From positions 124,001-188,000 of the forward strand of contig NZ_CANLZZ010000003.1 in NCBI RefSeq assembly GCF_947495725.1: 64,000 nt of DNA, read 5' to 3'. The notes beneath the pieces were generated by a model that was not told the DNA's origin, did no database searches, and saw nothing but the letters and a program-made list of their open reading frames with translations. Within the stretch, counting starts at the first letter, position 1; the number at the start of each line of letters is the position of its first letter. A program made the position numbers and the translations under genes. Of this stretch, positions 1-64,000 are shown piece by piece. This DNA comes from an uncultured Lutibacter sp. (lineage in GTDB: Bacteria; Bacteroidota; Bacteroidia; Flavobacteriales; Flavobacteriaceae).

Positions 1-334
1 AAGAAAAATTGAAACAACTTTAAACGGAGAGGAGCAAAAAGCTTGGAGACCAAAGTTTGTATACCATTATATACAATGGAAAAATATTGAACCAGATTTT
101 GTAGTTGATGTAACCGGATTTATAGATAAAAAAGTAGAAGCAGTACTTGCTTATAAATCTCAATTTTACGATCCAAATAGTAATGAACCAAATTCGCCAA
201 TTACAAGTAAGAATTTTTTGGATAGTATAACTTATAGAGCAAAAGATTTAGGACGATTAATAGGAAAAGATTATGCAGAAGGTTTTAATACAGAACGTTA
301 CGTGGCAATTGATTCTTTAAGTAAATTAATTTAA
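1..334 (+). CDS. bshB1: Bacillithiol biosynthesis deacetylase BshB1, C-terminal part
   Basis: Only the last 110 codons are present; the reading frame starts at base 2 and ends with TAA at 332-334. The family is a zinc-dependent LmbE/PIG-L deacetylase that removes acetate from GlcNAc-malate in bacillithiol synthesis. The visible part carries the family's typical tail: a segment ending YHYIQWKNIEPDFVVDV, then KKVEAVLAYKSQFYDP, ITSKNFLDSI, and a final stretch with RAKDLGRLIGKDYAEGF. The N-terminal zinc-binding motif lies outside the window, so catalytic residues cannot be checked. Assignment to BshB1 rather than another LmbE protein rests on recognising this tail. Confidence 0.8.
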   Translation, partial: RKIETTLNGEEQKAWRPKFVYHYIQWKNIEPDFVVDVTGFIDKKVEAVLAYKSQFYDPNSNEPNSPITSKNFLDSITYRAKDLGRLIGKDYAEGFNTERYVAIDSLSKLI

Positions 335-341
335 AAAAATG

Positions 342-372
342 TTTGTAGAAAAACATAAAAGTTATACATTTG
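342..372 (+). promoter_or_regulatory. Promoter of tRNA-His
   Basis: TTTG at 342-345, a 19-base spacer, and TACATTTG at 365-372 match the Bacteroidota sigma-70 consensus TTTG-N19-TAnnTTTG exactly. The tRNA begins about 15 bases downstream, so its transcript carries only a short 5' leader. Confidence 0.75.
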
Positions 373-387
373 CATCCGCGATTAAAT

Positions 388-462
388 GGTGGTTGTAGCT
401 CAGCTGGTTAGAGCGCCGGATTGTGGTTCCGGAGGTCGCCGGTTCGAACCCGGTCTTCCACC
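388..462 (+). tRNA. tRNA-His (anticodon GTG)
   Basis: A complete cloverleaf can be drawn: D arm with GCTC and GAGC, anticodon arm CCGGA-TTGTGGT-TCCGG with GTG at the centre, T arm GCCGG-TTCGAAC-CCGGT. The extra G at 388 faces C at 462, the G-1:C73 pair that identifies histidine tRNAs. CCA is not encoded; the genome continues CAAAA. The acceptor stem has two adjacent T-T oppositions (393 and 394 against 456 and 457). Confidence 0.95.
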
Positions 463-470
463 CAAAATTA

Positions 471-497
471 AAGGTCTGTTTTACAGACCTTTTTTTG
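471..497 (+). terminator. Rho-independent terminator of tRNA-His
   Basis: AAGGTCTGT (471-479), a TTT loop, and ACAGACCTT (483-491) form a 9-bp hairpin followed by a T run. It lies just 3' of the tRNA and before the next gene, so the tRNA is probably transcribed alone. Confidence 0.85.
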
Positions 498-581
498 TGT
501 AAAAAAGTTTTTTTAAGATAAGTTTTGCTTAAAAAAACAATTAATTTAATAGTTTTACCAATCATAAAACAAATTAACAAA

Positions 582-1274
582 ATGAAACATCTTATTTACA
601 TACTTTCTTTTGTATTAGCAACAACGGCAATAGCTCAAAATTCTGATAATTTATCTTTAGAAAAGGAAAAATTAAAACTAGCTTTAAGTTATAGTGATGA
701 AGAAGTAGCATCTTCAGCTATGTATAATATTATTGCTATTGAAGGCCCACAAAGTACCTATAAAGATAGTTTAGCTTATTTATATTTTAATAATGCTAAG
801 TATGTTTCTTGTTTTTTAGTAACTGATGATATTTTAAAAAGAAAACCAAATGATGTAGCTTTATTAGAAATGAATGCTGTTTCATTAGAATCTATGGGCG
901 CTATAAGTAAGGCTGCTGAAGTGTATGCTAATTTACTTACAAAAACAAATAATAATTACCACGCATATAAGTTAGCTGGTTTACAAGTTTCGTTAAAAAA
1001 ACTTGAGGAAGCTTATGTTACAATTAAAAAAGCAAAAGAACTTAAGGATACGGGTAAAGTTAAAATTACTTTTCAGGTAAATAAAAATTACAATCAAAAT
1101 GTTGATTTAAATGCAGCGATAGCTTATTTAGAAGGAATAATAGCTTTACAATTAAACAAAACAGGTGAAGCCAAGTTAAGTTTAATGAGAGCTATAAATT
1201 TATTCCCAGATTTTGCACTTGCAAAAAGTAAATTAACAATTATTGAAAGTTCTGAAAACCAAAAAGAAAATTAG
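582..1274 (+). CDS. Secreted tetratricopeptide-repeat protein
   Basis: 230 residues. The start at 582 is chosen over the in-frame upstream start at 525 because it gives a clean signal peptide (MKHLIYILSFVLATTAIAQ). The mature part is helical and TPR-like, with repeats recognisable around ALLEMNAVSLESMGAISKAAEVYANLL and near the end at LNAAIAYLEGIIALQLNKTGEAKLSLMRAI (read as two segments). TPR proteins act as protein-binding scaffolds; no partner is indicated. The stop codon directly abuts the convergent uvrA stop. A start further upstream would add a basic hydrophobic segment with no homology that I recognise. Confidence 0.7.
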   Translation: MKHLIYILSFVLATTAIAQNSDNLSLEKEKLKLALSYSDEEVASSAMYNIIAIEGPQSTYKDSLAYLYFNNAKYVSCFLVTDDILKRKPNDVALLEMNAVSLESMGAISKAAEVYANLLTKTNNNYHAYKLAGLQVSLKKLEEAYVTIKKAKELKDTGKVKITFQVNKNYNQNVDLNAAIAYLEGIIALQLNKTGEAKLSLMRAINLFPDFALAKSKLTIIESSENQKEN

Positions 1275-4058
1275 TTAACTTAATTTTTCAGCTAAATAAG
1301 AGGCTGTGTAGGAATCTTTACATTTTGCTAAATCTTCAGGAGTTCCTTGAAATAGGAGTGAACCTCCTTTTTTACCACCTTCTTTCCCTAAATCAATTAT
1401 GTAATCTGCGCATTTTATTAAATCAATGTTATGTTCAATTACAACAATAGAATGACCATTGTTTATAAGTGCGTTAAACGATTTTAATAATTTTTTAATA
1501 TCGTGAAAATGTAAACCAGTTGTAGGTTCATCAAAAATAAACAAAGATTTTTCTTGACGTGTACCTTTTACTAAAAACGATGCAAGTTTTATACGTTGTG
1601 CTTCTCCACCAGAAAGTGTTGATGATGATTGACCAAGAGTTACGTAGCCAAGTCCAACATCTTGTAAAGGCTGTAATTTTCGAACTATTTTAGTTTCTCC
1701 ATTTTTATTAAAAAATTCAATAGCATCATTAATTGTACTATTTAAAATATCATTAATTGATTTTTGTTGAAATTTAACTTCTAAAACTTCTTTTTTAAAT
1801 CGTTTCCCTTTACAAGTCTCACATTCTAAATGAACATCAGCCATAAATTGCATTTCAATAGTAACTTCACCTTCACCTTTGCAAACTTCACATCGGCCAC
1901 CTTCTACATTGAAAGAGAAATGTTTAGGTTGATAATTTCTAATTTTCGCTAATTTTTCAGAAGCAAATAAAGCTCTTATGTCGTCGTATGCTTTTATATA
2001 TGTTACGGGATTAGATCTGCTTGAACGACCAATTGGGTTTTGATCAATAAATTCGATATGCTCAATTGAATTAAAGTTTCCTCTTATTTCAGTAAACTGT
2101 CCAACTTTTTCTCCATATCCACCAATTTTCTTTTGAATAGCAGGAAACAAAATTTTACTAACCAGTGTACTTTTTCCACTTCCTGATACACCCGTGACAA
2201 CTGTTAAGCCATTTAGGGGGAATTTAACATCAATATTTTTTAAATTGTTTTCGCGAGCTCCAATTATTTCAATAAAATTTTTAGATTTCCTTCTATTTAT
2301 AGGTATTTCAATTTGTTTACTACCATTTAAGTAGTTTGCGGTTAAAGAGTTGGAATTTAGAATATCATTAAATGAACCTTCCGCAACAATTTCACCTCCT
2401 AAAGTTCCTGCTTCAGGGCCTATATCAATAATCATATCGGCTGCTTTCATAATATCTTCATCATGTTCTACAACAATAACAGTATTTCCTAAGTTTCGAA
2501 GATCTTTAAGCACATTAATTAATCGTTCGGTATCTTTGGGGTGTAAACCAATGCTTGGCTCATCCAAAATATACATGGAGCCAACTAAGCTACTACCTAA
2601 AGATGTGGCTAAATTAATGCGTTGGCTTTCTCCACCAGATAGCGTATTTGATGTTCTGTTTAATGTTAAATAACTTAAACCAACATTATTTAAAAACTGT
2701 AGTCGATTGTTTATTTCCACTAATAAACGTTTTGCTATTTTCTCGTCATATTTATCGAGTTTTAATTTCTTAAAAAAAACAATTAATTCTTTTAACGGTA
2801 AATCCACCAAATCACTAATGTTTTTGTTGTTAATTTTAACAAAATTGGTTTCCTCACGTAATCTTTTGCCATCACAAACACTACATTTGGTTTTTCCTCT
2901 GTAGCGAGAGAGCATTACTCTATATTGAATTTTATAGCTTTGTTCCTCAAGAAAGGAGAAAAACTGATTAATTCCTTCAAAAGAAGAATTTCCATTCCAA
3001 ATAAGGTTTTTTTGTTCTAAGGTTAATTCAAACCACGGTTTATGGATTGGAATATCAAATTTATAGGCGTGATTTACTAATTGATTTTTAAAATTACTAA
3101 AAGAATCAGATTTCCAAGGTAAAATAGCATTTTCATAAATTGATAATGCGGTGTTTGGAATTACTAAATCCTCATCTATTCCAATAACACTTCCATAACC
3201 TTCACATTTTGGACAGGCTCCATATGGGTTATTAAAACTAAACAAATGCGTGTTTGGCTCTAAAAAAGTTTTTCCGTCTAGTTCAAATTTATTATTAAAT
3301 GAAACTATTGTTTTAGAGTTTAAGTTTTCTAAAATACATTCTCCTTTCCCTTCAAAAAAAGCAGTTTGTGTAGCATCTCCAAGTCTATTATAAAAATCTT
3401 CATCATCCTTAGTCACAATTCTATCTATAACCAATAAAAAATCGTGTTCAATTTCGGTTGTAACTTCTTCAATTCTTAAAATTTCATTCTTATATTTAAT
3501 TCTAGAATATCCTTGTTGTGCAAGAATTTTTAAAGTTTGCAAAACACTTCTTTCTTCTGGAATATGCACTGGAGCTAACAATAATAATTTAGTATTGAGT
3601 TCTAATTTTTTTATATAATTTAAAACATCGCTAACTGTGTGTTTTTTTACTTCATTACCCGAAATAGGTGAATATGTTTTGCCTATTCTAGCAAATAATA
3701 GTTTTAAATAGTCGTAAATTTCTGTAGAAGTCCCAACGGTAGAACGTGGATTTGTAGAGTTTACTTTTTGCTCAATAGCAATTGCTGGAGCAATTCCCTT
3801 TATATAGTCTACTTTTGGTTTATTTAAACGACCTAAAAATTGTCTTGCATATGAAGACAGACTCTCAACATATCTTCTTTGACCTTCAGCAAAAAGCGTG
3901 TCAAAAGCCAAACTTGATTTTCCTGAACCTGATAAACCTGTTATTACAACTAATTTATTACGTGGTATAGCAACATCAATATTTTTTAAATTATGAAGTT
4001 TTGCTCCTTTAATAAGTATGTTTTCCTTTGGATTTAAGGATGCAATATTTTTTGTCAT
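1275..4058 (-). CDS. uvrA: Excinuclease ABC subunit A
   Basis: 927 residues, normal length for UvrA, the damage-recognition ATPase of nucleotide excision repair. Two ABC modules are visible. The first has Walker [10 protein letters not shown] near residue 42 and signature LSGGESQR with [12 protein letters not shown]; the second has GVSGSGKST near residue 620 and LSGGEAQR with FDEPTTGLH. The C-terminal zinc finger is intact (CEVC ... CETC with about 20 residues between), and CPKC and CSVC pairs lie in the first half. The N-terminus reads into the family's usual [16 protein letters not shown], which supports the start. Monocistronic by position; the stop abuts the convergent TPR gene with no gap. 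Confidence 0.97.
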
Positions 4059-4083
4059 TTTTTGCTAAAAAAGTGAATAAAGG

Positions 4084-4091
4084 CAAATGTA
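4084..4091 (-). promoter_or_regulatory. uvrA: Candidate -7 element of uvrA
   Basis: On the minus strand this reads TACATTTG, the Bacteroidota -7 hexamer form TAnnTTTG, 26 bases ahead of the uvrA start codon. No good TTTG is seen at the matching -33 distance, so the call is tentative. Confidence 0.4.
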
Positions 4092-4356
4092 ATGACAATA
4101 TTTGGAAAATTATTGATAGAAATAGTCATAAATTAAAAATTTTTAATAAATAGTTTTGAATTATTTTTTAAAGTTTTATTTATTACTAAAATCGCCTTAT
4201 ATTTAGTGTTGAATAGATTGTTTTTAATCTGAAAACTAGAAAACTATGCCGTAAGTACAATTATTTAATAATTGTCCATTAAACGTTAAAAAAAAACTAA
4301 CTAAAAAACATTTTTAGCATTCTAGGATTAGAAATATTTTAAAGTTTTATAAATAA

Positions 4357-7300
4357 ATGATCATAAGGCAAATAATAAAAAAAATAACCAGTACAGTTTT
4401 AGTCATTTTTTTGAGTTGTAATTTACTTGTATTTGCTCAAAATTTTCAACGTGTTGAGGAGCAATCCAATTTAGGTAGCTTAAAACAAAATAATGGAGTT
4501 GCTGTTGCGGATTACGATCTAGATAATGACCTTGACATATTTGTTGTTGCTAAGGGAAAAGATCAAAACGGAAATGAATTTAGTCATAGCAAGCTTTTTA
4601 GAAATAATAACGATGGATCCTTTCAGGATGTTACCATAGAATCAGGCTTAATTAATTTATTACCAGAGAATAACAGTGAAGAGTTTGCAGGTTTAGATGG
4701 GTTTAAATATGGAGTGTCTTGGGGAGATTATGACAATGACGGATATCCCGATATCTTTTTTACTTTTTTAAATTCTGTGAAATTATTTCATAATGAAGGT
4801 AATGGAACCTTTATTGAAAAAACAAATGAGGCAGGAATTGATAGTGAAAATGGTTGTAGAAATGCTGGTGCTACTTGGTTCGATTTTAATAATGATGGTT
4901 TTTTAGATTTATATATATCTGAATGGGGTGCTTGTAGCTACAATAGTTTTTATTTAAACAATGGAAATGGAACATTTGAAAATGTATCAGAGCAATATGG
5001 AAACACAAATCCTAGAAGAAAATCTTATATGAGTCTTCCGTTTGATTTTAATAAAGATGGATGGATGGATTTATACATTACCAATGATAAAACATTTCAA
5101 AACGAACTATATATAAATCATAACGGTACTAGTATTACAAGTGAAGCCCAAAGCTATGGATTAGATAATTCCAGAGATGATATGGGATTAGCAATGGGAG
5201 ATTATGATAACGATGGAAACTTTGATATTTATATTACCAATATAAATGCTAATGTTTTTCTAAAAAATAAAGGGGACAATACTTTTGAAGATATAGCAGT
5301 TGAAAAAAACCTAGTAGATACCGGTTGGGCGTGGGATGCTGTATTTGCAGATTTTGATCTTGACGGATACGAAGATTTATTTGTTGTTAACGGATTTAAG
5401 ATTACAAATGATCCAGCTGAACATAATTTTTATTTCAAAAATGTAAAAACTGATGGGCAACATAATTTTATAGATAGTACAGAAGAAATGAACCTTAAAG
5501 GTCTAACAACTAGTGTTGGTGCAACTCCATTTGATTATGACAATGATGGTGATTTGGATTTGTTTGTAACAAACAGTGATAGAGATTCTTATTTTTATAA
5601 AAATCAGATTATAAATGAAACAGATTCTAATGAATTGAAGTGGTTTAAAGTATCATTAATAGGTACAACTTCAAATAGAAATGCCATTGGTACTACAATA
5701 TCAATTACAACCAATTTAGGTTCATATCATCGTTATTATTCAGGAGTAGGTTTTTTATCTCAAAGCATACAACCTGTGCATTTTGGCTTAGAGGCAGCAA
5801 ATCAAATTGAAAATATTAAAATTAAATGGCCTTCTGGTATAGAGGAAACTTATGAAAACCTTCCGTTAAATAAAACCATACTTGCAACTGAAGGATTAGG
5901 GTTTGAAATTCTTGATATTCAGCCAAGTTTAAAAATTGAAGGGTGTACCGATCCCAATTCTTGTAATTATAATCCTGAAGCGTCATTGGATGATGGCTCT
6001 TGCAGTTATTTAGAATCTAAACAAATTTCAGGAAATACCAATTCTGGATTTTTAAAAAATGAAGTATATACCTATCCATTGTCTGATGGAGCTACAGGTA
6101 TTTGGGAAGTTCACGGGGGAGAAATTATATCAGGTTTTGGAACAAGTTCAATTACTATAAAATGGGGATTAGAATCCATTGGAACTGTATCTGTTGTTGA
6201 ATCTAAAGAGTGTTCTAGTTTACCTGTAGAACTTTCAGTTAATTTAGGGGTATCTCAAACTTTGGAAAATAAATCTGTTGCTAGATTATGGAATGAAGCA
6301 TTATTGGAGTCCATACGCAACGATTTTGCACGACCTACAGTTCACGCAAGAAATCTTTTTCATACAAGTATAGCAATGTACGATGCCTGGGCTATTTATG
6401 ATAATAAGGCGGTACCATATCTCACGGGTAATAAATTTGATAATTATGAAAGTAGTTTGGAAGAATTTACTCCGCAAGAATCGATTGAAGCATCTAGAAA
6501 TAAGGCTATAAGTTTTGCTTCGTATCGTGTTCTTTCTCATCGCTTTAAAAATTCACCAGATTTTACAAAGTCACAAAAAATTTATAATTTGTTAATGGAA
6601 CAATTGGGTTATGATATAAATAATGATAGTGCCAATTATATGGATGGTGATGCGGCAGCATTGGGAAATTATATAGCTCAATGCATAATAAATTTTGGGT
6701 ATACCGATGGGTCAAGAGAGTTTTTTGATTATAGTAATGAATTTTATTCTCCGGTAAACGAACCTTTGTCACCAATTATTTCAGGAAATAGTAATTTAAC
6801 AGATCCTAATAGATGGCAACCGTTAAATTTAGATGTTTATATTGATCAAAGTGGTAATTTGATAGAAGGTAGTACACCAGATTTTTTAAGTCCTGAATGG
6901 GGAAATGTTACACCATTTGCAATGCAAAATGAAGATGTCAATTTTTATAATAGAAATGGAAATAATTACGCTGTTTACAAGGATCCTGGTAAACCTCCTT
7001 TATTGAATGACAATGAATCAACTGTCTCAAGTGATGCTTATAAGTGGGGATTTTCTCTTGTTTCAGTTTGGGGAGCTCATCACGACCCAAATGATGGTGT
7101 AATCTGGGATATTTCACCTAATAGTATAGGTAACATTTCATTTAATCAATTACCAAATGATTATACAAACTACTCTAATTTTTATAATACATTTATAGGA
7201 GGTGATATAAGTGAAGGCCATTCTATAAACCCAATTACTAAAGCAAAATATAATGAACAGTTGGTACCAAGGGGTGATTACACTAGAGTGTTAGCTGAAT

Positions 7301-8385
7301 TTTGGGCTGATGGACCTGATTCAGAAACTCCACCAGGCCATTGGTTTACTATTTTAAATTATGTTAATGATAATCCTCAATTAATAAAGAAATTAAATGG
7401 AGAGGGTGAGGTGCTTAATAATTTGGAATGGGACGTTAAATCCTATTTTATTTTGGGAGGTACAATGCATGATGCGGCAATTGCTGCTTGGAGTATTAAG
7501 GGATGGTATGATTATATTAGGCCTATTTCAGCTATTAGACATTTAGCAGACAAAGGACAAAGTACAAATCCTAATTTAGATAATTATAATTCTGAAGGAT
7601 TACCATTAATTAATGGTTATATAGAATTAGTTGAACCAGGAGATGAACTAGAAGGACAACTTGAGGAAAATATTGGTAAAATTAAATTATATACTTGGAG
7701 AGGTCCAAATTACATCGAAGATGCAAGTGTTAATAGCGCAGGAGTTGGATGGATATTGGCTGAAAATTGGTGGCCTTATCAAAGGCCTACATTTGTTACT
7801 CCTCCTTTTGCTGGTTATGTTTCGGGACATTCAACTTATTCAAGAGCAGCAGCCGAAGTTATGACCTTAATTACTGGGGATGAATTTTTCCCTGGAGGTA
7901 TTGGAGAATTTGTTGCAAGAAAAAACGAATTCTTAGTTTTTGAAAAGGGGCCAAGTGTAGATGTTTATTTACAATGGGCAACATATAAAGATGCGTCAGA
8001 TCAATGCAGTTTGTCTAGAATTTGGGGAGGTATTCACCCTCCAGCAGATGACATACCTGGAAGATTAATTGGTTACGAAATAGGTCATGAGGCATATAAT
8101 TTTGCCGTTCCATATTTCAATCAGAAAGTTATTGAACCAATACAGAATGAACAAAGAGAAGTTTATCCAAATCCAATAATTTCAGATGAAATAGCAGTTT
8201 ATAATTGTATTGAGTCGGATAAGTTTAGTTTATTTGATTTAAAAGGTGTTCAAATACCAATTTTAAAAGAAGTATTTAATGAAGGAAGCTTGAAATATAC
8301 ATTAAAAATTTCATCGTCAATTTCAACGGGTGTATATATATTAAAAATTAATGAAATGTCTAAAATTTTACTAATATCAAATTAA
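4357..8385 (+). CDS. Secreted FG-GAP/ASPIC-UnbV protein fused to a vanadium haloperoxidase-type PAP2 domain, T9SS substrate
   Basis: 1342 residues. Signal peptide about 1-28 (ends VFAQ). Residues 45-405 hold repeated Ca-binding DYDNDG/DFNNDG loops of an FG-GAP (VCBS) beta-propeller. Residues about 446-513 match ASPIC/UnbV. A GCTDPNSCNYNP...DDGSC motif follows at about 529. The C-terminal half is an all-helical PAP2/vanadium haloperoxidase-like domain with a complete active-site set: K1048-x6-R1055-P, SGH (H1158) and S-R1221-x5-H1227-x3-D1231. The last 75 residues (from EVYPNPI) resemble a type IX sorting tail, so the protein is probably exported and surface-anchored. Known relatives of the domain bind vanadate and oxidise halides or act as acid phosphatases; which applies here cannot be read off. 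Monocistronic by position. Confidence 0.85.
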   Translation: MIIRQIIKKITSTVLVIFLSCNLLVFAQNFQRVEEQSNLGSLKQNNGVAVADYDLDNDLDIFVVAKGKDQNGNEFSHSKLFRNNNDGSFQDVTIESGLINLLPENNSEEFAGLDGFKYGVSWGDYDNDGYPDIFFTFLNSVKLFHNEGNGTFIEKTNEAGIDSENGCRNAGATWFDFNNDGFLDLYISEWGACSYNSFYLNNGNGTFENVSEQYGNTNPRRKSYMSLPFDFNKDGWMDLYITNDKTFQNELYINHNGTSITSEAQSYGLDNSRDDMGLAMGDYDNDGNFDIYITNINANVFLKNKGDNTFEDIAVEKNLVDTGWAWDAVFADFDLDGYEDLFVVNGFKITNDPAEHNFYFKNVKTDGQHNFIDSTEEMNLKGLTTSVGATPFDYDNDGDLDLFVTNSDRDSYFYKNQIINETDSNELKWFKVSLIGTTSNRNAIGTTISITTNLGSYHRYYSGVGFLSQSIQPVHFGLEAANQIENIKIKWPSGIEETYENLPLNKTILATEGLGFEILDIQPSLKIEGCTDPNSCNYNPEASLDDGSCSYLESKQISGNTNSGFLKNEVYTYPLSDGATGIWEVHGGEIISGFGTSSITIKWGLESIGTVSVVESKECSSLPVELSVNLGVSQTLENKSVARLWNEALLESIRNDFARPTVHARNLFHTSIAMYDAWAIYDNKAVPYLTGNKFDNYESSLEEFTPQESIEASRNKAISFASYRVLSHRFKNSPDFTKSQKIYNLLMEQLGYDINNDSANYMDGDAAALGNYIAQCIINFGYTDGSREFFDYSNEFYSPVNEPLSPIISGNSNLTDPNRWQPLNLDVYIDQSGNLIEGSTPDFLSPEWGNVTPFAMQNEDVNFYNRNGNNYAVYKDPGKPPLLNDNESTVSSDAYKWGFSLVSVWGAHHDPNDGVIWDISPNSIGNISFNQLPNDYTNYSNFYNTFIGGDISEGHSINPITKAKYNEQLVPRGDYTRVLAEFWADGPDSETPPGHWFTILNYVNDNPQLIKKLNGEGEVLNNLEWDVKSYFILGGTMHDAAIAAWSIKGWYDYIRPISAIRHLADKGQSTNPNLDNYNSEGLPLINGYIELVEPGDELEGQLEENIGKIKLYTWRGPNYIEDASVNSAGVGWILAENWWPYQRPTFVTPPFAGYVSGHSTYSRAAAEVMTLITGDEFFPGGIGEFVARKNEFLVFEKGPSVDVYLQWATYKDASDQCSLSRIWGGIHPPADDIPGRLIGYEIGHEAYNFAVPYFNQKVIEPIQNEQREVYPNPIISDEIAVYNCIESDKFSLFDLKGVQIPILKEVFNEGSLKYTLKISSSISTGVYILKINEMSKILLISN

Positions 8386-8513
8386 TTATTTGTATTTTAA
8401 ATAAAAATATCCCATATTTGAATATTCATCAAAAAAAAGAATGCCTATATATTAAAATTACTTTTTTATAAAAATTATAAAATACAATTTAACCCCTATA
8501 ATGTATTTAAATT

Positions 8514-9098
8514 ATGGAAAGTAAAGTTATTGCCGATAGTGTTCTAGTAAGCAACTATATTAATGGAAGTGAAAGATCACTTGAAATTTTAATTATTCGT
8601 CATAAGCAGCGAATATTTAGTTTTATATTATCTAAAGTTTTAGACAGAGAAGTTGCCGAAGATATTTTTCAAGACACATTTATTAAAGTTATAAACACCT
8701 TAAAAAGAGGAGCGTACAACGAAGAAGGGAAGTTTTTACCTTGGGTTATGAGAATAGCACATAATTTGGTAATTGATTATTTCAGAAGAAACAAACGTAT
8801 ACCAACATTTAAAAACACAGATGAATTCGATATTTTTAGCATCATTAGTGATGAAGTATTAAATATTGAAAAACAATTAATAAAAGATCAAATATTAGAA
8901 GATATAAGAGGATTAATTGTAGAATTACCAGAAGATCAGAAAGAAGTTTTACTTATGCGCATGTATAAAGATATGAGCTTTAAAGAAATTGCAGAAAACA
9001 CGGGTGTAAGCATTAATACAGCGTTAGGTCGTATGCGATATGCCCTTATAAATTTGAGAAAATTAATAGAAAAACATAAAATAATTTTAGTAAATTAA
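8514..9098 (+). CDS. RNA polymerase sigma factor, ECF type
   Basis: 194 residues. Region 2 is visible at about 20-95 (EDIFQDTFIKVINTL, then a segment ending in LPWVMRIAHNLVIDYFRRNKR), and region 4 at about 140-190 (LPEDQKEVLLMRMYKDMSFKEIAENTGVS, then ALGRMRYALINLRK). Region 3 is absent, as in group 4 sigma factors. No anti-sigma gene sits next to it; a 46-residue ORF follows instead. The RYALINLRK ending is close to a group of flavobacterial sigma factors that lack a linked anti-sigma. Confidence 0.9.
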   Translation: MESKVIADSVLVSNYINGSERSLEILIIRHKQRIFSFILSKVLDREVAEDIFQDTFIKVINTLKRGAYNEEGKFLPWVMRIAHNLVIDYFRRNKRIPTFKNTDEFDIFSIISDEVLNIEKQLIKDQILEDIRGLIVELPEDQKEVLLMRMYKDMSFKEIAENTGVSINTALGRMRYALINLRKLIEKHKIILVN

Positions 9099-9144
9099 AA
9101 TAAAATTAAAAGTTCTTCGTTAATACTGTATAAACCACGTATAT

Positions 9145-9285
9145 ATGATGAAACTTTACACTAAAAAGTCTCCAAATATGGAGCATCCTAGAAAAGAAAT
9201 AATTCAATATTTGATTAATTACTCCAAGCAATTGAGAGTTGTAAAAACCAACAAAAACGATTATATTGAATTACATTTGAATTAA
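9145..9285 (+). CDS. Small hypothetical protein, 46 residues
   Basis: Starts ATGATG at 9145 and ends TAA at 9283-9285. The product (MMKLYTKKSPNMEHPRKEII... ending NDYIELHLN) is basic and looks like a genuine small helical protein, with a natural codon pattern and no repeats. It lies 46 bases after the sigma factor and just before a strong terminator, so it probably shares that transcript. I do not recognise a domain. The position suggests a small partner or effector of the sigma-factor operon, which is inference only. Confidence 0.6.
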   Translation: MMKLYTKKSPNMEHPRKEIIQYLINYSKQLRVVKTNKNDYIELHLN

Positions 9286-9292
9286 TGTTCTT

Positions 9293-9323
9293 AAAACCCA
9301 TTTTTAACCAAAATGGGTTTTTT
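9293..9323. terminator. Bidirectional terminator between the sigma-factor unit and nth
   Basis: AAAACCCATTTT (9293-9304) and AAAATGGGTTTT (9310-9321) pair perfectly over 12 bp with loop TAACC. The T run on the right serves the plus-strand unit; A residues on the left give a weaker T run for nth, whose stop codon overlaps the right edge. Confidence 0.85.
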
Positions 9324-9957
9324 ATTTTATTAAAGATTTTCTTCCTATTGCTTTAAAAATAATATCTTTTTCAATATCCCAATTTCTGGCAGGAGAATAC
9401 TCTCTTCCATAAAAAATAATTTGCAAATGTAATTTGTTCCATAATTCTTTTGGAAATAATCGTTTAGCGTCTTTTTCTGTTTGCACAACATTTTTTCCAT
9501 TTGTTAATCCCCATCTATACATTAAACGGTGAATATGAGTATCTACTGGAAATGCAGGAATTCCAAAGGCTTGACTCATAACAACACTCGCTGTTTTATG
9601 ACCAACAGCTGGCAAAGCTTCTAAATCTTCAAAATTTCGAGGAACCTTTCCATGATGCTTTTCAATAAGTATTTTTGAAAGCCCAAAAATTCCTTTTGAT
9701 TTCATTGGGGATAATCCCACAGGTTTTATAATTTCTCTTATTTCTTCAACACTTAATTTTACCATATCATATGGGTTATCTGCTTTTGCAAACAAAATAG
9801 GAGTAATTTTATTTACGCCTACATCAGTACTTTGGGCAGACATTAAAACGGCAATTAATAACGTATACGGATCTTTATGATCTAAAGGTATTGGAACTTC
9901 TGGATATAATTTTTCAAGTGTTTCAATAATAAATTGTACTTTTTCTTTCTTAGTCAT
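9322..9957 (-). CDS. nth: Endonuclease III, cluster-less form
   Basis: 211 residues, the normal size for this base-excision glycosylase/AP lyase. The helix-hairpin-helix (ALPAVGHKTA) carries the catalytic lysine K121, and VDTHIHR carries the catalytic aspartate D139, matching K120 and D138 of the E. coli enzyme. The C-terminal four-cysteine iron-sulfur loop of the E. coli protein is replaced by a segment reading GREYSPARNWDIEKDIIF. The whole protein contains no cysteine, so it cannot hold a 4Fe-4S cluster. The fold and catalytic residues are otherwise intact. Confidence 0.92.
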   Translation of the reverse strand: MTKKEKVQFIIETLEKLYPEVPIPLDHKDPYTLLIAVLMSAQSTDVGVNKITPILFAKADNPYDMVKLSVEEIREIIKPVGLSPMKSKGIFGLSKILIEKHHGKVPRNFEDLEALPAVGHKTASVVMSQAFGIPAFPVDTHIHRLMYRWGLTNGKNVVQTEKDAKRLFPKELWNKLHLQIIFYGREYSPARNWDIEKDIIFKAIGRKSLIK

Positions 9958-10076
9958 TTAGGTTTTGTAAAAATTTAATGTTGAAAGATAAAAATAGTTT
10001 AATTAAAAGAAAAAGGAATTAGTTTATATCTTTTAAAGTGGTTAAATTTGATCTTCAATTTAAAATTAAAATGATT

Positions 10077-10529
10077 ATGACAACATTAAAAGTAGGAGAT
10101 AAAGCACCAAATTTCGAAGCATTTGATCAGGAAGGAAATATTATTAAGTTGTCTAATTATATAGGTAAAAAACTTGTTTTATTTTTTTACCCAAAGGCAA
10201 GTACTCCTGGTTGTACAATGCAAGCTTGTAACTTACGAGATAATTATCAGATGTTTATTGCCAAAGGTTATGATGTTTTAGGTGTAAGTGCAGATTCCCA
10301 GAAAAGGCAACAAAATTTTATTAATAAAAATAACTTACCATTTCCATTGTTGGCAGATGAAAATAAAGATGTTATTAATGCTTTTGGGGTTTGGGGACCT
10401 AAAAAATTTATGGGCCGTGAATACGACGGAATTCATAGAACAACTTTTATTATTGATGAAAAAGGTGTTATTGAAGATATTATCATTAAAGTAAAAACAA
10501 AACAACATACAAGCCAAATTATTGAATAA
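10077..10529 (+). CDS. bcp: Thioredoxin-dependent thiol peroxidase (BCP/PrxQ-type peroxiredoxin)
   Basis: 150 residues from the start at 10077 (MTTLKVGDKAPNFEAFDQEG). In-frame starts at 10038 and 10071 would add residues not typical of the family. The peroxidatic cysteine is C46 in ASTPGCTMQ and the resolving cysteine C51 in ACNLRD, the BCP arrangement. The fold continues with DVLGVSADSQ, FPLLADE, FGVWGPKKFMGREYDGIHR and FIIDEKG. Cytoplasmic reduction of hydroperoxides using thioredoxin. Single gene, divergent from nth. Confidence 0.95.
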   Translation: MTTLKVGDKAPNFEAFDQEGNIIKLSNYIGKKLVLFFYPKASTPGCTMQACNLRDNYQMFIAKGYDVLGVSADSQKRQQNFINKNNLPFPLLADENKDVINAFGVWGPKKFMGREYDGIHRTTFIIDEKGVIEDIIIKVKTKQHTSQIIE

Positions 10530-10650
10530 TTTTTTGGTTTAATAAAAAAAAACTATTTTTAAATAATTCTTAATCAGATACATAAATAACTTCTGCTATT
10601 TTATGCATTGATTAAACTTTTTAATTTCATTAAAAAATTATTTAAAAAAA

Positions 10651-11421
10651 ATGGCTTTAACTAAAATAAAAAAGATTTACTCTAAAATTTTTGATTCTTA
10701 TGGTTGTAATTTAGTAGAAAAGCATATTTCAAAAATAATTGAATTAGATGAGTTTTTGCCTTATAGCTCAACCTTTTTTTGTGTAACAAATACACAAACC
10801 TTATCATTCGAATATATTAGTAAAAACCTAAAGTCATGTGTTGGGCTTTCTCCATCATTATTTAGGGAAGAAGGTATGAGGTACTTTTGGAGTAGAATTC
10901 ATCCAGATGATATTGATTTATGGTTGACAGGCTTAAATGAACTAATGAATTATACGGTTAACGAAATTTCATTGGAGGATAGAAGCAGAATGAATTATAC
11001 TTGGAATTTTAGATTTAAAAACTCCAATGAAGAATATGTAAATATTATTCAAAATACAACTCCCCTTGAATTTGATACTCAAAAAAAACCTATTATTGGT
11101 TTAGCGCATTATTCAGTATTAAATTCTAATATTAAAATGGATATTTGTGCCTCAGCCAAATTATTGAATCTAAATGATGAGTATGAAACAATGTATTTTA
11201 ATAATTTCTCTCAAAAATTACTTACTGATGGAATTTCGAATAGAGAACGTGATATTGTTAGATTGTTAGTTTTAAACAATTCTAGTAAAGAAATTGCAAA
11301 AAAACTTTGTATTTCCTCTAATACAGTAGACACTCATAGAAGAAATATTTTAAAAAAAATGAAAATTTCTACAACAGGAGAACTTATTGGTATGCTAAAA
11401 ATGAATAAAATAGTACTATAA
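10651..11421 (+). CDS. LuxR-family transcriptional regulator with an N-terminal PAS-like domain
   Basis: 256 residues. Residues about 45-160 look like a PAS sensor fold (FEYISKNLKSCVGLSPSLF, then FWSRIHPDDIDLW, then FRFKNSNEEYVNIIQ, the usual PAS-PAC order). The C-terminal 60 residues form a LuxR helix-turn-helix (LTDGISNRERDIVRLLVLN, then SSKEIAKKLCISSNTVDTHR, then NILKKMKI). No receiver domain and no adjacent kinase, so it may sense a ligand directly. Probably soluble and cytoplasmic. Ends with its own terminator. Confidence 0.85.
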   Translation: MALTKIKKIYSKIFDSYGCNLVEKHISKIIELDEFLPYSSTFFCVTNTQTLSFEYISKNLKSCVGLSPSLFREEGMRYFWSRIHPDDIDLWLTGLNELMNYTVNEISLEDRSRMNYTWNFRFKNSNEEYVNIIQNTTPLEFDTQKKPIIGLAHYSVLNSNIKMDICASAKLLNLNDEYETMYFNNFSQKLLTDGISNRERDIVRLLVLNNSSKEIAKKLCISSNTVDTHRRNILKKMKISTTGELIGMLKMNKIVL

Positions 11422-11438
11422 ATTTAGAAGATTATGAT

Positions 11439-11460
11439 AAATACTCAATTTGAGTATTTT
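11439..11460 (+). terminator. Terminator of the PAS-LuxR gene
   Basis: AAATACTCAA (11439-11448) and TTGAGTATTT (11450-11459) form an almost loop-free palindrome ending in a short T run, 18 bases after the stop codon. The rest of the space up to 11665 holds nothing that I recognise. Confidence 0.6.
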
Positions 11461-11665
11461 AATAATGTTTAATTATTTCTAAATTTACAAAGAGGAAAAC
11501 TGCTAAAAGATATTGTGTTTGTTTAAATTAAACTTTGGGCAAAGTATTATTGACTATTTATTAGAGGTGAAGAATTTTATTTAATAAGGGTATTGATTTT
11601 GAATTCTAACCGATTGATTGAATAAATTAGAATTAATGAATACAGTACATTAGTGGTTTCCTTTT

Positions 11666-14113
11666 TTAAAACTTTATATCCATTTTTAAATTTAATAATC
11701 TCGGAGTCATATAATTTGGTATTCCATAATACCTTTTGGAATAAGAATCTCTAACCCAGGTGTTTGTAATTGAATTTTGCACATCAAACATATTAAAAAT
11801 TTCAAAACCAACACTTAATTCCTTAATATCATTCAACCATTTACTATTCGATTTGTTATTATAATCTTTAAAAATATAAGAAATTCCAATATCAGCTCGT
11901 TTATAAGCATTTAATCTACCCTGATATTCGTAAGGGTTTGAATAGGAGGGAGCTCCTCCCGGTAAACCCGAGTTAAAAACCAAATTTAAATACATTTTAA
12001 TTTTAGGAATATTGGGAACATAATCTTGAAAAAGCATTGCGAATTTAAATCGTTGATCTGTTGGTCTAGATATAAAACCTTGGTTATTATAGTTTTCTTC
12101 AGTTTTTAGAAAACCAATGCTTACCCAACTTTCTGTTCCGGGAACAAATTCACCATTTAACCTTAAATCCACACCAGTAGCGTAAGCCGTAGCATTGTTA
12201 TCTGCTATGTACCTAATCTTAACATTATCAAGTGTATAGGTGTTAACATTTGATAGGTTTTTATAATATATTTCGGAAACTAATTTAAAAGGTCTGTTCC
12301 ATAAATTAAAACTAAAATCATTTCCAACTACAAATTGAATTGATTTTTGAGTTTCAACAGTTGTATTAATTTTTCCGTCAAAATCTCTAAGTTCTTTATA
12401 AAAAGGCGGTTGATTATACATTCCACCAGATATTCTAAACAACATATCTTTGTTCCAATCTGGTTTAATTGCAAATTGCCCACGTAAACTATAAATTATT
12501 TTATTGCTAGTTTCTAAGTTTTCTCCATTAACATTCCAATTATGAGAGCGAATACCTAAATTATACCATATTTTATGATTGTTCCATTGAGAAATATTAC
12601 TGTATTGCGTAAACCAAACAAGTCTATCAATTTTTAATTTGTTATTGGCACTAACACTTTGAAAGGGAGCTAATTCACCCGAAAATGGCTCGTATGGTTG
12701 ATTATTTTGAAACTGATTTGGTGGTCTAACACTAAACCCTACAGAATCAATTATTTCCCATTCTTTTATTCGATCTTTAATATCTTCAATTTGATATTTA
12801 ACACCAAAATCTATTCTATGATTCTTTTTTTTGTAAGTTCCTTTAACTTCCGAATTAGCTATTAAAGCATCAATATCATTACGAGCATGATTTAATTGAG
12901 AACCAATTCCTTCTGAAAATTCAACATCTCCAAAATTTTCTGAAGCAAAATCGTTATTAACTTCTCCAACATTGTAACTAGCTAAAATATCATAATATTC
13001 CTCTTCAATGGTATGATATGTAGAAGTTGAAAAACTTAAATCTAAATTTTTATTAACAGAGTATGAGCCTTTTAAAGCTCCAAAAAGTGTTTTAAATTTG
13101 TCTTTTTCTTTTCCGTTATAATATACAATTAACTCTAAAGGATCATCCAAGGTTCCAAATTTAGTCCTTCTAGTTTTTGGGATGTAATTATAATTATTAA
13201 GTGTAAAATTACCTAAAAACTCAAACTTCAATTTGGGGTTTAGGGTATATGTTAAAAAGGATTGAACATCTGTGAAATTAGGGTTTGCATTAGTTTCAAT
13301 ATCCTTACTATTTATAAATAAACTGTTATCTCTATATCTAATTCCAAGCAAAGAACTAAATTTTTTATTTGGAGAAATACCTTCAAGAGTAAAACTCCCA
13401 CCTAGAAGACTTGCATTAACACTTGCTGCAAATTCGCTTGGTTTTTTATAAGTAATATCTAGAACCGATGATAATTTATCTCCAAATTTCGCCTGAAAAC
13501 CACCAGCGGAGAAACTAACATTTTGTACCATTGCTCCATTTACAAAACTTAAACCCTCTTGCTGTCCCGATCTTACTAAAAAAGGTCGATAAACTTCAAT
13601 ACCATTAACATAAACTAAATTTTCATCAAAATTACCACCTCTAACATTATATTGAGTACTTAATTCGTTAGTGTTATTAACACCAGGAAGTGTCATTAAA
13701 ATATTCTCTACACCTTGGTTTGCACCGGGTATTTTAGAAATATTTTCTGGGTTTACTTTAATTAATCCTTGTGCATCTTTTTTATGATCTTCAATAACTA
13801 CCTCATTAATTTCTTCTATACTTATTATTAAGGTAGGAGAATATCGAAATGTTTTATTTGCCGGAATATTAATTACTTTTTGAATTGTTCTAAATCCTAA
13901 ATGTTTAAAATTTACGATTACCTTATTATTAGCATTAATTTTTAACTCATATTCTCCTTTTGCATTTGATGTAGTACCCCGATTTTTAGTGAAAATTGAA
14001 ACTCCTTCAATAGGAATTTTACTTTCATTTTTTATGATTCCCTTTATCTTAGCGGTTTGTGCTGAAATAATAATTGACGAAAATAGTAGTATTAAAGAAG
14101 TGAATTTTTTCAA
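11666..14113 (-). CDS. TonB-dependent outer-membrane receptor
   Basis: 815 residues. Signal peptide 1-18 (ends IISAQ). Residues about 22-105 form a carboxypeptidase-regulatory-like beta domain typical of Bacteroidota receptors (IKGIIKNESKIPIEGVSIFTK, read in part). The plug follows at about 115-225 (ISKIPGANQGVENILMTLPG, NVRGGNFDENLVYVNGIEVY, FGDKLSSVLDITY). The remainder is a 22-strand type barrel with the characteristic terminal strand (PRLLNLKMDIKF). The substrate is not known; no SusD partner is adjacent. It lies 10 bases after an M23 peptidase gene and is co-transcribed with it, suggesting a role at the cell surface rather than sugar uptake. Confidence 0.92.
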   Translation of the reverse strand: MKKFTSLILLFSSIIISAQTAKIKGIIKNESKIPIEGVSIFTKNRGTTSNAKGEYELKINANNKVIVNFKHLGFRTIQKVINIPANKTFRYSPTLIISIEEINEVVIEDHKKDAQGLIKVNPENISKIPGANQGVENILMTLPGVNNTNELSTQYNVRGGNFDENLVYVNGIEVYRPFLVRSGQQEGLSFVNGAMVQNVSFSAGGFQAKFGDKLSSVLDITYKKPSEFAASVNASLLGGSFTLEGISPNKKFSSLLGIRYRDNSLFINSKDIETNANPNFTDVQSFLTYTLNPKLKFEFLGNFTLNNYNYIPKTRRTKFGTLDDPLELIVYYNGKEKDKFKTLFGALKGSYSVNKNLDLSFSTSTYHTIEEEYYDILASYNVGEVNNDFASENFGDVEFSEGIGSQLNHARNDIDALIANSEVKGTYKKKNHRIDFGVKYQIEDIKDRIKEWEIIDSVGFSVRPPNQFQNNQPYEPFSGELAPFQSVSANNKLKIDRLVWFTQYSNISQWNNHKIWYNLGIRSHNWNVNGENLETSNKIIYSLRGQFAIKPDWNKDMLFRISGGMYNQPPFYKELRDFDGKINTTVETQKSIQFVVGNDFSFNLWNRPFKLVSEIYYKNLSNVNTYTLDNVKIRYIADNNATAYATGVDLRLNGEFVPGTESWVSIGFLKTEENYNNQGFISRPTDQRFKFAMLFQDYVPNIPKIKMYLNLVFNSGLPGGAPSYSNPYEYQGRLNAYKRADIGISYIFKDYNNKSNSKWLNDIKELSVGFEIFNMFDVQNSITNTWVRDSYSKRYYGIPNYMTPRLLNLKMDIKF

Positions 14114-14123
14114 AGTTTAGAGC

Positions 14124-15836
14124 TTATTTTTTACGATAAAAAGTTGCATTAAGTACTCTAGTGTTTCCAACATTATCCGTTACAGTAACCTTTAAATTAT
14201 GTTTAGCATTGGTAAAGGATTTATCATTTAAGTCATAAGTTAATTTATCAGTTTTAGCATCGTATTCCATTAAAATCCACTCTCCATCAATTTCACCTTT
14301 ATATGATTTTATTCCCGATCCAGAATCACTAATATGAACCTTAATAGAGTTATACTTGGTAAGCCACTGTTCGTTTCTAATATTTAATAATTTTATTATA
14401 GGTTTCTCATTATCAGATGCTAATGTGTAATTACCTAGTTTTTTGGTTGAAGTGTAAAAAGTTGTATTCTTTTTTATGGTTTTTTGATAACTTGTTGTGC
14501 CATATTTATTAACAGAAGCAATATATAGATGTTTTTTTTCTTCAGGAGAGTATTTAGATACATCAAAAGTAAGTGTATAATTTTTGTCTAAAGGAATAGT
14601 TGGTGTATGTACTTTTACTATATTATTTTCAACCTTAAAATCTAAGAATTCATTATTATAAAAAGTATTTTTAGGAAAGGCAATACTTACTCCATTTAAA
14701 CTAAATTTGTTGAATTCTTTAAAATTAATTTTATAAGGTGTTTCTTTTAAATTGTTGGCAACAATTAAAGAGTCTTTTTTACCTACTATTGGAATTTTTA
14801 TACTTTGTGTATTACCTTTAAAGTCTTTTGCAATAACTTCGACATTGTAATTCAATCCATCTTTAACAGTTAAATAACCTTTGGTATCCGATTTTTTGTA
14901 TAAACTTAACTTATTTGAAGGTTCAATAAAACATTTTTGAATTCGCTGGTTTAAATTGGCTAAACGTTCGTAATCAATTAACAAATTAATGTATTTACTT
15001 TCCGAAAAAGAAAAGGAAGTGGCATTAAACTCGTGGACTTTTGTTCCATTTACTAACATTGTTAAACTGTATAGTCCATTTTTATTATATGCTCCATCTA
15101 ATTGATCATACGCATTAATACCAAAGCCAATTTTTCCGTATGCATTAATTATAGGTGTAGTTAAATTTCCATCTTTTAGTTTTATCAAAGAAATTTGGGA
15201 AGGTTTTGATATTCTATTTATATGAGATTCATCTGAAAGAGAATAACCTATCAAGGTGTTGATTCTAGGCTTTATAGCGTCGTTTATTTGTATTCCAAAT
15301 AACATTGGGTTAATAGGCTTCTCTGTTTTCGAATTTCGTATTTCAAAATGCAAATGGGGACCACCAGAACTACCTGAATTTCCAGACAAAGCTATAACTT
15401 CTCCTTTTGAAATAGGTAAAGCAGATGCCTGAGGAAATAATTGTATTTCAAAACTTTTTTTTGAGTATTGATGTTTTTTTACAAAAGCCTCAATTTTATT
15501 ATTAAACTTTTTTAAGTGCGCATAAACTGAAGTATAACCATTTGGATGTGTAATATAAAGAGCCTTTCCATAACCCCAAGCCGAAACTTTAATTCTAGAA
15601 ACATAACCTTCTGCAGCCGTTGTTACATTTAAACCTTCCTTTCCTAAAGTTTTAATATCAAGACCAGAATGAAAATGATTAGTGCGTAATTCTCCAAATG
15701 TACCAGACAAAATTAAAGGAATGTCTAATGGACTTTCAAAATAATCTATAGGAAAAGTTGTATTAGAACTTAGAGCTCCTTGAGATATAGAATTTTGATA
15801 AATTAAGAGTATTAAAATAAAAAGTATATTTTTCAC
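14124..15836 (-). CDS. Secreted M23 family metallopeptidase
   Basis: 570 residues with signal peptide 1-19. A LytM-type zinc peptidase domain sits near the N-terminus: H56-x3-D60 (HFHSGLD), H107 in VYAHLKK, and H161-x-H163 in GPHLHFEIR, the complete metal and catalytic set. The remaining 400 residues are beta-rich with no enzyme motif; the end resembles an Ig-like domain (LKVTVTDNVGNTRVLNATFY). Expected to cut peptidoglycan stem peptides in the periplasm, or to act on a surface substrate. First gene of a two-gene unit with the TonB receptor. Confidence 0.9.
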   Translation of the reverse strand: MKNILFILILLIYQNSISQGALSSNTTFPIDYFESPLDIPLILSGTFGELRTNHFHSGLDIKTLGKEGLNVTTAAEGYVSRIKVSAWGYGKALYITHPNGYTSVYAHLKKFNNKIEAFVKKHQYSKKSFEIQLFPQASALPISKGEVIALSGNSGSSGGPHLHFEIRNSKTEKPINPMLFGIQINDAIKPRINTLIGYSLSDESHINRISKPSQISLIKLKDGNLTTPIINAYGKIGFGINAYDQLDGAYNKNGLYSLTMLVNGTKVHEFNATSFSFSESKYINLLIDYERLANLNQRIQKCFIEPSNKLSLYKKSDTKGYLTVKDGLNYNVEVIAKDFKGNTQSIKIPIVGKKDSLIVANNLKETPYKINFKEFNKFSLNGVSIAFPKNTFYNNEFLDFKVENNIVKVHTPTIPLDKNYTLTFDVSKYSPEEKKHLYIASVNKYGTTSYQKTIKKNTTFYTSTKKLGNYTLASDNEKPIIKLLNIRNEQWLTKYNSIKVHISDSGSGIKSYKGEIDGEWILMEYDAKTDKLTYDLNDKSFTNAKHNLKVTVTDNVGNTRVLNATFYRKK

Positions 15837-15940
15837 AATAATTGTTTTTGCTAAAATAAAATAATATTTTTTAGTAAAGATTAAAAATCAGGCATTTCAC
15901 ATTGTTTAGTTAAGTTTTTTTTAAAATGACATCAAAACAG

Positions 15941-15971
15941 TTGTAATATTGATATAGTAATGGTAACTTTG
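15941..15971 (+). promoter_or_regulatory. Promoter of the coiled-coil protein-zapA-6S unit
   Basis: TTG at 15941-15943, a 20-base spacer and TAACTTTG at 15964-15971 match the Bacteroidota consensus. The start codon at 16000 lies 28 bases beyond the -7 element. Confidence 0.6.
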
Positions 15972-15999
15972 TATAAATAGTATATATTTTAGTTTTTTT

Positions 16000-16290
16000 A
16001 TGAGTGAAATTTTAGGAGTTGTTGATTTAATTGAAAATAAACTCAATTCGCTTTTAGAAAATTATATTTTTTTGAAAGAAGAAAATGAGATTTTATACAA
16101 TAAAATAGCAGTTTTAGAAAATGAAATAACTAAAGATAAGCAGTTAATTAATGAAATTGAAAATAAATATCAAGCATTAAAAATTGCAAAAACTATAGAA
16201 GGCAGTAAGGAAGATAGTAGAAATACAAAACTCAAAATAAATGCTTTAATTCGTGAAATTGATAATTGTATAATTCAATTAAGTGAATAA
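16000..16290 (+). CDS. Short coiled-coil protein upstream of zapA
   Basis: 96 residues, almost entirely heptad-patterned coiled coil (EENEILYNKIAVLENEITKD and the following segment), highly charged, no membrane segment. It sits 10 bases before zapA in the same transcript. By position and build it resembles a ZapB-like cell-division helper that could pair with ZapA, but this is inferred from context; the sequence has no diagnostic motif. Confidence 0.7.
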   Translation: MSEILGVVDLIENKLNSLLENYIFLKEENEILYNKIAVLENEITKDKQLINEIENKYQALKIAKTIEGSKEDSRNTKLKINALIREIDNCIIQLSE

Positions 16291-16300
16291 GATCTTTTAA

Positions 16301-16597
16301 ATGGCGGAATCATTAAAAATAAAAGTTACAATTGCAGGAAGAGTTTACCCTCTAAGAGTAAAAAATGAAAATGAAGAAGAGGGAATGCGAAAAGCTGCAA
16401 ATAAAATTAATGATTTAGTTACTAAATTTGAGCAAAACTATGCGGTTAGTGATAAACAAGATGTTTTAGCTATGTGTGCATTGCAATTTGCTTCATTAAT
16501 TGAAATTAACGCAATTAATAAAGAAGAAGATTTAAATAAAGCAATAGAAAAAATGAATAAATTAAATGTTTTAATTGATGAGCATTTAAACAAATAA
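16301..16597 (+). CDS. zapA: Cell division protein ZapA
   Basis: 98 residues, family-typical length. Begins with the ZapA globular head (LKIKVTIAGRVYPLRV, then EEGMRKAANKINDLV) and continues into a C-terminal coiled coil. ZapA binds and bundles FtsZ filaments at the division septum. Co-transcribed with the preceding coiled-coil gene and followed by the 6S RNA, the same gene order seen around ssrS in many bacteria. Confidence 0.92.
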   Translation: MAESLKIKVTIAGRVYPLRVKNENEEEGMRKAANKINDLVTKFEQNYAVSDKQDVLAMCALQFASLIEINAINKEEDLNKAIEKMNKLNVLIDEHLNK

Positions 16598-16623
16598 GTT
16601 CTTTAAAAATATTAATTAATAAT

Positions 16624-16787
16624 ACTGCCTACATTAGTAATTGTTTGTTAAACTCAACACTATATCTTTATAAAGGATGAGTCGTATTTGTAAAAGCAGG
16701 CCGTTTTAAACGGATCCTTGACCATTTCGTTAGTCCTAAACTTGTTTATAAGGAGTTTACAAAAACCATACTATTGTAGGTTTTTTT
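16624..16787 (+). ncRNA. ssrS: 6S RNA (Flavobacteria type)
   Basis: The segment folds into one long closed rod. CCTACATTAGTA (16628-16639) pairs with TACTATTGTAGG (16769-16780) over 11 of 12 positions, and TTTGTTAAACTC (16644-16655) pairs with GAGTTTACAAA (16753-16763). The middle has a small hairpin CCGTTTTAAACGG near 16703-16715 and a large unpaired region. A T run follows at once and ends transcription. 6S RNA mimics an open promoter and sequesters housekeeping RNA polymerase. Size, rod shape and position between zapA and rny support the call; no covariance search was possible. Confidence 0.7.
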
Positions 16788-16792
16788 ATATC

Positions 16793-16800
16793 TAAATTTG
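16793..16800 (+). promoter_or_regulatory. rny: Candidate -7 element directly before rny
   Basis: TAAATTTG ends four bases before the rny ATG. If used, transcription would begin at or next to the start codon, giving a leaderless mRNA. The -33 region is not convincing (TTG at 16774-16776 is too close). Confidence 0.4.
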
Positions 16801-16804
16801 AAAT

Positions 16805-18373
16805 ATGGTAGAATCTATAATGCTAATTGTAATTGGCATAGTAATAGGATTAGCAATAGGATATGTTGTTGCTAAATCTTTAGAAAAAAAGAAGGCAACT
16901 AAAATATTAAGAAACACTAAAAAAGAAGCGAGTTCAATTATAAGAGAAGCTCAAATTGAGGCCGATGCAATTAAAAAAGATAAAATTTTACAAGCTAAAG
17001 AGAAGTTTATTGAATTAAAATCTGAACACGAAAAAGTCATAATTGCACGAGATAAAAAAATAGCCGATTCAGAAAAACGTGCAAGAGATAGAGAATCACA
17101 AATTTCTCAAGAATTAGACAAAAACAAAAAATTAAACCAAGAAGCAAACTCTAAAATTAATGAGTTCAATAAAAAAATTGAATACCTAGAACGCAGAACA
17201 GAAGAAGTTGATAAACTGCACAGAAAACAAGTAGAAAACCTTGAGGTAATTTCTGGTTTATCAGCTGAGGATGCTAAAAAAGAATTAGTTGAATCATTGA
17301 AAGATGAGGCTAAATCAGATGCAATGGCTCATATACAAGACACCATTGAAGAAGCAAAATTAACAGCACAACAGGAAGCACGTAAAGTTATATTAAATAC
17401 AATTCAACGAGTAGGTGTTGAACAAACTGTTGAAAATTGTGTTTCTGTTTTTAATATTGAATCTGATGATGTTAAAGGACGTATTATTGGTAGAGAAGGT
17501 AGAAATATTAGAGCAATTGAGGCTGCAACTGGCGTGGAAATTATTGTAGATGACACTCCTGAGGCTATCATATTATCTTGTTTTGATCCGGTTCGTAGAG
17601 AAATTGCGCGCTTATCATTACATAAATTAGTAACTGACGGAAGAATTCACCCAGCCAGAATTGAAGAAATTGTTAAAAAAACAGAAAAACAATTACAACA
17701 AGAAATTATTGAAGTTGGTAAACGTACAGTAATAGATTTGGGTATTCATGGGTTGCATCCTGAGTTAATAAAAACCATTGGTAGAATGAAATATCGTTCT
17801 TCTTATGGACAAAATTTATTACAACACTCTCGTGAAGTTGCTAACCTTTGTGGATTAATGGCGGCAGAATTAGGACTTAATGCTAAATTAGCGAAACGTG
17901 CTGGTTTATTACATGATATTGGTAAAGTACCTGAAACTGAAAGTGAATTACCGCATGCTTTACTTGGAATGCAATGGGCAGAAAAATATAACGAAAACCC
18001 AGAAATATGTAACGCCATTGGAGCGCATCATGATGAAATTGAAATGAAAACGTTAATTGCACCAATTGTGCAAGTATGTGATGCTATTTCAGGTGCAAGA
18101 CCAGGAGCTCGTAGACAAGTTTTAGATTCATATATACAGCGTTTAAAAGATTTAGAAGATATTGCATTCGGATTTAGTGGAGTGCAAAAGGCTTATGCTA
18201 TACAGGCAGGTAGAGAATTACGTGTTATTGTTGAAAGTGAAAAGGTAAATGATGCAAAAGCGTCTGAACTTTCTTTTAATATATCACAAAAAATTCAAAA
18301 TGATATGACCTATCCTGGACAAGTAAGAATAACAGTTATTAGAGAAACTAGAGCTGTAAATATTGCTAAATAG
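16805..18373 (+). CDS. rny: Ribonuclease Y
   Basis: 522 residues, normal for the family. N-terminal membrane anchor about 5-23, then a long coiled coil to about 190, a KH domain ([21 protein letters not shown], read as KH loop GREG), and an HD domain with H and D in LLHDIGK and further metal residues in GAHHDE. A membrane-bound endoribonuclease that starts mRNA decay. It follows the 6S RNA, whose T run lies between zapA and rny, so rny probably has its own promoter. A strong terminator follows. Confidence 0.96.
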
Positions 18374-18401
18374 CATGTTTTGTTAAAATAAATTAAATAA
18401 A

Positions 18402-18430
18402 AAAAATCTCGCTTTTGCGGGATTTTTTTT
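18402..18430 (+). terminator. Terminator of rny
   Basis: AATCTCGC and GCGGGATT pair around a TTTT loop (one T-G pair), preceded by A residues and followed by a run of nine T. Confidence 0.85.
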
Positions 18431-18738
18431 TGCACCCAACCATGTTATTCAATGTTTATAATCGTACATATTAGTATAAAGTGTTTATTCTTAAAAGTTT
18501 AATACGATTTTAATATAAATTTCAACTTTAAATTATTGTTAATACAACATTTATTTAAATACGTTGCGAAATGTTTATATTTTTAATTTAATTTATATTT
18601 TTCTTTTAAAATTATTGAATTATAACATTTTTTTTAGATATTTTTGTGAAAATGAAAATTGGTTAACCAATTTTTATAATTGTTTATTACCTTAAATTTT
18701 ATTGGTATAAAACAAAATTTAATTTTAAATATAATACT
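18431..18738 (+). promoter_or_regulatory. Upstream region of the PEP carboxykinase-like gene with promoter and 20-bp palindrome
   Basis: This 308-base gap holds a plausible promoter (TTG 18615-18617, 21-base spacer, TATTTTTG 18639-18646). Eight bases further is a perfect palindrome AAAATTGGTTAACCAATTTT at 18655-18674. Its placement over the expected transcription start fits an operator for a dimeric repressor. The rest is AT-rich leader with no ORF. Confidence 0.55.
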
Positions 18739-21700
18739 ATGGGCACAAACCAGGAGGAAATTATTCAAACAAGAAAAGATATTGTACAGTACATAAACTT
18801 ACAATTAGAATCTTTAGGTCAACCAATTTTTACAGATGATGAGAACTCAGATGAAAAATTTTGCAATCTAAAATTTCAAAAATTAACAAATTCGTTAATT
18901 AAAAATTTTAAAGAAAAGTCGAGATTATTGTCAAATCATTTATCTCCTGTAGATACAAGGATACAGAATTTTTTAAATGATTACCTTAAAAATGTTCCTT
19001 TTGATAAGCCCTATGTATTACCAAATAACACTTTAATTTTAAATCAGAAAGGACATGCACGTGAGGCAAGTTTACCACCAAATGGTAAAACGTTTGTAAG
19101 CGAGAATATTACTTCACACAGAATAAAACAAGGGATTTTAAATAATCCAATTCATGATAAAAGAACAACTAAAGGAACATTTCATATTGTAGAAGGAGAC
19201 TTACCGGTACCTTTAGATAAAAAAGAAGTGCCAAAAATAGCTTTTGCACATTTTTTAAATGCTGCTTTTACTCCTTCAGATGAATTAAAAACATTACCAT
19301 TTACTTCAAACCAAGAGAACAAAGCAAAAGTAATAGTTTCATTTCTAATGAGACCAATGGTTTGTCCTGAGGTAAAAGGAGTAATTTCTAAAAAAAGTAT
19401 GGAGGTTCGCTTTTTTGCTCCTGGTAGTTTGGTAAGCAATTTAGATTTTGTTGAATCCATTTTCGGGAACGCCGGCGATCCTAATTTAGCACATAATGAT
19501 GCAGCTCTGGATACCGAACATTGGACCGGACATACAGGATGTATAATTTTGGCACCTCAACTTAAAACCTTAACTAAAAAACAAGTTGGATTGCCTCATT
19601 ATAATGATGCTACAGATCGTCAAAAAAATGATGGTATGTGCTGGAAAGATGATAATGAATTATATAATGACGGTAGCGCTTTTAAAGTAACTTGTAGAGA
19701 CGATAGAGGTGTTGTTGTAACTATTATTGCTGATAATTATTTTGGATATTCAAAAAAGGAAATTAAAACCCAAATTAGTTATTCGGCAAATTTATTTGGA
19801 TTGGTTGAAGAAGAGCATTCTGGCGGTGCAATAGCTTATCCAAGAGGTGTAATGGGGGATATTGTTGATGGTAGTGCATTTTCAGCTAAATTTGGGAATA
19901 GATTTAGTTTTGAAAATGTTAAAAATTTATTAGGTGATAGAATTGAAGTAAAAGATTCAAATTATGCAATAGATAAAAAGTACCCGAATTTAGTTTATAT
20001 TCCTGAAAACGCCTATATAAATACCAATACCAATAATATAACTTGGACATATAAAAATGTAGAACAAGAACTAACATTATCTCCTCTTAAAACATATATA
20101 CATCCAACAGGAAATAAGTTTAGATTAGAAAAACACAAGGCAATTTCTTTGTGGAGAATTGTAAATACTTCTCCAGAAGGTATTTTTTGCCATAAACCTT
20201 GTACTGTATCAGGTGGAGGGAAATCGGAAATTTCAAAATCTATGCTAAATGCTATTACATATAATACATTTAATATTTTAGATATTGATGAAGATTTTAA
20301 AAAGGCTGATGAAATTATTGAATATGATTACTCAAAAAGATGGAAAAATTTCGATTCATCGTTACCACCATCAAAACCATTTTTAAGCAAAGAACGTACT
20401 CTTGGTTCGGCAGTAATGTTATTAACTCCATCAAGTGATAATAGTGATGAGTTTAATGAGTTTGTTAAAAATATTCCTGTTCATATTAGATCGCTGGTTT
20501 TATTTGTAAAACGATTATACAGACAAGATCACGGAGATTTAAATTGGAAAGATTGTATGTCTGTTCAAATTATAAATGGACAAAAAGGAACAGGGCTTTG
20601 GTATTTTAACAATCCTGTGGTTGGTAGTTATGTTAGAATTGGATTTAATCCAGAAGGAAGATGGATGTTAAATAAATTACGTTCAGATTTTTCTGCGAGT
20701 ACAAAAATTCAGTTAGAAGATGATATTTCAGCTTCAATAACTTTACCTAGAAATAAGTTTAAAAATTTAAACAACCAATACACAAATAAAAGTTTAAAGG
20801 TTGTAGCAAATTGTGAGTCGCATTTATTCCAAAGACCCGATGAAGCAATTGTTAGAGGTTATGATGAAGGAGCAGAGCGTGATTTAGTATCGGGCAACGT
20901 ATTTTTAACTAATTACGAGCTATTAACTAAAAAAGACGCTATTGAAATATTTGAAGACACTATTAACTATGATAAATATACACAGCCTGTAAAAGATTTA
21001 ATTTTAAGTGTTGTTAATAGTCCAAATGATGAAGAATATTTTTCTTTACCATCGCACACTAGAATTGTTGATGGAGAACCAACAAAAAATCCTCGTTATT
21101 TAGAAAAAAACATTTTTATTAATGAAACTGAAGATAGTTATTTAGGCGAAGTAGGTGTAAGGTTGTTTAGGAAAATAAAATCTGAAGACCCAGTTATTAA
21201 TGTTGTAAATGCTGTTTTGCCAGGGAGAAGAAATAATCCAGTAGATAAAGAAGCTGGTATTAGACCATTGGCAGTTTACAACCCAATTCATTATCAAGAA
21301 ACTCCAGAGTTATTTATGGACTTTATTTGTAGTTTAACGGGGAAATCTCCTTCAACTACTGGTGCCGGATCTGAGGGAGCATTAACAAAAGGACCTTTTA
21401 ATATGTTAACTCCAACTACAGATTTAAACAATGCATTATTATCGCATATTTTAACAGAATCTAATGCGTTTAGTACTGCCGCAGGTTATGTTGGAGCTGA
21501 AAATAAAGTAGACCATGACATTAGTTTATTAATACCCGAAATTTGGGCTCGTTTGGAAGCAGAGGATAGAGATCCAAAAGCGTTAATTGAAAATGGTTCT
21601 TTAGAAAAAATTGAAGATTTTGAATATAATGGTAATAAAGTTTTAGCAAGCCGCTTAGGATATAGAATTACTAGTACGTTTTCTTTAAGATGTTTAAATC

Positions 21701-22206
21701 GTTTATTTGACGAGCCAAATGCTGTTTTTAGTGAAAAAATGTTGAAACCAGAATTACAAGGTCTAGAAGATTATGTAGACGGTATTGCAAATATTGTTGA
21801 GGCACAACAAAAAGTAGCGTTAAGATATTTTGCTGATGGAAGTGTTGAAGCAGCTATTCCTCCATTAAAAATAATTCTTCATGTTATGGCTTATGGACAG
21901 TATGAAGGTAAAGAAATTAGCGATCCAACTTTAAGAGCTTATTTTGATAGAGATTATGTTTTAAAAAGCGATTGGTATAAAGAGCGTTTAAAATTAAAGC
22001 AACAAAAAGATGTAAATTTTTATATAAAACAAATTAATTATTTAGAAACGTTTATTTCGAACCCGAAAAACGATTTAATTGTTGAAGAATTAAATTTAGT
22101 TGAAAAATTAGAAAATGTTAAAAACATGTATAGTAAAGCCAATTCTAACGAGTATTTAAAATCGTTAGAAGGAACTATTGGAACTGATCCATTGTTTAGA
22201 AAATAA
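18739..22206 (+). CDS. Putative pyrophosphate-dependent phosphoenolpyruvate carboxykinase
   Basis: 1155 residues, cytoplasmic, no signal peptide. Length matches the PPi-type PEPCK family described from Entamoeba and Propionibacterium (about 1100-1150), roughly twice the ATP or GTP enzymes. Motifs line up with GTP-PEPCK: K340 (GYSKKEIKTQ) and H360 (EEEHSGGAIAY) are 20 residues apart like the Mn ligands K244 and H264 of the rat enzyme. A P-loop-like VSGGGKSE places K495, with D515 20 residues on, like K290 and D310. The segment between H360 and the loop is much longer than in classical PEPCK. Another conserved-looking motif is TTGAGSEGALTKGPFN near 873-888. Reaction expected: PEP + CO2 + Pi to oxaloacetate + PPi. 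Homology is inferred from motif order, not from a search. Single gene with own promoter and terminator. Confidence 0.65.
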   Translation: MGTNQEEIIQTRKDIVQYINLQLESLGQPIFTDDENSDEKFCNLKFQKLTNSLIKNFKEKSRLLSNHLSPVDTRIQNFLNDYLKNVPFDKPYVLPNNTLILNQKGHAREASLPPNGKTFVSENITSHRIKQGILNNPIHDKRTTKGTFHIVEGDLPVPLDKKEVPKIAFAHFLNAAFTPSDELKTLPFTSNQENKAKVIVSFLMRPMVCPEVKGVISKKSMEVRFFAPGSLVSNLDFVESIFGNAGDPNLAHNDAALDTEHWTGHTGCIILAPQLKTLTKKQVGLPHYNDATDRQKNDGMCWKDDNELYNDGSAFKVTCRDDRGVVVTIIADNYFGYSKKEIKTQISYSANLFGLVEEEHSGGAIAYPRGVMGDIVDGSAFSAKFGNRFSFENVKNLLGDRIEVKDSNYAIDKKYPNLVYIPENAYINTNTNNITWTYKNVEQELTLSPLKTYIHPTGNKFRLEKHKAISLWRIVNTSPEGIFCHKPCTVSGGGKSEISKSMLNAITYNTFNILDIDEDFKKADEIIEYDYSKRWKNFDSSLPPSKPFLSKERTLGSAVMLLTPSSDNSDEFNEFVKNIPVHIRSLVLFVKRLYRQDHGDLNWKDCMSVQIINGQKGTGLWYFNNPVVGSYVRIGFNPEGRWMLNKLRSDFSASTKIQLEDDISASITLPRNKFKNLNNQYTNKSLKVVANCESHLFQRPDEAIVRGYDEGAERDLVSGNVFLTNYELLTKKDAIEIFEDTINYDKYTQPVKDLILSVVNSPNDEEYFSLPSHTRIVDGEPTKNPRYLEKNIFINETEDSYLGEVGVRLFRKIKSEDPVINVVNAVLPGRRNNPVDKEAGIRPLAVYNPIHYQETPELFMDFICSLTGKSPSTTGAGSEGALTKGPFNMLTPTTDLNNALLSHILTESNAFSTAAGYVGAENKVDHDISLLIPEIWARLEAEDRDPKALIENGSLEKIEDFEYNGNKVLASRLGYRITSTFSLRCLNRLFDEPNAVFSEKMLKPELQGLEDYVDGIANIVEAQQKVALRYFADGSVEAAIPPLKIILHVMAYGQYEGKEISDPTLRAYFDRDYVLKSDWYKERLKLKQQKDVNFYIKQINYLETFISNPKNDLIVEELNLVEKLENVKNMYSKANSNEYLKSLEGTIGTDPLFRK

Positions 22207-22225
22207 TTCTATTTAAATTATTATT

Positions 22226-22268
22226 AAAAACTGTAGTTAATGTTGAAAAATGTTACTACAGTTTTTAT
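22226..22268. terminator. Bidirectional terminator between the PEPCK-like gene and xerD
   Basis: AAAAACTGTAGT (22226-22237) and ACTACAGTTTTT (22255-22266) pair over 12 bp with a 17-base loop; A and T runs on the two flanks serve both convergent genes. Confidence 0.75.
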
Positions 22269-23164
22269 TTACTCCTTGGGTGAAATGTATTAACAACTTC
22301 TTTTAAGAAACTCTTATCCAAATGCATATATATTTCGGTTGTTGTAATACTTTCATGACCTAACATTTGTTGAATTGCTCTTAAATCTGCACCTCGTTCT
22401 AGTAAATGAGTAGCAAATGAGTGTCTAAACGTATGCGGACTAATTTTCTTTTTTAATCCAGTTTTTATAGCAAGGTTTTTAACAATGGTAAAAATCATTA
22501 CACGTGTTAGTTTTTTCCCTCTTCTGTTTAAAAAAACAGTATCCTCAAAGCCTTTTTTTACATCAATATGTGAACGAATATCAAGAACATAAAAATTGAT
22601 ATATTTTTGAGTTTGCTCATTAATAGGTACAAATCTTTGCTTATTACCTTTTCCAATAACCCTAATAAACCCTTCTTCAAAAAATAAATCAGAAAGTTTT
22701 AAATCTACTAATTCAGAAACCCTTAAACCACAACTATATAATGTTTCTAAAATGGTTCTATTACGTTCGCCTTGTGGCTCACTTAAGTCAATTGAATTAA
22801 TTAATAAGTCAATATCTTTAATCGAAAGAGTATCTGGAAGTTTCATCCCAATTTTTGGTGTTTCAATTAAATCAGTAGGGTTAGATTCTCTATAGTTTTC
22901 AAAAATTAAATAGTCGAAGAAATTGCGAATTCCAGATATTAATCTTGCTTGTGAACGGGCATTGATTGTTTTTGAAGCAGTATAAATAAATTCTTGTATA
23001 ATTACATCATTAATAACAATAGGCGTGGTGTTAATTTTATTGGTTTCGAGATATTGAATTAATTTTTTAACATCTCTAGAATAACTTTCAATAGAGTTTT
23101 TTGCCAAACCTTTTTCAATTTTTAGGTAGGTAACATAATCTGTTAAAGCGTTATTCCATTTCAT
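22265..23164 (-). CDS. xerD: Tyrosine site-specific recombinase XerD
   Basis: 299 residues. N-terminal SAM-like core-binding domain about 5-90 and C-terminal catalytic domain with the full tyrosine-recombinase set: R148 (CGLRVSEL), K172 (GKGNKQR), H244 and R247 (HTFRHSFATHL), H270 (LGHESI), Y279 (TEIYMHL). Length and motifs fit the housekeeping recombinase that resolves chromosome dimers, not a phage integrase; no att-like repeats or phage genes are nearby. XerC and XerD cannot be separated with certainty from sequence alone, and many Bacteroidota carry one main Xer protein. Confidence 0.9.
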   Translation of the reverse strand: MKWNNALTDYVTYLKIEKGLAKNSIESYSRDVKKLIQYLETNKINTTPIVINDVIIQEFIYTASKTINARSQARLISGIRNFFDYLIFENYRESNPTDLIETPKIGMKLPDTLSIKDIDLLINSIDLSEPQGERNRTILETLYSCGLRVSELVDLKLSDLFFEEGFIRVIGKGNKQRFVPINEQTQKYINFYVLDIRSHIDVKKGFEDTVFLNRRGKKLTRVMIFTIVKNLAIKTGLKKKISPHTFRHSFATHLLERGADLRAIQQMLGHESITTTEIYMHLDKSFLKEVVNTFHPRSK

Positions 23165-23260
23165 ATTTGTAAATATAAGAAATAATAAATCTGACTTAAT
23201 TAAATATTAAAAACAACTTTAAATAAATTTAATATCTTAGTGTCTCTAAATTTTAATGAA

Positions 23261-23821
23261 ATGAAAAAATATATATCCTTATTAATTTTTACTGTTTTAT
23301 TTTTAAATAAAAATTTAATATTTGCTCAAAGTATTAATCTTTTTGGAGTAAAAGGAGGAGTTAATTTAATGGAAATTAGGGATAAACTAAACGACGATTC
23401 TGTTGCAAAAGAAAACAAAACAGGATTTTATTTAGGAGCTTTTATGGAATTTAGAAAAAGTGTTAATTTTTCAATTCAAGCAGAAATAAATTATTCGGGA
23501 ACAAATAATAAAACAAATGACCAAATAGGATTACTTCATATTCCTGTTTTATTTAAATATAAAGTTGCTAATAAAGTTGAAATTTATGGAGGCCCAGAAT
23601 CTCAATTTTTATTGTCAGTTAGTAGAACAGATATAAAAAATAAGCAGTATAAAAAGTTTATTTTAGCCGCAGATTTGGGCGTTGGTTTTTTAATTACTGA
23701 AGAATTAACATTAGATGCTCGTTATAATTTAGCAGTTTCTAATTATATGGATTTTGGTCCACATCGAAACAAAAAATTAAATTTTATTCAAATTGGTTTG
23801 GCTTATAAATTTGATAATTAG
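23261..23821 (+). CDS. Small outer-membrane beta-barrel protein
   Basis: 186 residues from ATG at 23261; an in-frame GTG at 23240 is less likely because the signal peptide begins at MKKYISLLIFTVLFLNKNLIFAQ. The mature part matches the PorT/OmpX-like eight-strand family of Bacteroidota: SINLFGVKGGVNL at the start, IPVLFKYKVANKVEIYGGPE in the middle, and the terminal strand FIQIGLAYKFDN. Role unknown, probably structural or adhesive. Single gene between xerD and aroQ. Confidence 0.85.
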   Translation: MKKYISLLIFTVLFLNKNLIFAQSINLFGVKGGVNLMEIRDKLNDDSVAKENKTGFYLGAFMEFRKSVNFSIQAEINYSGTNNKTNDQIGLLHIPVLFKYKVANKVEIYGGPESQFLLSVSRTDIKNKQYKKFILAADLGVGFLITEELTLDARYNLAVSNYMDFGPHRNKKLNFIQIGLAYKFDN

Positions 23822-23905
23822 TTGTTGTTAAAAGCTAATTTCCAAGATTAATTTTTAAATTTGAATTCGAAATAATTTCACCAAAAATATTAGTCTAAAA
23901 TATCT

Positions 23906-24319
23906 ATGAAAATTTTAATCTTAAATGGTCCAAATCTTAACTTATTAGGAAAAAGAGAACCTGAAATATATGGAAGTTTAACTTTCGAAGAATATTTTAA
24001 GACCTTACAAAAAAAATATGCAAACATAGAATTGTATTATTATCAAAGTAATATAGAAGGAGAAATTATAGACAAATTACACGAAGTAGGTTTTAATTTT
24101 GATGGCGTTATTCTAAATGCAGGTGCGTATACACATACTTCTGTTGCAATAGGAGATGCTATAAAAGGAATTGAAACCCCAGTTATTGAAGTACACATTT
24201 CGAATGTTCATTCTCGTGAAGATTTTAGACATATTTCTTATATAACGCCAGTTGTTAAAGGAGTTATAGCTGGTTTTGGTTTGCAAAGTTATGATTTAGC
24301 CTTAGAGAGTTTTATTTAA
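23906..24319 (+). CDS. aroQ: 3-dehydroquinate dehydratase, type II
   Basis: 137 residues. Begins KILILNGPNLNLLGKREPEIYG, with the flexible-loop arginine R17 and catalytic tyrosine Y22, then NAGAYTHTSVAI and the histidine segment EVHISNVHSREDFRH. Catalyses the third step of the shikimate pathway (dehydroquinate to dehydroshikimate). Full length, standalone, as usual for aroQ near xerD in this family. Confidence 0.97.
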   Translation: MKILILNGPNLNLLGKREPEIYGSLTFEEYFKTLQKKYANIELYYYQSNIEGEIIDKLHEVGFNFDGVILNAGAYTHTSVAIGDAIKGIETPVIEVHISNVHSREDFRHISYITPVVKGVIAGFGLQSYDLALESFI

Positions 24320-24324
24320 TTTAA

Positions 24325-24474
24325 TTACCTTTTGTAGTTTTTCGAAAACTCTTTTAAAGACATAGGCGTTATTTTTTTAGAATTGCAATATTCAACATAT
24401 ATCTTATAGTGTTTTACCACAGGTTCTAGTGTTTTATTTTTAGTTTTTTTATCTTTTTGAAAATCTGAAATCAT
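24325..24474 (-). CDS. Small basic hypothetical protein, 49 residues
   Basis: Minus-strand frame from ATG (24474-24472) to TAA (24327-24325), only five bases from the convergent aroQ stop. The product begins MISDFQKDKKTKNKTLEPVV and ends MSLKEFSKNYKR, is rich in lysine and has no signal peptide or membrane segment. The end-to-end packing with aroQ and normal residue composition favour a real gene. No domain recognised. Confidence 0.5.
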   Translation of the reverse strand: MISDFQKDKKTKNKTLEPVVKHYKIYVEYCNSKKITPMSLKEFSKNYKR

Positions 24475-24747
24475 TTTTACGATATAAGTGTTTGTATATT
24501 AAGACACTAAACTCTTTTTAAAGTCACTATTTTAACTAAATTGGAAAGTGTTAATTTCTACATAAAAGTTATTTTAGTTTTTTATTTAATTAACTGAAGT
24601 GAACAATATTTTATAACTTTAAACAATTAACCAACTAAGAAATATTATAAAAGGTTGTGTAACTTATGTAGTATTTAAAAACATAATAATAGTCGAAATT
24701 TGATGTAAAGCTTAAACTTTATAAAAATTGTATAAATTAATAAAATT

Positions 24748-24987
24748 ATGAGTAAATTAAACTCCTTAGCCATAAGTGAAAACGGTTTTATATTTAAGCC
24801 TTCAACAGGAGAATCTTTTGTAACCAATGAAATTGGTTTATTTATAATACAGTTACTAAAATCTGGAAAAAAAGCTGATGAAATTATTCAAGAAATAATT
24901 AAAGATTTTGAGGTTGATAATTTAACAGCAGGAAAAGATTTGTATGAATTTTTAGATTTCTTAAAAAAAGAAAACATGACCGATTAG
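24748..24987 (+). CDS. PqqD-like (RRE-type) domain protein
   Basis: 79 residues. The pattern LAISENGFIFKPSTGESFVT, then NEIGLFIIQLLKSGKKADEI, then a segment ending DLYEFLDFLKKENM is that of PqqD: three short strands followed by a winged-helix bundle. In characterised pathways such domains bind a leader peptide and present it to a modifying enzyme; others work with HPr-like systems. Here the gene opens a six-gene operon and is followed after two bases by an ATP-grasp ligase, so the protein probably serves that enzyme. The 273 bases upstream (24475-24747) contain no precursor-peptide ORF and no clear promoter. Confidence 0.8.
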   Translation: MSKLNSLAISENGFIFKPSTGESFVTNEIGLFIIQLLKSGKKADEIIQEIIKDFEVDNLTAGKDLYEFLDFLKKENMTD

Positions 24988-24989
24988 TT

Positions 24990-26033
24990 ATGGAAAAAAA
25001 GAAACTAAATATTGCCGTAACAGGCCTAAATAATATTGATAGTCCTGGCCCAGGTGTTCCGGTTATAAGAGCACTAAAAAAATCGGGAATGGATGTTAAA
25101 ATTATTGGGTTGGCTTATGAAAATCTAGAACCTGGAATTTATATGCCTGGCTTGGTAGATAAGTCTTATTTAATGCCATTTCCTTCTACCGGAAGTGAAG
25201 CCTTTTTAGAGCGATTAGCTTATATACATAAAAAAGAAAACTTGGATATTGTTATACCAAATTTCGATTCTGAATTATTTTTATTTATTAAATTTAATGA
25301 GAGATTAAAGCAAATGGGTATTTCTACATTTCTACCTACGTTAGAACAATTTGAAGAACGACATAAAGATAATTTACCTGAATATGCCCGTAAATATAAC
25401 ATAACCGTTCCAGAAAGTAAACCTTTGGTAAATATTAAAGAATTAGAAAATTTACCAAAACCTTTAAGTTACCCTTATTTTATAAAAGGTAAATTTTACG
25501 AAGCTTTTAAAGTTTCTAACCTAGCACAATCACAATATTATTTTAATAAATTATCTGCAAAATGGGGGTTACCTGTTGTTGTGCAACAAGCTATTCAAGG
25601 TACAGAAGTAAATGTAATAGCTTTAGGCGATGGTGAAGGAAATACGGTTTCGGCTGTGCCTATGCGCAAGCAATATATAACAGATAAAGGAAAAGCTTGG
25701 GGCGGAATTACCATAAGCGATGAACGTTTACTCAAAATTACTCACGATATAATAAAAAAAACAAAATGGCGTGGAGCATTAGAACTTGAAATGATTAAAA
25801 CCGATGATGGTGAATATTATTTAATAGAAATTAATCCGCGAATACCTGCTTGGGTATATTTGGCCGTAGGCGCTGGGCAAAATTTACCAGAACTGTTGTG
25901 CAAATTAGCTCTAGGTGAAAAAGTTGACCCGATAAAAGAGTACAAAACAGGAAAAATGTTTATTCGGTATTCTTGGGATTTAATTGGAGATATTTCCGAT
26001 TTTGAAAAAATTATAGTATTTGGTGAATTATAA
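24990..26033 (+). CDS. ATP-grasp carboxylate-amine/thiol ligase
   Basis: 347 residues. Residues 1-115 form a Rossmann-like pre-ATP-grasp domain (LNIAVTGLNNIDSPGPGVPV); ATP-grasp spans about 120-310. Nucleotide and metal residues are visible: K166/K168 (YFIKGKF), E206 with the QGTEVNVIAL strand, E268, and E280-x-N282 in LIEINPRIP. It resembles the carbamoyl-phosphate-synthase-like and PylC-like branch, enzymes that activate a carboxylate as acyl phosphate and join it to an amine. The substrate is not evident. Two bases after the PqqD-like gene and ten before the PLP enzyme, so translationally linked to both. Confidence 0.85.
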   Translation: MEKKKLNIAVTGLNNIDSPGPGVPVIRALKKSGMDVKIIGLAYENLEPGIYMPGLVDKSYLMPFPSTGSEAFLERLAYIHKKENLDIVIPNFDSELFLFIKFNERLKQMGISTFLPTLEQFEERHKDNLPEYARKYNITVPESKPLVNIKELENLPKPLSYPYFIKGKFYEAFKVSNLAQSQYYFNKLSAKWGLPVVVQQAIQGTEVNVIALGDGEGNTVSAVPMRKQYITDKGKAWGGITISDERLLKITHDIIKKTKWRGALELEMIKTDDGEYYLIEINPRIPAWVYLAVGAGQNLPELLCKLALGEKVDPIKEYKTGKMFIRYSWDLIGDISDFEKIIVFGEL

Positions 26034-26043
26034 AATTAACAAG

Positions 26044-27390
26044 ATGAGCAAAAAAATATACGAACGCCCAATTCTTCGAAAAGTAGTAGAAGGTATACCT
26101 AATAAATTTGGGAGTTTAAAGCGGTTAAGACCAATAAGTAAAATTGATGATGTAGAAATAGATTCAATAATGGATACCTATGGTTCTCCAGTTTTTATAA
26201 TTTCAGAAAATACCATTAGAAATACTTATAGAAGTGCTTATAGAGCTTTCGCTACACGTTATCCAAAAGTTCAATTTGCGTGGTCTTATAAAACTAATTA
26301 TTTAGATGCAGTTTGTAGAATATTTCATCAAGAAGGGGCTTGGGCAGAAGTTGTGTCAGGGTTTGAATATGAAAAAGCTATTGATAATAATATTTCTGGA
26401 AATAAAATTATTTTTAATGGTCCAGATAAAAGCAAGGAAGATTTAAAAATAGCAATCAATAATAATTCACTAATTCATATTGATCATTTTGATGAATTAA
26501 ATACAATTTTAGAATTACGAAAAGAGCTAGATAAACAACCGCAAGTTGCAATTAGGGTAAATATGGATACTGGAATAATTCCACAATGGGATCGTTTTGG
26601 ATTTAATTATGAGAATGGCGAAGCTTGGAACGCAATTAATAGAATTTTAAGTAGTGGTTTAATGGATTTAATTGGTTTACATGTTCACGTTGGAACTTAT
26701 ATAAGTACATCTAAAGCATATACAATTGCAATTCAAAAATTAGCCGAATTAGCAAATAAAACTTACAATCGATTTAATACATTAATTAGCTATATTGATG
26801 TTGGTGGTGGTTTTGCTTCCCAAAACACTTTACAAGGTGCCTATATGCCTGCAACCGATACCTGTCCAAGTTTTGATGATTATGCACATGCCATTACTTC
26901 AGCAATGAATGAAGCTTCCTTTCCAAATAATGAATTTCCAACACTTATTTTGGAAACAGGTCGTGCTATGATTGATGAAGCGGGTTGGTTAGCAGGTACT
27001 GTTTTGGCAAACAAAAGGTTAGCTGACGGAAGAAGAGCTATGGTAATTGACGCTGGAATTAATTTAATGTTTACTGCCTTTTGGTACGATTATGAAATTT
27101 ACCCATTGCACGAAACTAGTTTTCAGTCCGAGCCAACTACAATTTACGGTCCGTTGTGCATGAATATTGATGTAATTAGAAAAAATATAAACTTTCCATT
27201 GTTAAATAAAGATGATCGTTTTGTAATTAAACGAGTTGGAGCATATACAATGACTCAATGGATGCAGTTTATTACATATCGTCCAAACATTGTAATGATT
27301 GATGCCAATAAAGAAGTTCATGTAATTCGTAAAAAAGAAGATAAAGAGGTGTTTAGGCAGCAAGAAGAAATTCCAAAACATTTACTGTAG
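26044..27390 (+). CDS. PLP-dependent fold-type III decarboxylase (DAP/ornithine decarboxylase-like)
   Basis: 448 residues from ATG at 26044; an in-frame GTG at 26020 would overlap the ligase gene. The alanine-racemase-like barrel carries the PLP lysine K83 (FAWSYKTNYL), the phosphate-binding VGGGF at 253-257, HVHVGTYIS near 213-221 and ETGR near 304-307. The C-terminal beta domain has GPLCMNID (369-376) in the place of the GPxC...D active-site pair of diaminopimelate and ornithine decarboxylases. It therefore probably decarboxylates a basic or diamino acid, possibly a peptidyl or amide product of the neighbouring ligase. It is not lysA in the usual context, and specificity cannot be read from sequence. 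Confidence 0.85.
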   Translation: MSKKIYERPILRKVVEGIPNKFGSLKRLRPISKIDDVEIDSIMDTYGSPVFIISENTIRNTYRSAYRAFATRYPKVQFAWSYKTNYLDAVCRIFHQEGAWAEVVSGFEYEKAIDNNISGNKIIFNGPDKSKEDLKIAINNNSLIHIDHFDELNTILELRKELDKQPQVAIRVNMDTGIIPQWDRFGFNYENGEAWNAINRILSSGLMDLIGLHVHVGTYISTSKAYTIAIQKLAELANKTYNRFNTLISYIDVGGGFASQNTLQGAYMPATDTCPSFDDYAHAITSAMNEASFPNNEFPTLILETGRAMIDEAGWLAGTVLANKRLADGRRAMVIDAGINLMFTAFWYDYEIYPLHETSFQSEPTTIYGPLCMNIDVIRKNINFPLLNKDDRFVIKRVGAYTMTQWMQFITYRPNIVMIDANKEVHVIRKKEDKEVFRQQEEIPKHLL

Positions 27391-27399
27391 AAATTAAAT

Positions 27400-29604
27400 A
27401 TGAACTTAAGATTACCTAATAAAGATATTTCAATTTGGAAAGCAATATTAAAAAGCTATTCTCAGGTCTTTTTTTCTGAAAGCAAATTATTTGCAGCGAT
27501 ACTTTTATTGGTGAGTTTTATTGATTGGTGGACTGGGGTTTGTGGATTATTAGCTATTATAATTGCCATTGGAATAGCTAAAATTCTTGAATACGATGAA
27601 ACAACTATTCAAAAAGGATTGTTTAGTTTTAACTCACTTCTTGTTGGTTTAGGAATTGGAACTTACTTTTCTCCAAGCATCGAAGTTTTATTTTTACTAT
27701 TAATAGGTAGTGCAATTGCATTTTTTGTAACTGTAATTTTAATGGGTGTTTTCGCTAAATATGGATTACCTTTTTTAAGCTTACCGTTTTTAGTTGCAAT
27801 TTGGATTCTCATGTTATCTTTTCCAACTTTTACAAATGTAGCTTTAAACTCAGATGCATTATTTCCTTCAAATATGTTTCATAAAATAGGAGGAAATTCT
27901 TTAGTAAGCTTCATTAATTTGTTGGATTCTGTTTTTATAGACACTTCATTTGGAACCTACTTTTTATCGTTAGGAGCCATTTTTTTTCAATTTAATATTC
28001 TTGCCGGAATTTTTATAGCAATTGGTTTACTTATTCATTCTAGAGTTCATTTTTTATTCTCTTTAATTGGTTTTTTTGTTGCTTATTGGTTCTATTCATT
28101 TTTAGGATTGTATACAGGATCATTAAATTACACCTATTATGGATTTAACTTTGTACTTTCAGCAATTGCAATTGGTGGTTATTTTTTAATTCCTTCAAAA
28201 CAGTCTTTATTGTGGAGTATTTTTTTAATTCCAGCGTTGGTTGTTGTAACTATAGGAAGCGATAGACTATTTGCAGTTTTTGAGTTGTCAGTTTTTTCAT
28301 TACCCTTTAACTTAGTTCTTATAAGTGTTTTATATGCTTTAAAAATTAGGTTCGACCAAACAAAACAACCAGTTTTAACCTACTTTCAACAAAGAAATCC
28401 AGAAACAAATGCTTACTTGTTCGATAGTCAATCGAATAAAGAATATGCCTCGTTTATCAATTCAGTTCGTTTGCCTTTTTTGGGGGAATGGACTATTAAC
28501 CAAGGACATAACGGGAATTATACACATCAAGGATTTTATAAATTTGCATGGGATTTTGTAATTAAAGATGAGCATACGAATTTAGAATTTTTAAATGACG
28601 GTTATACTGTAGAAGATTATTATTGTTTTGGAAAGCCAGTAATTTCTCCTGCTGAAGGAGTTGTTGTTGCGGTTGTTAATACTGTAGAAGATAATGACAT
28701 AGGTATTGCAAATACAAGACAAAACTGGGGGAATACTGTAGTAATAAAACACGATACATTTTTATTTTCAAAAATAAGTCATTTACAAAAAGGTTCAATA
28801 AAAGTAGTTGTTGGAGAAAGTGTTTATGAAGGACAGGAGCTTGGTAAGTGTGGAAATTCTGGGCGTTCACCTTATCCGCATCTTCATTTTCAATTACAAG
28901 CATCATCAAAAATTGGTAGTCCTGCTATGTTTTACCCTTTGGAAGACTATATTGTTGAAAATCAAACAGAAAAACAAGAATACATTCAAAAAGGAATTCC
29001 TTTAGAAAATAGTACAGTTTCGAATATTAATAGTTCAGCTTTACTTTTAGAGGCTTTTAAATGGAATCCTGGAGATTCGTTTATTATTGAGTTACAACAT
29101 GAAAATTCCGAATTAAAATTATATGAAATAGAAAATCAGATAAATATTTATAATCAATCATTTTTAGTTTGTAAAAAAACAGGAGCAAAATTATATTACA
29201 GAAATAATAATAAAACGTTCGATATTATAAATTATATAGGTTCATTAAAAAGTCCTTTGGCAATTTTTAATAAATCCTTATATAAAGTTGTATTTACTGA
29301 AAAGTCTGAATTAACAATATTTTCACGCTTTCCAATACATCATTTATATGGTTTTCCAACAAGAGTAATTCAAGATTTTTTAGTTCCTTTTGGTATTTTT
29401 CTTAAAGGAAATTATCAATTACATTATAATAAAAGTGAGGTTTTATTTAATCAACAAGAAATAAAACTTAACTCTCAAATTTTAGGGAATAATAATAAAC
29501 AATTATTTTCTGCGGACATTACTATTGGTAAAAACAAAGAAATAAGTTGTATATGTAAGCAACCAAACAAAGATAAAATTTATTTAAAATGGGCAAAAAA
29601 ATAG
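27400..29604 (+). CDS. Urea-transporter domain fused to an M23 peptidase domain
   Basis: 734 residues. Residues 1-320 are a urea-transporter (UT) channel: about ten membrane segments, with the two-fold signature GLFSFNSLLVGLGIGTYF (73-90) and YGLPFLSLPF (121-130). A soluble segment leads to an M23/LytM domain at about 360-510 with H376, D385, H461 and H494-x-H496 (PYPHLHFQLQ); H376 and D385 are nine apart instead of the usual four. The last 200 residues have no recognised fold. The peptidase part is expected on the periplasmic side. The gene sits ten bases after the PLP enzyme and overlaps the next gene. The channel may carry a small amide, amine or guanidino compound made by the operon rather than urea; this is inference. 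Confidence 0.85.
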   Translation: MNLRLPNKDISIWKAILKSYSQVFFSESKLFAAILLLVSFIDWWTGVCGLLAIIIAIGIAKILEYDETTIQKGLFSFNSLLVGLGIGTYFSPSIEVLFLLLIGSAIAFFVTVILMGVFAKYGLPFLSLPFLVAIWILMLSFPTFTNVALNSDALFPSNMFHKIGGNSLVSFINLLDSVFIDTSFGTYFLSLGAIFFQFNILAGIFIAIGLLIHSRVHFLFSLIGFFVAYWFYSFLGLYTGSLNYTYYGFNFVLSAIAIGGYFLIPSKQSLLWSIFLIPALVVVTIGSDRLFAVFELSVFSLPFNLVLISVLYALKIRFDQTKQPVLTYFQQRNPETNAYLFDSQSNKEYASFINSVRLPFLGEWTINQGHNGNYTHQGFYKFAWDFVIKDEHTNLEFLNDGYTVEDYYCFGKPVISPAEGVVVAVVNTVEDNDIGIANTRQNWGNTVVIKHDTFLFSKISHLQKGSIKVVVGESVYEGQELGKCGNSGRSPYPHLHFQLQASSKIGSPAMFYPLEDYIVENQTEKQEYIQKGIPLENSTVSNINSSALLLEAFKWNPGDSFIIELQHENSELKLYEIENQINIYNQSFLVCKKTGAKLYYRNNNKTFDIINYIGSLKSPLAIFNKSLYKVVFTEKSELTIFSRFPIHHLYGFPTRVIQDFLVPFGIFLKGNYQLHYNKSEVLFNQQEIKLNSQILGNNNKQLFSADITIGKNKEISCICKQPNKDKIYLKWAKK

Positions 29605-30896
29605 CAATTGTGATGGTTTTGTTGCTGATGATTAACAGTTTGCATTCTCAACAAAATAAAAATTCATATAAAACAATTGATAGTTTAACTTATGACTTGT
29701 TTTTAAAGCAAGAATGGAAAAATTTATTAAAAGTTGGAAATGATTTTAAAAAAAACGAAACAGATTTTTATTATTTAAAAATAAGAATGGGAATTGCCAA
29801 TTTTAAATTAGGCAAATATTTATTAGCGGTAAAATTGCTGGAAGAAGCATACAATTTAAATAACTTTAATGTTGTTGTTCAAGATTATTTATACTGGGCT
29901 TATAGGTATTCCGGTTTATATTTAGAATCTGATATGTTTTATAAAAAAATGGACGCTACGCTTCAAAAACAAATAGGCTTGGATTTAAAATTTATCTCTG
30001 CTGTTGATGTTGGTGTAGTTGCAACTTCCAATCCCGATTACGATAATCTATTGTTAGGAAACACTGCAAGTGAAACAATAAATACACGTAATTTTATAGA
30101 TAATCATCAAATTATAACAGTAGGTTTAAATCACAGGTTTTCTAATAACTCTAATTTTTATCATAGACTTACAGTTATGCCACGTAAATTAGTTTATCAA
30201 GAAAATAATTCGGGAGCAACTACTAATATATTTTACGAAGGAACCGAAATTAGATATTACGCCGATGCTACTTTTTCTTTAGGAAAACGCTGGTATTTAG
30301 ATGCTTATGCAGTTCTTTTATTTGGAGAATATGATGATTTATCTAGTCTGTCCACTGAAAATTCGATTAATTCAAATAATAAAATAAACTATTCAGATGT
30401 TGTTTTTGGTGGAGCAATATCAAAATCTAGTATTTATTTTAGAAATAGTTTTAATATATCGTATTCTAATTTAAATGGAGCAAACCAATTACAAACCGGT
30501 TATTCAATTTCAATGTATCCACTTGGTAATAACTTAGTTGTGCCATTTGGATCATTTCAGTACTTAAGCGAAAGTCTCGATTCAAATTCCGAAAACAGAT
30601 TTATATATTCAGGTGGAGTAGCTGTTAATAAAAATAAAATGTCTTTAACGGGTTTTGCAACGATTGGAGAAATTAAAAATTATATTTCTAGTAATGGATT
30701 GGTGGTATACAATCAATTGGCAGAAACAGAAAGTGAATTTGGAGCTATATTACAAGTTTATTTAAACAAATTTCAACTAAAATTAGGATATTCATTAATG
30801 AATATGAAAGATTATAGTATATCTGATATAGAAATACAAAATTCATTTAAATACAAACAACAAAACTTAATATTAGGAGTAACATGGACGCAGTAA
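29589..30896 (+). CDS. Outer-membrane protein with N-terminal TPR-like region and C-terminal beta-barrel
   Basis: 435 residues. Signal peptide 1-20 (ends LHSQ). Residues about 25-130 are helical and TPR-like (FYYLKIRMGIANFKLGKYLL). From about 140 to the end alternating polar/hydrophobic strands form a barrel that ends YKQQNLILGVTWTQ. The overall build resembles YaiO-type outer-membrane proteins. The start overlaps the transporter gene by 16 bases, showing coupled translation. Probably the outer-membrane component of the system encoded by this operon. Confidence 0.75.
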   Translation: MGKKIAIVMVLLLMINSLHSQQNKNSYKTIDSLTYDLFLKQEWKNLLKVGNDFKKNETDFYYLKIRMGIANFKLGKYLLAVKLLEEAYNLNNFNVVVQDYLYWAYRYSGLYLESDMFYKKMDATLQKQIGLDLKFISAVDVGVVATSNPDYDNLLLGNTASETINTRNFIDNHQIITVGLNHRFSNNSNFYHRLTVMPRKLVYQENNSGATTNIFYEGTEIRYYADATFSLGKRWYLDAYAVLLFGEYDDLSSLSTENSINSNNKINYSDVVFGGAISKSSIYFRNSFNISYSNLNGANQLQTGYSISMYPLGNNLVVPFGSFQYLSESLDSNSENRFIYSGGVAVNKNKMSLTGFATIGEIKNYISSNGLVVYNQLAETESEFGAILQVYLNKFQLKLGYSLMNMKDYSISDIEIQNSFKYKQQNLILGVTWTQ

Positions 30897-31510
30897 AAAG
30901 AAATATTTTTTTAGGTTATTTAGTATTATTAATTAGCAATGCTAGCTATGGTCAACACAATTTTTCGTTAATTCAAGATGCTTTTAATGAAAGTTACAAA
31001 TTAGAGGCTAGTGGTGATTTTAAAGATGCTGCTAATAAAATTAAGGAGGTTTACAAAGAAGATTTTTACGAATCTAATTTGCGACTTGGCTGGTTGAATT
31101 ATATGGCCGGAAATTTTAATGAGTCTATTGCTTTTTATCAAAAATCGATAGCTCTAATGCCTTTTGCTGAAGAACCAAAATTTGGCTATGTTTTTCCACT
31201 TTCGGCCTTGGGACGTTGGGATGAAGTAATTACTGTTTACAGTCAAATTTTAGAAAACTCGAGCAATAATACCAAAGCTTTGTATTATTTAGGAACTATT
31301 TATTACAATAGAAAACAATACGATAAAGCCTTAACTTATTTTAAAAGAATGACAGATTTATATCCTTTCGATTTTGATGCCTTGTATATGTATGCTTGGA
31401 GTAATTTACAATTAGGCAAAAAGAAAGAAGCTAAATTACTGTTTCAAAAAGCATTATTAAACAAGCCGGGTAATGCTGAAGCAAAAAGCGGATTGTTGTT
31501 AACCGAATAA
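30884..31510 (+). CDS. Secreted tetratricopeptide-repeat protein
   Basis: 208 residues. Signal peptide about 1-23 (ends ASYGQ). At least four TPR units are visible, for instance YMAGNFNESIAFYQKSIALM and YNRKQYDKALTYFKRMTDLY. Its start overlaps the barrel gene by 13 bases. As last gene of the operon it is probably a periplasmic adaptor that links the barrel or the M23 domain to its substrate. It ends five bases from a convergent gene. Confidence 0.8.
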   Translation: MDAVKRNIFLGYLVLLISNASYGQHNFSLIQDAFNESYKLEASGDFKDAANKIKEVYKEDFYESNLRLGWLNYMAGNFNESIAFYQKSIALMPFAEEPKFGYVFPLSALGRWDEVITVYSQILENSSNNTKALYYLGTIYYNRKQYDKALTYFKRMTDLYPFDFDALYMYAWSNLQLGKKKEAKLLFQKALLNKPGNAEAKSGLLLTE

Positions 31511-31515
31511 ACTAT

Positions 31516-32280
31516 TTAAAATTTTTCAAAAACACCAAGTCCAAATAAAGCGAAATCGTATTTTACAGGATCCTTTTTATCCATTTTTTTTAAAGAAGCG
31601 TCCAATTGGGCTAGTGCTTTAGCATCATTTTGTTTGCGAGTTAATAAACCTAATTTACGCGCAACATTTCCAGAATGAACATCTAAAGGACAAGAAAGTA
31701 GAGCAGGAGAGAGGCTTTCCCAAATTCCAAAATCAACACCATTATTGTCATTTCTAACCATCCAACGTAAAAACATATTTATTCTTTTTGCTGCAGAACC
31801 TTTTACTGGGTCTGAAATGTGTTTTAAAGTTCTAATTGGGTGGTTAATTTCGAAAAAAACCTTTTTTAAATTATGTATTGCCGGTTGCAGAGATTGGTTA
31901 GTGGCATTTAATTTAAATAAATATTCCAAACCCTGATGGTTTGTGTAAATATGATTTAATGCTTTTATAAAATAAATAAAATCGGTGCTATTAAATGTTC
32001 TATGTACAAATCCTTTAATTTGCTCTAAATCTTGTTTTTTATGATTCATAATAAAATCGAAGGGAGAATTACCCATAAGCTCCATCATATTATGAGCATT
32101 TTTAATAATCATTTTTCGATTTCCCCAAGCAATTGTAGCTGTTAAGAAACCAGCAATTTCAATATCTTCTTTTTGTGAAAATAAATGAGGTATTTGAATT
32201 GGATCACTTTCAATAAACTTAGGATTGTTGTATTCCAATACTTTTTCATCTAAAAATTCTTTCAGTTCAGATTTATTCAA
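31516..32280 (-). CDS. TIGR02757 (DUF2400) family protein
   Basis: 254 residues. Recognisable from IAGFLTATIAWGNRKMIIKN, then SPFDFI and FVHRTF, then KGSAAKRINMFLRWMVRNDN, and CPLDVHSGNVARKLGLL. The LDVHSGNVAR segment recalls the VDTH region of helix-hairpin-helix DNA glycosylases, so a nucleic-acid role has been considered for the family, but function is unproven. Start overlaps the end of miaA by eight bases; last gene of the minus-strand run. Confidence 0.85.
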   Translation of the reverse strand: MNKSELKEFLDEKVLEYNNPKFIESDPIQIPHLFSQKEDIEIAGFLTATIAWGNRKMIIKNAHNMMELMGNSPFDFIMNHKKQDLEQIKGFVHRTFNSTDFIYFIKALNHIYTNHQGLEYLFKLNATNQSLQPAIHNLKKVFFEINHPIRTLKHISDPVKGSAAKRINMFLRWMVRNDNNGVDFGIWESLSPALLSCPLDVHSGNVARKLGLLTRKQNDAKALAQLDASLKKMDKKDPVKYDFALFGLGVFEKF

Positions 32281-33184
32281 AAGAAATTAAATTTTCAATT
32301 TTATTAATAATTTTGGTAATATCTTCTTCAAAATGAAACCAATGAATGTTTGAATCTTTTTTATTCCAGGTTACTTGTCTTTTTGCAAACCTTCTGGTGT
32401 TTTTCTTTATTTCAGAAATTGCAAAATCTAATTCGCACTTTCCATCAAAATATTCAAATAATTCTTTGTATCCAACTGTTTGAAGCGCATTTAAATCTCT
32501 ATGTTTATATAATTTTTTAGCTTCTTCTAATAATCCTTCTTTTATCATAAGATCAACACGTTTATTAATTCGGCTGTACATAAGTTCTCTATCAGCATAT
32601 AATCCTATTTTAATAGGAATAAAATTACGTATTTCTTTTGGTTTATTTTTAAATTGGGAATAAGTTTTACCGGTTCCAATACAAATTTCTAAAGCTCTAA
32701 TTAATCTATGTGGATTTTCAATTTCAATAGTGTTATATGACTCAAGATCTAATTCTTTTAATTTTTTTTGAAGAAATTCAATTCCCTCAGAGTTCAACTC
32801 TTTATTAAGTTTAGTTCTAATTTTCGGTTTTACATCAGGAAAATAATCTAAACCATCTATTACAGCATTTGTATATAAACCGCTACCACCAACCATTATA
32901 GCCATATTGTTTTTTATAAAAATAGCGTTTAGCTTCTCTATAGCGTCTTTTTCGAATTGGCCTACACTATAATTCTCAAAAATTGATCTATTTTGAATAA
33001 AATGATGTTGTGCAGCATCTAATTCTTCTTTGGTTGGTACAGCTGTACCAATTTTCATTTCTTTGTAAAATTGGCGTGAATCGCAAGAGATTATATCGGC
33101 TTTAAAATGTTGCGCCAATTTTATACTTAGAGCAGTTTTTCCAATTGCTGTTGCCCCAACTATTGTAATTAAATAGTTAGTCAT
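32273..33184 (-). CDS. miaA: tRNA dimethylallyltransferase
   Basis: 303 residues from ATG at 33184, where MTNYLITIVGATAIGKTALS begins; an in-frame start 63 bases further upstream would run through the channel gene and is rejected. P-loop lysine K16, the substrate motif CDSRQFYKEMKIGTA, and ENPHRLIRALEI are all present. The enzyme adds dimethylallyl to A37 of tRNAs that read UNN codons. Overlaps its neighbours by eight bases on both sides, so translational coupling is likely. Confidence 0.95.
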   Translation of the reverse strand: MTNYLITIVGATAIGKTALSIKLAQHFKADIISCDSRQFYKEMKIGTAVPTKEELDAAQHHFIQNRSIFENYSVGQFEKDAIEKLNAIFIKNNMAIMVGGSGLYTNAVIDGLDYFPDVKPKIRTKLNKELNSEGIEFLQKKLKELDLESYNTIEIENPHRLIRALEICIGTGKTYSQFKNKPKEIRNFIPIKIGLYADRELMYSRINKRVDLMIKEGLLEEAKKLYKHRDLNALQTVGYKELFEYFDGKCELDFAISEIKKNTRRFAKRQVTWNKKDSNIHWFHFEEDITKIINKIENLISFE

Positions 33185-34007
33185 TTCGTAATTTTTCTCC
33201 ACATTTATTGCAATAAACGGCATTGTCGGTATGCACATCTGCACCACAATGCTTACAATGTTGTGTGTTTTTTTCTATTGGCTGTTCGGCACGCGTAATT
33301 TCTGAAGTTACAATTCCTGTTGGAACAGCTATAATTCCATAACCTAAAATCATAATTAAACTAGCTATAAACTGACCAAATGGAGTGTGTGGCGCAATAT
33401 CTCCATATCCAACTGTTGTAAGTGTAACAATTGCCCAATACATGCTTCGAGGAATGCTTGTAAATCCATTTTGAGGACCTTCAACAATGTACATAATTGT
33501 TCCTAAAATAATTGTAAGTACAATTACACTAAATAAAAATACAGAAATTTTAATTCTACTAGCTTTTAGTGCAGAAACTAAAGTTACAGAAGCTCCTAAA
33601 TAACGTGCTAATTTTAGTATTCTAAAAACCCTTAACAATCTTAGTGCTCTTAAAGCAATTAAAGCATGTGATCCTATAAAAAAGAATGAAAGATATTTAG
33701 GTATTGTAGCTAATAAATCAATTACTCCGTAAAAACTAAAAATATAAGTTGAAGGTTTTTTTATAGTAACAATTCTTAAAATATATTCAATAGTAAAAAG
33801 AATTGTTATAATCCACTCTGAAATGTTTAGAAAGTTGTGATATTTTGTGTCTATACTTTCAACACTTTCTAGCATTACCAAAATTATACTTATAATAATT
33901 GTAATAATTAATATAACATCAAAAAGTTTTCCATTTTTAGTATCGGCTTCATAAATAATTTCATGAAGTCTACTTTTCCAATTTTTTTTATTTAGATAAT
34001 CGCTCAA
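33177..34007 (-). CDS. Voltage-gated-type potassium channel with C-terminal zinc ribbon
   Basis: 276 residues. Six membrane segments are visible. S4 carries regularly spaced arginines (R120, R123, R126, R129), and the selectivity filter TTVGYGD is at 197-203, identical to Kv channels. After S6 a short tail holds C251-x2-C254 and C266-x2-C269, a zinc-ribbon of the CKHCGA...YCNKCG type. A mobile ribbon of this kind is usual on bacterial soluble or membrane proteins but uncommon on Kv channels. Potassium-selective by its filter; gating and metal role not known. Confidence 0.9.
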   Translation of the reverse strand: MSDYLNKKNWKSRLHEIIYEADTKNGKLFDVILIITIIISIILVMLESVESIDTKYHNFLNISEWIITILFTIEYILRIVTIKKPSTYIFSFYGVIDLLATIPKYLSFFFIGSHALIALRALRLLRVFRILKLARYLGASVTLVSALKASRIKISVFLFSVIVLTIILGTIMYIVEGPQNGFTSIPRSMYWAIVTLTTVGYGDIAPHTPFGQFIASLIMILGYGIIAVPTGIVTSEITRAEQPIEKNTQHCKHCGADVHTDNAVYCNKCGEKLRND

Positions 34008-34055
34008 TTTTGGTGTTTGGTGAATTTAACTACTAAATTAAATTATTTATTTTAA

Positions 34056-35135
34056 TTAAAACCTAATTAGTTTTTCAACCTTGTTTTTTTGAAGGTACTT
34101 TTTTATAATATTTCTGTTTTGAACGGAGTTTTCCATTGGAGAAATAAGATTTTTTAAAATTTTTAAATTATTTACCTGATAACTTAATTCTGTATAACAA
34201 TATCCTTTAAAAACATTATTTTCAATTAGCAATATTGCTTTTTCACCAATATTTCTTCCTTTATCTACAACAATTAAGTTTTCATTATTAAAATTAACTT
34301 CTGATAAATTATTTTTAATATTAAAATTATATTTTGGTTTATTAATATTAATTTCTTTTGTAAATTTTAATTGTGCAATCAATTCATTTCCAGTCTCTTC
34401 AAAAGTTACTGAAACTACTGAGCTTTGTAAGTATTTTGCTTTTTTAGAAGTTCTTAAAAATAATTGATTAACCGTTTTTCTAATATTTATACCCTTTCCA
34501 ATATATAGAATTTCTCTATTTGAATTATGCACATAAAAAATTCCAGGTTTTGAGGATAAGCTATCTAAAATATTTAAAAGTTTTGGAGCAAGTTTTTTAG
34601 TGTTATCGGTTTTTATTGCTTTTTTAATTATTTCTTTTTCAAAATCTTTACTAATTAATAACTTAAAAAGTTGTACTGTTGCTATAGCATCACCATCTGC
34701 TCTATGCCTGCTAGAAACGGGTATACCAAGTGCACGACATAATTTTCCAAGCTTGTATGAAGGTTGATCTGGAATTAATTTTTGACTTAACTCTACAGTA
34801 CAAAGAGTATTTCGTTCATAAACGTATCCTAATCGCCTGAATTCTGTTGTAAGTATTCTATTGTCAAAGTTTGCATTGTGAGCTACAAGTACGCAATCTC
34901 TAGTTATTTCAATTATTCGTTTTGCTATTTCGTAAAACTTTGGAGCATTTTTTAACATGCCATTATTTATTCCTGTTAATTGAACAACAAATGGCTGGAT
35001 ATCCTTTTCAGGATTTACTAAACTTATAAATTGATCTACAATTTGATTTCCATCAAATTTATAAATGGCAATTTCAGTTATTCCTTCTTCATTAAATTTA
35101 CCTCCGGTTGTTTCTATATCAAGTATTGCGTACAA
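34056..35135 (-). CDS. DnaQ-like 3'-5' exonuclease fused to a GIY-YIG nuclease domain
   Basis: 359 residues from TTG at 35135, one base after the yggS stop. This start is chosen because family members begin YAILDIETTGG; an ATG further upstream would bury 72 bases in yggS. Exonuclease residues D6 and E8 (LDIETTGG), HNANFD and HRADGDA give a DEDDh active site. Residues about 200-280 form a GIY-YIG (UvrC N-terminal-like) domain: GIFYVHNSNREILYIGKG, ETGNELIAQL and NKPKYN. Likely DNA repair or processing nuclease, not the main replicative epsilon subunit. The C-terminal 80 residues have no recognised fold. Confidence 0.88.
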   Translation of the reverse strand: MYAILDIETTGGKFNEEGITEIAIYKFDGNQIVDQFISLVNPEKDIQPFVVQLTGINNGMLKNAPKFYEIAKRIIEITRDCVLVAHNANFDNRILTTEFRRLGYVYERNTLCTVELSQKLIPDQPSYKLGKLCRALGIPVSSRHRADGDAIATVQLFKLLISKDFEKEIIKKAIKTDNTKKLAPKLLNILDSLSSKPGIFYVHNSNREILYIGKGINIRKTVNQLFLRTSKKAKYLQSSVVSVTFEETGNELIAQLKFTKEININKPKYNFNIKNNLSEVNFNNENLIVVDKGRNIGEKAILLIENNVFKGYCYTELSYQVNNLKILKNLISPMENSVQNRNIIKKYLQKNKVEKLIRF

Positions 35136-35136
35136 A

Positions 35137-35805
35137 CTATTTATAATTTCTTGATCCAAATATAGCACTTCCAACTCTAACCATTGTACTGCCTTCTTCA
35201 ATGGCAATTTTATAATCTCCGCTCATACCCATTGATATGGTAGAAGGATTAAAATTAGTAGTACTATACTTTTCTAATTTATTAAAGTGTTTTTTTAGAG
35301 TTTTAAACTCATTTCTAATAATATTTTCATCATCTACAAAACTAGCCATTCCCATTACACCAATAATGTTAATATTTAAAAGATTTTTAAATTCTTCGCT
35401 GTTCAGTATTTCTTCGGTATTATTAATTGATAATCCAAATTTGGTTTCTTCTTTGGCAATTTTTAATTGTAACAAACAATTTATTATTCTGTTATGTTTA
35501 AGTGCTTGTTTATTAATTTCTTTTAAAGTTTTAAAACTATCAACTCCATGAATTAAATGAACAAAACTAGCCATATATTTAACTTTATTGCTTTGTAAAT
35601 GTCCAATCATATGCCATTCAATATCTTTTGGTAGTTCCTCATATTTTTGAGTCATTTCCTGTATTTTATTTTCTCCAAATGCTTTTTGACCTGCATTATA
35701 GGCTTCTAAAATATCAGAAATTGGCTTAGTTTTTGAAACTGCAATTAAAGAAACGTTTTTTGGTATGTTATTTCTTATTTCTATTAGGTTTTCTTTTATA
35801 CTCAT
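35137..35805 (-). CDS. YggS family PLP homeostasis protein
   Basis: 222 residues. Single-domain alanine-racemase-like barrel with PLP lysine K25 (IAVSKTKP), GENKIQEM, WHMIGHLQSNKVKY, and the SMGMSGDY phosphate loop. The family controls free pyridoxal phosphate and amino-acid balance and has no known catalysis. Fully typical length and motifs. First gene pair of a minus-strand run with the DnaQ/GIY-YIG nuclease. Confidence 0.94.
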   Translation of the reverse strand: MSIKENLIEIRNNIPKNVSLIAVSKTKPISDILEAYNAGQKAFGENKIQEMTQKYEELPKDIEWHMIGHLQSNKVKYMASFVHLIHGVDSFKTLKEINKQALKHNRIINCLLQLKIAKEETKFGLSINNTEEILNSEEFKNLLNINIIGVMGMASFVDDENIIRNEFKTLKKHFNKLEKYSTTNFNPSTISMGMSGDYKIAIEEGSTMVRVGSAIFGSRNYK

Positions 35806-35847
35806 AAATTATTTAAAAATAAAAAAACAAAGGTAGTTGAAAATATC

Positions 35848-37089
35848 TTAATCATTTAATTCAAAGATAGTCAAACCACTTCTTAATTTAGGTTCTATAT
35901 AAGTACTTTTTGGTGGCATTTTTAAATTTTCATTTACAACAGCCTTTAATTGATTAATAGACGTTGGGAATAAACCAAAACCTACTTTGTATTTACCAGA
36001 TAATACTTCTTTTTTTAATTGAGTTTTACTATGTACAGCGGGCAAACATTTAATTCTAGAATCGGTTTTTAAATCTTCAATACCCAATATTGGTTTTAAA
36101 ATTGTTTTATGAATAATATGAGTATCTAAATCTGACAATGCATTATTTATAGGGTAATCTGTTTTTTTAAGATAAAGAGAATAATAATCACCGTCTAAAA
36201 ACATAGAAAAATGATGTTTCTTGGAGGGTTGGTATTTATTAGGGGTTCTATTTTCAATAATGTATAATTCTTCCAATTTTTTTAGAAATTCTTCTTCTGA
36301 ATATCCGTTTAAATCTGTAATCAATCTATCAAAAGAGGATATTTTAAGGTTGCTATCTGAAATTAAGTAACTCATAAAATAATTATAGTGTTCAGTTCCT
36401 GTATGATTTGGATTACTTTTTTTTCTTTTTTCAGCTAAATAATTTGAAGAAGCAGTTCTATGATGACCATCGGCTATATATAATGCATTAATTCTCGAAA
36501 ATTCTTTTTCTATATTTTTTATATCAAACTCATCATCAATAACCCAAAATTTGTGTAATCTTTTTGTGTGCGTATTAAATTCATATTCGGCTCTTTTTTC
36601 AGAATATCTCCTGTAAATTCTATTCAAATAATTATTCTCTGGATAGGTGAGTAGTACTGGTTCTGCATTAAAACCTGCCGTATCTAAATAATCACCAAAA
36701 AGTTCTTCTCTCCATTTTAAAGTATCTTCATGCTTTTTAATTATATTATTTTGATAGTCTTTAACATGTGTACAACCAATAATTCCCCAAAATACATCTC
36801 CTTTAAATGATTTTTCATGTAAATAAAACGATGGCTTTTTATCTTTTTTGTAGATTTTGTCATTTTTAAAATCGAGATATTTATCCCTAACTTGTTTAAA
36901 TAAATTTACACCAGTATCTTCAATATTTTGAGAATAACTTGGCTTAATAATATGTAAAAAAGAAAAAGGATTATATGATAAAACCGATTTTAATTCTTTT
37001 TTGGAGTAACTATCATACGATCTTGAAGTTGCCAAAGCAGCCTTATCTCTTGTTGGTCTTATTGCTTTAAAGGGTTTTACAATTGCCAT
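35848..37089 (-). CDS. DUF1015 family protein
   Basis: 413 residues. Motifs of DUF1015: IVKPFKAIRP at the start, YSKKELKSVLSYNPFSFLHI, the YIADGHHRTASSNYL loop, and FGLFPTSINQLKAV near the end. The family is often encoded beside serA and serC in Bacteroidota and many anaerobes; a role as SerA/serine-linked kinase has been shown only for archaeal relatives, so function here is not certain. The gene is 121 bases beyond serA, and a terminator between them suggests separate or partly read-through expression. Confidence 0.88.
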   Translation of the reverse strand: MAIVKPFKAIRPTRDKAALATSRSYDSYSKKELKSVLSYNPFSFLHIIKPSYSQNIEDTGVNLFKQVRDKYLDFKNDKIYKKDKKPSFYLHEKSFKGDVFWGIIGCTHVKDYQNNIIKKHEDTLKWREELFGDYLDTAGFNAEPVLLTYPENNYLNRIYRRYSEKRAEYEFNTHTKRLHKFWVIDDEFDIKNIEKEFSRINALYIADGHHRTASSNYLAEKRKKSNPNHTGTEHYNYFMSYLISDSNLKISSFDRLITDLNGYSEEEFLKKLEELYIIENRTPNKYQPSKKHHFSMFLDGDYYSLYLKKTDYPINNALSDLDTHIIHKTILKPILGIEDLKTDSRIKCLPAVHSKTQLKKEVLSGKYKVGFGLFPTSINQLKAVVNENLKMPPKSTYIEPKLRSGLTIFELND

Positions 37090-37159
37090 TACAAATTAAT
37101 TTATTTTATATATTTAATAATAAAACTACTCAAATATACTTATAAACTAAATTTAAAGC

Positions 37160-37189
37160 AAAAAAAAGGGTGTTATTTTAACACCCTTT
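37160..37189 (-). terminator. Terminator of the serC-serA unit
   Basis: On the minus strand AAAGGGTGTTA and TAACACCCTTT pair over 11 bp and run into TTTTTTT. It lies 22 bases past the serA stop. Confidence 0.85.
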
Positions 37190-37210
37190 CAATTTTGTAA
37201 TTAATTTAAA

Positions 37211-38161
37211 TTAGCTTAGAATCTCAATAATTTGAGAAGCAAGTTCGGTACCAATTCTATCTTGAGCTTCACCTGTTGCAGCTCCAATATGTGGAGTTAG
37301 TGATAAATCAGGATTCATCAATAATTGAATTTCTGGTGTTGGTTCATTTTCAAAAACATCTAAAGCTGCTTTTGCTATTTGTCCATTGGCTAAAGCAGCA
37401 ACTAATGCAACTTCATCAATTACTCCACCACGTGCAGCATTAACTAAACAAGCACTGTTCTTCATCATTTCAAATTCTTTTTTTGAAATTACATATTCGT
37501 CCTGTGCAGGCACGTGTAAACTAATAAAATCTGCTTGTTTTAAAACTTCTTCTTTTGAAATAGTGTTTATTTCGAAGAACAATGATTGTCCATCAAAAAA
37601 TTCTAGTTCTAAATTTACATTATCAATAAAAGGATCAAATGCAATTACATTCATTCCAAGTCCTAAACCTATTTTAGCTGTAGCTTGACCAATTCTTCCA
37701 AATCCAATTACTCCTAAAGTTTTTCCTTTTAATTCAACACCTTTAGCATATGCCTTTTTTAAATCTTTAAATTTCGAATCTCCTTCTAAAGGCATATTTC
37801 TATTAGATTCGTGTAAAAAACGAACCATTCCAAATAAATGAGCAAAAACCAATTCGGCAACAGAGTGAGAAGATGCAGCAGGTGTGTTTATTACACTAAT
37901 TCCTTTTCCTCTTGCATATTCTACATCAATATTATCCATTCCTACACCACCACGTCCTATAATTTTAATTGAAGGACAGCCATCAATAATATCTGTTCTT
38001 ACTTTTGTTGCACTTCTAACAAGTAAAACTGAAATTTCATTTGCATTAATGTGATTTACTAATTGATCCTGAGGAACAGTTGTTAAATCTACTTCAAAAC
38101 CAGCTGCTTCAAGTGCCTTTACACCACTTGCGGCCAATCCATCATTCGCTAATACTTTCAT
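37211..38161 (-). CDS. serA: D-3-phosphoglycerate dehydrogenase
   Basis: 316 residues, the short form without an ACT domain. NAD-binding GVIGFGRIGQA is near 150-160, the catalytic arginine in VNAARGGVIDE, and the E...H pair in FENEPTPE and LTPHIGAATGEAQ. It makes 3-phosphohydroxypyruvate, the first step of serine synthesis. Adjacent to serC, which performs the next step, so specificity is well supported compared with other D-2-hydroxyacid dehydrogenases. Lacks the regulatory domain that gives serine feedback in longer forms. Confidence 0.93.
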   Translation of the reverse strand: MKVLANDGLAASGVKALEAAGFEVDLTTVPQDQLVNHINANEISVLLVRSATKVRTDIIDGCPSIKIIGRGGVGMDNIDVEYARGKGISVINTPAASSHSVAELVFAHLFGMVRFLHESNRNMPLEGDSKFKDLKKAYAKGVELKGKTLGVIGFGRIGQATAKIGLGLGMNVIAFDPFIDNVNLELEFFDGQSLFFEINTISKEEVLKQADFISLHVPAQDEYVISKKEFEMMKNSACLVNAARGGVIDEVALVAALANGQIAKAALDVFENEPTPEIQLLMNPDLSLTPHIGAATGEAQDRIGTELASQIIEILS

Positions 38162-38186
38162 GTTATATTTTTTAATTTATTTTAGT

Positions 38187-39254
38187 TTAAATCTCTTTTT
38201 CAAGTTGTTGCATTGCATTAACTAAAACTTGAATACTTTCTTTAGGCATTGCATTGTAAATACTTGCTCTATAACCACCTACAGATCTATGACCCTTTAT
38301 TCCACTTACACCTGCAGCATTCCAAATTTTATCAAAGGCTTCTTTATGGTCGTCATTTGCCAAAGTAAAAGTAACGTTCATTGTAGAACGATCTTCTTTT
38401 TTTGCAAACCCATTAAATAATGGATTTTTATCTATTTCTTTGTATAAGATAGCCGCTTTTTCTTCGTTTAATTTTTCAATTGCAGCAACTCCACCTAAAT
38501 CTTTAAGCCATTGTAATGTTAACATAGAAACATAAACTGGAAAAACAGGAGGAGTATTAAACATACTTTCTGCTTTTATATGCGTTTGGTAATCTAACAT
38601 TGCAGGAATATTTCGTCCTGTTTTACCTAAAATTTCATCTTTTACAATAACTAAAGTTGTTCCTGCTGGTCCCATATTTTTTTGAGCACCGGCATAAACT
38701 AAATCAAATTTAGAGAAATCTAATTGTCGAGAAAAAATATCAGAACTCATATCGCAAACTAATAAACTATTGGTTTTTGGAAATTCTTTAAATTGAGTTC
38801 CATATATAGTATTGTTAGAAGTTATATGAATATAATCAACATCCGTAGGAACAGTATATTTTTTTGGAATATGGTTGTAAACTGATTCTTTTGATGAAGC
38901 AAAAATATCAACATCACCAAATCCTTTAGCTTCTTTAATTGCCTTGGCACTCCAAGCGCCAGTATCCATATAACCTGCTTTTCCGTTAACTTTCATTAAG
39001 TTATATGCTGTCATTAGAAATTCTAAACTAGCACCACCTTGTAAAAAAAGTACTGAATATCCTTCAGGTAAATTAAGTAATTCTTTTACTAAACCTCTTG
39101 CAGTTTCCATCACTTCAATAAATTCTTTACTTCGGTGAGATATTTCAATTAACGATAAGTTAATACCATTAAAATTTTCAATAGCTTCAGCAGCTTTTTT
39201 TAAAACTTCTTGTGGTAAAATACAAGGACCTGCACTAAAATTATGTTTTTTCAT
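38187..39254 (-). CDS. serC: 3-phosphoserine aminotransferase
   Basis: 355 residues. Starts KKHNFSAGPCILPQEVL, a hallmark of SerC; PLP lysine in YAGAQKNMGPAG; C-terminal GHRSVGGYRASIYNAMP. Transfers the amino group from glutamate to 3-phosphohydroxypyruvate. 25 bases ahead of serA on the same transcript and after the acyl-CoA reductase. Confidence 0.97.
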   Translation of the reverse strand: MKKHNFSAGPCILPQEVLKKAAEAIENFNGINLSLIEISHRSKEFIEVMETARGLVKELLNLPEGYSVLFLQGGASLEFLMTAYNLMKVNGKAGYMDTGAWSAKAIKEAKGFGDVDIFASSKESVYNHIPKKYTVPTDVDYIHITSNNTIYGTQFKEFPKTNSLLVCDMSSDIFSRQLDFSKFDLVYAGAQKNMGPAGTTLVIVKDEILGKTGRNIPAMLDYQTHIKAESMFNTPPVFPVYVSMLTLQWLKDLGGVAAIEKLNEEKAAILYKEIDKNPLFNGFAKKEDRSTMNVTFTLANDDHKEAFDKIWNAAGVSGIKGHRSVGGYRASIYNAMPKESIQVLVNAMQQLEKEI

Positions 39255-39336
39255 TTTATATTATAATATGAGTTTAGTTCGCACAAATTTCGGTAAAAAA
39301 AGATTATTTATGGCAATAATATTTACAAAAAAAGTA

Positions 39337-40398
39337 TTATAATTTTAGTAAAAATTCAAATGTATCTACATTATCGGGATAATCCCATAATTTGGGCTGT
39401 TGAGTTTTACCTAGTTTTACGAAATCTACAACGTTTTCGTTACACGCAATACATTGAATTTGTTCTCTTTCGGATTTTAGCTTTAACATTAAACTATCAA
39501 ATGAGTTGTAATATTCATAAAAGAGCGTTGCAATAGGTGAAGCATAATTTTTATCTTCTTTTAACATTATAAATCCATTCTCCAGCACTTTAAATAAACT
39601 CATTATATATACTGCTTTGTTATAGTCGTAATTGTTTTCGTATTTTTTGTAATTAATTATATCATTGTATTTATATAAAGCATTAAATAGCAAATCAAAA
39701 TTATAATTTTCAGGAACAAATATTTTTGAAACACTTCTGCATCCTAATCCAAAATATTGAAAAATATCTTCACCCAGGCTTTCCAGCTCTTCTTTAGATT
39801 CTTTACCTGTTAAAATAGCAACAGAATTTCTGTTTTTTCTTATTATAGAAGGGTATTTTCCAAAATAATGCTCAAAATAACGAGCTGTATTATTACTTCC
39901 TGTGGCAATAACAGCATCAAAGTCTTCTAATTTACTTTCAGTAAATATTATTCTATTTTTAAATGCAATATTTTGGTGTTCTAAAAACTTTGCAATTAAT
40001 GGTAAAAAATGCTTATCGTTTGAGCTTTGTTTAACAATAGCTTTATTACCACTTATTAGCACACATAAAAAATCGTGAAAACCCACTAAAGGAATGTTTC
40101 CTGCCATTATTATAGCAATTATTTTAAAATTATTAGTTTCCAAAATTGAGTATTTAGAAATCCATTTATTTAAATTATCACTAGTTAGGGCTTCGCTCCA
40201 ACTTTCAAAAGCTTTTAAAACATTGTTCTTTGTAAACCAGCCATTAAATTCAGCTGCTCTATCAATTTGCATTTTAAATGCATCAAAAAAAAGAGAATTA
40301 AACTCAGAATTATCTTTTTTAATAATTCCTTTAGTTGTAAACTGATTAAAAAATTGACCAAGTTTTACAAATGATTCAATGCGTTGCTCTAAATTCAT
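39337..40398 (-). CDS. Acyl-CoA reductase (LuxC-like)
   Basis: 353 residues from ATG at 40398 (MNLEQRIESFVKLGQFFNQF); an upstream in-frame start adds 17 residues that do not resemble the family. Aldehyde-dehydrogenase-like fold of the LuxC group: IIAIIMAGNIPLVGFHDFLC (read in part), GNKAIVKQSSNDKHF, and YFGLGCRSVSKIFVP with the expected catalytic cysteine. Standing next to serC-serA is usual for Bacteroidota; the in vivo substrate is not known. The ferredoxin gene often found divergently next to this gene is missing here. Confidence 0.85.
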   Translation of the reverse strand: MNLEQRIESFVKLGQFFNQFTTKGIIKKDNSEFNSLFFDAFKMQIDRAAEFNGWFTKNNVLKAFESWSEALTSDNLNKWISKYSILETNNFKIIAIIMAGNIPLVGFHDFLCVLISGNKAIVKQSSNDKHFLPLIAKFLEHQNIAFKNRIIFTESKLEDFDAVIATGSNNTARYFEHYFGKYPSIIRKNRNSVAILTGKESKEELESLGEDIFQYFGLGCRSVSKIFVPENYNFDLLFNALYKYNDIINYKKYENNYDYNKAVYIMSLFKVLENGFIMLKEDKNYASPIATLFYEYYNSFDSLMLKLKSEREQIQCIACNENVVDFVKLGKTQQPKLWDYPDNVDTFEFLLKL

Positions 40399-40575
40399 TT
40401 TATTATTTCTTTTATTAATGCAAAAATAACTTAAAAAATAGGATAGCAATAAGAATAGGTAATGAATGTAAAATTTGAGGTTTTTGGAAAGGTTTAAGTT
40501 TAAATATAAATTACATGATGCAAATTTTGAGTAATTTCTTATATTCGCAATGAACTAACTAAAACTAAGTAAAAT

Positions 40576-41877
40576 ATGAAAAAGATTTTCACTTTTATTG
40601 CATTATTTTTTTGTTTAACGTCAATTTACTCGCAAAGTAAAATTACTCTTACTGCAAATTATCCCGATGCGACTTTTTATAAAGTTGTTGGAAATGAAAT
40701 TATTAGGCCTGCTTTAGGGGCAGGAGTTATTGTTCTAAAGCTCGAAAAAAAGGAATTAAATAAAATCATATTAGTTAAAGAAGGCTTTCAAAGTGTTATA
40801 AAGCAGTTTCCTAGAACAAATAAATGGCCTAAAGAAGTTCAGGTTAATATTGAAAATAGGGTTGTTGATGTAAGTGTTGAACCTTATGATGCTGGAATTT
40901 ATGTTGATGGGCAATTAGCAGGTAATAAAACACATAAATTAATTATTAAAAAAGATGCTAGTTTAACAGTAGAAGTTAAAAAGAAAGGTTATAAAACTGA
41001 ATCAAAAATATTTTCCAATAAAATTGGAAAAGAGACACCTTTAACTTCAAGTATTGTTTTAAAAGATAAAATTGTGCAAATTAAGGCTTCACCTGTTAAT
41101 TCTGAAATATTTGTAAATAAAATATCGCAAGGAATTGGATCAGCAGAAGTTGTAATTCCGCAAGACGAATGTGTATTTGTTCAAGTAAAAAAAGACGGTT
41201 ATATTGGTGACGAAAAGGTATTTTGTAATAAAGAAATGGATGTAGATCCTCCATTAAATTATCAATTCAAATTAACTGATAGGTTGGTAAAAATTGAAAG
41301 TTCACCTGATGATTCAGAGATTTTTGTGGATGGAAAGGTGGTAGGAGTTGGATCTTATGATTTAAAGGTTTCTAGCGATAATTGTGTTGAAGTAATTTCT
41401 GCTAAGGAAGGTTATTTAAGTGTTAAAAAGAATTATTGTAACTCAAAAGATTATCAAGAGCCACCATTGAGAGATCATATAGAATTAAAAATTGACGAAG
41501 CTCATCGCCAATCTATTTCAACAGATTTAGCAAATGTAAATTTTACAATAGTTGTAAATCCTGAAATTCAAGAGATTGATGCCTGGAAGTTATTAGGTTC
41601 AATTGTTACTACAGAATTTGATGTTTTAGAAGTGATAGATAAAGAAACTGGTTATATGAGAACTGCATGGCAAGTTCAAGGTTTTGATGGAAGCACAATA
41701 CGAACTAGGATAATAGTTAAATTGGGAGATTCTAATCCTTTAAAATACGTGATGAAAATAAGTAGTGAAAGAGCTGAAGGTTCGGTAAGTGTTAAAGATG
41801 ATCAAGAATTTGAAGAGTGGAGCAGAATTTTGAAGAAATATAAAAATGTAATTGAAGAGGCTCAATCTAGGTTGTAA
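40576..41877 (+). CDS. Secreted PEGA-like repeat protein
   Basis: 433 residues with signal peptide 1-19 (ends IYSQ). Three recognisable PEGA-like repeats of about 70 residues follow: units starting VVDVSVEPYDAGIYVDGQ, IVQIKASPVNSEIFVNKIS and LVKIESSPDDSEIFVDGK, with a degenerate copy before them. The second and third repeats each hold a Cys pair (DEC...FCN and DNC...YCN) that could form a disulfide within the repeat. The last 115 residues are a different alpha-beta domain. Surface or periplasmic, role unknown. Single gene. Confidence 0.75.
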   Translation: MKKIFTFIALFFCLTSIYSQSKITLTANYPDATFYKVVGNEIIRPALGAGVIVLKLEKKELNKIILVKEGFQSVIKQFPRTNKWPKEVQVNIENRVVDVSVEPYDAGIYVDGQLAGNKTHKLIIKKDASLTVEVKKKGYKTESKIFSNKIGKETPLTSSIVLKDKIVQIKASPVNSEIFVNKISQGIGSAEVVIPQDECVFVQVKKDGYIGDEKVFCNKEMDVDPPLNYQFKLTDRLVKIESSPDDSEIFVDGKVVGVGSYDLKVSSDNCVEVISAKEGYLSVKKNYCNSKDYQEPPLRDHIELKIDEAHRQSISTDLANVNFTIVVNPEIQEIDAWKLLGSIVTTEFDVLEVIDKETGYMRTAWQVQGFDGSTIRTRIIVKLGDSNPLKYVMKISSERAEGSVSVKDDQEFEEWSRILKKYKNVIEEAQSRL

Positions 41878-42045
41878 TAATTCAATTAATTAATATTAAA
41901 AAATCATGTTATTTACAATTAAATAGGGAATATTTAACGAGGGAAAACCAATATTTTTGAAAGTTTAAAAAAAATAATTTTAAAAAGAGATTTCTTTTAA
42001 TATTTATATTTTAAAAATCCATTTAAATTTAAGAAAACTAAATAC

Positions 42046-42053
42046 TATATTTG
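42046..42053 (+). promoter_or_regulatory. ychF: -7 element of ychF
   Basis: TATATTTG followed by CAGCGC, a classic flavobacterial -7 region, 20 bases ahead of the ychF ATG at 42074. TTTA stands where TTTG would be expected at -33. Confidence 0.6.
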
Positions 42054-42073
42054 CAGCGCTAAAAAATAAAAAT

Positions 42074-43168
42074 ATGAAGGCTGGAATTGTAGGATTACCA
42101 AATGTAGGAAAATCAACATTATTTAATTGTTTATCAAACGCAAAAGCACAAAGTGCAAATTTTCCATTTTGTACAATAGAACCAAACGTAGGTGTTGTAA
42201 ATGTTCCGGATAGTAGAATTGCAAAGCTAGAAGAACTTGTAAAACCAGAGAGAGTTCAAATGGCAACAGTTGATATTGTTGATATTGCAGGTTTAGTGCG
42301 TGGAGCAAGTAAAGGAGAAGGGTTAGGAAATCAATTTTTAGCAAATATACGAGAAACGGATGCAATTATACATGTAGTTCGTTGTTTTGACAACGATAAT
42401 ATAGTTCACGTAGACGCAACTGTAGATCCTGTTAGAGATAAAGAAACAATTGACATAGAGTTACAACTAAAAGACTTTGAAACCTTAGAAAAGAAATTAG
42501 AGCGTGTTAAAAAAACGGCTCGTACAGGGAATAAAGACGCGCAAAAAGAATTAGACGTATTATTAAAAGTAAAAGAAGGTTTAGAGGCGGCAATTTCAGT
42601 AAGAGCTATCGAATTTACCGAAAAAGAGCGTGAAGAATATATTAAACCAATGCAATTTATTACTGATAAACCGGTGTTGTATGTATGTAATGTTGATGAA
42701 AATTCAGCAGTAGATGGAAATAGCTATGTTGATGCTTTAAAAAATGCTGTAAAGGATGAAAATGCAGAAGTTATAGTTTTAGCAGTTGGAGTAGAAGCTG
42801 ATATTACAGAGTTGGAATCTTTTGAAGAACGTCAAATGTTTTTAGAAGATTTAGGGTTAACAGAACCTGGCTCATCTGTATTGATTAGAGCAGCTTATAA
42901 ACTATTAAACCAACAAACATATTTTACTGCTGGAGTTAAAGAAGTTCGCGCTTGGACTATTAATATTGGTGATACGGCTCCACAAGCGGCAGGAGTAATT
43001 CATACAGATTTTGAAAAAGGGTTTATTCGTGCTGAAGTAATTGCTTACAATGATTTTGTTTCATATGGAAGTGAAGCCAAAGTTAAAGAAGCTGGTAAAA
43101 TGAGAGTAGAAGGAAAAGAATATATTGTAAAAGACGGTGATGTTATGCATTTTAGATTTAACGTTTAA
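42074..43168 (+). CDS. ychF: Redox-responsive ATPase/GTPase YchF
   Basis: 364 residues, normal for the OBG-family protein YchF. G1 GLPNVGKST, G3 DIAGLVRGASKGEGLGNQFL, and NVDE in the place of NKxD, which is the basis for ATP preference in this family. C-terminal TGS domain with AWTINIGDTAPQAAGVIHTDFEKGFIRAE (read in two parts). Ribosome-associated stress protein. Single gene. Confidence 0.97.
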   Translation: MKAGIVGLPNVGKSTLFNCLSNAKAQSANFPFCTIEPNVGVVNVPDSRIAKLEELVKPERVQMATVDIVDIAGLVRGASKGEGLGNQFLANIRETDAIIHVVRCFDNDNIVHVDATVDPVRDKETIDIELQLKDFETLEKKLERVKKTARTGNKDAQKELDVLLKVKEGLEAAISVRAIEFTEKEREEYIKPMQFITDKPVLYVCNVDENSAVDGNSYVDALKNAVKDENAEVIVLAVGVEADITELESFEERQMFLEDLGLTEPGSSVLIRAAYKLLNQQTYFTAGVKEVRAWTINIGDTAPQAAGVIHTDFEKGFIRAEVIAYNDFVSYGSEAKVKEAGKMRVEGKEYIVKDGDVMHFRFNV

Positions 43169-43226
43169 CTACTACTGAACATCGTATTTTTTTTAATTAT
43201 TTAAGTAATCAATAAAATCATCTGCT

Positions 43227-43234
43227 TAAGTTTG
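43227..43234 (+). promoter_or_regulatory. Candidate -7 element of the EamA transporter gene
   Basis: TAAGTTTG ends four bases before the ATG, the same spacing as at rny and the M14 peptidase, suggesting a leaderless message. No matching TTTG is visible at -33. Confidence 0.4.
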
Positions 43235-43238
43235 ACAG

Positions 43239-44150
43239 ATGAATTTTTCAAAATCTATTAATTCTGGGGTTTTAATTGGTATTGTTGGGATTGTATTATT
43301 TTCGGCAAAAGCAATTATGGTAAAATTAGCTTATCAATATAATGTAAGTGCTGTACATTTACTATTATTTAGAATGCTGTTTTCTTTCCCGTTTTATTTA
43401 GCTATTGCGTTTTATGTAAAACCTCAAAATCCAGAAAATATTAAAAGAACAGATTATTTATGGATAATTTTGTTTGGGTTTATTGGCTATTATTTAGCAA
43501 GCTATTTCGATTTTGTTGGTTTAATTTATATAAAAGCTGGTTTGGAACGTGTAATTTTATTTGTGTATCCAACATTGGTACTTGTTATTTCCAAATTATT
43601 TTTAAAAACAAAAATTTCAGGGAAACAAATATTCGCTATTTTAGTAACATATTTAGGAGTTGTTATTACTTTTTGGGGCGAAATTCAATTTAATAATAAT
43701 GGCGTAATTTTAGGTGGCTTTTTTATATTTTTAAGTGCGTTAACCTATGCTTCATATTTGGTTGGTAGTGGTTGGTTAATTCCAAAGTTTGGAGTAATGC
43801 CTTTTACTTCTTATGCCATGATAGTTTCAACAATTTGTGTAATTATTCATTATGTAATTGTGGATAGGGGAAATATATATAACTACTCATTTGAAGTTTA
43901 TTTTTTAGGGTTTTTAATGGCTATTTTTTCAACCTTAATACCATCATTTTTAGTGTCGTTAGCTATTAAAAAATTAGGAGCTTCAAATTTTTCAATATTA
44001 GGAAGTCTAGGGCCAATTTCAACAATACTATTAGCTTATTTTATTTTGAATGAAAGATTGTCTTATTTACAGCTTTTAGGAAGTGCTATTGTTATTATTG
44101 GAGTAAGCGTAGTATCAATTAAAAAAAGAAAGTTGTTTTTTAAAAAATAA
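43239..44150 (+). CDS. EamA (DMT) family transporter
   Basis: 303 residues, ten membrane helices in two repeated EamA halves. Markers are FSAKAIMVKLAYQYNVSAVH, the ERVILFVYPTLVLVISKLFL stretch at the end of the first half, and LGPISTILLAYFILNERLSYLQLLGSAIVI at the end of the second (read in part). Drug/metabolite transporter superfamily, substrate not predictable. Lies between ychF and parE, independent of both. Confidence 0.9.
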   Translation: MNFSKSINSGVLIGIVGIVLFSAKAIMVKLAYQYNVSAVHLLLFRMLFSFPFYLAIAFYVKPQNPENIKRTDYLWIILFGFIGYYLASYFDFVGLIYIKAGLERVILFVYPTLVLVISKLFLKTKISGKQIFAILVTYLGVVITFWGEIQFNNNGVILGGFFIFLSALTYASYLVGSGWLIPKFGVMPFTSYAMIVSTICVIIHYVIVDRGNIYNYSFEVYFLGFLMAIFSTLIPSFLVSLAIKKLGASNFSILGSLGPISTILLAYFILNERLSYLQLLGSAIVIIGVSVVSIKKRKLFFKK

Positions 44151-44245
44151 TCATTCAAATCAGTTGAAAGATTTTATCAGACTTTTTTGCCTTTTTTATA
44201 TCAAAATGGTACATTAGCAATTCTTCAAGAATTTTTAAAATATTA

Positions 44246-46102
44246 ATGGCAGAACAAACTAAATACACGGAGGATAATATACGCTCTTTAGATTGGAAAG
44301 AGCATATTAGAATGCGTCCAGGAATGTACATTGGGAAATTAGGTGATGGATCATCACCAGATGATGGAATTTACATTTTAATTAAAGAGGTTTTAGACAA
44401 TTCTATTGACGAATACGTTATGGGAGCTGGTAAAACTATTGAAGTCTCTGTAAAAGGCGAAACTGTAACTGTTAGAGATTATGGGCGTGGTATTCCACTA
44501 GGTAAAGTAGTTGATGTTGTTTCTAAAATGAATACGGGAGGAAAGTACGACTCACGTGCTTTTAAAAAATCTGTAGGTTTAAATGGTGTTGGTACAAAGG
44601 CAGTTAATGCTTTATCGTCTTATTTTAGAGTTCAATCCGTAAGAGAAGGGGAAACCGCATTTGCCGAGTTTTCGGCAGGAAATATTACTCTTGAAGAAAA
44701 AGCACAACCTTCTTCTTTACGAAAAGGAACCAAAGTAGTTTTTGTTCCAGATTCAAGCATATTTACAAAATTCAAATATAGAAGTGAATATATTGTAAAA
44801 ATGATTAAAAATTATGTGTACCTAAACCCAGGTTTAACCATAATTTTTAATGGTGAAAAATATTTTTCGGAAAATGGTTTAAAAGATTTATTAGAAGAAA
44901 ACATTGCTGATGAGTTTATGCTTTTTCCAATAATTCATTTAAAAGGAGAAGATATTGAAGTTGCTTTAACTTATAGTAAAGCACAATATAGCGAAGAATA
45001 TCACTCGTTTGTTAACGGACAACATACAACTCAAGGAGGTACACATCAAAATGCATTTAGAGAGGCAATTGTAAAAACAATTAGAGAATACTTTGGTAAA
45101 AATTATGAAGCTTCAGATATTAGAAAATCAATAGTTTCGGCAATTAGCGTTAAAGTAATGGAGCCTGTTTTTGAAAGTCAAACAAAAACAAAACTGGGTT
45201 CTACAGAAATGGGAGGAGAATTACCAACCGTTAGAACATTTATATCCGACTTTGTTAAAACTAAGCTAGATAATTATTTACATAAAAATCCAGACACTGC
45301 AGAAAAAATTCAGAAGAAAATATTACAAGCTGAAAAGGAACGTAAAGATTTATCTGGAATTAGGAAATTAGCACGAGAACGTGCAAAAAAAGCCAATCTG
45401 CACAATAAAAAATTACGTGATTGTCGTGTTCATTTAAATGATTTAAAAAAAGATAATCGCTTAGAAAGTTCACTATTCATAACAGAGGGAGATTCAGCAA
45501 GTGGGTCAATAACAAAATCGAGAGATGTTAATACTCAAGCTGTTTTTAGTTTACGTGGTAAACCGCTGAATTCTTTTAACATGAGTAAAAAAATTGTGTA
45601 TGAAAATGAAGAGTTTAACTTGTTACAAGCTGCTTTAAATATTGAAGATGGTTTAGAAAACTTACGTTACAACAATATTATTATTGCAACCGATGCGGAT
45701 GTAGATGGTATGCACATAAGGTTATTGTTAATTACATTCTTTTTACAATTTTTCCCTGAATTAATTAAAGAAGGACATTTGTTTATTTTAGATACACCGT
45801 TATTTAGAGTGCGTGATAAAAAGCAAACGTTTTATTGTTATTCTGATGAAGAAAAACAAAATGCAATTAATTCATTAAGAGGGAAACCGGAAATAACCCG
45901 ATTTAAAGGTTTAGGTGAAATTTCACCCGACGAATTTGTACACTTTATAGGTGGTGATATTCGCCTAGATCCAGTTATGTTAGATAAAGAAATGCCTATT
46001 GAAAAAATGTTAGAATTTTACATGGGGAAAAATACTCCTGATAGACAAAAATTTATTATAGAAAATTTAAAAGTTGAACTTGATATAGTAGAAGAAGTTT
46101 AA
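44246..46102 (+). CDS. parE: DNA topoisomerase IV subunit B
   Basis: 618 residues. GHKL ATPase with N-box [16 protein letters not shown] and [14 protein letters not shown], a transducer domain, and TOPRIM motifs [12 protein letters not shown] and [15 protein letters not shown]. Length fits ParE, shorter than GyrB forms with insertions; adjacency to the GyrA-like gene two bases downstream supports a ParE/ParC pair. Decatenates replicated chromosomes. Confidence 0.95.
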
Positions 46103-46103
46103 A

Positions 46104-48716
46104 ATGCAAGAAGAAAACAACGAAGAACTAGGCGAAGGATTAAACGAAGAATTTGGGAGTCAAGAAACCATTACCAAGGTAACGGGAATGTATAAAGATT
46201 GGTTTTTGGATTATGCATCGTATGTAATTTTAGAACGAGCAGTTCCAGGAATAAGAGATGGTTTTAAACCAGTTCAACGCAGAATTTTACATTCAATGAA
46301 AGATTTGGATGATGGTCGTTACAATAAAGTTGCCAATATAGTAGGTCATACAATGCAATACCACCCACATGGAGATGCTTCAATTGCAGATGCTATGGTG
46401 CAAATTGGGCAAAAGGAATTGCTAATTGATATGCAAGGTAACTGGGGAAATATTTTAACTGGTGACCGTGCAGCTGCATCTCGTTATATTGAGGCACGTT
46501 TATCAAAATTTGCATTAGATGTTGTATTTAATCCAAAAACAACAGAATGGCAAGCTTCATATGATGGAAGAAAAAAAGAACCAGTAGATTTACCAGTAAA
46601 GTTCCCAATGTTATTAGCACAAGGAGCAGAAGGAATTGCTGTTGGACTTTCAACTAAAATATTACCACATAATTTTAACGAATTAATAGATGCTTCTATT
46701 AAACATTTAAAAGGTAGAAGTTTTAAATTAGTTCCGGACTTTTTAACTGGCGGAATTGCAGATGTATCTAATTACAACGATGGTTTAAGAGGAGGAAAAA
46801 TTAGAGTACGAGCTAGAATTACTCAACAAGATAAAAAAACACTTGTTATAAATGAAATACCTTTTGGAACAACAACATCATCTTTAATTGAATCTATAAT
46901 TAAAGCTAATGAAAAAGGAAAAATAAAAATCCGAAAAATTGAGGATAATACAGCAGCAAACGTTGAAATATTGGTGCATTTACCTAATGGAATTTCGCCA
47001 GATAAAACAATTGACGCTTTATATGCATTTACAACCTGCGAAAATTCAATTTCTCCTTTAGGTTGTGTAATTGAAAATAATAAACCGGTTTTTATAGGTG
47101 TTTCGGAAATTTTAAAAATATCAACAGATCATACAGTAGAATTATTAAAACAGGAACTTGAAATTCAATTAAATGAATTAGAAGAACAATGGCATTTTGC
47201 TTCTTTAGAACGTATTTTTATTGAAAATAGAATTTATAGAGATATTGAAGAAGAAGAGACTTGGGAAGGTGTAATAAAAGCGATAGATGAAGGCCTTAAA
47301 CCATATATTAAACATCTAAAACGGGCAGTAACTGAAGAAGATATTGTTAGGTTAACCGAAATTAGAATTAAAAAGATTTCAAAATTTGATATAGATAAGG
47401 CTAAACAATTTATTGAAAGCTTAGAAGATAAAATTGCTGTTGTAAAAAATTATCTGGCTAATTTAATTGATTACGCTGTTGATTATTTTAAAGATTTAAA
47501 AACAAAATACGGTTCGGGAAAAGAACGAAAAACCGAATTGCGATTATTTGATGACATTGTTGCAACAAAAGTTGTAATGCGAAACACAAAATTGTATGTA
47601 AATAGAGAAGAAGGCTTTGTGGGAACCTCGCTTAAACGTGATGAATATGTTGCGGATTGTGCGGATATTGATGATGTTATTATTTTTAGAAAAGACGGTG
47701 TAATGATGGTTACAAAAGTGGATGCTAAAACTTTTGTTGGCAAAAACATTATTCATATTGCAATTTTTAAAAAGAGCGACAAACGTACGGTTTACAATAT
47801 GATTTACCGGGATGGTAGAAGTGGGCCAAGTTATGTTAAACGTTTTAATGTTACCAGTATAACTAGAGATAAAGAATACGATTTAACTAATGGCTCTAAA
47901 GCTTCTGTAGTATTGTATTTTACAGCAAATCCAAATGGAGAAGCAGAAGTGGTAACTATTAATTTACGATCTGTTGGTAGTATTAAAAAATTAAAATGGG
48001 ATTTAGATTTCTCGGAGCTATTAATAAAAGGTCGAGGCGTAAGAGGAAATACAGTTACTAAATACCCTATTAAAAAAATAGATTTAAAATCGGAAGGTGT
48101 TTCTACTTTAAAACCAAGAAAAATATGGTTTGATGAAACCGTTCAACGTTTAAATGTAGATGATAGAGGTGATTTATTAGGTGAATTTAGAGGGGAAGAC
48201 AGATTGTTAATAATTAATCAAAAAGGTATTGTTAAAACTATTAAACCAGAATTAACTACTCATTTTGATAATGATATGATTGTTCTAGAAAAATGGATTC
48301 CAGATAAACCAATTTCAGCGCTTTATTTTGATGGTGAAAAAGAACGTTACTATATTAAACGTTTTATGATTGACAATCCAAATAAAGAAGAGACTTTTAT
48401 TTCTGATCATCCAAAATCGCAATTAGAAATAGTTTCTACAGATTATAGACCTATGATTGAGGTTGTATTTTCAAAACGTTCTTTAGATAATATGGAAGTA
48501 AACCTTGAAGAATTTATTGCAGTAAAAGGTATTAAAGCATTAGGAAATCAATTAACTACAGATAAAATAAAAACGGTTAATATTTTAGAATCTTTACCAT
48601 TTGAAGCGCCAATTACCAATGAAATTGAAGTGAAAGATGAAGAAATTGTTAATGATTCAGATGATTCAAAAGAATCAGATAATAAAGATGATGAAGGGCA
48701 AATAACCTTATTTTAA
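46104..48716 (+). CDS. parC: DNA topoisomerase IV subunit A
   Basis: 870 residues. Winged-helix catalytic domain with LERAVPGIRDGFKPVQRRIL and the active-site tyrosine in AAASRYIEARLSKFAL. It lacks the GyrA-box pattern, and the C-terminal beta-propeller is degenerate, consistent with ParC. The last 30 residues are an acidic tail (DSDDSKESDNKDDEG). Starts two bases after the parE stop; co-translated. Confidence 0.93.
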   Translation: MQEENNEELGEGLNEEFGSQETITKVTGMYKDWFLDYASYVILERAVPGIRDGFKPVQRRILHSMKDLDDGRYNKVANIVGHTMQYHPHGDASIADAMVQIGQKELLIDMQGNWGNILTGDRAAASRYIEARLSKFALDVVFNPKTTEWQASYDGRKKEPVDLPVKFPMLLAQGAEGIAVGLSTKILPHNFNELIDASIKHLKGRSFKLVPDFLTGGIADVSNYNDGLRGGKIRVRARITQQDKKTLVINEIPFGTTTSSLIESIIKANEKGKIKIRKIEDNTAANVEILVHLPNGISPDKTIDALYAFTTCENSISPLGCVIENNKPVFIGVSEILKISTDHTVELLKQELEIQLNELEEQWHFASLERIFIENRIYRDIEEEETWEGVIKAIDEGLKPYIKHLKRAVTEEDIVRLTEIRIKKISKFDIDKAKQFIESLEDKIAVVKNYLANLIDYAVDYFKDLKTKYGSGKERKTELRLFDDIVATKVVMRNTKLYVNREEGFVGTSLKRDEYVADCADIDDVIIFRKDGVMMVTKVDAKTFVGKNIIHIAIFKKSDKRTVYNMIYRDGRSGPSYVKRFNVTSITRDKEYDLTNGSKASVVLYFTANPNGEAEVVTINLRSVGSIKKLKWDLDFSELLIKGRGVRGNTVTKYPIKKIDLKSEGVSTLKPRKIWFDETVQRLNVDDRGDLLGEFRGEDRLLIINQKGIVKTIKPELTTHFDNDMIVLEKWIPDKPISALYFDGEKERYYIKRFMIDNPNKEETFISDHPKSQLEIVSTDYRPMIEVVFSKRSLDNMEVNLEEFIAVKGIKALGNQLTTDKIKTVNILESLPFEAPITNEIEVKDEEIVNDSDDSKESDNKDDEGQITLF

Positions 48717-48736
48717 TAGATAAGCAAATTAAAACC

Positions 48737-48875
48737 AAAAAAGGCTGACATAAAAATGTAATTTTCGTCAACCTGAATTTATTTCAGGTTCTCATAGAGA
48801 TTAAATATCATTATGATGAGATTCTAAAATAATTTAGAACGACGATTTTTTTACTTTTATATCAGCCTTTTTTTT
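48737..48875. repeat. Composite palindromic element at the parC / S41-peptidase junction
   Basis: An outer stem AAAAAAGGCTGA (48737-48748) pairs with TCAGCCTTTTTT (from 48862) and runs into T8, giving termination on both strands. Inside are nested palindromes: CCTGAA/TTCAGG, a CTCAT...ATGAG pair, and TTCTAAA/TTTAGAA, with CGTCA and a matching TGACG-like segment (GACGA) around them. The nested part resembles short interspersed palindromic repeats that I know from flavobacterial intergenic regions. No ORF or target duplication is seen. Confidence 0.6.
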
Positions 48876-48893
48876 ACTTTTTAATCTTTTACA

Positions 48894-50390
48894 TTATTCT
48901 ATTTCAGGTAAAACATACATTTCTTTTGAGAATTTTTTATTCTTTAGGGAGCTAAATACTTTTTCATTTCTTAATTCTCTTTTGTTAGCTAAAGACTGTT
49001 TTGTTGCCAGTCCAGAAATTAAATCTAAAGCTGTTTTTAATAATGGTTCTTCAATATCACCAAAAGGCTTAATTTCCGAAGCTCTTTCAAAAACCTCGTG
49101 ATCAGGTTCAAAACCAAGAGTATAATCACTTTCATCTAGTTTATTATATATTTGAAAAACTATAGGTTGCATAGCATTCGTATGGCTAGAATTTACATTT
49201 TCTGATGTGAAATCAGGTGAGTCATACAATGTGATTGAACCTACATTTTTACCATAAGTTGTTGTTCCAATTTTAATAACCGACATAAATGGAGATAAAC
49301 CATTTATTACCATTTCACTGGCTGAGGCCGTGTCATCTGAAGTTATAATATATACTCTTGTTAAATTATTCAATCTATTTAGAGTTACTTCTGTATCAGT
49401 ATATTCTCCTTCTTTATTATAAATATATGCAGTGTCGAAGAATGGATAATATCCACTTTCGTCAGAATGATTGTCATTGTAAATTAATTTCGCAAATACT
49501 TCATCTTCAGGAGCTGCTCCATAAATCATACTTGCTAAATAAGCTGATGTTAATACAGATCCACCACCATTATATCTTAAATCCAAAACAAGTTCATCAA
49601 TGCCATTAGTTTTAAAATCTCCAAAAGCATCATTTAACTCACTGTGAAATGTATATTTAAATCCATTATAGACTAAGTAACCAACTTTTTTTCCTCCTTC
49701 GGTTGTAATAATATTGGAATATAAAACCGGATTTTCAACAACTTCCCTAATTGCAAGAGACTTCTCAACATTTGTTGGTATAATTTCATCATTATTTATA
49801 GTGTTAAAACTTAAAGCAATACTTGTTATATCAGCATCGTAATAATTATTAACAATTCTATAATTGTTAACATTTAACTCAACTCCATCAAATTTATAAA
49901 ACATGTCTCCTCTGTTTAAACCTGCATCCGAAGCCGGTGAATTTGGTACTACATAGGTAACATATCCAATTATCTCATTACAATCACTACAAAGTCTAGC
50001 TAGTCCAAATTCAAAACCATAAGCGTCGTTTACTCCTCTAAATGAAGCTCCTTGTTCGTTATAATCTTCAATAAACCAAGAGAATGGTGTACCTGTATTT
50101 CTATTTGCATCATCATTATGCAATAAAGATTCAAAAAGACTTTCAGGAGTTGAATATGAATTTAAATATGTATAATAATCATCAATATTATCTTCTTTAG
50201 CATTATCTAAGTTTGCAATATATGGTTGCCAATTATACCATGAATTCATTCCTTTCCAAACAAAATCATTAATTGGGTTGTTTAATTCTACGGTGGCAAC
50301 AACTGGAATATCATCGTCATTTTTTTTACAGGACGTCATAAAAAGTCCAACAAAAACAACCAAAGTAATAAGGGTTTTTAATTTCATCAT
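48894..50390 (-). CDS. S41 family peptidase, lipoprotein
   Basis: 498 residues. Lipoprotein signal with lipobox FMTSC (Cys 20 by the first of two adjacent ATGs). A PDZ region lies at about 115-205 (VVPNSPASDAGLNRGDMFYKFDG). The tail-specific protease core has LVLDLRYNGGGSV, and the nucleophile serine in TSDDTASASEM near residue 350, followed by GTTTYGKNVGS. Anchored to a membrane facing the periplasm or surface. It is divergent from a sigma factor, anti-sigma candidate and DUF4252 operon, which often lies next to S41 peptidases in this family. Confidence 0.9.
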   Translation of the reverse strand: MMKLKTLITLVVFVGLFMTSCKKNDDDIPVVATVELNNPINDFVWKGMNSWYNWQPYIANLDNAKEDNIDDYYTYLNSYSTPESLFESLLHNDDANRNTGTPFSWFIEDYNEQGASFRGVNDAYGFEFGLARLCSDCNEIIGYVTYVVPNSPASDAGLNRGDMFYKFDGVELNVNNYRIVNNYYDADITSIALSFNTINNDEIIPTNVEKSLAIREVVENPVLYSNIITTEGGKKVGYLVYNGFKYTFHSELNDAFGDFKTNGIDELVLDLRYNGGGSVLTSAYLASMIYGAAPEDEVFAKLIYNDNHSDESGYYPFFDTAYIYNKEGEYTDTEVTLNRLNNLTRVYIITSDDTASASEMVINGLSPFMSVIKIGTTTYGKNVGSITLYDSPDFTSENVNSSHTNAMQPIVFQIYNKLDESDYTLGFEPDHEVFERASEIKPFGDIEEPLLKTALDLISGLATKQSLANKRELRNEKVFSSLKNKKFSKEMYVLPEIE

Positions 50391-50530
50391 AATTTTAAAG
50401 TCTTATATTTCATAATTATTTGACGCAAGATATTACTTTTTATTACAAAAATTAAACCAAAGTGTTACAAAAAAGAAAGTTGCTCGTCATAATTATGTAA
50501 ACAACTAAAAAAAGTTAAACCAAACTTAAA

Positions 50531-51040
50531 ATGAAGCAATCGGAGTTTTTAAAAACTGTAATGCCCTTTAAGGATAAAGTATTTCGAGTAGCAAAAAGGT
50601 TGCTTGTATCTACTGAAGAGGCTGAGGATGCAACACAAGAATTGTTATTTAAGTTATGGAAAAATAAATCGAAATTAAAAGAATATAATAGTGTAGAGGC
50701 TTTTGCAATGACAATGACAAAAAATTATTGTTTTGACCGATTAAAATCGAAGCAAGCAAGTAATTTAAAGTTGGTTCATAGCAATTATCAAGAAAAAGAT
50801 ACGCCGTTACAAAGAAGAGTGGAACTTAATGACAGTGTAAGTTTGGTTCATAAATTGATAGAGAACTTACCAGAGCAACAAAAATTAATAATACAGCTTA
50901 GAGATATAGAAGAATATGAATTCGATGAAATTGCAAAAATGTTAAACTTACAACCAACAGCAGTGCGAGTTACTTTATCAAGAGCGAGAAAAACAATTAG
51001 AGAACAATTAACAAAACAACATAATTATGGAATTAGCTAA
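50531..51040 (+). CDS. RNA polymerase sigma factor, ECF type
   Basis: 169 residues. Region 2 (KVFRVAKRLLVSTEEAEDAT, FAMTMTKNYCFDRLKSK) and region 4 (LIENLPEQQKLIIQLRDIEE, FDEIAKMLNLQPTAVRVTLS) are clear. Its stop overlaps the next gene by 14 bases. That gene encodes a membrane protein of anti-sigma build, so this is the transcription factor of a four-gene envelope-stress-like unit. Confidence 0.92.
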   Translation: MKQSEFLKTVMPFKDKVFRVAKRLLVSTEEAEDATQELLFKLWKNKSKLKEYNSVEAFAMTMTKNYCFDRLKSKQASNLKLVHSNYQEKDTPLQRRVELNDSVSLVHKLIENLPEQQKLIIQLRDIEEYEFDEIAKMLNLQPTAVRVTLSRARKTIREQLTKQHNYGIS

Positions 51041-51452
51041 CATAGAAAAGTTGTTGGAAAAATATCTAAATGCAGAATCTACAATTGCAGAAGAGAAAAC
51101 TTTAAAAAGTTATTTTTTAAGTGATAACGTAGCACCACATTTACAAGAATATAAAGCTTTATTCGGATATTTTTCAACTAGTAAAAATGAACGATATACA
51201 AAATCAATCCAATTAAAAAGTCAAAAGAAGAGTTGGAAATGGTTAACTATAGCCGCTTCAGTAATTTTATTAGTAAGTGTTTATACCGGTTATCAAAATA
51301 ACCAACAAAAAAAGGCTGAAAAAATATACAATGAAACCCAAATGGCTTTCGGTATGTTAGCAGCAAATTTAAACAAAGGAAATGTTGCCATTGCAAAGTT
51401 GCAACACTTCGAAGACACAAAAAACAAAATTTTTAAACAACCTAAAAAGTAA
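51027..51452 (+). CDS. Candidate anti-sigma factor, single-pass membrane protein
   Basis: 141 residues. A short N-terminal cytosolic part (LEKYLNAESTIAEEKTLKSYF resembles the start of many FecR-type and zinc-less anti-sigma proteins of this phylum), one membrane segment near residues 71-90 (WLTIAASVILLVSVYTGYQ), and a short periplasmic tail. Overlap with the sigma-factor gene supports the pairing. No HxxxCxxC zinc motif. Confidence 0.75.
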   Translation: MELANIEKLLEKYLNAESTIAEEKTLKSYFLSDNVAPHLQEYKALFGYFSTSKNERYTKSIQLKSQKKSWKWLTIAASVILLVSVYTGYQNNQQKKAEKIYNETQMAFGMLAANLNKGNVAIAKLQHFEDTKNKIFKQPKK

Positions 51453-51455
51453 AAA

Positions 51456-51995
51456 ATGAAAAAATTAATAATTATACTAGTAATTGCAATTTTGCCTTTA
51501 TCAAATTATGCTCAAAATTCAATTTTCGACAAATTTGAAGATATGGACGATGTTTCATCGGTTATTGTAAATAAAGAAGCCTTTAGAATGCTTGCAAAAT
51601 TTAAAGGTGGAGGAGAAGAAGGACAAGAATACCTTAAAATGGTACAAAACTTAGAGTCATTTAGAGTTTTTACAACTGAAAATTTAGAAATTGCTGCAGA
51701 AATGAATTCAATTGTTTCTAAATATTTAAAATCTTCTAAACTTGTTGAATTAATGAGAGTTAAAGATGAAGATACAAATGTTAAAATTTATGTTCGTCAA
51801 GGTAAAGATGAAGATCACGTAAGCGAATTACTAATGTTTGTTAGTGGAGCAGGAAAATATACAAATAAATCTGATAGCCCCGTGAAAGCTGAATCTGTGA
51901 TTTTATCATTAACAGGTGAAATAGACTTAAATAAAATCTCGGAACTTACAGATACACATATACCTAATAGTGGTAAACATTTAAAAAAGCAATAA
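51456..51995 (+). CDS. DUF4252 domain protein, secreted
   Basis: 179 residues. Signal peptide 1-19 (ends SNYAQ), then the DUF4252 pattern: DMDDVSSVIVNKEAFRMLAK, LESFRVFTTENLEIAAEMNS, and VSELLMFVSGAG. Function unknown; the family almost always sits beside sigma/anti-sigma genes in Bacteroidota. Three bases from the anti-sigma gene. Confidence 0.88.
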   Translation: MKKLIIILVIAILPLSNYAQNSIFDKFEDMDDVSSVIVNKEAFRMLAKFKGGGEEGQEYLKMVQNLESFRVFTTENLEIAAEMNSIVSKYLKSSKLVELMRVKDEDTNVKIYVRQGKDEDHVSELLMFVSGAGKYTNKSDSPVKAESVILSLTGEIDLNKISELTDTHIPNSGKHLKKQ

Positions 51996-51996
51996 C

Positions 51997-52545
51997 ATGA
52001 AATCAGTTATAAAAATAATTGGAGTAGTGCTAATTGCAGTAATTTCTGCAGTAAGCTGTGATAGTAATCAATCTTTACAAAAGTATTATGTAGACAGTAA
52101 AGAGAATAACGAATTTATTTCTGTTGATATTCCTGCAAGTATTTTACAATTAAAAAATACAGAGGTTTCAGAAGAAGTTAAAAACACCTTGGAAACGATT
52201 AAAAAAGTAAACTTTTTAGCGCTACAATTAACTGATGATAATGAAGCATTGTATAATTCAGAAAAACTAAAAGTAAAAAACATTCTTAAAAATTCTAAAT
52301 ACAAGCAATTAATGCGAATGAATATGGGAAAAGGAAATGTTAGCGTTAATTACTTAGGAGAAGAAGATGCAATAGATGAAGTAATTCTTTTTGGATCTGA
52401 CAATAATAAAGGGTTTGCAGTAGTACGTATTATTGGTGAAAATATGAATCCAAATGATATTATGAAAATTTCCCAAGAATTAAAACTAGATGGAGATTCT
52501 GCTCAGTTGCAACAACTTTCAGGATTATTTAGTAGCATAAAATAA
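51997..52545 (+). CDS. DUF4252-like lipoprotein
   Basis: 182 residues. Lipobox ISAVSC near residue 21, then a diverged DUF4252 domain (ENNEFISVDIPASILQL, VNFLALQLTDDNEALYNSEK, AIDEVILFGSDNNKGFAVV). It looks like a paralogue of the gene before it, starting one base after its stop. Probably an envelope component whose amount or state the sigma system monitors. Confidence 0.82.
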   Translation: MKSVIKIIGVVLIAVISAVSCDSNQSLQKYYVDSKENNEFISVDIPASILQLKNTEVSEEVKNTLETIKKVNFLALQLTDDNEALYNSEKLKVKNILKNSKYKQLMRMNMGKGNVSVNYLGEEDAIDEVILFGSDNNKGFAVVRIIGENMNPNDIMKISQELKLDGDSAQLQQLSGLFSSIK

Positions 52546-52567
52546 GAATACAAAATAGTTAATTTTT

Positions 52568-52600
52568 AAAAGCCATACTTCCCATAAGTATGGCTTTTTA
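52568..52600 (+). terminator. Terminator of the sigma-DUF4252 operon
   Basis: AAAAGCCATACTT (52568-52580) and AAGTATGGCTTTT (52586-52598) pair over 13 bp with loop CCCAT, then T. Confidence 0.9.
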
Positions 52601-52634
52601 ACTATCTATTAACTACTTAAACTAATTAAAATAG

Positions 52635-52642
52635 TATTTTTG
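52635..52642 (+). promoter_or_regulatory. -7 element of the M1 aminopeptidase gene
   Basis: TATTTTTG, followed by GACGC, 25 bases before the ATG; -33 is not clear. Confidence 0.5.
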
Positions 52643-52667
52643 ACGCTTTAAAACTTATAATATAAAT

Positions 52668-55106
52668 ATGAAGAAATTAGCTATTGCATTTTTTATGCTT
52701 TTTACATTTATTGTAAATGCTCAAGAAAATGTTTATAACCCTGAAAGAGAGAAAGTTAATAATCTTATTCACACTAAATTAAAGGTGAATTTTAACTTTT
52801 CTAAAAAAGAAATGAATGGAGAAGCTTGGGTAACATTAACACCTCATTTTTATAAAACAAATAAAGTTGTATTGGACGCCAAAGCTTTTAAAATAAATGA
52901 AGTAAAAGTGAATAATGCAAAGGCTGCATATAACTATTCTGATAATCAGCTTACAATAGAGTTAGACAAAACCTACAGTAAAGGAGAGGAATATACAGTA
53001 TATGTAAATTATATTGCACGCCCCGAAAAGGTTGAACAAAAGGGAAGTAAAAACATTACTGATGCTAAAGGCTTGTATTTTATAGATCCTTTAGATGAAG
53101 ACCCTGATAAACCTACTCAAATTTGGACCCAAGGAGAAACAGAAGCAAGTAGTTGTTGGTTTCCTACAATTGATGCTCCTAACCAAAAAACAACACAAGA
53201 AATTTATATGACTGTGCCAAATAAATTTGTGACACTATCTAACGGATCATTAATTTCTCAAAACAAAAATAATGATGGTAGTAGAACGGATTATTGGAAA
53301 ATGGATCAAAAACATGCTCCATATTTATTTTTTATGGGGGTTGGAGAATTTAGTATAGTAAATGACACTTGGAATGGTAAAAAAGTTGATTATTATGTAG
53401 AGCCAGAATACGAATCTGTTGCTAAAGATATTTTTGGTATGACACCAGAAATGTTAACTTTTTTCTCTGATTTAACTGGGATTCAGTATCCTTGGGATAA
53501 ATATAGTCAAATGGTTGTTCGAGATTACGTAAGTGGAGCTATGGAAAACACAACCGCAGTAGTTCACGGAGAAACAGCTCAGCAAAAAAAAGGTCAGCTA
53601 ATAGATAATAATGAATGGGAAGGAACTATAGCTCACGAAGTTTTTCACCATTGGTTTGGCGATTTAGTAACTACAGAAAGTTGGGCGAATTTAACTGTTA
53701 ATGAATCTTTTGCAACTTATAGCGTGTATTTATGGTACGAATATAAATATGGAAAAGACAAAGCTGCAGCCCATATGTATGAGGATGTTCAAACATATTT
53801 ACAAAGTGAAAGCGATGAAAAATATTTAGTTAGATTTAACTACCATGATAAAGAAGATATGTTTGATACCGTTAGTTATCATAAAGGAAATGCAATTCTG
53901 CATATGCTTCGCGATTTTCTTGGTGATGAAGCATTTTTTCAAGGGTTATCTAAATATTTGAATGATTATAAATTTGGAACAGCTGAAGCGCACGAATTAA
54001 GGTTAGCTTTAGAAAAAATTAGCGGAAAAGATTTAAATTGGTTTTTTAATCAGTGGTATTTTGGTAATGGCCACATTAAAGCTACTGTAACTTACGATTT
54101 CAATACAATTAACAAAACTGTAACTGTTAATATAAATCAGCAGGAAAAAGTATTTAAATTCCCCTTGTCAATCGATATTTATGAAGATAAACTAAAAACA
54201 TCTCACAATGTTTGGGTTAATGATAAACAAAGTTCATTTACGTTTCCTTACAATAAATTACCAAAACTAATTAATATAGATGCTAAACATGTGTTGTTAG
54301 CTGAATTTACAGATAATAAATCTATAGATAATTATATTTTTCAATTTAATAATGCGCCTCATTATTTAGATAGAAGATTGGCATTAGAAGAAATTGTTAA
54401 GCATCAAAAAGATAATAAATCGGCACAAAACGCAATAGTAAAAGCTTTTGATGATCCGTATTATGAAATACGTATAATAGCTTTAGATAATTTAGATTTA
54501 TTTCAAAAATACAACAAGAGAGATATTATTTCTAAAGTGGAGAAAATTGCGCAAAACGATCCGAAAACATTGGTAAGAGCGGCCGCGTTAGGAGTTTTAG
54601 GTAAATTAATTGAACCAATATATAAACCTTTATTTGAAAGAGGTATGAATAGTGAGTCTTATGCAATTGTTAGCAGCTCATTAACTTCATTATATCAAAT
54701 AGACAAACAGGCTACATTAAACAAAATAAACTCTTTAAGTGATGATGTGAAAGATAATTTAGCAGATGCTATTACTTCTATTTATATTCAAGAAAAAGAT
54801 AAAACTCAATTACCATTTATTGCTAATCACATTTTAAAAGGAATGTTTTTAACGCAAAATAAAAGAACTCAACAAATTTATGGTAATGCTTTTAAATGGA
54901 TTGCTGAAAGTGATAATAAAGAAGCTATTATTAATTTAACAAATGATTTTGTAAAACTAGGAAAGCAATACAAAAAGTATAAATTTGATGAATTAGCCAT
55001 TAATATGCTTAATCAACTTGTTTTTATGCAAAAAGCAACAATAAATAGCAATAAGGAAGAATTAATTGTAATTCTAAAAACCGGTATGGCAAGGCTTATT
55101 GAGTAA
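52668..55106 (+). CDS. M1 family zinc aminopeptidase
   Basis: 812 residues, signal peptide 1-18 (ends FIVNAQ). N-terminal beta domain, then the substrate motif SGAMENTTAVV and zinc motif H323-E324-x2-H327 with the third ligand E346 (NESFATY), all as in M1 enzymes. After the catalytic domain (to about 500) there are HEAT-like helices, for instance RRLALEEIVKHQKDNKSAQN. Cuts N-terminal residues from peptides in the periplasm or outside. Single gene with own promoter and terminator. Confidence 0.95.
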   Translation: MKKLAIAFFMLFTFIVNAQENVYNPEREKVNNLIHTKLKVNFNFSKKEMNGEAWVTLTPHFYKTNKVVLDAKAFKINEVKVNNAKAAYNYSDNQLTIELDKTYSKGEEYTVYVNYIARPEKVEQKGSKNITDAKGLYFIDPLDEDPDKPTQIWTQGETEASSCWFPTIDAPNQKTTQEIYMTVPNKFVTLSNGSLISQNKNNDGSRTDYWKMDQKHAPYLFFMGVGEFSIVNDTWNGKKVDYYVEPEYESVAKDIFGMTPEMLTFFSDLTGIQYPWDKYSQMVVRDYVSGAMENTTAVVHGETAQQKKGQLIDNNEWEGTIAHEVFHHWFGDLVTTESWANLTVNESFATYSVYLWYEYKYGKDKAAAHMYEDVQTYLQSESDEKYLVRFNYHDKEDMFDTVSYHKGNAILHMLRDFLGDEAFFQGLSKYLNDYKFGTAEAHELRLALEKISGKDLNWFFNQWYFGNGHIKATVTYDFNTINKTVTVNINQQEKVFKFPLSIDIYEDKLKTSHNVWVNDKQSSFTFPYNKLPKLINIDAKHVLLAEFTDNKSIDNYIFQFNNAPHYLDRRLALEEIVKHQKDNKSAQNAIVKAFDDPYYEIRIIALDNLDLFQKYNKRDIISKVEKIAQNDPKTLVRAAALGVLGKLIEPIYKPLFERGMNSESYAIVSSSLTSLYQIDKQATLNKINSLSDDVKDNLADAITSIYIQEKDKTQLPFIANHILKGMFLTQNKRTQQIYGNAFKWIAESDNKEAIINLTNDFVKLGKQYKKYKFDELAINMLNQLVFMQKATINSNKEELIVILKTGMARLIE

Positions 55107-55126
55107 TTATTAATAAAAAGCTTAAT

Positions 55127-55158
55127 AAAAAGGTTTCTATTTAAATAGAAGCCTTTTT
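55127..55158. terminator. Bidirectional terminator between the M1 peptidase and XRE genes
   Basis: A palindrome AAAAGGTTTCTATTT/AAATAGAAGCCTTTT (one G-T pair) followed by T on both strands; it overlaps nothing coding and lies at the junction of two convergent genes. Confidence 0.85.
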
Positions 55159-55575
55159 TTATGGAGTGTAGTTTTTAAAGCTACCATCAGAATAAAAGAT
55201 TACAATTCGTTCAATTTCTTTAAAATTGTCCTTAGAAACTATTTTATCCGTTGTTTTAATCTTTAAATTACTTTCGTTATTTGTTTCTTTAATTGATTTA
55301 TGAATTTCGCTGTTGGTTAATGGAGTAGTAGACGAATTAGTAATTTCTTTCTTTGGAAAAGTACCACTACCATTCAACAACCAATACAGTTCTATTTCTG
55401 GAAAAGCTTTTAATACTTTAAGTACAAAATCTAAGCTTGGTTTATTTCTTCCAGAAAGTAAATGAGAAATACTTGAGCGTTGAATATCTAATTTTTCAGC
55501 AAAAGAAGATGCTGAAAAATTGTAGTATTCCATCACTTTTTTTAATCTAGCAGAGAACTCTTCAATGTTTACCAT
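55159..55575 (-). CDS. XRE-family helix-turn-helix regulator
   Basis: 138 residues. N-terminal HTH at about 8-65: FSARLKKVMEYYNFSASSFA, EKLDIQRSSISHLLSGRNKP, then SLDFVLKVLKAFPEIELYWL. The C-terminal half is polar, low in complexity and ends in a basic IVIFYSDGSFKNYTP motif. Cytoplasmic. It is divergent from the M14 peptidase, and the shared upstream region contains repeated TTACA-N2-TGTAA palindromes that are good candidates for its operators. Well known flavobacterial type, targets not established. Confidence 0.9.
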   Translation of the reverse strand: MVNIEEFSARLKKVMEYYNFSASSFAEKLDIQRSSISHLLSGRNKPSLDFVLKVLKAFPEIELYWLLNGSGTFPKKEITNSSTTPLTNSEIHKSIKETNNESNLKIKTTDKIVSKDNFKEIERIVIFYSDGSFKNYTP

Positions 55576-55928
55576 TGTAACAATATTTGGTGTTTACAAA
55601 TTTAAACAAGTAATCTAATATAAAAAAGCATTTAACGATAATTAATTTAAAACACGTAAATAAGTTAAATTATAGGTTTATTTGAAAACACATAAAAAGT
55701 TGTATGCCAGTATAATGAAATTAACATATAAGTTTTAATTATAATCAATAAAACTAAACTTGAGTTATAATTTTATACTGACTACATATGTTTACAAATG
55801 TATAAAACTTCCAAAATAAAACTGTTTACATTTGTAACTTTAACTAATTTACAATTGTAACAAAACTTTAGAATTTGTTAATATTTAAAAATCCATTTTG
55901 TAAAAAACTAATTAAGTATACATTTGTG
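55574..55928. promoter_or_regulatory. Divergent control region with repeated TTACA-N2-TGTAA palindromes
   Basis: 355 bases without a gene. Copies of the motif: TACAAATGTA (55793-55802), TTACATTTGTAA (55826-55837), TTACAATTGTAA (55849-55860, perfect palindrome), and a half at TACATTTGTG (55919-55928). A related ATTGTAACAAT lies at 55574-55584, over the XRE start codon, and CAAATTTA (55597-55604) is a -7 element for XRE on the minus strand. Some copies coincide with the -7 consensus TACATTTG, so tandem promoters are also possible. Confidence 0.5.
55897..55926 (+). promoter_or_regulatory. Promoter of the M14 peptidase gene
   Basis: TTTG (55897-55900), 18-base spacer, TACATTTG (55919-55926), four bases before the ATG. 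The message would be leaderless or start within a base or two of the start codon, unless the second ATG at 55940 is used. Confidence 0.65.
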
Positions 55929-55930
55929 TT

Positions 55931-57028
55931 ATGAAAAAAATGAATGCTGAAAAAATCCAAAATTGGTATTGTAATAACTTAGAAAAACAATTAAAAGGAA
56001 GAAGAGTTTTATTTAATGATATTGAACCTTTAATTAAAAATTTATCTTCAAAATTTAATAAAAAAATTATAGGAAATTCTGAAAGCGGAATTCCAATTTA
56101 TAGTATTTCTATAGGTACAGGTAAGAAGAAAATTTTACTTTGGTCTCAAATGCACGGTAACGAAAGTACAGGAACAAAAGCTTTGTTCGATTTATTTAAT
56201 TTCTTGGAGAATGATGACTTGTCATATAACATTTTAAATAATTGCACATTGCAGTTTATTCCACTTTTAAATCCTGATGGAGCTATAAAATTTACTAGAG
56301 AAAATTTGAATAACGTAGATTTAAATAGAGATGCGGTTTCTATTTCTGCAACCGAGAGTAAATTATTACGCAATATTTTAGATAATTTTAACCCTAAATT
56401 TTGTTTTAACCTTCACGATCAACGATCTATATTTAATGTAGAAGGCACTCCAAATCCGGCAACTATTTCGTTTTTAGCTCCTTCAATTGATAAAGCAAGG
56501 ACTTTAACAACCGAAAGAAAAGAAACAATGAGTGTAATTGTAGCTATGAATTCTTTACTTCAAGAAATTATTCCAAATCATATTGGTAGATATACAGATG
56601 AGTTTTACCCAACAGCAACAGGTGATAATTTTCAAAAATTAGGACATAACACCATATTAATTGAAGCAGGACATTTTGAAAATGATTATGATAGAGAAAA
56701 AACTAGAGAATTTAATTTTTACGCTTTGGTTAAAGGCTTAAGTTTTATTGCTAGCTCAAATGATTATACTAATTACCAGAGTTATTTTGATATACCAAAC
56801 AATGACAAATTGTTTTTAGATATAATTTATAAAAATTTACGAGTTGAAGAAAATGGTAATGAAGAAATTAAAGATGTTGGCATTCAATATAAATTTAAGG
56901 TAGAAAATGGGGAGCTTGTAAAATATAAGTGTATTGAAAAAACAGGAAATTTATCTAATTATTATTCTTACAATATAATAAATGGCGAAAAATTGAATTT
57001 TAATGAATTAAAATTATCAAATTCGTAA
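55931..57028 (+). CDS. M14 family zinc carboxypeptidase
   Basis: 365 residues, no signal peptide, so cytoplasmic. Zinc motif HGNESTG (H and E three apart), further zinc histidine in FNLHDQRS, substrate arginine region NNVDLNRDA, and catalytic glutamate in ILIEAGHFEND. All typical of the M14 carboxypeptidase fold. The alternative start at 55940 (MNAEKIQNW) would shorten it by three residues. Substrate unknown; cytoplasmic members often act on small peptides or modified amino acids. Divergent from the XRE gene. Confidence 0.88.
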   Translation: MKKMNAEKIQNWYCNNLEKQLKGRRVLFNDIEPLIKNLSSKFNKKIIGNSESGIPIYSISIGTGKKKILLWSQMHGNESTGTKALFDLFNFLENDDLSYNILNNCTLQFIPLLNPDGAIKFTRENLNNVDLNRDAVSISATESKLLRNILDNFNPKFCFNLHDQRSIFNVEGTPNPATISFLAPSIDKARTLTTERKETMSVIVAMNSLLQEIIPNHIGRYTDEFYPTATGDNFQKLGHNTILIEAGHFENDYDREKTREFNFYALVKGLSFIASSNDYTNYQSYFDIPNNDKLFLDIIYKNLRVEENGNEEIKDVGIQYKFKVENGELVKYKCIEKTGNLSNYYSYNIINGEKLNFNELKLSNS

Positions 57029-57032
57029 ATAA

Positions 57033-57066
57033 TTTGTGTTAGAATCAGTTTTTTTTAATAAATTTG
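57033..57066 (+). promoter_or_regulatory. Promoter of the Lrp/AsnC regulator gene
   Basis: TTTG (57033-57036), 22-base spacer, TAAATTTG (57059-57066), 32 bases before the ATG. The spacer is slightly long. Confidence 0.5.
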
Positions 57067-57098
57067 TCTTTTAATTAATAAACTATCTTTAAATAAAT

Positions 57099-57578
57099 AT
57101 GAAAAAATTCATTTTAGACGAAATTGATCATCAAATTTTAGATATTCTTATCGAAAATGCGAGAACTCCTTTTACAGATATTGCAAAAAAATTAGTTGTT
57201 TCCGCTGGTACAATTCACGTAAGAGTGAAAAAAATGGAAGATGAAGGAATCATTAAAGGATCTACGCTAACCTTGGATTATGAAAAAATGGGTTATTCAT
57301 TTATTTCACATGTTGGTATTTATTTGGCAAAAACTTCAAAAACAAAACAAGTTGTTAACGAGTTAAAGAAAATTCCAAATATTACTATTGCCTATATAAC
57401 TGCAGGAAAATATAATATATTTTGTAAAATTAGAGCAAAAGACACAACACATGCTAAGGAAATTATTTTTGAAATTGATGATATTGATGGTGTATCAAGA
57501 ACAGAAACAATGATTTCTTTAGAAGAAAGCATAAATGATAAAACAAGATTAATGCATTCTATATTTAGAGAAATATAA
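57099..57578 (+). CDS. Lrp/AsnC-family transcriptional regulator
   Basis: 159 residues. N-terminal HTH (LDEIDHQILDILIENARTPF, TDIAKKLVVSAGTIHVRVKK, MEDEGIIKG) and C-terminal RAM sensor domain ending in DIDGVSRTETMISLEES. Regulators of amino-acid metabolism that form octamers. Next to the E1 dehydrogenase but separated from it by a strong terminator. Confidence 0.94.
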   Translation: MKKFILDEIDHQILDILIENARTPFTDIAKKLVVSAGTIHVRVKKMEDEGIIKGSTLTLDYEKMGYSFISHVGIYLAKTSKTKQVVNELKKIPNITIAYITAGKYNIFCKIRAKDTTHAKEIIFEIDDIDGVSRTETMISLEESINDKTRLMHSIFREI

Positions 57579-57594
57579 ATTTCTCTATTTAATA

Positions 57595-57634
57595 AAAAAA
57601 CACCTTATTAGAAATCTAATAAGGTGTTTTTTTT
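57595..57634. terminator. Strong terminator after the Lrp/AsnC gene
   Basis: An 18-bp perfect stem AAAAAACACCTTATTAGA / TCTAATAAGGTGTTTTTT around an AA loop, followed by TT. The poly-A and poly-T flanks would act in both directions. Confidence 0.92.
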
Positions 57635-57647
57635 ATATGATTTTTAG

Positions 57648-57655
57648 TACATTTG
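57648..57655 (+). promoter_or_regulatory. -7 element of the E1 dehydrogenase gene
   Basis: TACATTTG, 19 bases ahead of the ATG, within the space after the terminator. Confidence 0.5.
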
Positions 57656-57674
57656 AGTATATCTAATTACTCTA

Positions 57675-59678
57675 ATGAGATCAAAAAATAAATCAATTAA
57701 GCCAATTGTATTTGATAAAAGAAATTTTACCAGTTTACAATTAATTGATTTTTATAAGTCAATGTTAAAACCTCGAATGATTGAGGAAAAAATGTTGATT
57801 CTACTTCGACAAGGAAAAATCTCAAAATGGTTTTCAGGAATTGGCCAAGAAGCAATTGCTATAGGAGTGGCATCTGCACTTAATAGTGATGAGTATATTT
57901 TGCCAATGCATAGAAATTTAGGTGTTTTTACTTCTAGAAATATACCTTTACACAAATTATTTTCTCAATGGCAGGGTAAAAAAGGTGGATTTACCAACGG
58001 TAGAGATCGTTCGTTTCATTTTGGTACACAAGAATTCAAAATAATTGGAATGATTTCTCATTTAGGTCCTCAATTAGGTGTTGCAAACGGGATTGCCTTG
58101 GCGCATTTACTAAAAAATGAACAAAAAGTTACTGTAGTATTTTGTGGCGAAGGAGGAACTAGTGAAGGAGATTTTCATGAAGCATTAAATATTGCATCTG
58201 TTTGGAAATTACCTGTAATGTTTTGCATTGAAAACAATGGATATGGATTATCTACACCTTCCAGTCAACAATTTAATTGTAAAAATATTGCTGATAAAGG
58301 AATAGGCTATGGAATGGAAAGCCATATAATTGAAGGCAATAATATTTTAGATGTAGCTTATAAAGTAAATAAGTTGGCAAAAAAAATGAGATCAAATCCT
58401 AAACCTGTTTTAGTTGAGTTTAAAACATTTAGAATGCGAGGTCACGAAGAAGCTAGCGGAACTAAATATGTTCCTCAAGATCTATTGACCAGTTGGGGCA
58501 GAAAAGATCCTATTGAAAACTTTCATAATTTTTTAAAAAAAGAAAAAATACTTTCTGAAGAAGTTGATGTTTTATTAAAGGAAGAAATAATTCAAGAAAT
58601 TAATGAACATTTAAAAATAGCATTTGATGAACCTGAAATTTCTTCAACCATTGAAAACGAATTAAATGATGTATATAAAAACTTTAATTTTATAGAAGAA
58701 AAACCTACAGAGAACACCAAGACTATTCGTTTTGTAGACGCTATTTCATTAGGCTTAAAACAATCTATGCAGCAAAATAAAAACCTTGTAATTATGGGGC
58801 AAGATATTGCGGAATATGGCGGTGTTTTTAAAATTACTGAAGGATTTTTAGAAGAGTTTGGACTTAAAAGAGTAAGAAATACACCAATTTGCGAATCGGG
58901 GATAATTGAAGCAGCATACGGACTTTCAATAAATGGAGTAAAATCTGTTGTGGAACTTCAATTTTCCGATTTTATTACCTCAGGGTTTAATCCTGTAATA
59001 AATTTACTAGCCAAATCATATTATAGATGGAATCAACCAGCAGACATTGTACTTAGAATGCCTTGTGGTGCCGGTGTTGGAGCAGGTCCATTTCACAGTC
59101 AAACCAACGAAGCTTGGTTTACAAAAACACCAGGTTTAAAAATAGTTTACCCAGCATTTCCAAAAGATGCTAAGGGATTATTAGCTACCGCTATTGAAGA
59201 TGAAAATCCAGTTTTGTTTTTTGAACATAAAAAATTATATAGAAGTATTTCTCAGGAAGTTCCTTTAAACTATTATAAAATACCTTTTGGTAAAGCGGCC
59301 ATTTTAAACGAGGGAATTAGTTTATCTATAATTGCTTATGGTGCAGCAGTGCATTGGGCATTAGAAGTTATTGAAAAAAATTTCATATCTGCAGATCTTA
59401 TTGATTTACGCACACTTCAACCATTAGACACAGAAACCATTTTTGCTTCGGTAAAAAAAACAGGTAAAGTTTTGATTCTTCAAGAAGACTCGTTATTTGG
59501 AGGAATTGCTTCCGATATTTCTGCGATTATTACAGAAAATTGTTTTAAATATTTAGATGCTCCAATAAAGCGATTGGGAAGTATTGAAACTCCTATACCA
59601 TTTGCTAAAAACTTAGAAAACAACTACTTACCAATTGATTCTATTTTGGTGGAAATTCAATATTTATTAAATTATTAA
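57675..59678 (+). CDS. 2-oxoacid dehydrogenase E1, alpha and beta subunits fused
   Basis: 667 residues. First half (about 15-330) is an E1 alpha: ThDP motif GEGGTSEGDFHEALNIASVW and MFCIENNGYGLST. Second half (from about 345) is an E1 beta: FVDAISLGLKQSMQQNKNLV, EYGGVFKITEGFLEEFG, RVRNTPICESGIIEAAYG, and the terminal SLFGGIASDIS. Fused E1 is usual in Bacteroidota. Substrate is probably a branched-chain 2-oxoacid, by similarity to this lineage's enzymes, but pyruvate cannot be excluded. No E2 or E3 gene is adjacent. Confidence 0.88.
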   Translation: MRSKNKSIKPIVFDKRNFTSLQLIDFYKSMLKPRMIEEKMLILLRQGKISKWFSGIGQEAIAIGVASALNSDEYILPMHRNLGVFTSRNIPLHKLFSQWQGKKGGFTNGRDRSFHFGTQEFKIIGMISHLGPQLGVANGIALAHLLKNEQKVTVVFCGEGGTSEGDFHEALNIASVWKLPVMFCIENNGYGLSTPSSQQFNCKNIADKGIGYGMESHIIEGNNILDVAYKVNKLAKKMRSNPKPVLVEFKTFRMRGHEEASGTKYVPQDLLTSWGRKDPIENFHNFLKKEKILSEEVDVLLKEEIIQEINEHLKIAFDEPEISSTIENELNDVYKNFNFIEEKPTENTKTIRFVDAISLGLKQSMQQNKNLVIMGQDIAEYGGVFKITEGFLEEFGLKRVRNTPICESGIIEAAYGLSINGVKSVVELQFSDFITSGFNPVINLLAKSYYRWNQPADIVLRMPCGAGVGAGPFHSQTNEAWFTKTPGLKIVYPAFPKDAKGLLATAIEDENPVLFFEHKKLYRSISQEVPLNYYKIPFGKAAILNEGISLSIIAYGAAVHWALEVIEKNFISADLIDLRTLQPLDTETIFASVKKTGKVLILQEDSLFGGIASDISAIITENCFKYLDAPIKRLGSIETPIPFAKNLENNYLPIDSILVEIQYLLNY

Positions 59679-59763
59679 AGAAATAATTTAAACTATAATG
59701 ATTTAAGTCATACAATTTAATATCAATAACAATTAACTTTATTGTTAATCTCAATTAATTGTT

Positions 59764-60930
59764 ATGCTTTTAAAAGAAAAAACAGCTTTTTATAGAGTCT
59801 GCTTTAATTCTATGCAGGTAGGAATTTTGGTTTGTAATAAAAACAAAAAAATTGTACTTGCCAATAATCCTTTAGCTACTATTTTTAATTATTCGATAGA
59901 TGAAATACATGATAAATATGCCGATGAATTATTTTTAAAAAAGAATTTATTCGATGATTTTATTAAAAACCCAACAAATAAAAAATATAAAAATAGTTTA
60001 GAATGTATAGGTATTAATAAAAATGGACAAAAAATAATTTTAGAATTAAGTTTTGGTGAAATGATATATGAAAATAAGTTTTATTACAAGGCGCTTATTG
60101 CAGATATTACAGAAAGAAAAAAGAAGGAGAATGAGTTAAATAATATAAATGTTCAACTAGAAAAAGAAGTTGAACTTAGAAATAAAGAGTTGGAAAAAGT
60201 TATTGAAAAATTAAAAATTTCATTAAATAAGGAGAAAGAGTTAAACCGTTTAAAAACAAATTTTATTACACTTGCATCTCATGAGTTTAAAACACCTTTA
60301 AGTGCTATTTTATCCTCTTCTGAACTTATTGTTAAATATTCGGATCTCAATAATACAGAAAAAATAAATCAACATTTACACAAAATTAAAACGCTTATTC
60401 ATCATTTAAACAAGATGATTGATAGCTTGTTAACTCTCGAAAATATTGAAAGTGGAGAAATAACGCCCATTTATTCTAATGTGAATTTAAATGATCTAAT
60501 TTTAGAAATTATTGAAAACTCAAAGTCCTTACTATTTTTTAAACAAAAAGTAATTTTCGATAAAACTTGTAACGAAACCGTTTATCAAGACAGAAAAATA
60601 TTAAAAATAATTATATCAAATATATTATATAACGCTATTAAATATTCAAAAGAAGATAGTGATATTAATATTTTTTGTAAAAACACAAATGATTTTATAG
60701 AATTAAGTATTAGGGATAGAGGAATTGGAATACCTGAACAAGATCAACCTTTAATTTTTGAACGCTTTTTTAGAGCAAATAATGCAAGCTATTTGCCTGG
60801 AACAGGTGTTGGCTTAAATATTGTTAAAGGATACATTAATTTATTAAAAGGAAACATTTCGTTTAAAAGTACAGAAAATATTGGAACGGTGTTTTGCGTA
60901 AGAATTCCAAAAGTGTTAAAAAATGAATAG
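59764..60930 (+). CDS. PAS-domain sensor histidine kinase
   Basis: 388 residues, soluble. PAS domain at about 8-118 (FNSMQVGILVCNKNKKIVLA). Coiled-coil linker 120-160. HisKA with phospho-acceptor H173 (LASHEFKTPLSAI). HATPase with N-box ISNILYNAIKYS, G1 DRGIGIPEQDQP, F-box IFERFFRA and G2 GTGVGLNIVKGY. It senses an intracellular signal through the PAS domain. The stop overlaps the response-regulator start by eight bases, so the pair is co-translated. Confidence 0.92.
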   Translation: MLLKEKTAFYRVCFNSMQVGILVCNKNKKIVLANNPLATIFNYSIDEIHDKYADELFLKKNLFDDFIKNPTNKKYKNSLECIGINKNGQKIILELSFGEMIYENKFYYKALIADITERKKKENELNNINVQLEKEVELRNKELEKVIEKLKISLNKEKELNRLKTNFITLASHEFKTPLSAILSSSELIVKYSDLNNTEKINQHLHKIKTLIHHLNKMIDSLLTLENIESGEITPIYSNVNLNDLILEIIENSKSLLFFKQKVIFDKTCNETVYQDRKILKIIISNILYNAIKYSKEDSDINIFCKNTNDFIELSIRDRGIGIPEQDQPLIFERFFRANNASYLPGTGVGLNIVKGYINLLKGNISFKSTENIGTVFCVRIPKVLKNE

Positions 60931-61972
60931 AAAAGTTTTATTAATAGAAGATGATAAAATTGTAAGAGAAAATACATCAGAAATACTAGAACTAGCAAAT
61001 TATGATGTAAAAACTGCAGATAATGGTAAAAATGGTATTTCCGTGGCAAATTCTTTTTTGCCTGATATAATTGTTTGTGATATAAAAATGCCTGTTTTGG
61101 ATGGTTATGGTGTTCTTCAAATTTTATCTAGAAGTAATAAATTAAAACATATTCCTTTTATTTTTCTAACTGCAAAAACACATCATAATGATTTAAGAAA
61201 AGGAATGGAGTTTGGTGCTGATGATTATATATGTAAGCCTTTTGAAGAATCGGAACTTTTAAGAGCAATTGAAAGTAGATTAAAACGGGTTAAAAATATA
61301 GAAAGTAAGAATAAAACTGAAACACCTAAATTAAAATCCAATTCAATATTTGAAAACATTAAAGATTTTAATAATTTTTTAGATAAAAAAGAGGTTTTTA
61401 CGTATAAAAAAAATGAATCTATATATTGTGAAGGAAATAGAAGTAACTTTATTTTTTTGATAAAAAAGGGACTTGTTAAAACATTTAAAAATAATGAAAT
61501 TGGTAAGGAATTAATAACAGGTTATTATTTTGATAATGAGTACTTTGGGTATGCGTCATTTTTAAAAAATTTACCGCATTTAGAAAATGCTACCGCAATT
61601 ACGAATACAAAATTGTATAAAATTACGAAGAATGAAGTTACATCAATTATAAATAATAACCACAATGTAATATACAATTTTATAGATTTTTTGACCAATA
61701 AATTAATTGAGGCAAATGATAAATCATTATTATTTGCATATTCTTCAGTACGAAAAAAAACAGCATTTTTAATTTTAGATTTACTAAAAAAATATCCGCT
61801 AAAATCTAAAAATGAAATTACAATTAATCGTACAGATTTGGCTAATTCAGTGGGTATTGCAAAAGAAACCCTTATAAGAACACTTCACGATTTTAAAAAA
61901 GAAAATCTTATTGATTTAACTCCTAAATCAATAAAAATATTAAACATTGATAAACTAAAAAGAATTCAATAA
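60923..61972 (+). CDS. Response regulator with receiver and CRP/FNR-type output domains
   Basis: 349 residues. Receiver 1-125 with D10/D11, phospho-acceptor D53 (IIVCDIKMPVLDG), T83 (FLTAKT) and K105 (DDYICKPFEE). Then a cNMP-binding-like domain about 150-255 (ESIYCEGNRSNFIFLIKKGL) lacking an obvious PRE...RS nucleotide cassette, and a winged-helix Crp HTH (NRTDLANSVGIAKETLIRTL). The phosphorylated receiver would replace the small-molecule signal. The pair is likely to control redox, stress or attachment genes, which cannot be told from here. Confidence 0.88.
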   Translation: MNRKVLLIEDDKIVRENTSEILELANYDVKTADNGKNGISVANSFLPDIIVCDIKMPVLDGYGVLQILSRSNKLKHIPFIFLTAKTHHNDLRKGMEFGADDYICKPFEESELLRAIESRLKRVKNIESKNKTETPKLKSNSIFENIKDFNNFLDKKEVFTYKKNESIYCEGNRSNFIFLIKKGLVKTFKNNEIGKELITGYYFDNEYFGYASFLKNLPHLENATAITNTKLYKITKNEVTSIINNNHNVIYNFIDFLTNKLIEANDKSLLFAYSSVRKKTAFLILDLLKKYPLKSKNEITINRTDLANSVGIAKETLIRTLHDFKKENLIDLTPKSIKILNIDKLKRIQ

Positions 61973-62327
61973 AACTATATAATGATCATAATCATTTTTT
62001 ACATTGATTACGGTCATTGCTAATTAATATTTCCTATACTAAATTAGCTTTTATAAAAATAGACTAGAATATTAAAAAATAAGAAAAAGGGAAAGTAGAA
62101 AATTAATTCTAGTATGCTTATTAAATTTTATTATTAGTTAATTTATGTAAATAGTTTATGTTGATTAAAATTTGTTAAGTGAGATTAAGTTTTGTGTTTC
62201 TATATATTGGATGTTTTAAGATTAATAACACAAAGTAATATAAGAATTAATTTTCTCAATTGAATCCGAAGGATTCTTAAAACAATACTTCGGATTCTTT
62301 TAAGTTGAACTTTCTAAATTAGACATT
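61973..62327. other. 355-base intergenic region with a terminator-like leader hairpin
   Basis: Apart from the weak terminator at its start this AT-rich stretch has no ORF. At 62262-62296 GAATCCGAAG and CTTCGGATTC pair over 10 bp across a 15-base loop and run into TTTT, only about 30 bases before the next ATG. This could be a terminator of an unseen short RNA, or an attenuator in the leader of the next gene. Confidence 0.5.
61981..62000 (+). terminator. Weak terminator after the response-regulator gene
   Basis: AATGAT/ATCATT around CATA, then T4. Short stem, low strength. Confidence 0.4.
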
Positions 62328-62771
62328 ATGAAGAAGAATGTGCCTATAACTAAAAACTCGCAAATTAAGAGTAGTATTATTGAATTAAAAAATGAAACTT
62401 CTGAATGGATTTCGGAAATTAAATTCATTTATATTGAACAAGATTTTTTAGAAGAATTATTGGCGGAACATGTAATGGGGCTTTGTAAAACAAATAATTA
62501 TAGTCAAGCAAAATTGTTTTTAAAAGGTATTACACATGAAAGAAAATTAGGTAAACTTTTAGAAGAAGAAATTAGAAACCATAATGTAAACTTAGCTCTT
62601 TTAATAGAAAATATTTACCTTAAAAAAGAAGATAGTTTTAGAGATAAGCACAAGGTTTTATTATCTGAGGTAAAAAATTACATTCAAAACTTTAAATATA
62701 TAAAAGAGAAAGTTTTTGAGTTGGTTTTACAAATAATGAAATCCGAGAAAAAGAAAAAATTATTATTATAA
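62328..62771 (+). CDS. Hypothetical helical protein
   Basis: 147 residues, no signal peptide or membrane segment. Nearly all helical, charged: ELKNETSEWISEIKFIYIEQ, EELLAEHVMGLCKTNNYSQA, VKNYIQNFKYIKEKVFELVL. No recognised domain; the four-helix appearance and the position after a sensor kinase/response regulator pair suggest a cytoplasmic partner or target, which is inference only. Confidence 0.7.
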   Translation: MKKNVPITKNSQIKSSIIELKNETSEWISEIKFIYIEQDFLEELLAEHVMGLCKTNNYSQAKLFLKGITHERKLGKLLEEEIRNHNVNLALLIENIYLKKEDSFRDKHKVLLSEVKNYIQNFKYIKEKVFELVLQIMKSEKKKKLLL

Positions 62772-62987
62772 TAGTATAATAATAAAATCACTAACCGCAT
62801 TCAGATTTTGGTTCTTTGAAATATTGTATGGCAAGTAATTAAAACGTTTTTTTAAGATATTTACGTGATATTTTCAATTTAATTATTTGATTAGGAATTA
62901 TTATTTTATTTATTTGAATTGGGGTGCAAATGAGTAACTTAATATATTTTATACAGTATTTTAAAAATTTTAAGTTGAGTGCGGTTT

Positions 62988-63689
62988 TTACATTTCTACA
63001 CTTTCCCAATTAAATATTTTAAATATTACATTCCAATTTTCTGGAAATTTTGCTTTTAACGAAATTGCAACATTGCTTATTGGGTGTTTAAACTCAATTG
63101 AGTACGCATGCAAAAATAAATTTGAGCAATTAAATTCATTTTCGAACATTCTATTATGAAATCTGTCACCATATTTAGTATCTCCAACAATTGGATGACT
63201 TATTTTATTCATGTGAATTCTTAATTGGTGCATTCTTCCTGTAATTGGTTTTAATTTTACCAAGCTATATCTAGAAAAATCGTAAGGATGAACAGGTATT
63301 TTCAACTCAATATTATTTAAAACATCACAATGCGTTTCAGCTTCTTTATACACCTTTGTATCTGGATTTTTTACAGGTGTATTTACAATTAAGTTTTCCT
63401 TTACAAAGCCACGGACAATTCCACAATAGCTTTTTTTAATTTTACTAGAATTAAATAATTCTTGAAAACTAGAGACCAATTCTTTTTTTTTGGAAAGAAC
63501 AATTACACCAGAAGTTTTTCTATCTAACCTATGAACTGGATAAAGTTCTAAATTTAATTGAGCTTTAAGCAGTTGCAAAAGGGTATTTTCTTTAATGTTT
63601 CTCGCATAATACGAGTTATGCACTAATACATTATTAGGTTTATTGGCTATTATTAAATAGGGATCCTCATATAAAATTTCTACTAACAT
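62988..63689 (-). CDS. truC: tRNA pseudouridine(65) synthase-like, RluA family
   Basis: 233 residues from ATG at 63689 (MLVEILYEDPYLIIANKPNN); an upstream in-frame start adds 12 residues without similarity. Catalytic D56 in VHRLDRKTSGVIVLS; KPITGRMHQLRIHM and HPIVGDTKYGD complete the RluA pattern. The LVHNSYYARN and ETHCDVL segments align with TruC of E. coli more than with RluA or RluD, and there is no S4 domain. Modifies U65 in tRNA if TruC. Independent gene. Confidence 0.85.
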   Translation of the reverse strand: MLVEILYEDPYLIIANKPNNVLVHNSYYARNIKENTLLQLLKAQLNLELYPVHRLDRKTSGVIVLSKKKELVSSFQELFNSSKIKKSYCGIVRGFVKENLIVNTPVKNPDTKVYKEAETHCDVLNNIELKIPVHPYDFSRYSLVKLKPITGRMHQLRIHMNKISHPIVGDTKYGDRFHNRMFENEFNCSNLFLHAYSIEFKHPISNVAISLKAKFPENWNVIFKIFNWESVEM

Positions 63690-63831
63690 GCGGCAAATAT
63701 AAACATTCAAAAAATGAGTAATCATTTAACATTTTTTTTTGTTAAAGTAAATTAGAATAATTGTTCAGAATTTTTATCTTTATCGCTTAAAGCTAACCTC
63801 CAAAATATTATTTTAATTAAATTAAAAAAAA

Positions 63832-64000
63832 ATGAAAAAAATTATTTTTCTTACATTAACTGTGGCCTTGTTACTAGTTTCTTGCGGATCTTCAAAAACA
63901 GTAAGAACATCTAAAAAGGTCATGAAAGGGGAATGGACTCTAAACGATATCTCATATGATAAATATGGAACCTTTAGAATTACATTTTTTAATGATGCAA
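63832..64000 (+). CDS. Lipoprotein, lipocalin-like, cut by window end
   Basis: The first 56 codons: lipoprotein signal MKKIIFLTLTVALLLVSCGS with lipobox LVSC, then VMKGEWTLNDISYDKYGTFR and ITFFNDA, the start of a small lipocalin-like (WTL-type) domain common in Flavobacteriaceae, often followed by an OmpA gene. The rest is outside the window, so the fold cannot be confirmed. Confidence 0.7.
   Translation, partial: MKKIIFLTLTVALLLVSCGSSKTVRTSKKVMKGEWTLNDISYDKYGTFRITFFNDA

Follow-up and report, generated by a model that had tools for sequence, protein, structure and literature searches.

A six-gene operon in an uncultured Lutibacter

The window, a stretch of 64,000 nucleotides from an uncultured Lutibacter sp. 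(contig NZ_CANLZZ010000003.1, positions 124,001 to 188,000), contains six consecutive open reading frames, here called A to F, flanked by aroQ and a TIGR02757 gene (Table 1). All six lie on the forward strand and are tightly packed, with the gaps of 2 (A-B), 10 (B-C) and 9 bases (C-D) and overlaps of 16 (D-E) and 13 bases (E-F) already given in a preliminary description made from the letters of the DNA. For C, the mechanical ORF call began at a TTG codon (26020); we prefer the ATG at 26044 because, when 35 family members are aligned, gaps fill most of the columns of the eight residues preceding it.

Table 1. Genes of the operon, with positions in the window.
Gene	Product	Coordinates	Strand	Basis or remark
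A	79-aa PqqD/RRE-like protein	24748..24987	+	PF05402
B	347-aa ATP-grasp ligase, PRK12767/carbamoyl-phosphate-synthase-like	24990..26033	+	Pfam, NCBIfam
C	448-aa alanine-racemase-fold PLP decarboxylase	26044..27390	+	ATG start preferred
D	734-aa urea-transporter/M23 fusion	27400..29604	+	Pfam, predicted fold
E	14-strand outer-membrane barrel preceded by an N-terminal helix and TPR helices	29589..30896	+	predicted structure
F	208-aa TPR protein	30884..31510	+	Pfam TPR

The domains first read from the translations were upheld by Pfam for A, B, C, D and F. A matched PqqD (41 bits, cut-off 23.4), B ATPgrasp_Ter (41.1, cut-off 29.1), C Orn_Arg_deC_N (103.8, cut-off 23.4), and D both UT (204.7, cut-off 25) and Peptidase_M23 (55.2, cut-off 28.7). 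Nothing above the Pfam cut-off was found for E, whose assignment comes from its predicted structure. An Rfam scan gave no match inside the operon, and PADLOC returned only weak matches to TPR and PrimPol proteins (E 0.0007 to 0.006), with no match at system level in either PADLOC or PHROGs. Bacteroidetes promoters follow the consensus TTTG-N17-23-TANNTTTG, which matched 9 times against 8.8 expected and never upstream of A. Across five Lutibacter the 430 bp 5' of A show poor alignment; the only Met-started frame of at least 15 residues that they contain in the window is one of 49 aa on the minus strand.

The gene set is conserved and co-inherited in Bacteroidota

Profiles of D, C and B were run against 392 Bacteroidota genomes, the source genome included, for which a completeness of at least 90 was requested; all counts hold at the cut-offs given, which leave out weaker, more distant relatives. 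With the D profile, 43 genomes gave a match at E<=1e-30; in 35 it included the UT half, and in eight it was confined to the M23 half. C (cut-off 1e-70, weakest member 2.5e-208) and B (cut-off 1e-40, weakest member 2.1e-133) were each found in 35 genomes. The three sets, taking D with its UT half, were identical, with no other genome at the cut-offs used; about 9% of the sampled Bacteroidota (35/392) carry the set, in an all-or-none manner. The six neighbouring genes are gained and lost together across the phylum.

The preliminary description had proposed a single six-gene transcriptional and translational unit, and the homologues are indeed linked rather than scattered: A-B-C-D share one neighbourhood in all 34 other D loci, a barrel-like protein accompanies D in 34/34, and F is present in 32 (missing from L042 and L051; in L046 the available sequence ends within it). 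A was found by tblastn in 33 of the 34 loci. At L025 it is represented by an ORF from the A cluster, with matches to PqqD models below their cut-offs (TIGR04353, 31.2 bits against 35), and at L051 it lies about 2 kb upstream of B. At L046, D is split over two ORFs, the M23 half being separate and without an evident signal peptide; this split may be a frameshift. The E-type barrel was detected by tblastn in 11 loci; another 18 have a shorter barrel (c6), which follows F in 15 and lies upstream of A-B in three, and a further one (c19) is found in three, between D and F; at L023 and L042 the barrel was assigned by manual reading, one ORF each. HHalign gave probabilities of 96.7-97.2 for the pairings of the E, c6 and c19 barrels with one another, the c19 alignment consisting of three rows. 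In control comparisons, the c6 barrel against F gave a probability of 1.0, and E against F gave 97.3 via their common TPR part.

UT and M23 domains occurred together in 118 of the 120 best proteins related to D, out of at least 2545 matches, and the carriers named among the matches listed include Polaribacter sp. Hel1_85, Seonamhaeicola aphaedonensis and Mariniphaga anaerophila. None of A, B or C was present in any of six M23-only loci examined. An ATP-grasp protein at L063 was rejected as B, being different and distant (24%).

Presence and absence could also be followed within the genus, where a full D was found in 10 of 37 genomes, some of them incomplete. Three of these (G001, G016 and G024) carry D between aroQ and the TIGR02757 gene, and two others (G011 and G022) at other sites. 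In G012, of the same genus, there is no D beyond an M23 match, and the protein matches of the two flanking genes end 6 bp apart, leaving room for two stop codons. The abutting flanks in G012, together with the other sites in G011 and G022, therefore point to cassette behaviour with a variable site.

A-B-C occur on a phage contig

The viral contig IMGVR_UViG_3300047160_011268 (65.7 kb, 15.9 kb examined) encodes an A-B-C trio with overlapping ends: a 74-aa PqqD protein (30.6 bits, cut-off 23.4), an ATP-grasp protein 36% identical to B and a decarboxylase 42% identical to C. No match to D, E or F was found at E<0.01 in the 15.9 kb, in agreement with the earlier division of the operon into a biosynthetic part (A-B-C) and a channel and outer-membrane part (D-E-F). 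Five of the eight neighbouring ORFs tested match phage families, and the families represented are DNA polymerase, exonuclease, DNA methyltransferase, endonuclease and nucleoside 2-deoxyribosyltransferase. Scans of the viral collection with B and with phage C yielded no second viral contig with the trio. The phage collection gave eight matches of phage C, 26-28% identical, which on reading appear to be host LysA-like DNA, and no match of phage B.

Among plasmids, C had no match at 1e-60. A Streptomyces plasmid gene of 758 aa unites ATP-grasp-like and decarboxylase halves in one protein, and such fusions usually indicate steps that are consecutive or complexed. Its B-like half is 27% identical to phage B (E 5e-17) and falls below the Pfam ATP-grasp cut-off (24.2 against 29.1), while its decarboxylase half scores above cut-off. 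None of three tested neighbours of the fusion is PqqD-like. An Antarctobacter plasmid was rejected as a further case, having two tandem decarboxylases and no ATP-grasp annotated within the 17 kb seen.

The decarboxylase has an altered substrate pocket

The E-x-NPR motif of B is kept in 35 aligned rows. Amide ligation by B is putative, as the enzyme is also similar to carbamoyl-phosphate synthase and to biotin carboxylases. For C, the closest NCBIfam and PDB match is FslC/FigC, with BtrK among its PDB relatives; it scored below the NCBIfam cut-offs both of FslC/FigC (NF041039, 231.1 bits against 500) and of LysA (TIGR01048, 208.3 against 297.9), the latter being passed by the separate LysA of the source genome (373 bits).

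According to sections 7-8 of PMC7857480, enzymes acting on ornithine, arginine and diaminopimelate (DAP) read the side chain through two residues, one an Asp beside the catalytic Cys and the other, on the specificity helix, either Asp or Arg; FigC reads citrate with H357 and R387. When these positions were transferred to C by alignment, the residue after the catalytic Cys was Met in 35/35 proteins, and the specificity-helix position was Thr in 34 and Ser in one. The positions of H357 and R387 were Ile and Gln in all 35, and Trp355 was likewise present in all 35. Phage C has the same Thr, Trp, Met, Ile and Gln; of these pocket residues, only Met is common to the Streptomyces half. As judged from the alignment, the residues that read free amines, DAP or citrate are missing from C, which has an invariant set of its own. 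The peptidoglycan-derived diamino acid put forward in the preliminary description as a possible starting compound loses ground here as substrate of C, since the DAP-reading Arg is absent from C and kept in the genome's LysA (which has Glu instead of Asp after the Cys).

A neutral, amide-type distal group on the substrate of C fits this pocket best, and we infer that B would ligate first and C would then decarboxylate the amide-linked amino acid. Such a ligate-then-decarboxylate core is moderately supported. The same logic, and the Met after the catalytic Cys, are found in FslC/FigC, the N-citrylornithine decarboxylase of rhizoferrin synthesis, and in SbnH. Unlike FslC/FigC, C is without the citrate-reading pair and is partnered by an ATP-grasp protein, not by an NIS synthetase.

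A is a PqqD/RRE-like protein

A is the sole PqqD match at E<=0.01 in the source genome. Its PDB matches include entries deposited as TbiB1 (1.6e-5) and TfuB1 (0.016), and it carries a PqqD/RRE domain, as expected of a RiPP cluster; it falls short of TIGR04353 (PqqD_rel_X, 15.7 bits against 35) and does not qualify for an HPr-rel-A system. Lasso peptides, PQQ and mycofactocin are products of RRE-dependent pathways. The operon resembles such RiPP and cofactor pathways in placing a discrete PqqD-type RRE beside modifying enzymes, with a metallopeptidase in the set, and differs from them in having no radical SAM or lasso synthetase domain detectable with Pfam and no linked precursor found. Among 441 short same-strand ORFs near the operon at 35 loci, no family occurred in more than three loci, in a search blind to remote, very short or divergent precursors.

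D, E and F are predicted envelope components

D was predicted as a single chain with a UT fold (residues 5-346), an M23 domain (about 352-533) and a beta-rich C-terminal domain (about 534-734). H376, D385, H461, H494 and H496, which we take to be the M23 metal and catalytic residues, are invariant in 66 aligned rows. D thus classifies as an M23 peptidase, with its domain above cut-off and the catalytic residues intact, and by its PF03253 domain and UT fold also as a UT protein. No comparable channel-peptidase fusion is present among the solved structures listed, and D differs from UT/SLC14 urea channels both in this fusion to M23 and a further domain and in having no urease link.

The mean net charge over 66 D proteins is +1.5 for the N tail, +3.3 for the C tail and -1.7 for the central loop. 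This bias suggests, but does not prove, an N-in/C-in arrangement with the M23 domain facing the cytoplasm. Mammalian UTs have the same orientation; M23 domains normally act outside the cytoplasm. We dropped cysteine content as a sign of a cytoplasmic M23, since six M23-only relatives (0.29 to 1.24%) span the range of D (M23 part 1.06%, C-terminal part 0.84%).

The predicted structure of E has a mean pLDDT of 88 and 14 barrel strands by manual count. Its top structural matches are small-molecule channels of the FadL/TodX/CymA/OmpG type. The Foldseek matches also include polymer porins (BcsC at rank 10, AlgE, PgaA-type); in a further structural comparison, BcsC lay outside the 50 matches listed. 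E resembles the BcsC and PgaA exporters in its N-terminal TPR followed by an outer-membrane barrel, and differs from them in the small-molecule channels at the top of its matches. The N terminus of F is signal-peptide-like on manual reading.

A possible biosynthesis-and-release system

We tentatively propose that the six genes form a biosynthesis-and-release system, a reading that as a whole we put at a little under an even chance. A, as a leader-binding protein of the RRE type, would hold the acceptor or the ligase; B, spending ATP, would join an amino acid to the acceptor through an amide; and C would strip the alpha-carboxyl from the joined amino acid to give a neutral, amide-linked amine. 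This product, or a small amide fragment freed by the M23 domain of D, would cross the inner membrane via the urea-type pore of D and leave by way of the E-type barrel, scaffolded by the TPR proteins. The computations establish which genes form the set, that they are linked and co-inherited, what folds they are predicted to have, that catalytic residues are retained and that the C pocket is altered; to this the proposal adds a reaction order, a direction, a side for the M23 domain and a product, which we infer.

Several observations speak against this proposal. The search around the operon gave no conserved precursor peptide for A to bind; the Streptomyces fusion is without a PqqD-like neighbour among the three tested, its ATP-grasp half is below cut-off and its C-half pocket differs; for phage C the LysA model (178.5) outscores the FslC model (164.1), neither reaching its cut-off; and only a product of very small size could get through a passive pore of the urea type. 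The usual extracytoplasmic location of M23, the likeness of B to carbamoyl-phosphate synthase and biotin carboxylases, and the polymer porins matched by E weigh on the same side. In a more far-reaching form, D would be a channel with a cytoplasmic M23 at its mouth, A-B-C would build a decarboxylated adduct, amide-linked, on a peptide or protein, and the small amide freed by M23 in the cytoplasm would exit through pore and dedicated barrel. We regard this form as unlikely; if true, the operon would encode a machine of a new class for making and releasing small molecules, with a biosynthetic core that is also phage-borne.

The M23 domain could instead be periplasmic, clear peptidoglycan and dock on the TPR proteins, so joining the inner pore to the outer barrel in a trans-envelope conduit for a cargo made by A-B-C. 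The signal-peptide-like or lipobox-like N termini read manually in the six M23-only relatives favour such a conduit, as do the intact M23 residues and the barrel-like protein (34/34) and F (32/34) beside D. The tail and loop charges of D and the separate M23 ORF of L046, with the frameshift proviso given above, argue in the other direction, and on balance we find a conduit somewhat unlikely.

Covalent modification of the envelope or of a surface polymer or protein appears improbable; here A-B-C would attach a decarboxylated amino acid as a cap to a protein or to a peptidoglycan precursor, and D-F would act on the modified envelope. In 11/34 loci the gene immediately preceding A-B encodes a c5-cluster protein (279-358 aa), both c5 proteins tested carry a T9SS sorting tail, and the family of A includes peptide-binding RREs (PMC12710340). 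However, such a protein is missing from this place in 22 of the 34 loci (at L051 the c5 member there is longer), the cluster is partly united by the common tail, and C is without the DAP-reading Arg.

Import of urea or a small amide to serve nitrogen or osmotic needs, the imported compound then being processed by A-C, would account for the full urea-transporter domain of D. Against it, D scores well under the cut-off of the TIGR03441 urea-transporter equivalog (127 against 274.6 bits), and urease alpha, found in 13 of the 392 genomes, is not enriched with the system (1/35 carriers, 12/357 others), making this reading very improbable.

A butirosin-type logic, in which B would load an amino acid onto A as covalent carrier and C would decarboxylate it there, can hardly hold: the order of small protein, ATP-grasp ligase and alanine-racemase-fold decarboxylase is that of btrI-btrJ-btrK, and BtrK is a structural relative of C, but A has a PqqD/RRE rather than an acyl-carrier fold, and 28 aligned A proteins share no conserved C terminus and no invariant Cys, Lys or Ser, which makes a carrier role unlikely. 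The roles of BtrI and BtrK are treated in section 9 of PMC7857480.

The gene set is real and conserved, and apparently undescribed. The preliminary description had named no system of this composition, and within their scope the family libraries (Pfam, NCBIfam, PADLOC and PHROGs) and a literature search agree: none of the former has a name for it, and the publications covered, in part as excerpts and among them PMC8939145, PMC12710340 and PMC2922099, contain no report naming it, with an earlier mention possible in the ATP-grasp operon literature. The system unites a decarboxylase whose pocket is unread, a PqqD-type protein and a channel-peptidase fusion. Given the phage copy, one may also ask how A-B-C benefit a phage. 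The genes are few and form clean presence/absence pairs inside one genus, so that their study may bring to light a new metabolite or modification, as well as a new role for urea-type channels.

A possible partner of the operon, and related gene groups

At 11 of the 34 other Bacteroidota loci that carry D, the urea-transporter/M23 peptidase fusion, the operon is adjoined on its upstream side by a protein of one cluster (c5; 279–358 aa). Both c5 proteins tested had a T9SS sorting tail, and the c5 protein is possibly a partner or a substrate of the operon. At one of the 34 loci (L046), the interruption of D reflects either a frameshift or a genuine split between the urea-transporter and M23 parts.

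The gene group on the Antarctobacter plasmid is a further, as yet unnamed, decarboxylase cluster, whose 76-aa ORF had no match in a Pfam search; beyond these genes lie an annotated methyltransferase and hydrolase. On the Streptomyces plasmid, the fusion gene is followed by a 195-aa ORF, for which Pfam likewise returned no match, and then by a gene annotated as a fatty acid desaturase. Within the window, nothing in Pfam matched the 1155-aa ORF at E<=0.1. On the phage contig, the trio lies close to replication genes, among them one that resembles a nucleoside 2-deoxyribosyltransferase.

Coordinates of the features discussed
Feature	Location	Remark
c5-cluster protein	L029:5218-6054	One of 11 such loci
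D as two overlapping ORFs	L046:7944-10198	Break at run of T
Two tandem AR-fold decarboxylases + 76-aa ORF	L066:7917-10954	Antarctobacter plasmid
758-aa ATP-grasp + PLP-decarboxylase, one protein	L065:7995-10271	Streptomyces zaomyceticus plasmid
PqqD + ATP-grasp + decarboxylase trio	L062:3444-5922	Metagenomic phage contig
1155-aa ORF	Window 18739-22206	Pfam scan
6S-Flavo RNA	Window 16652-16758	Rfam RF01685, 100.4 bits
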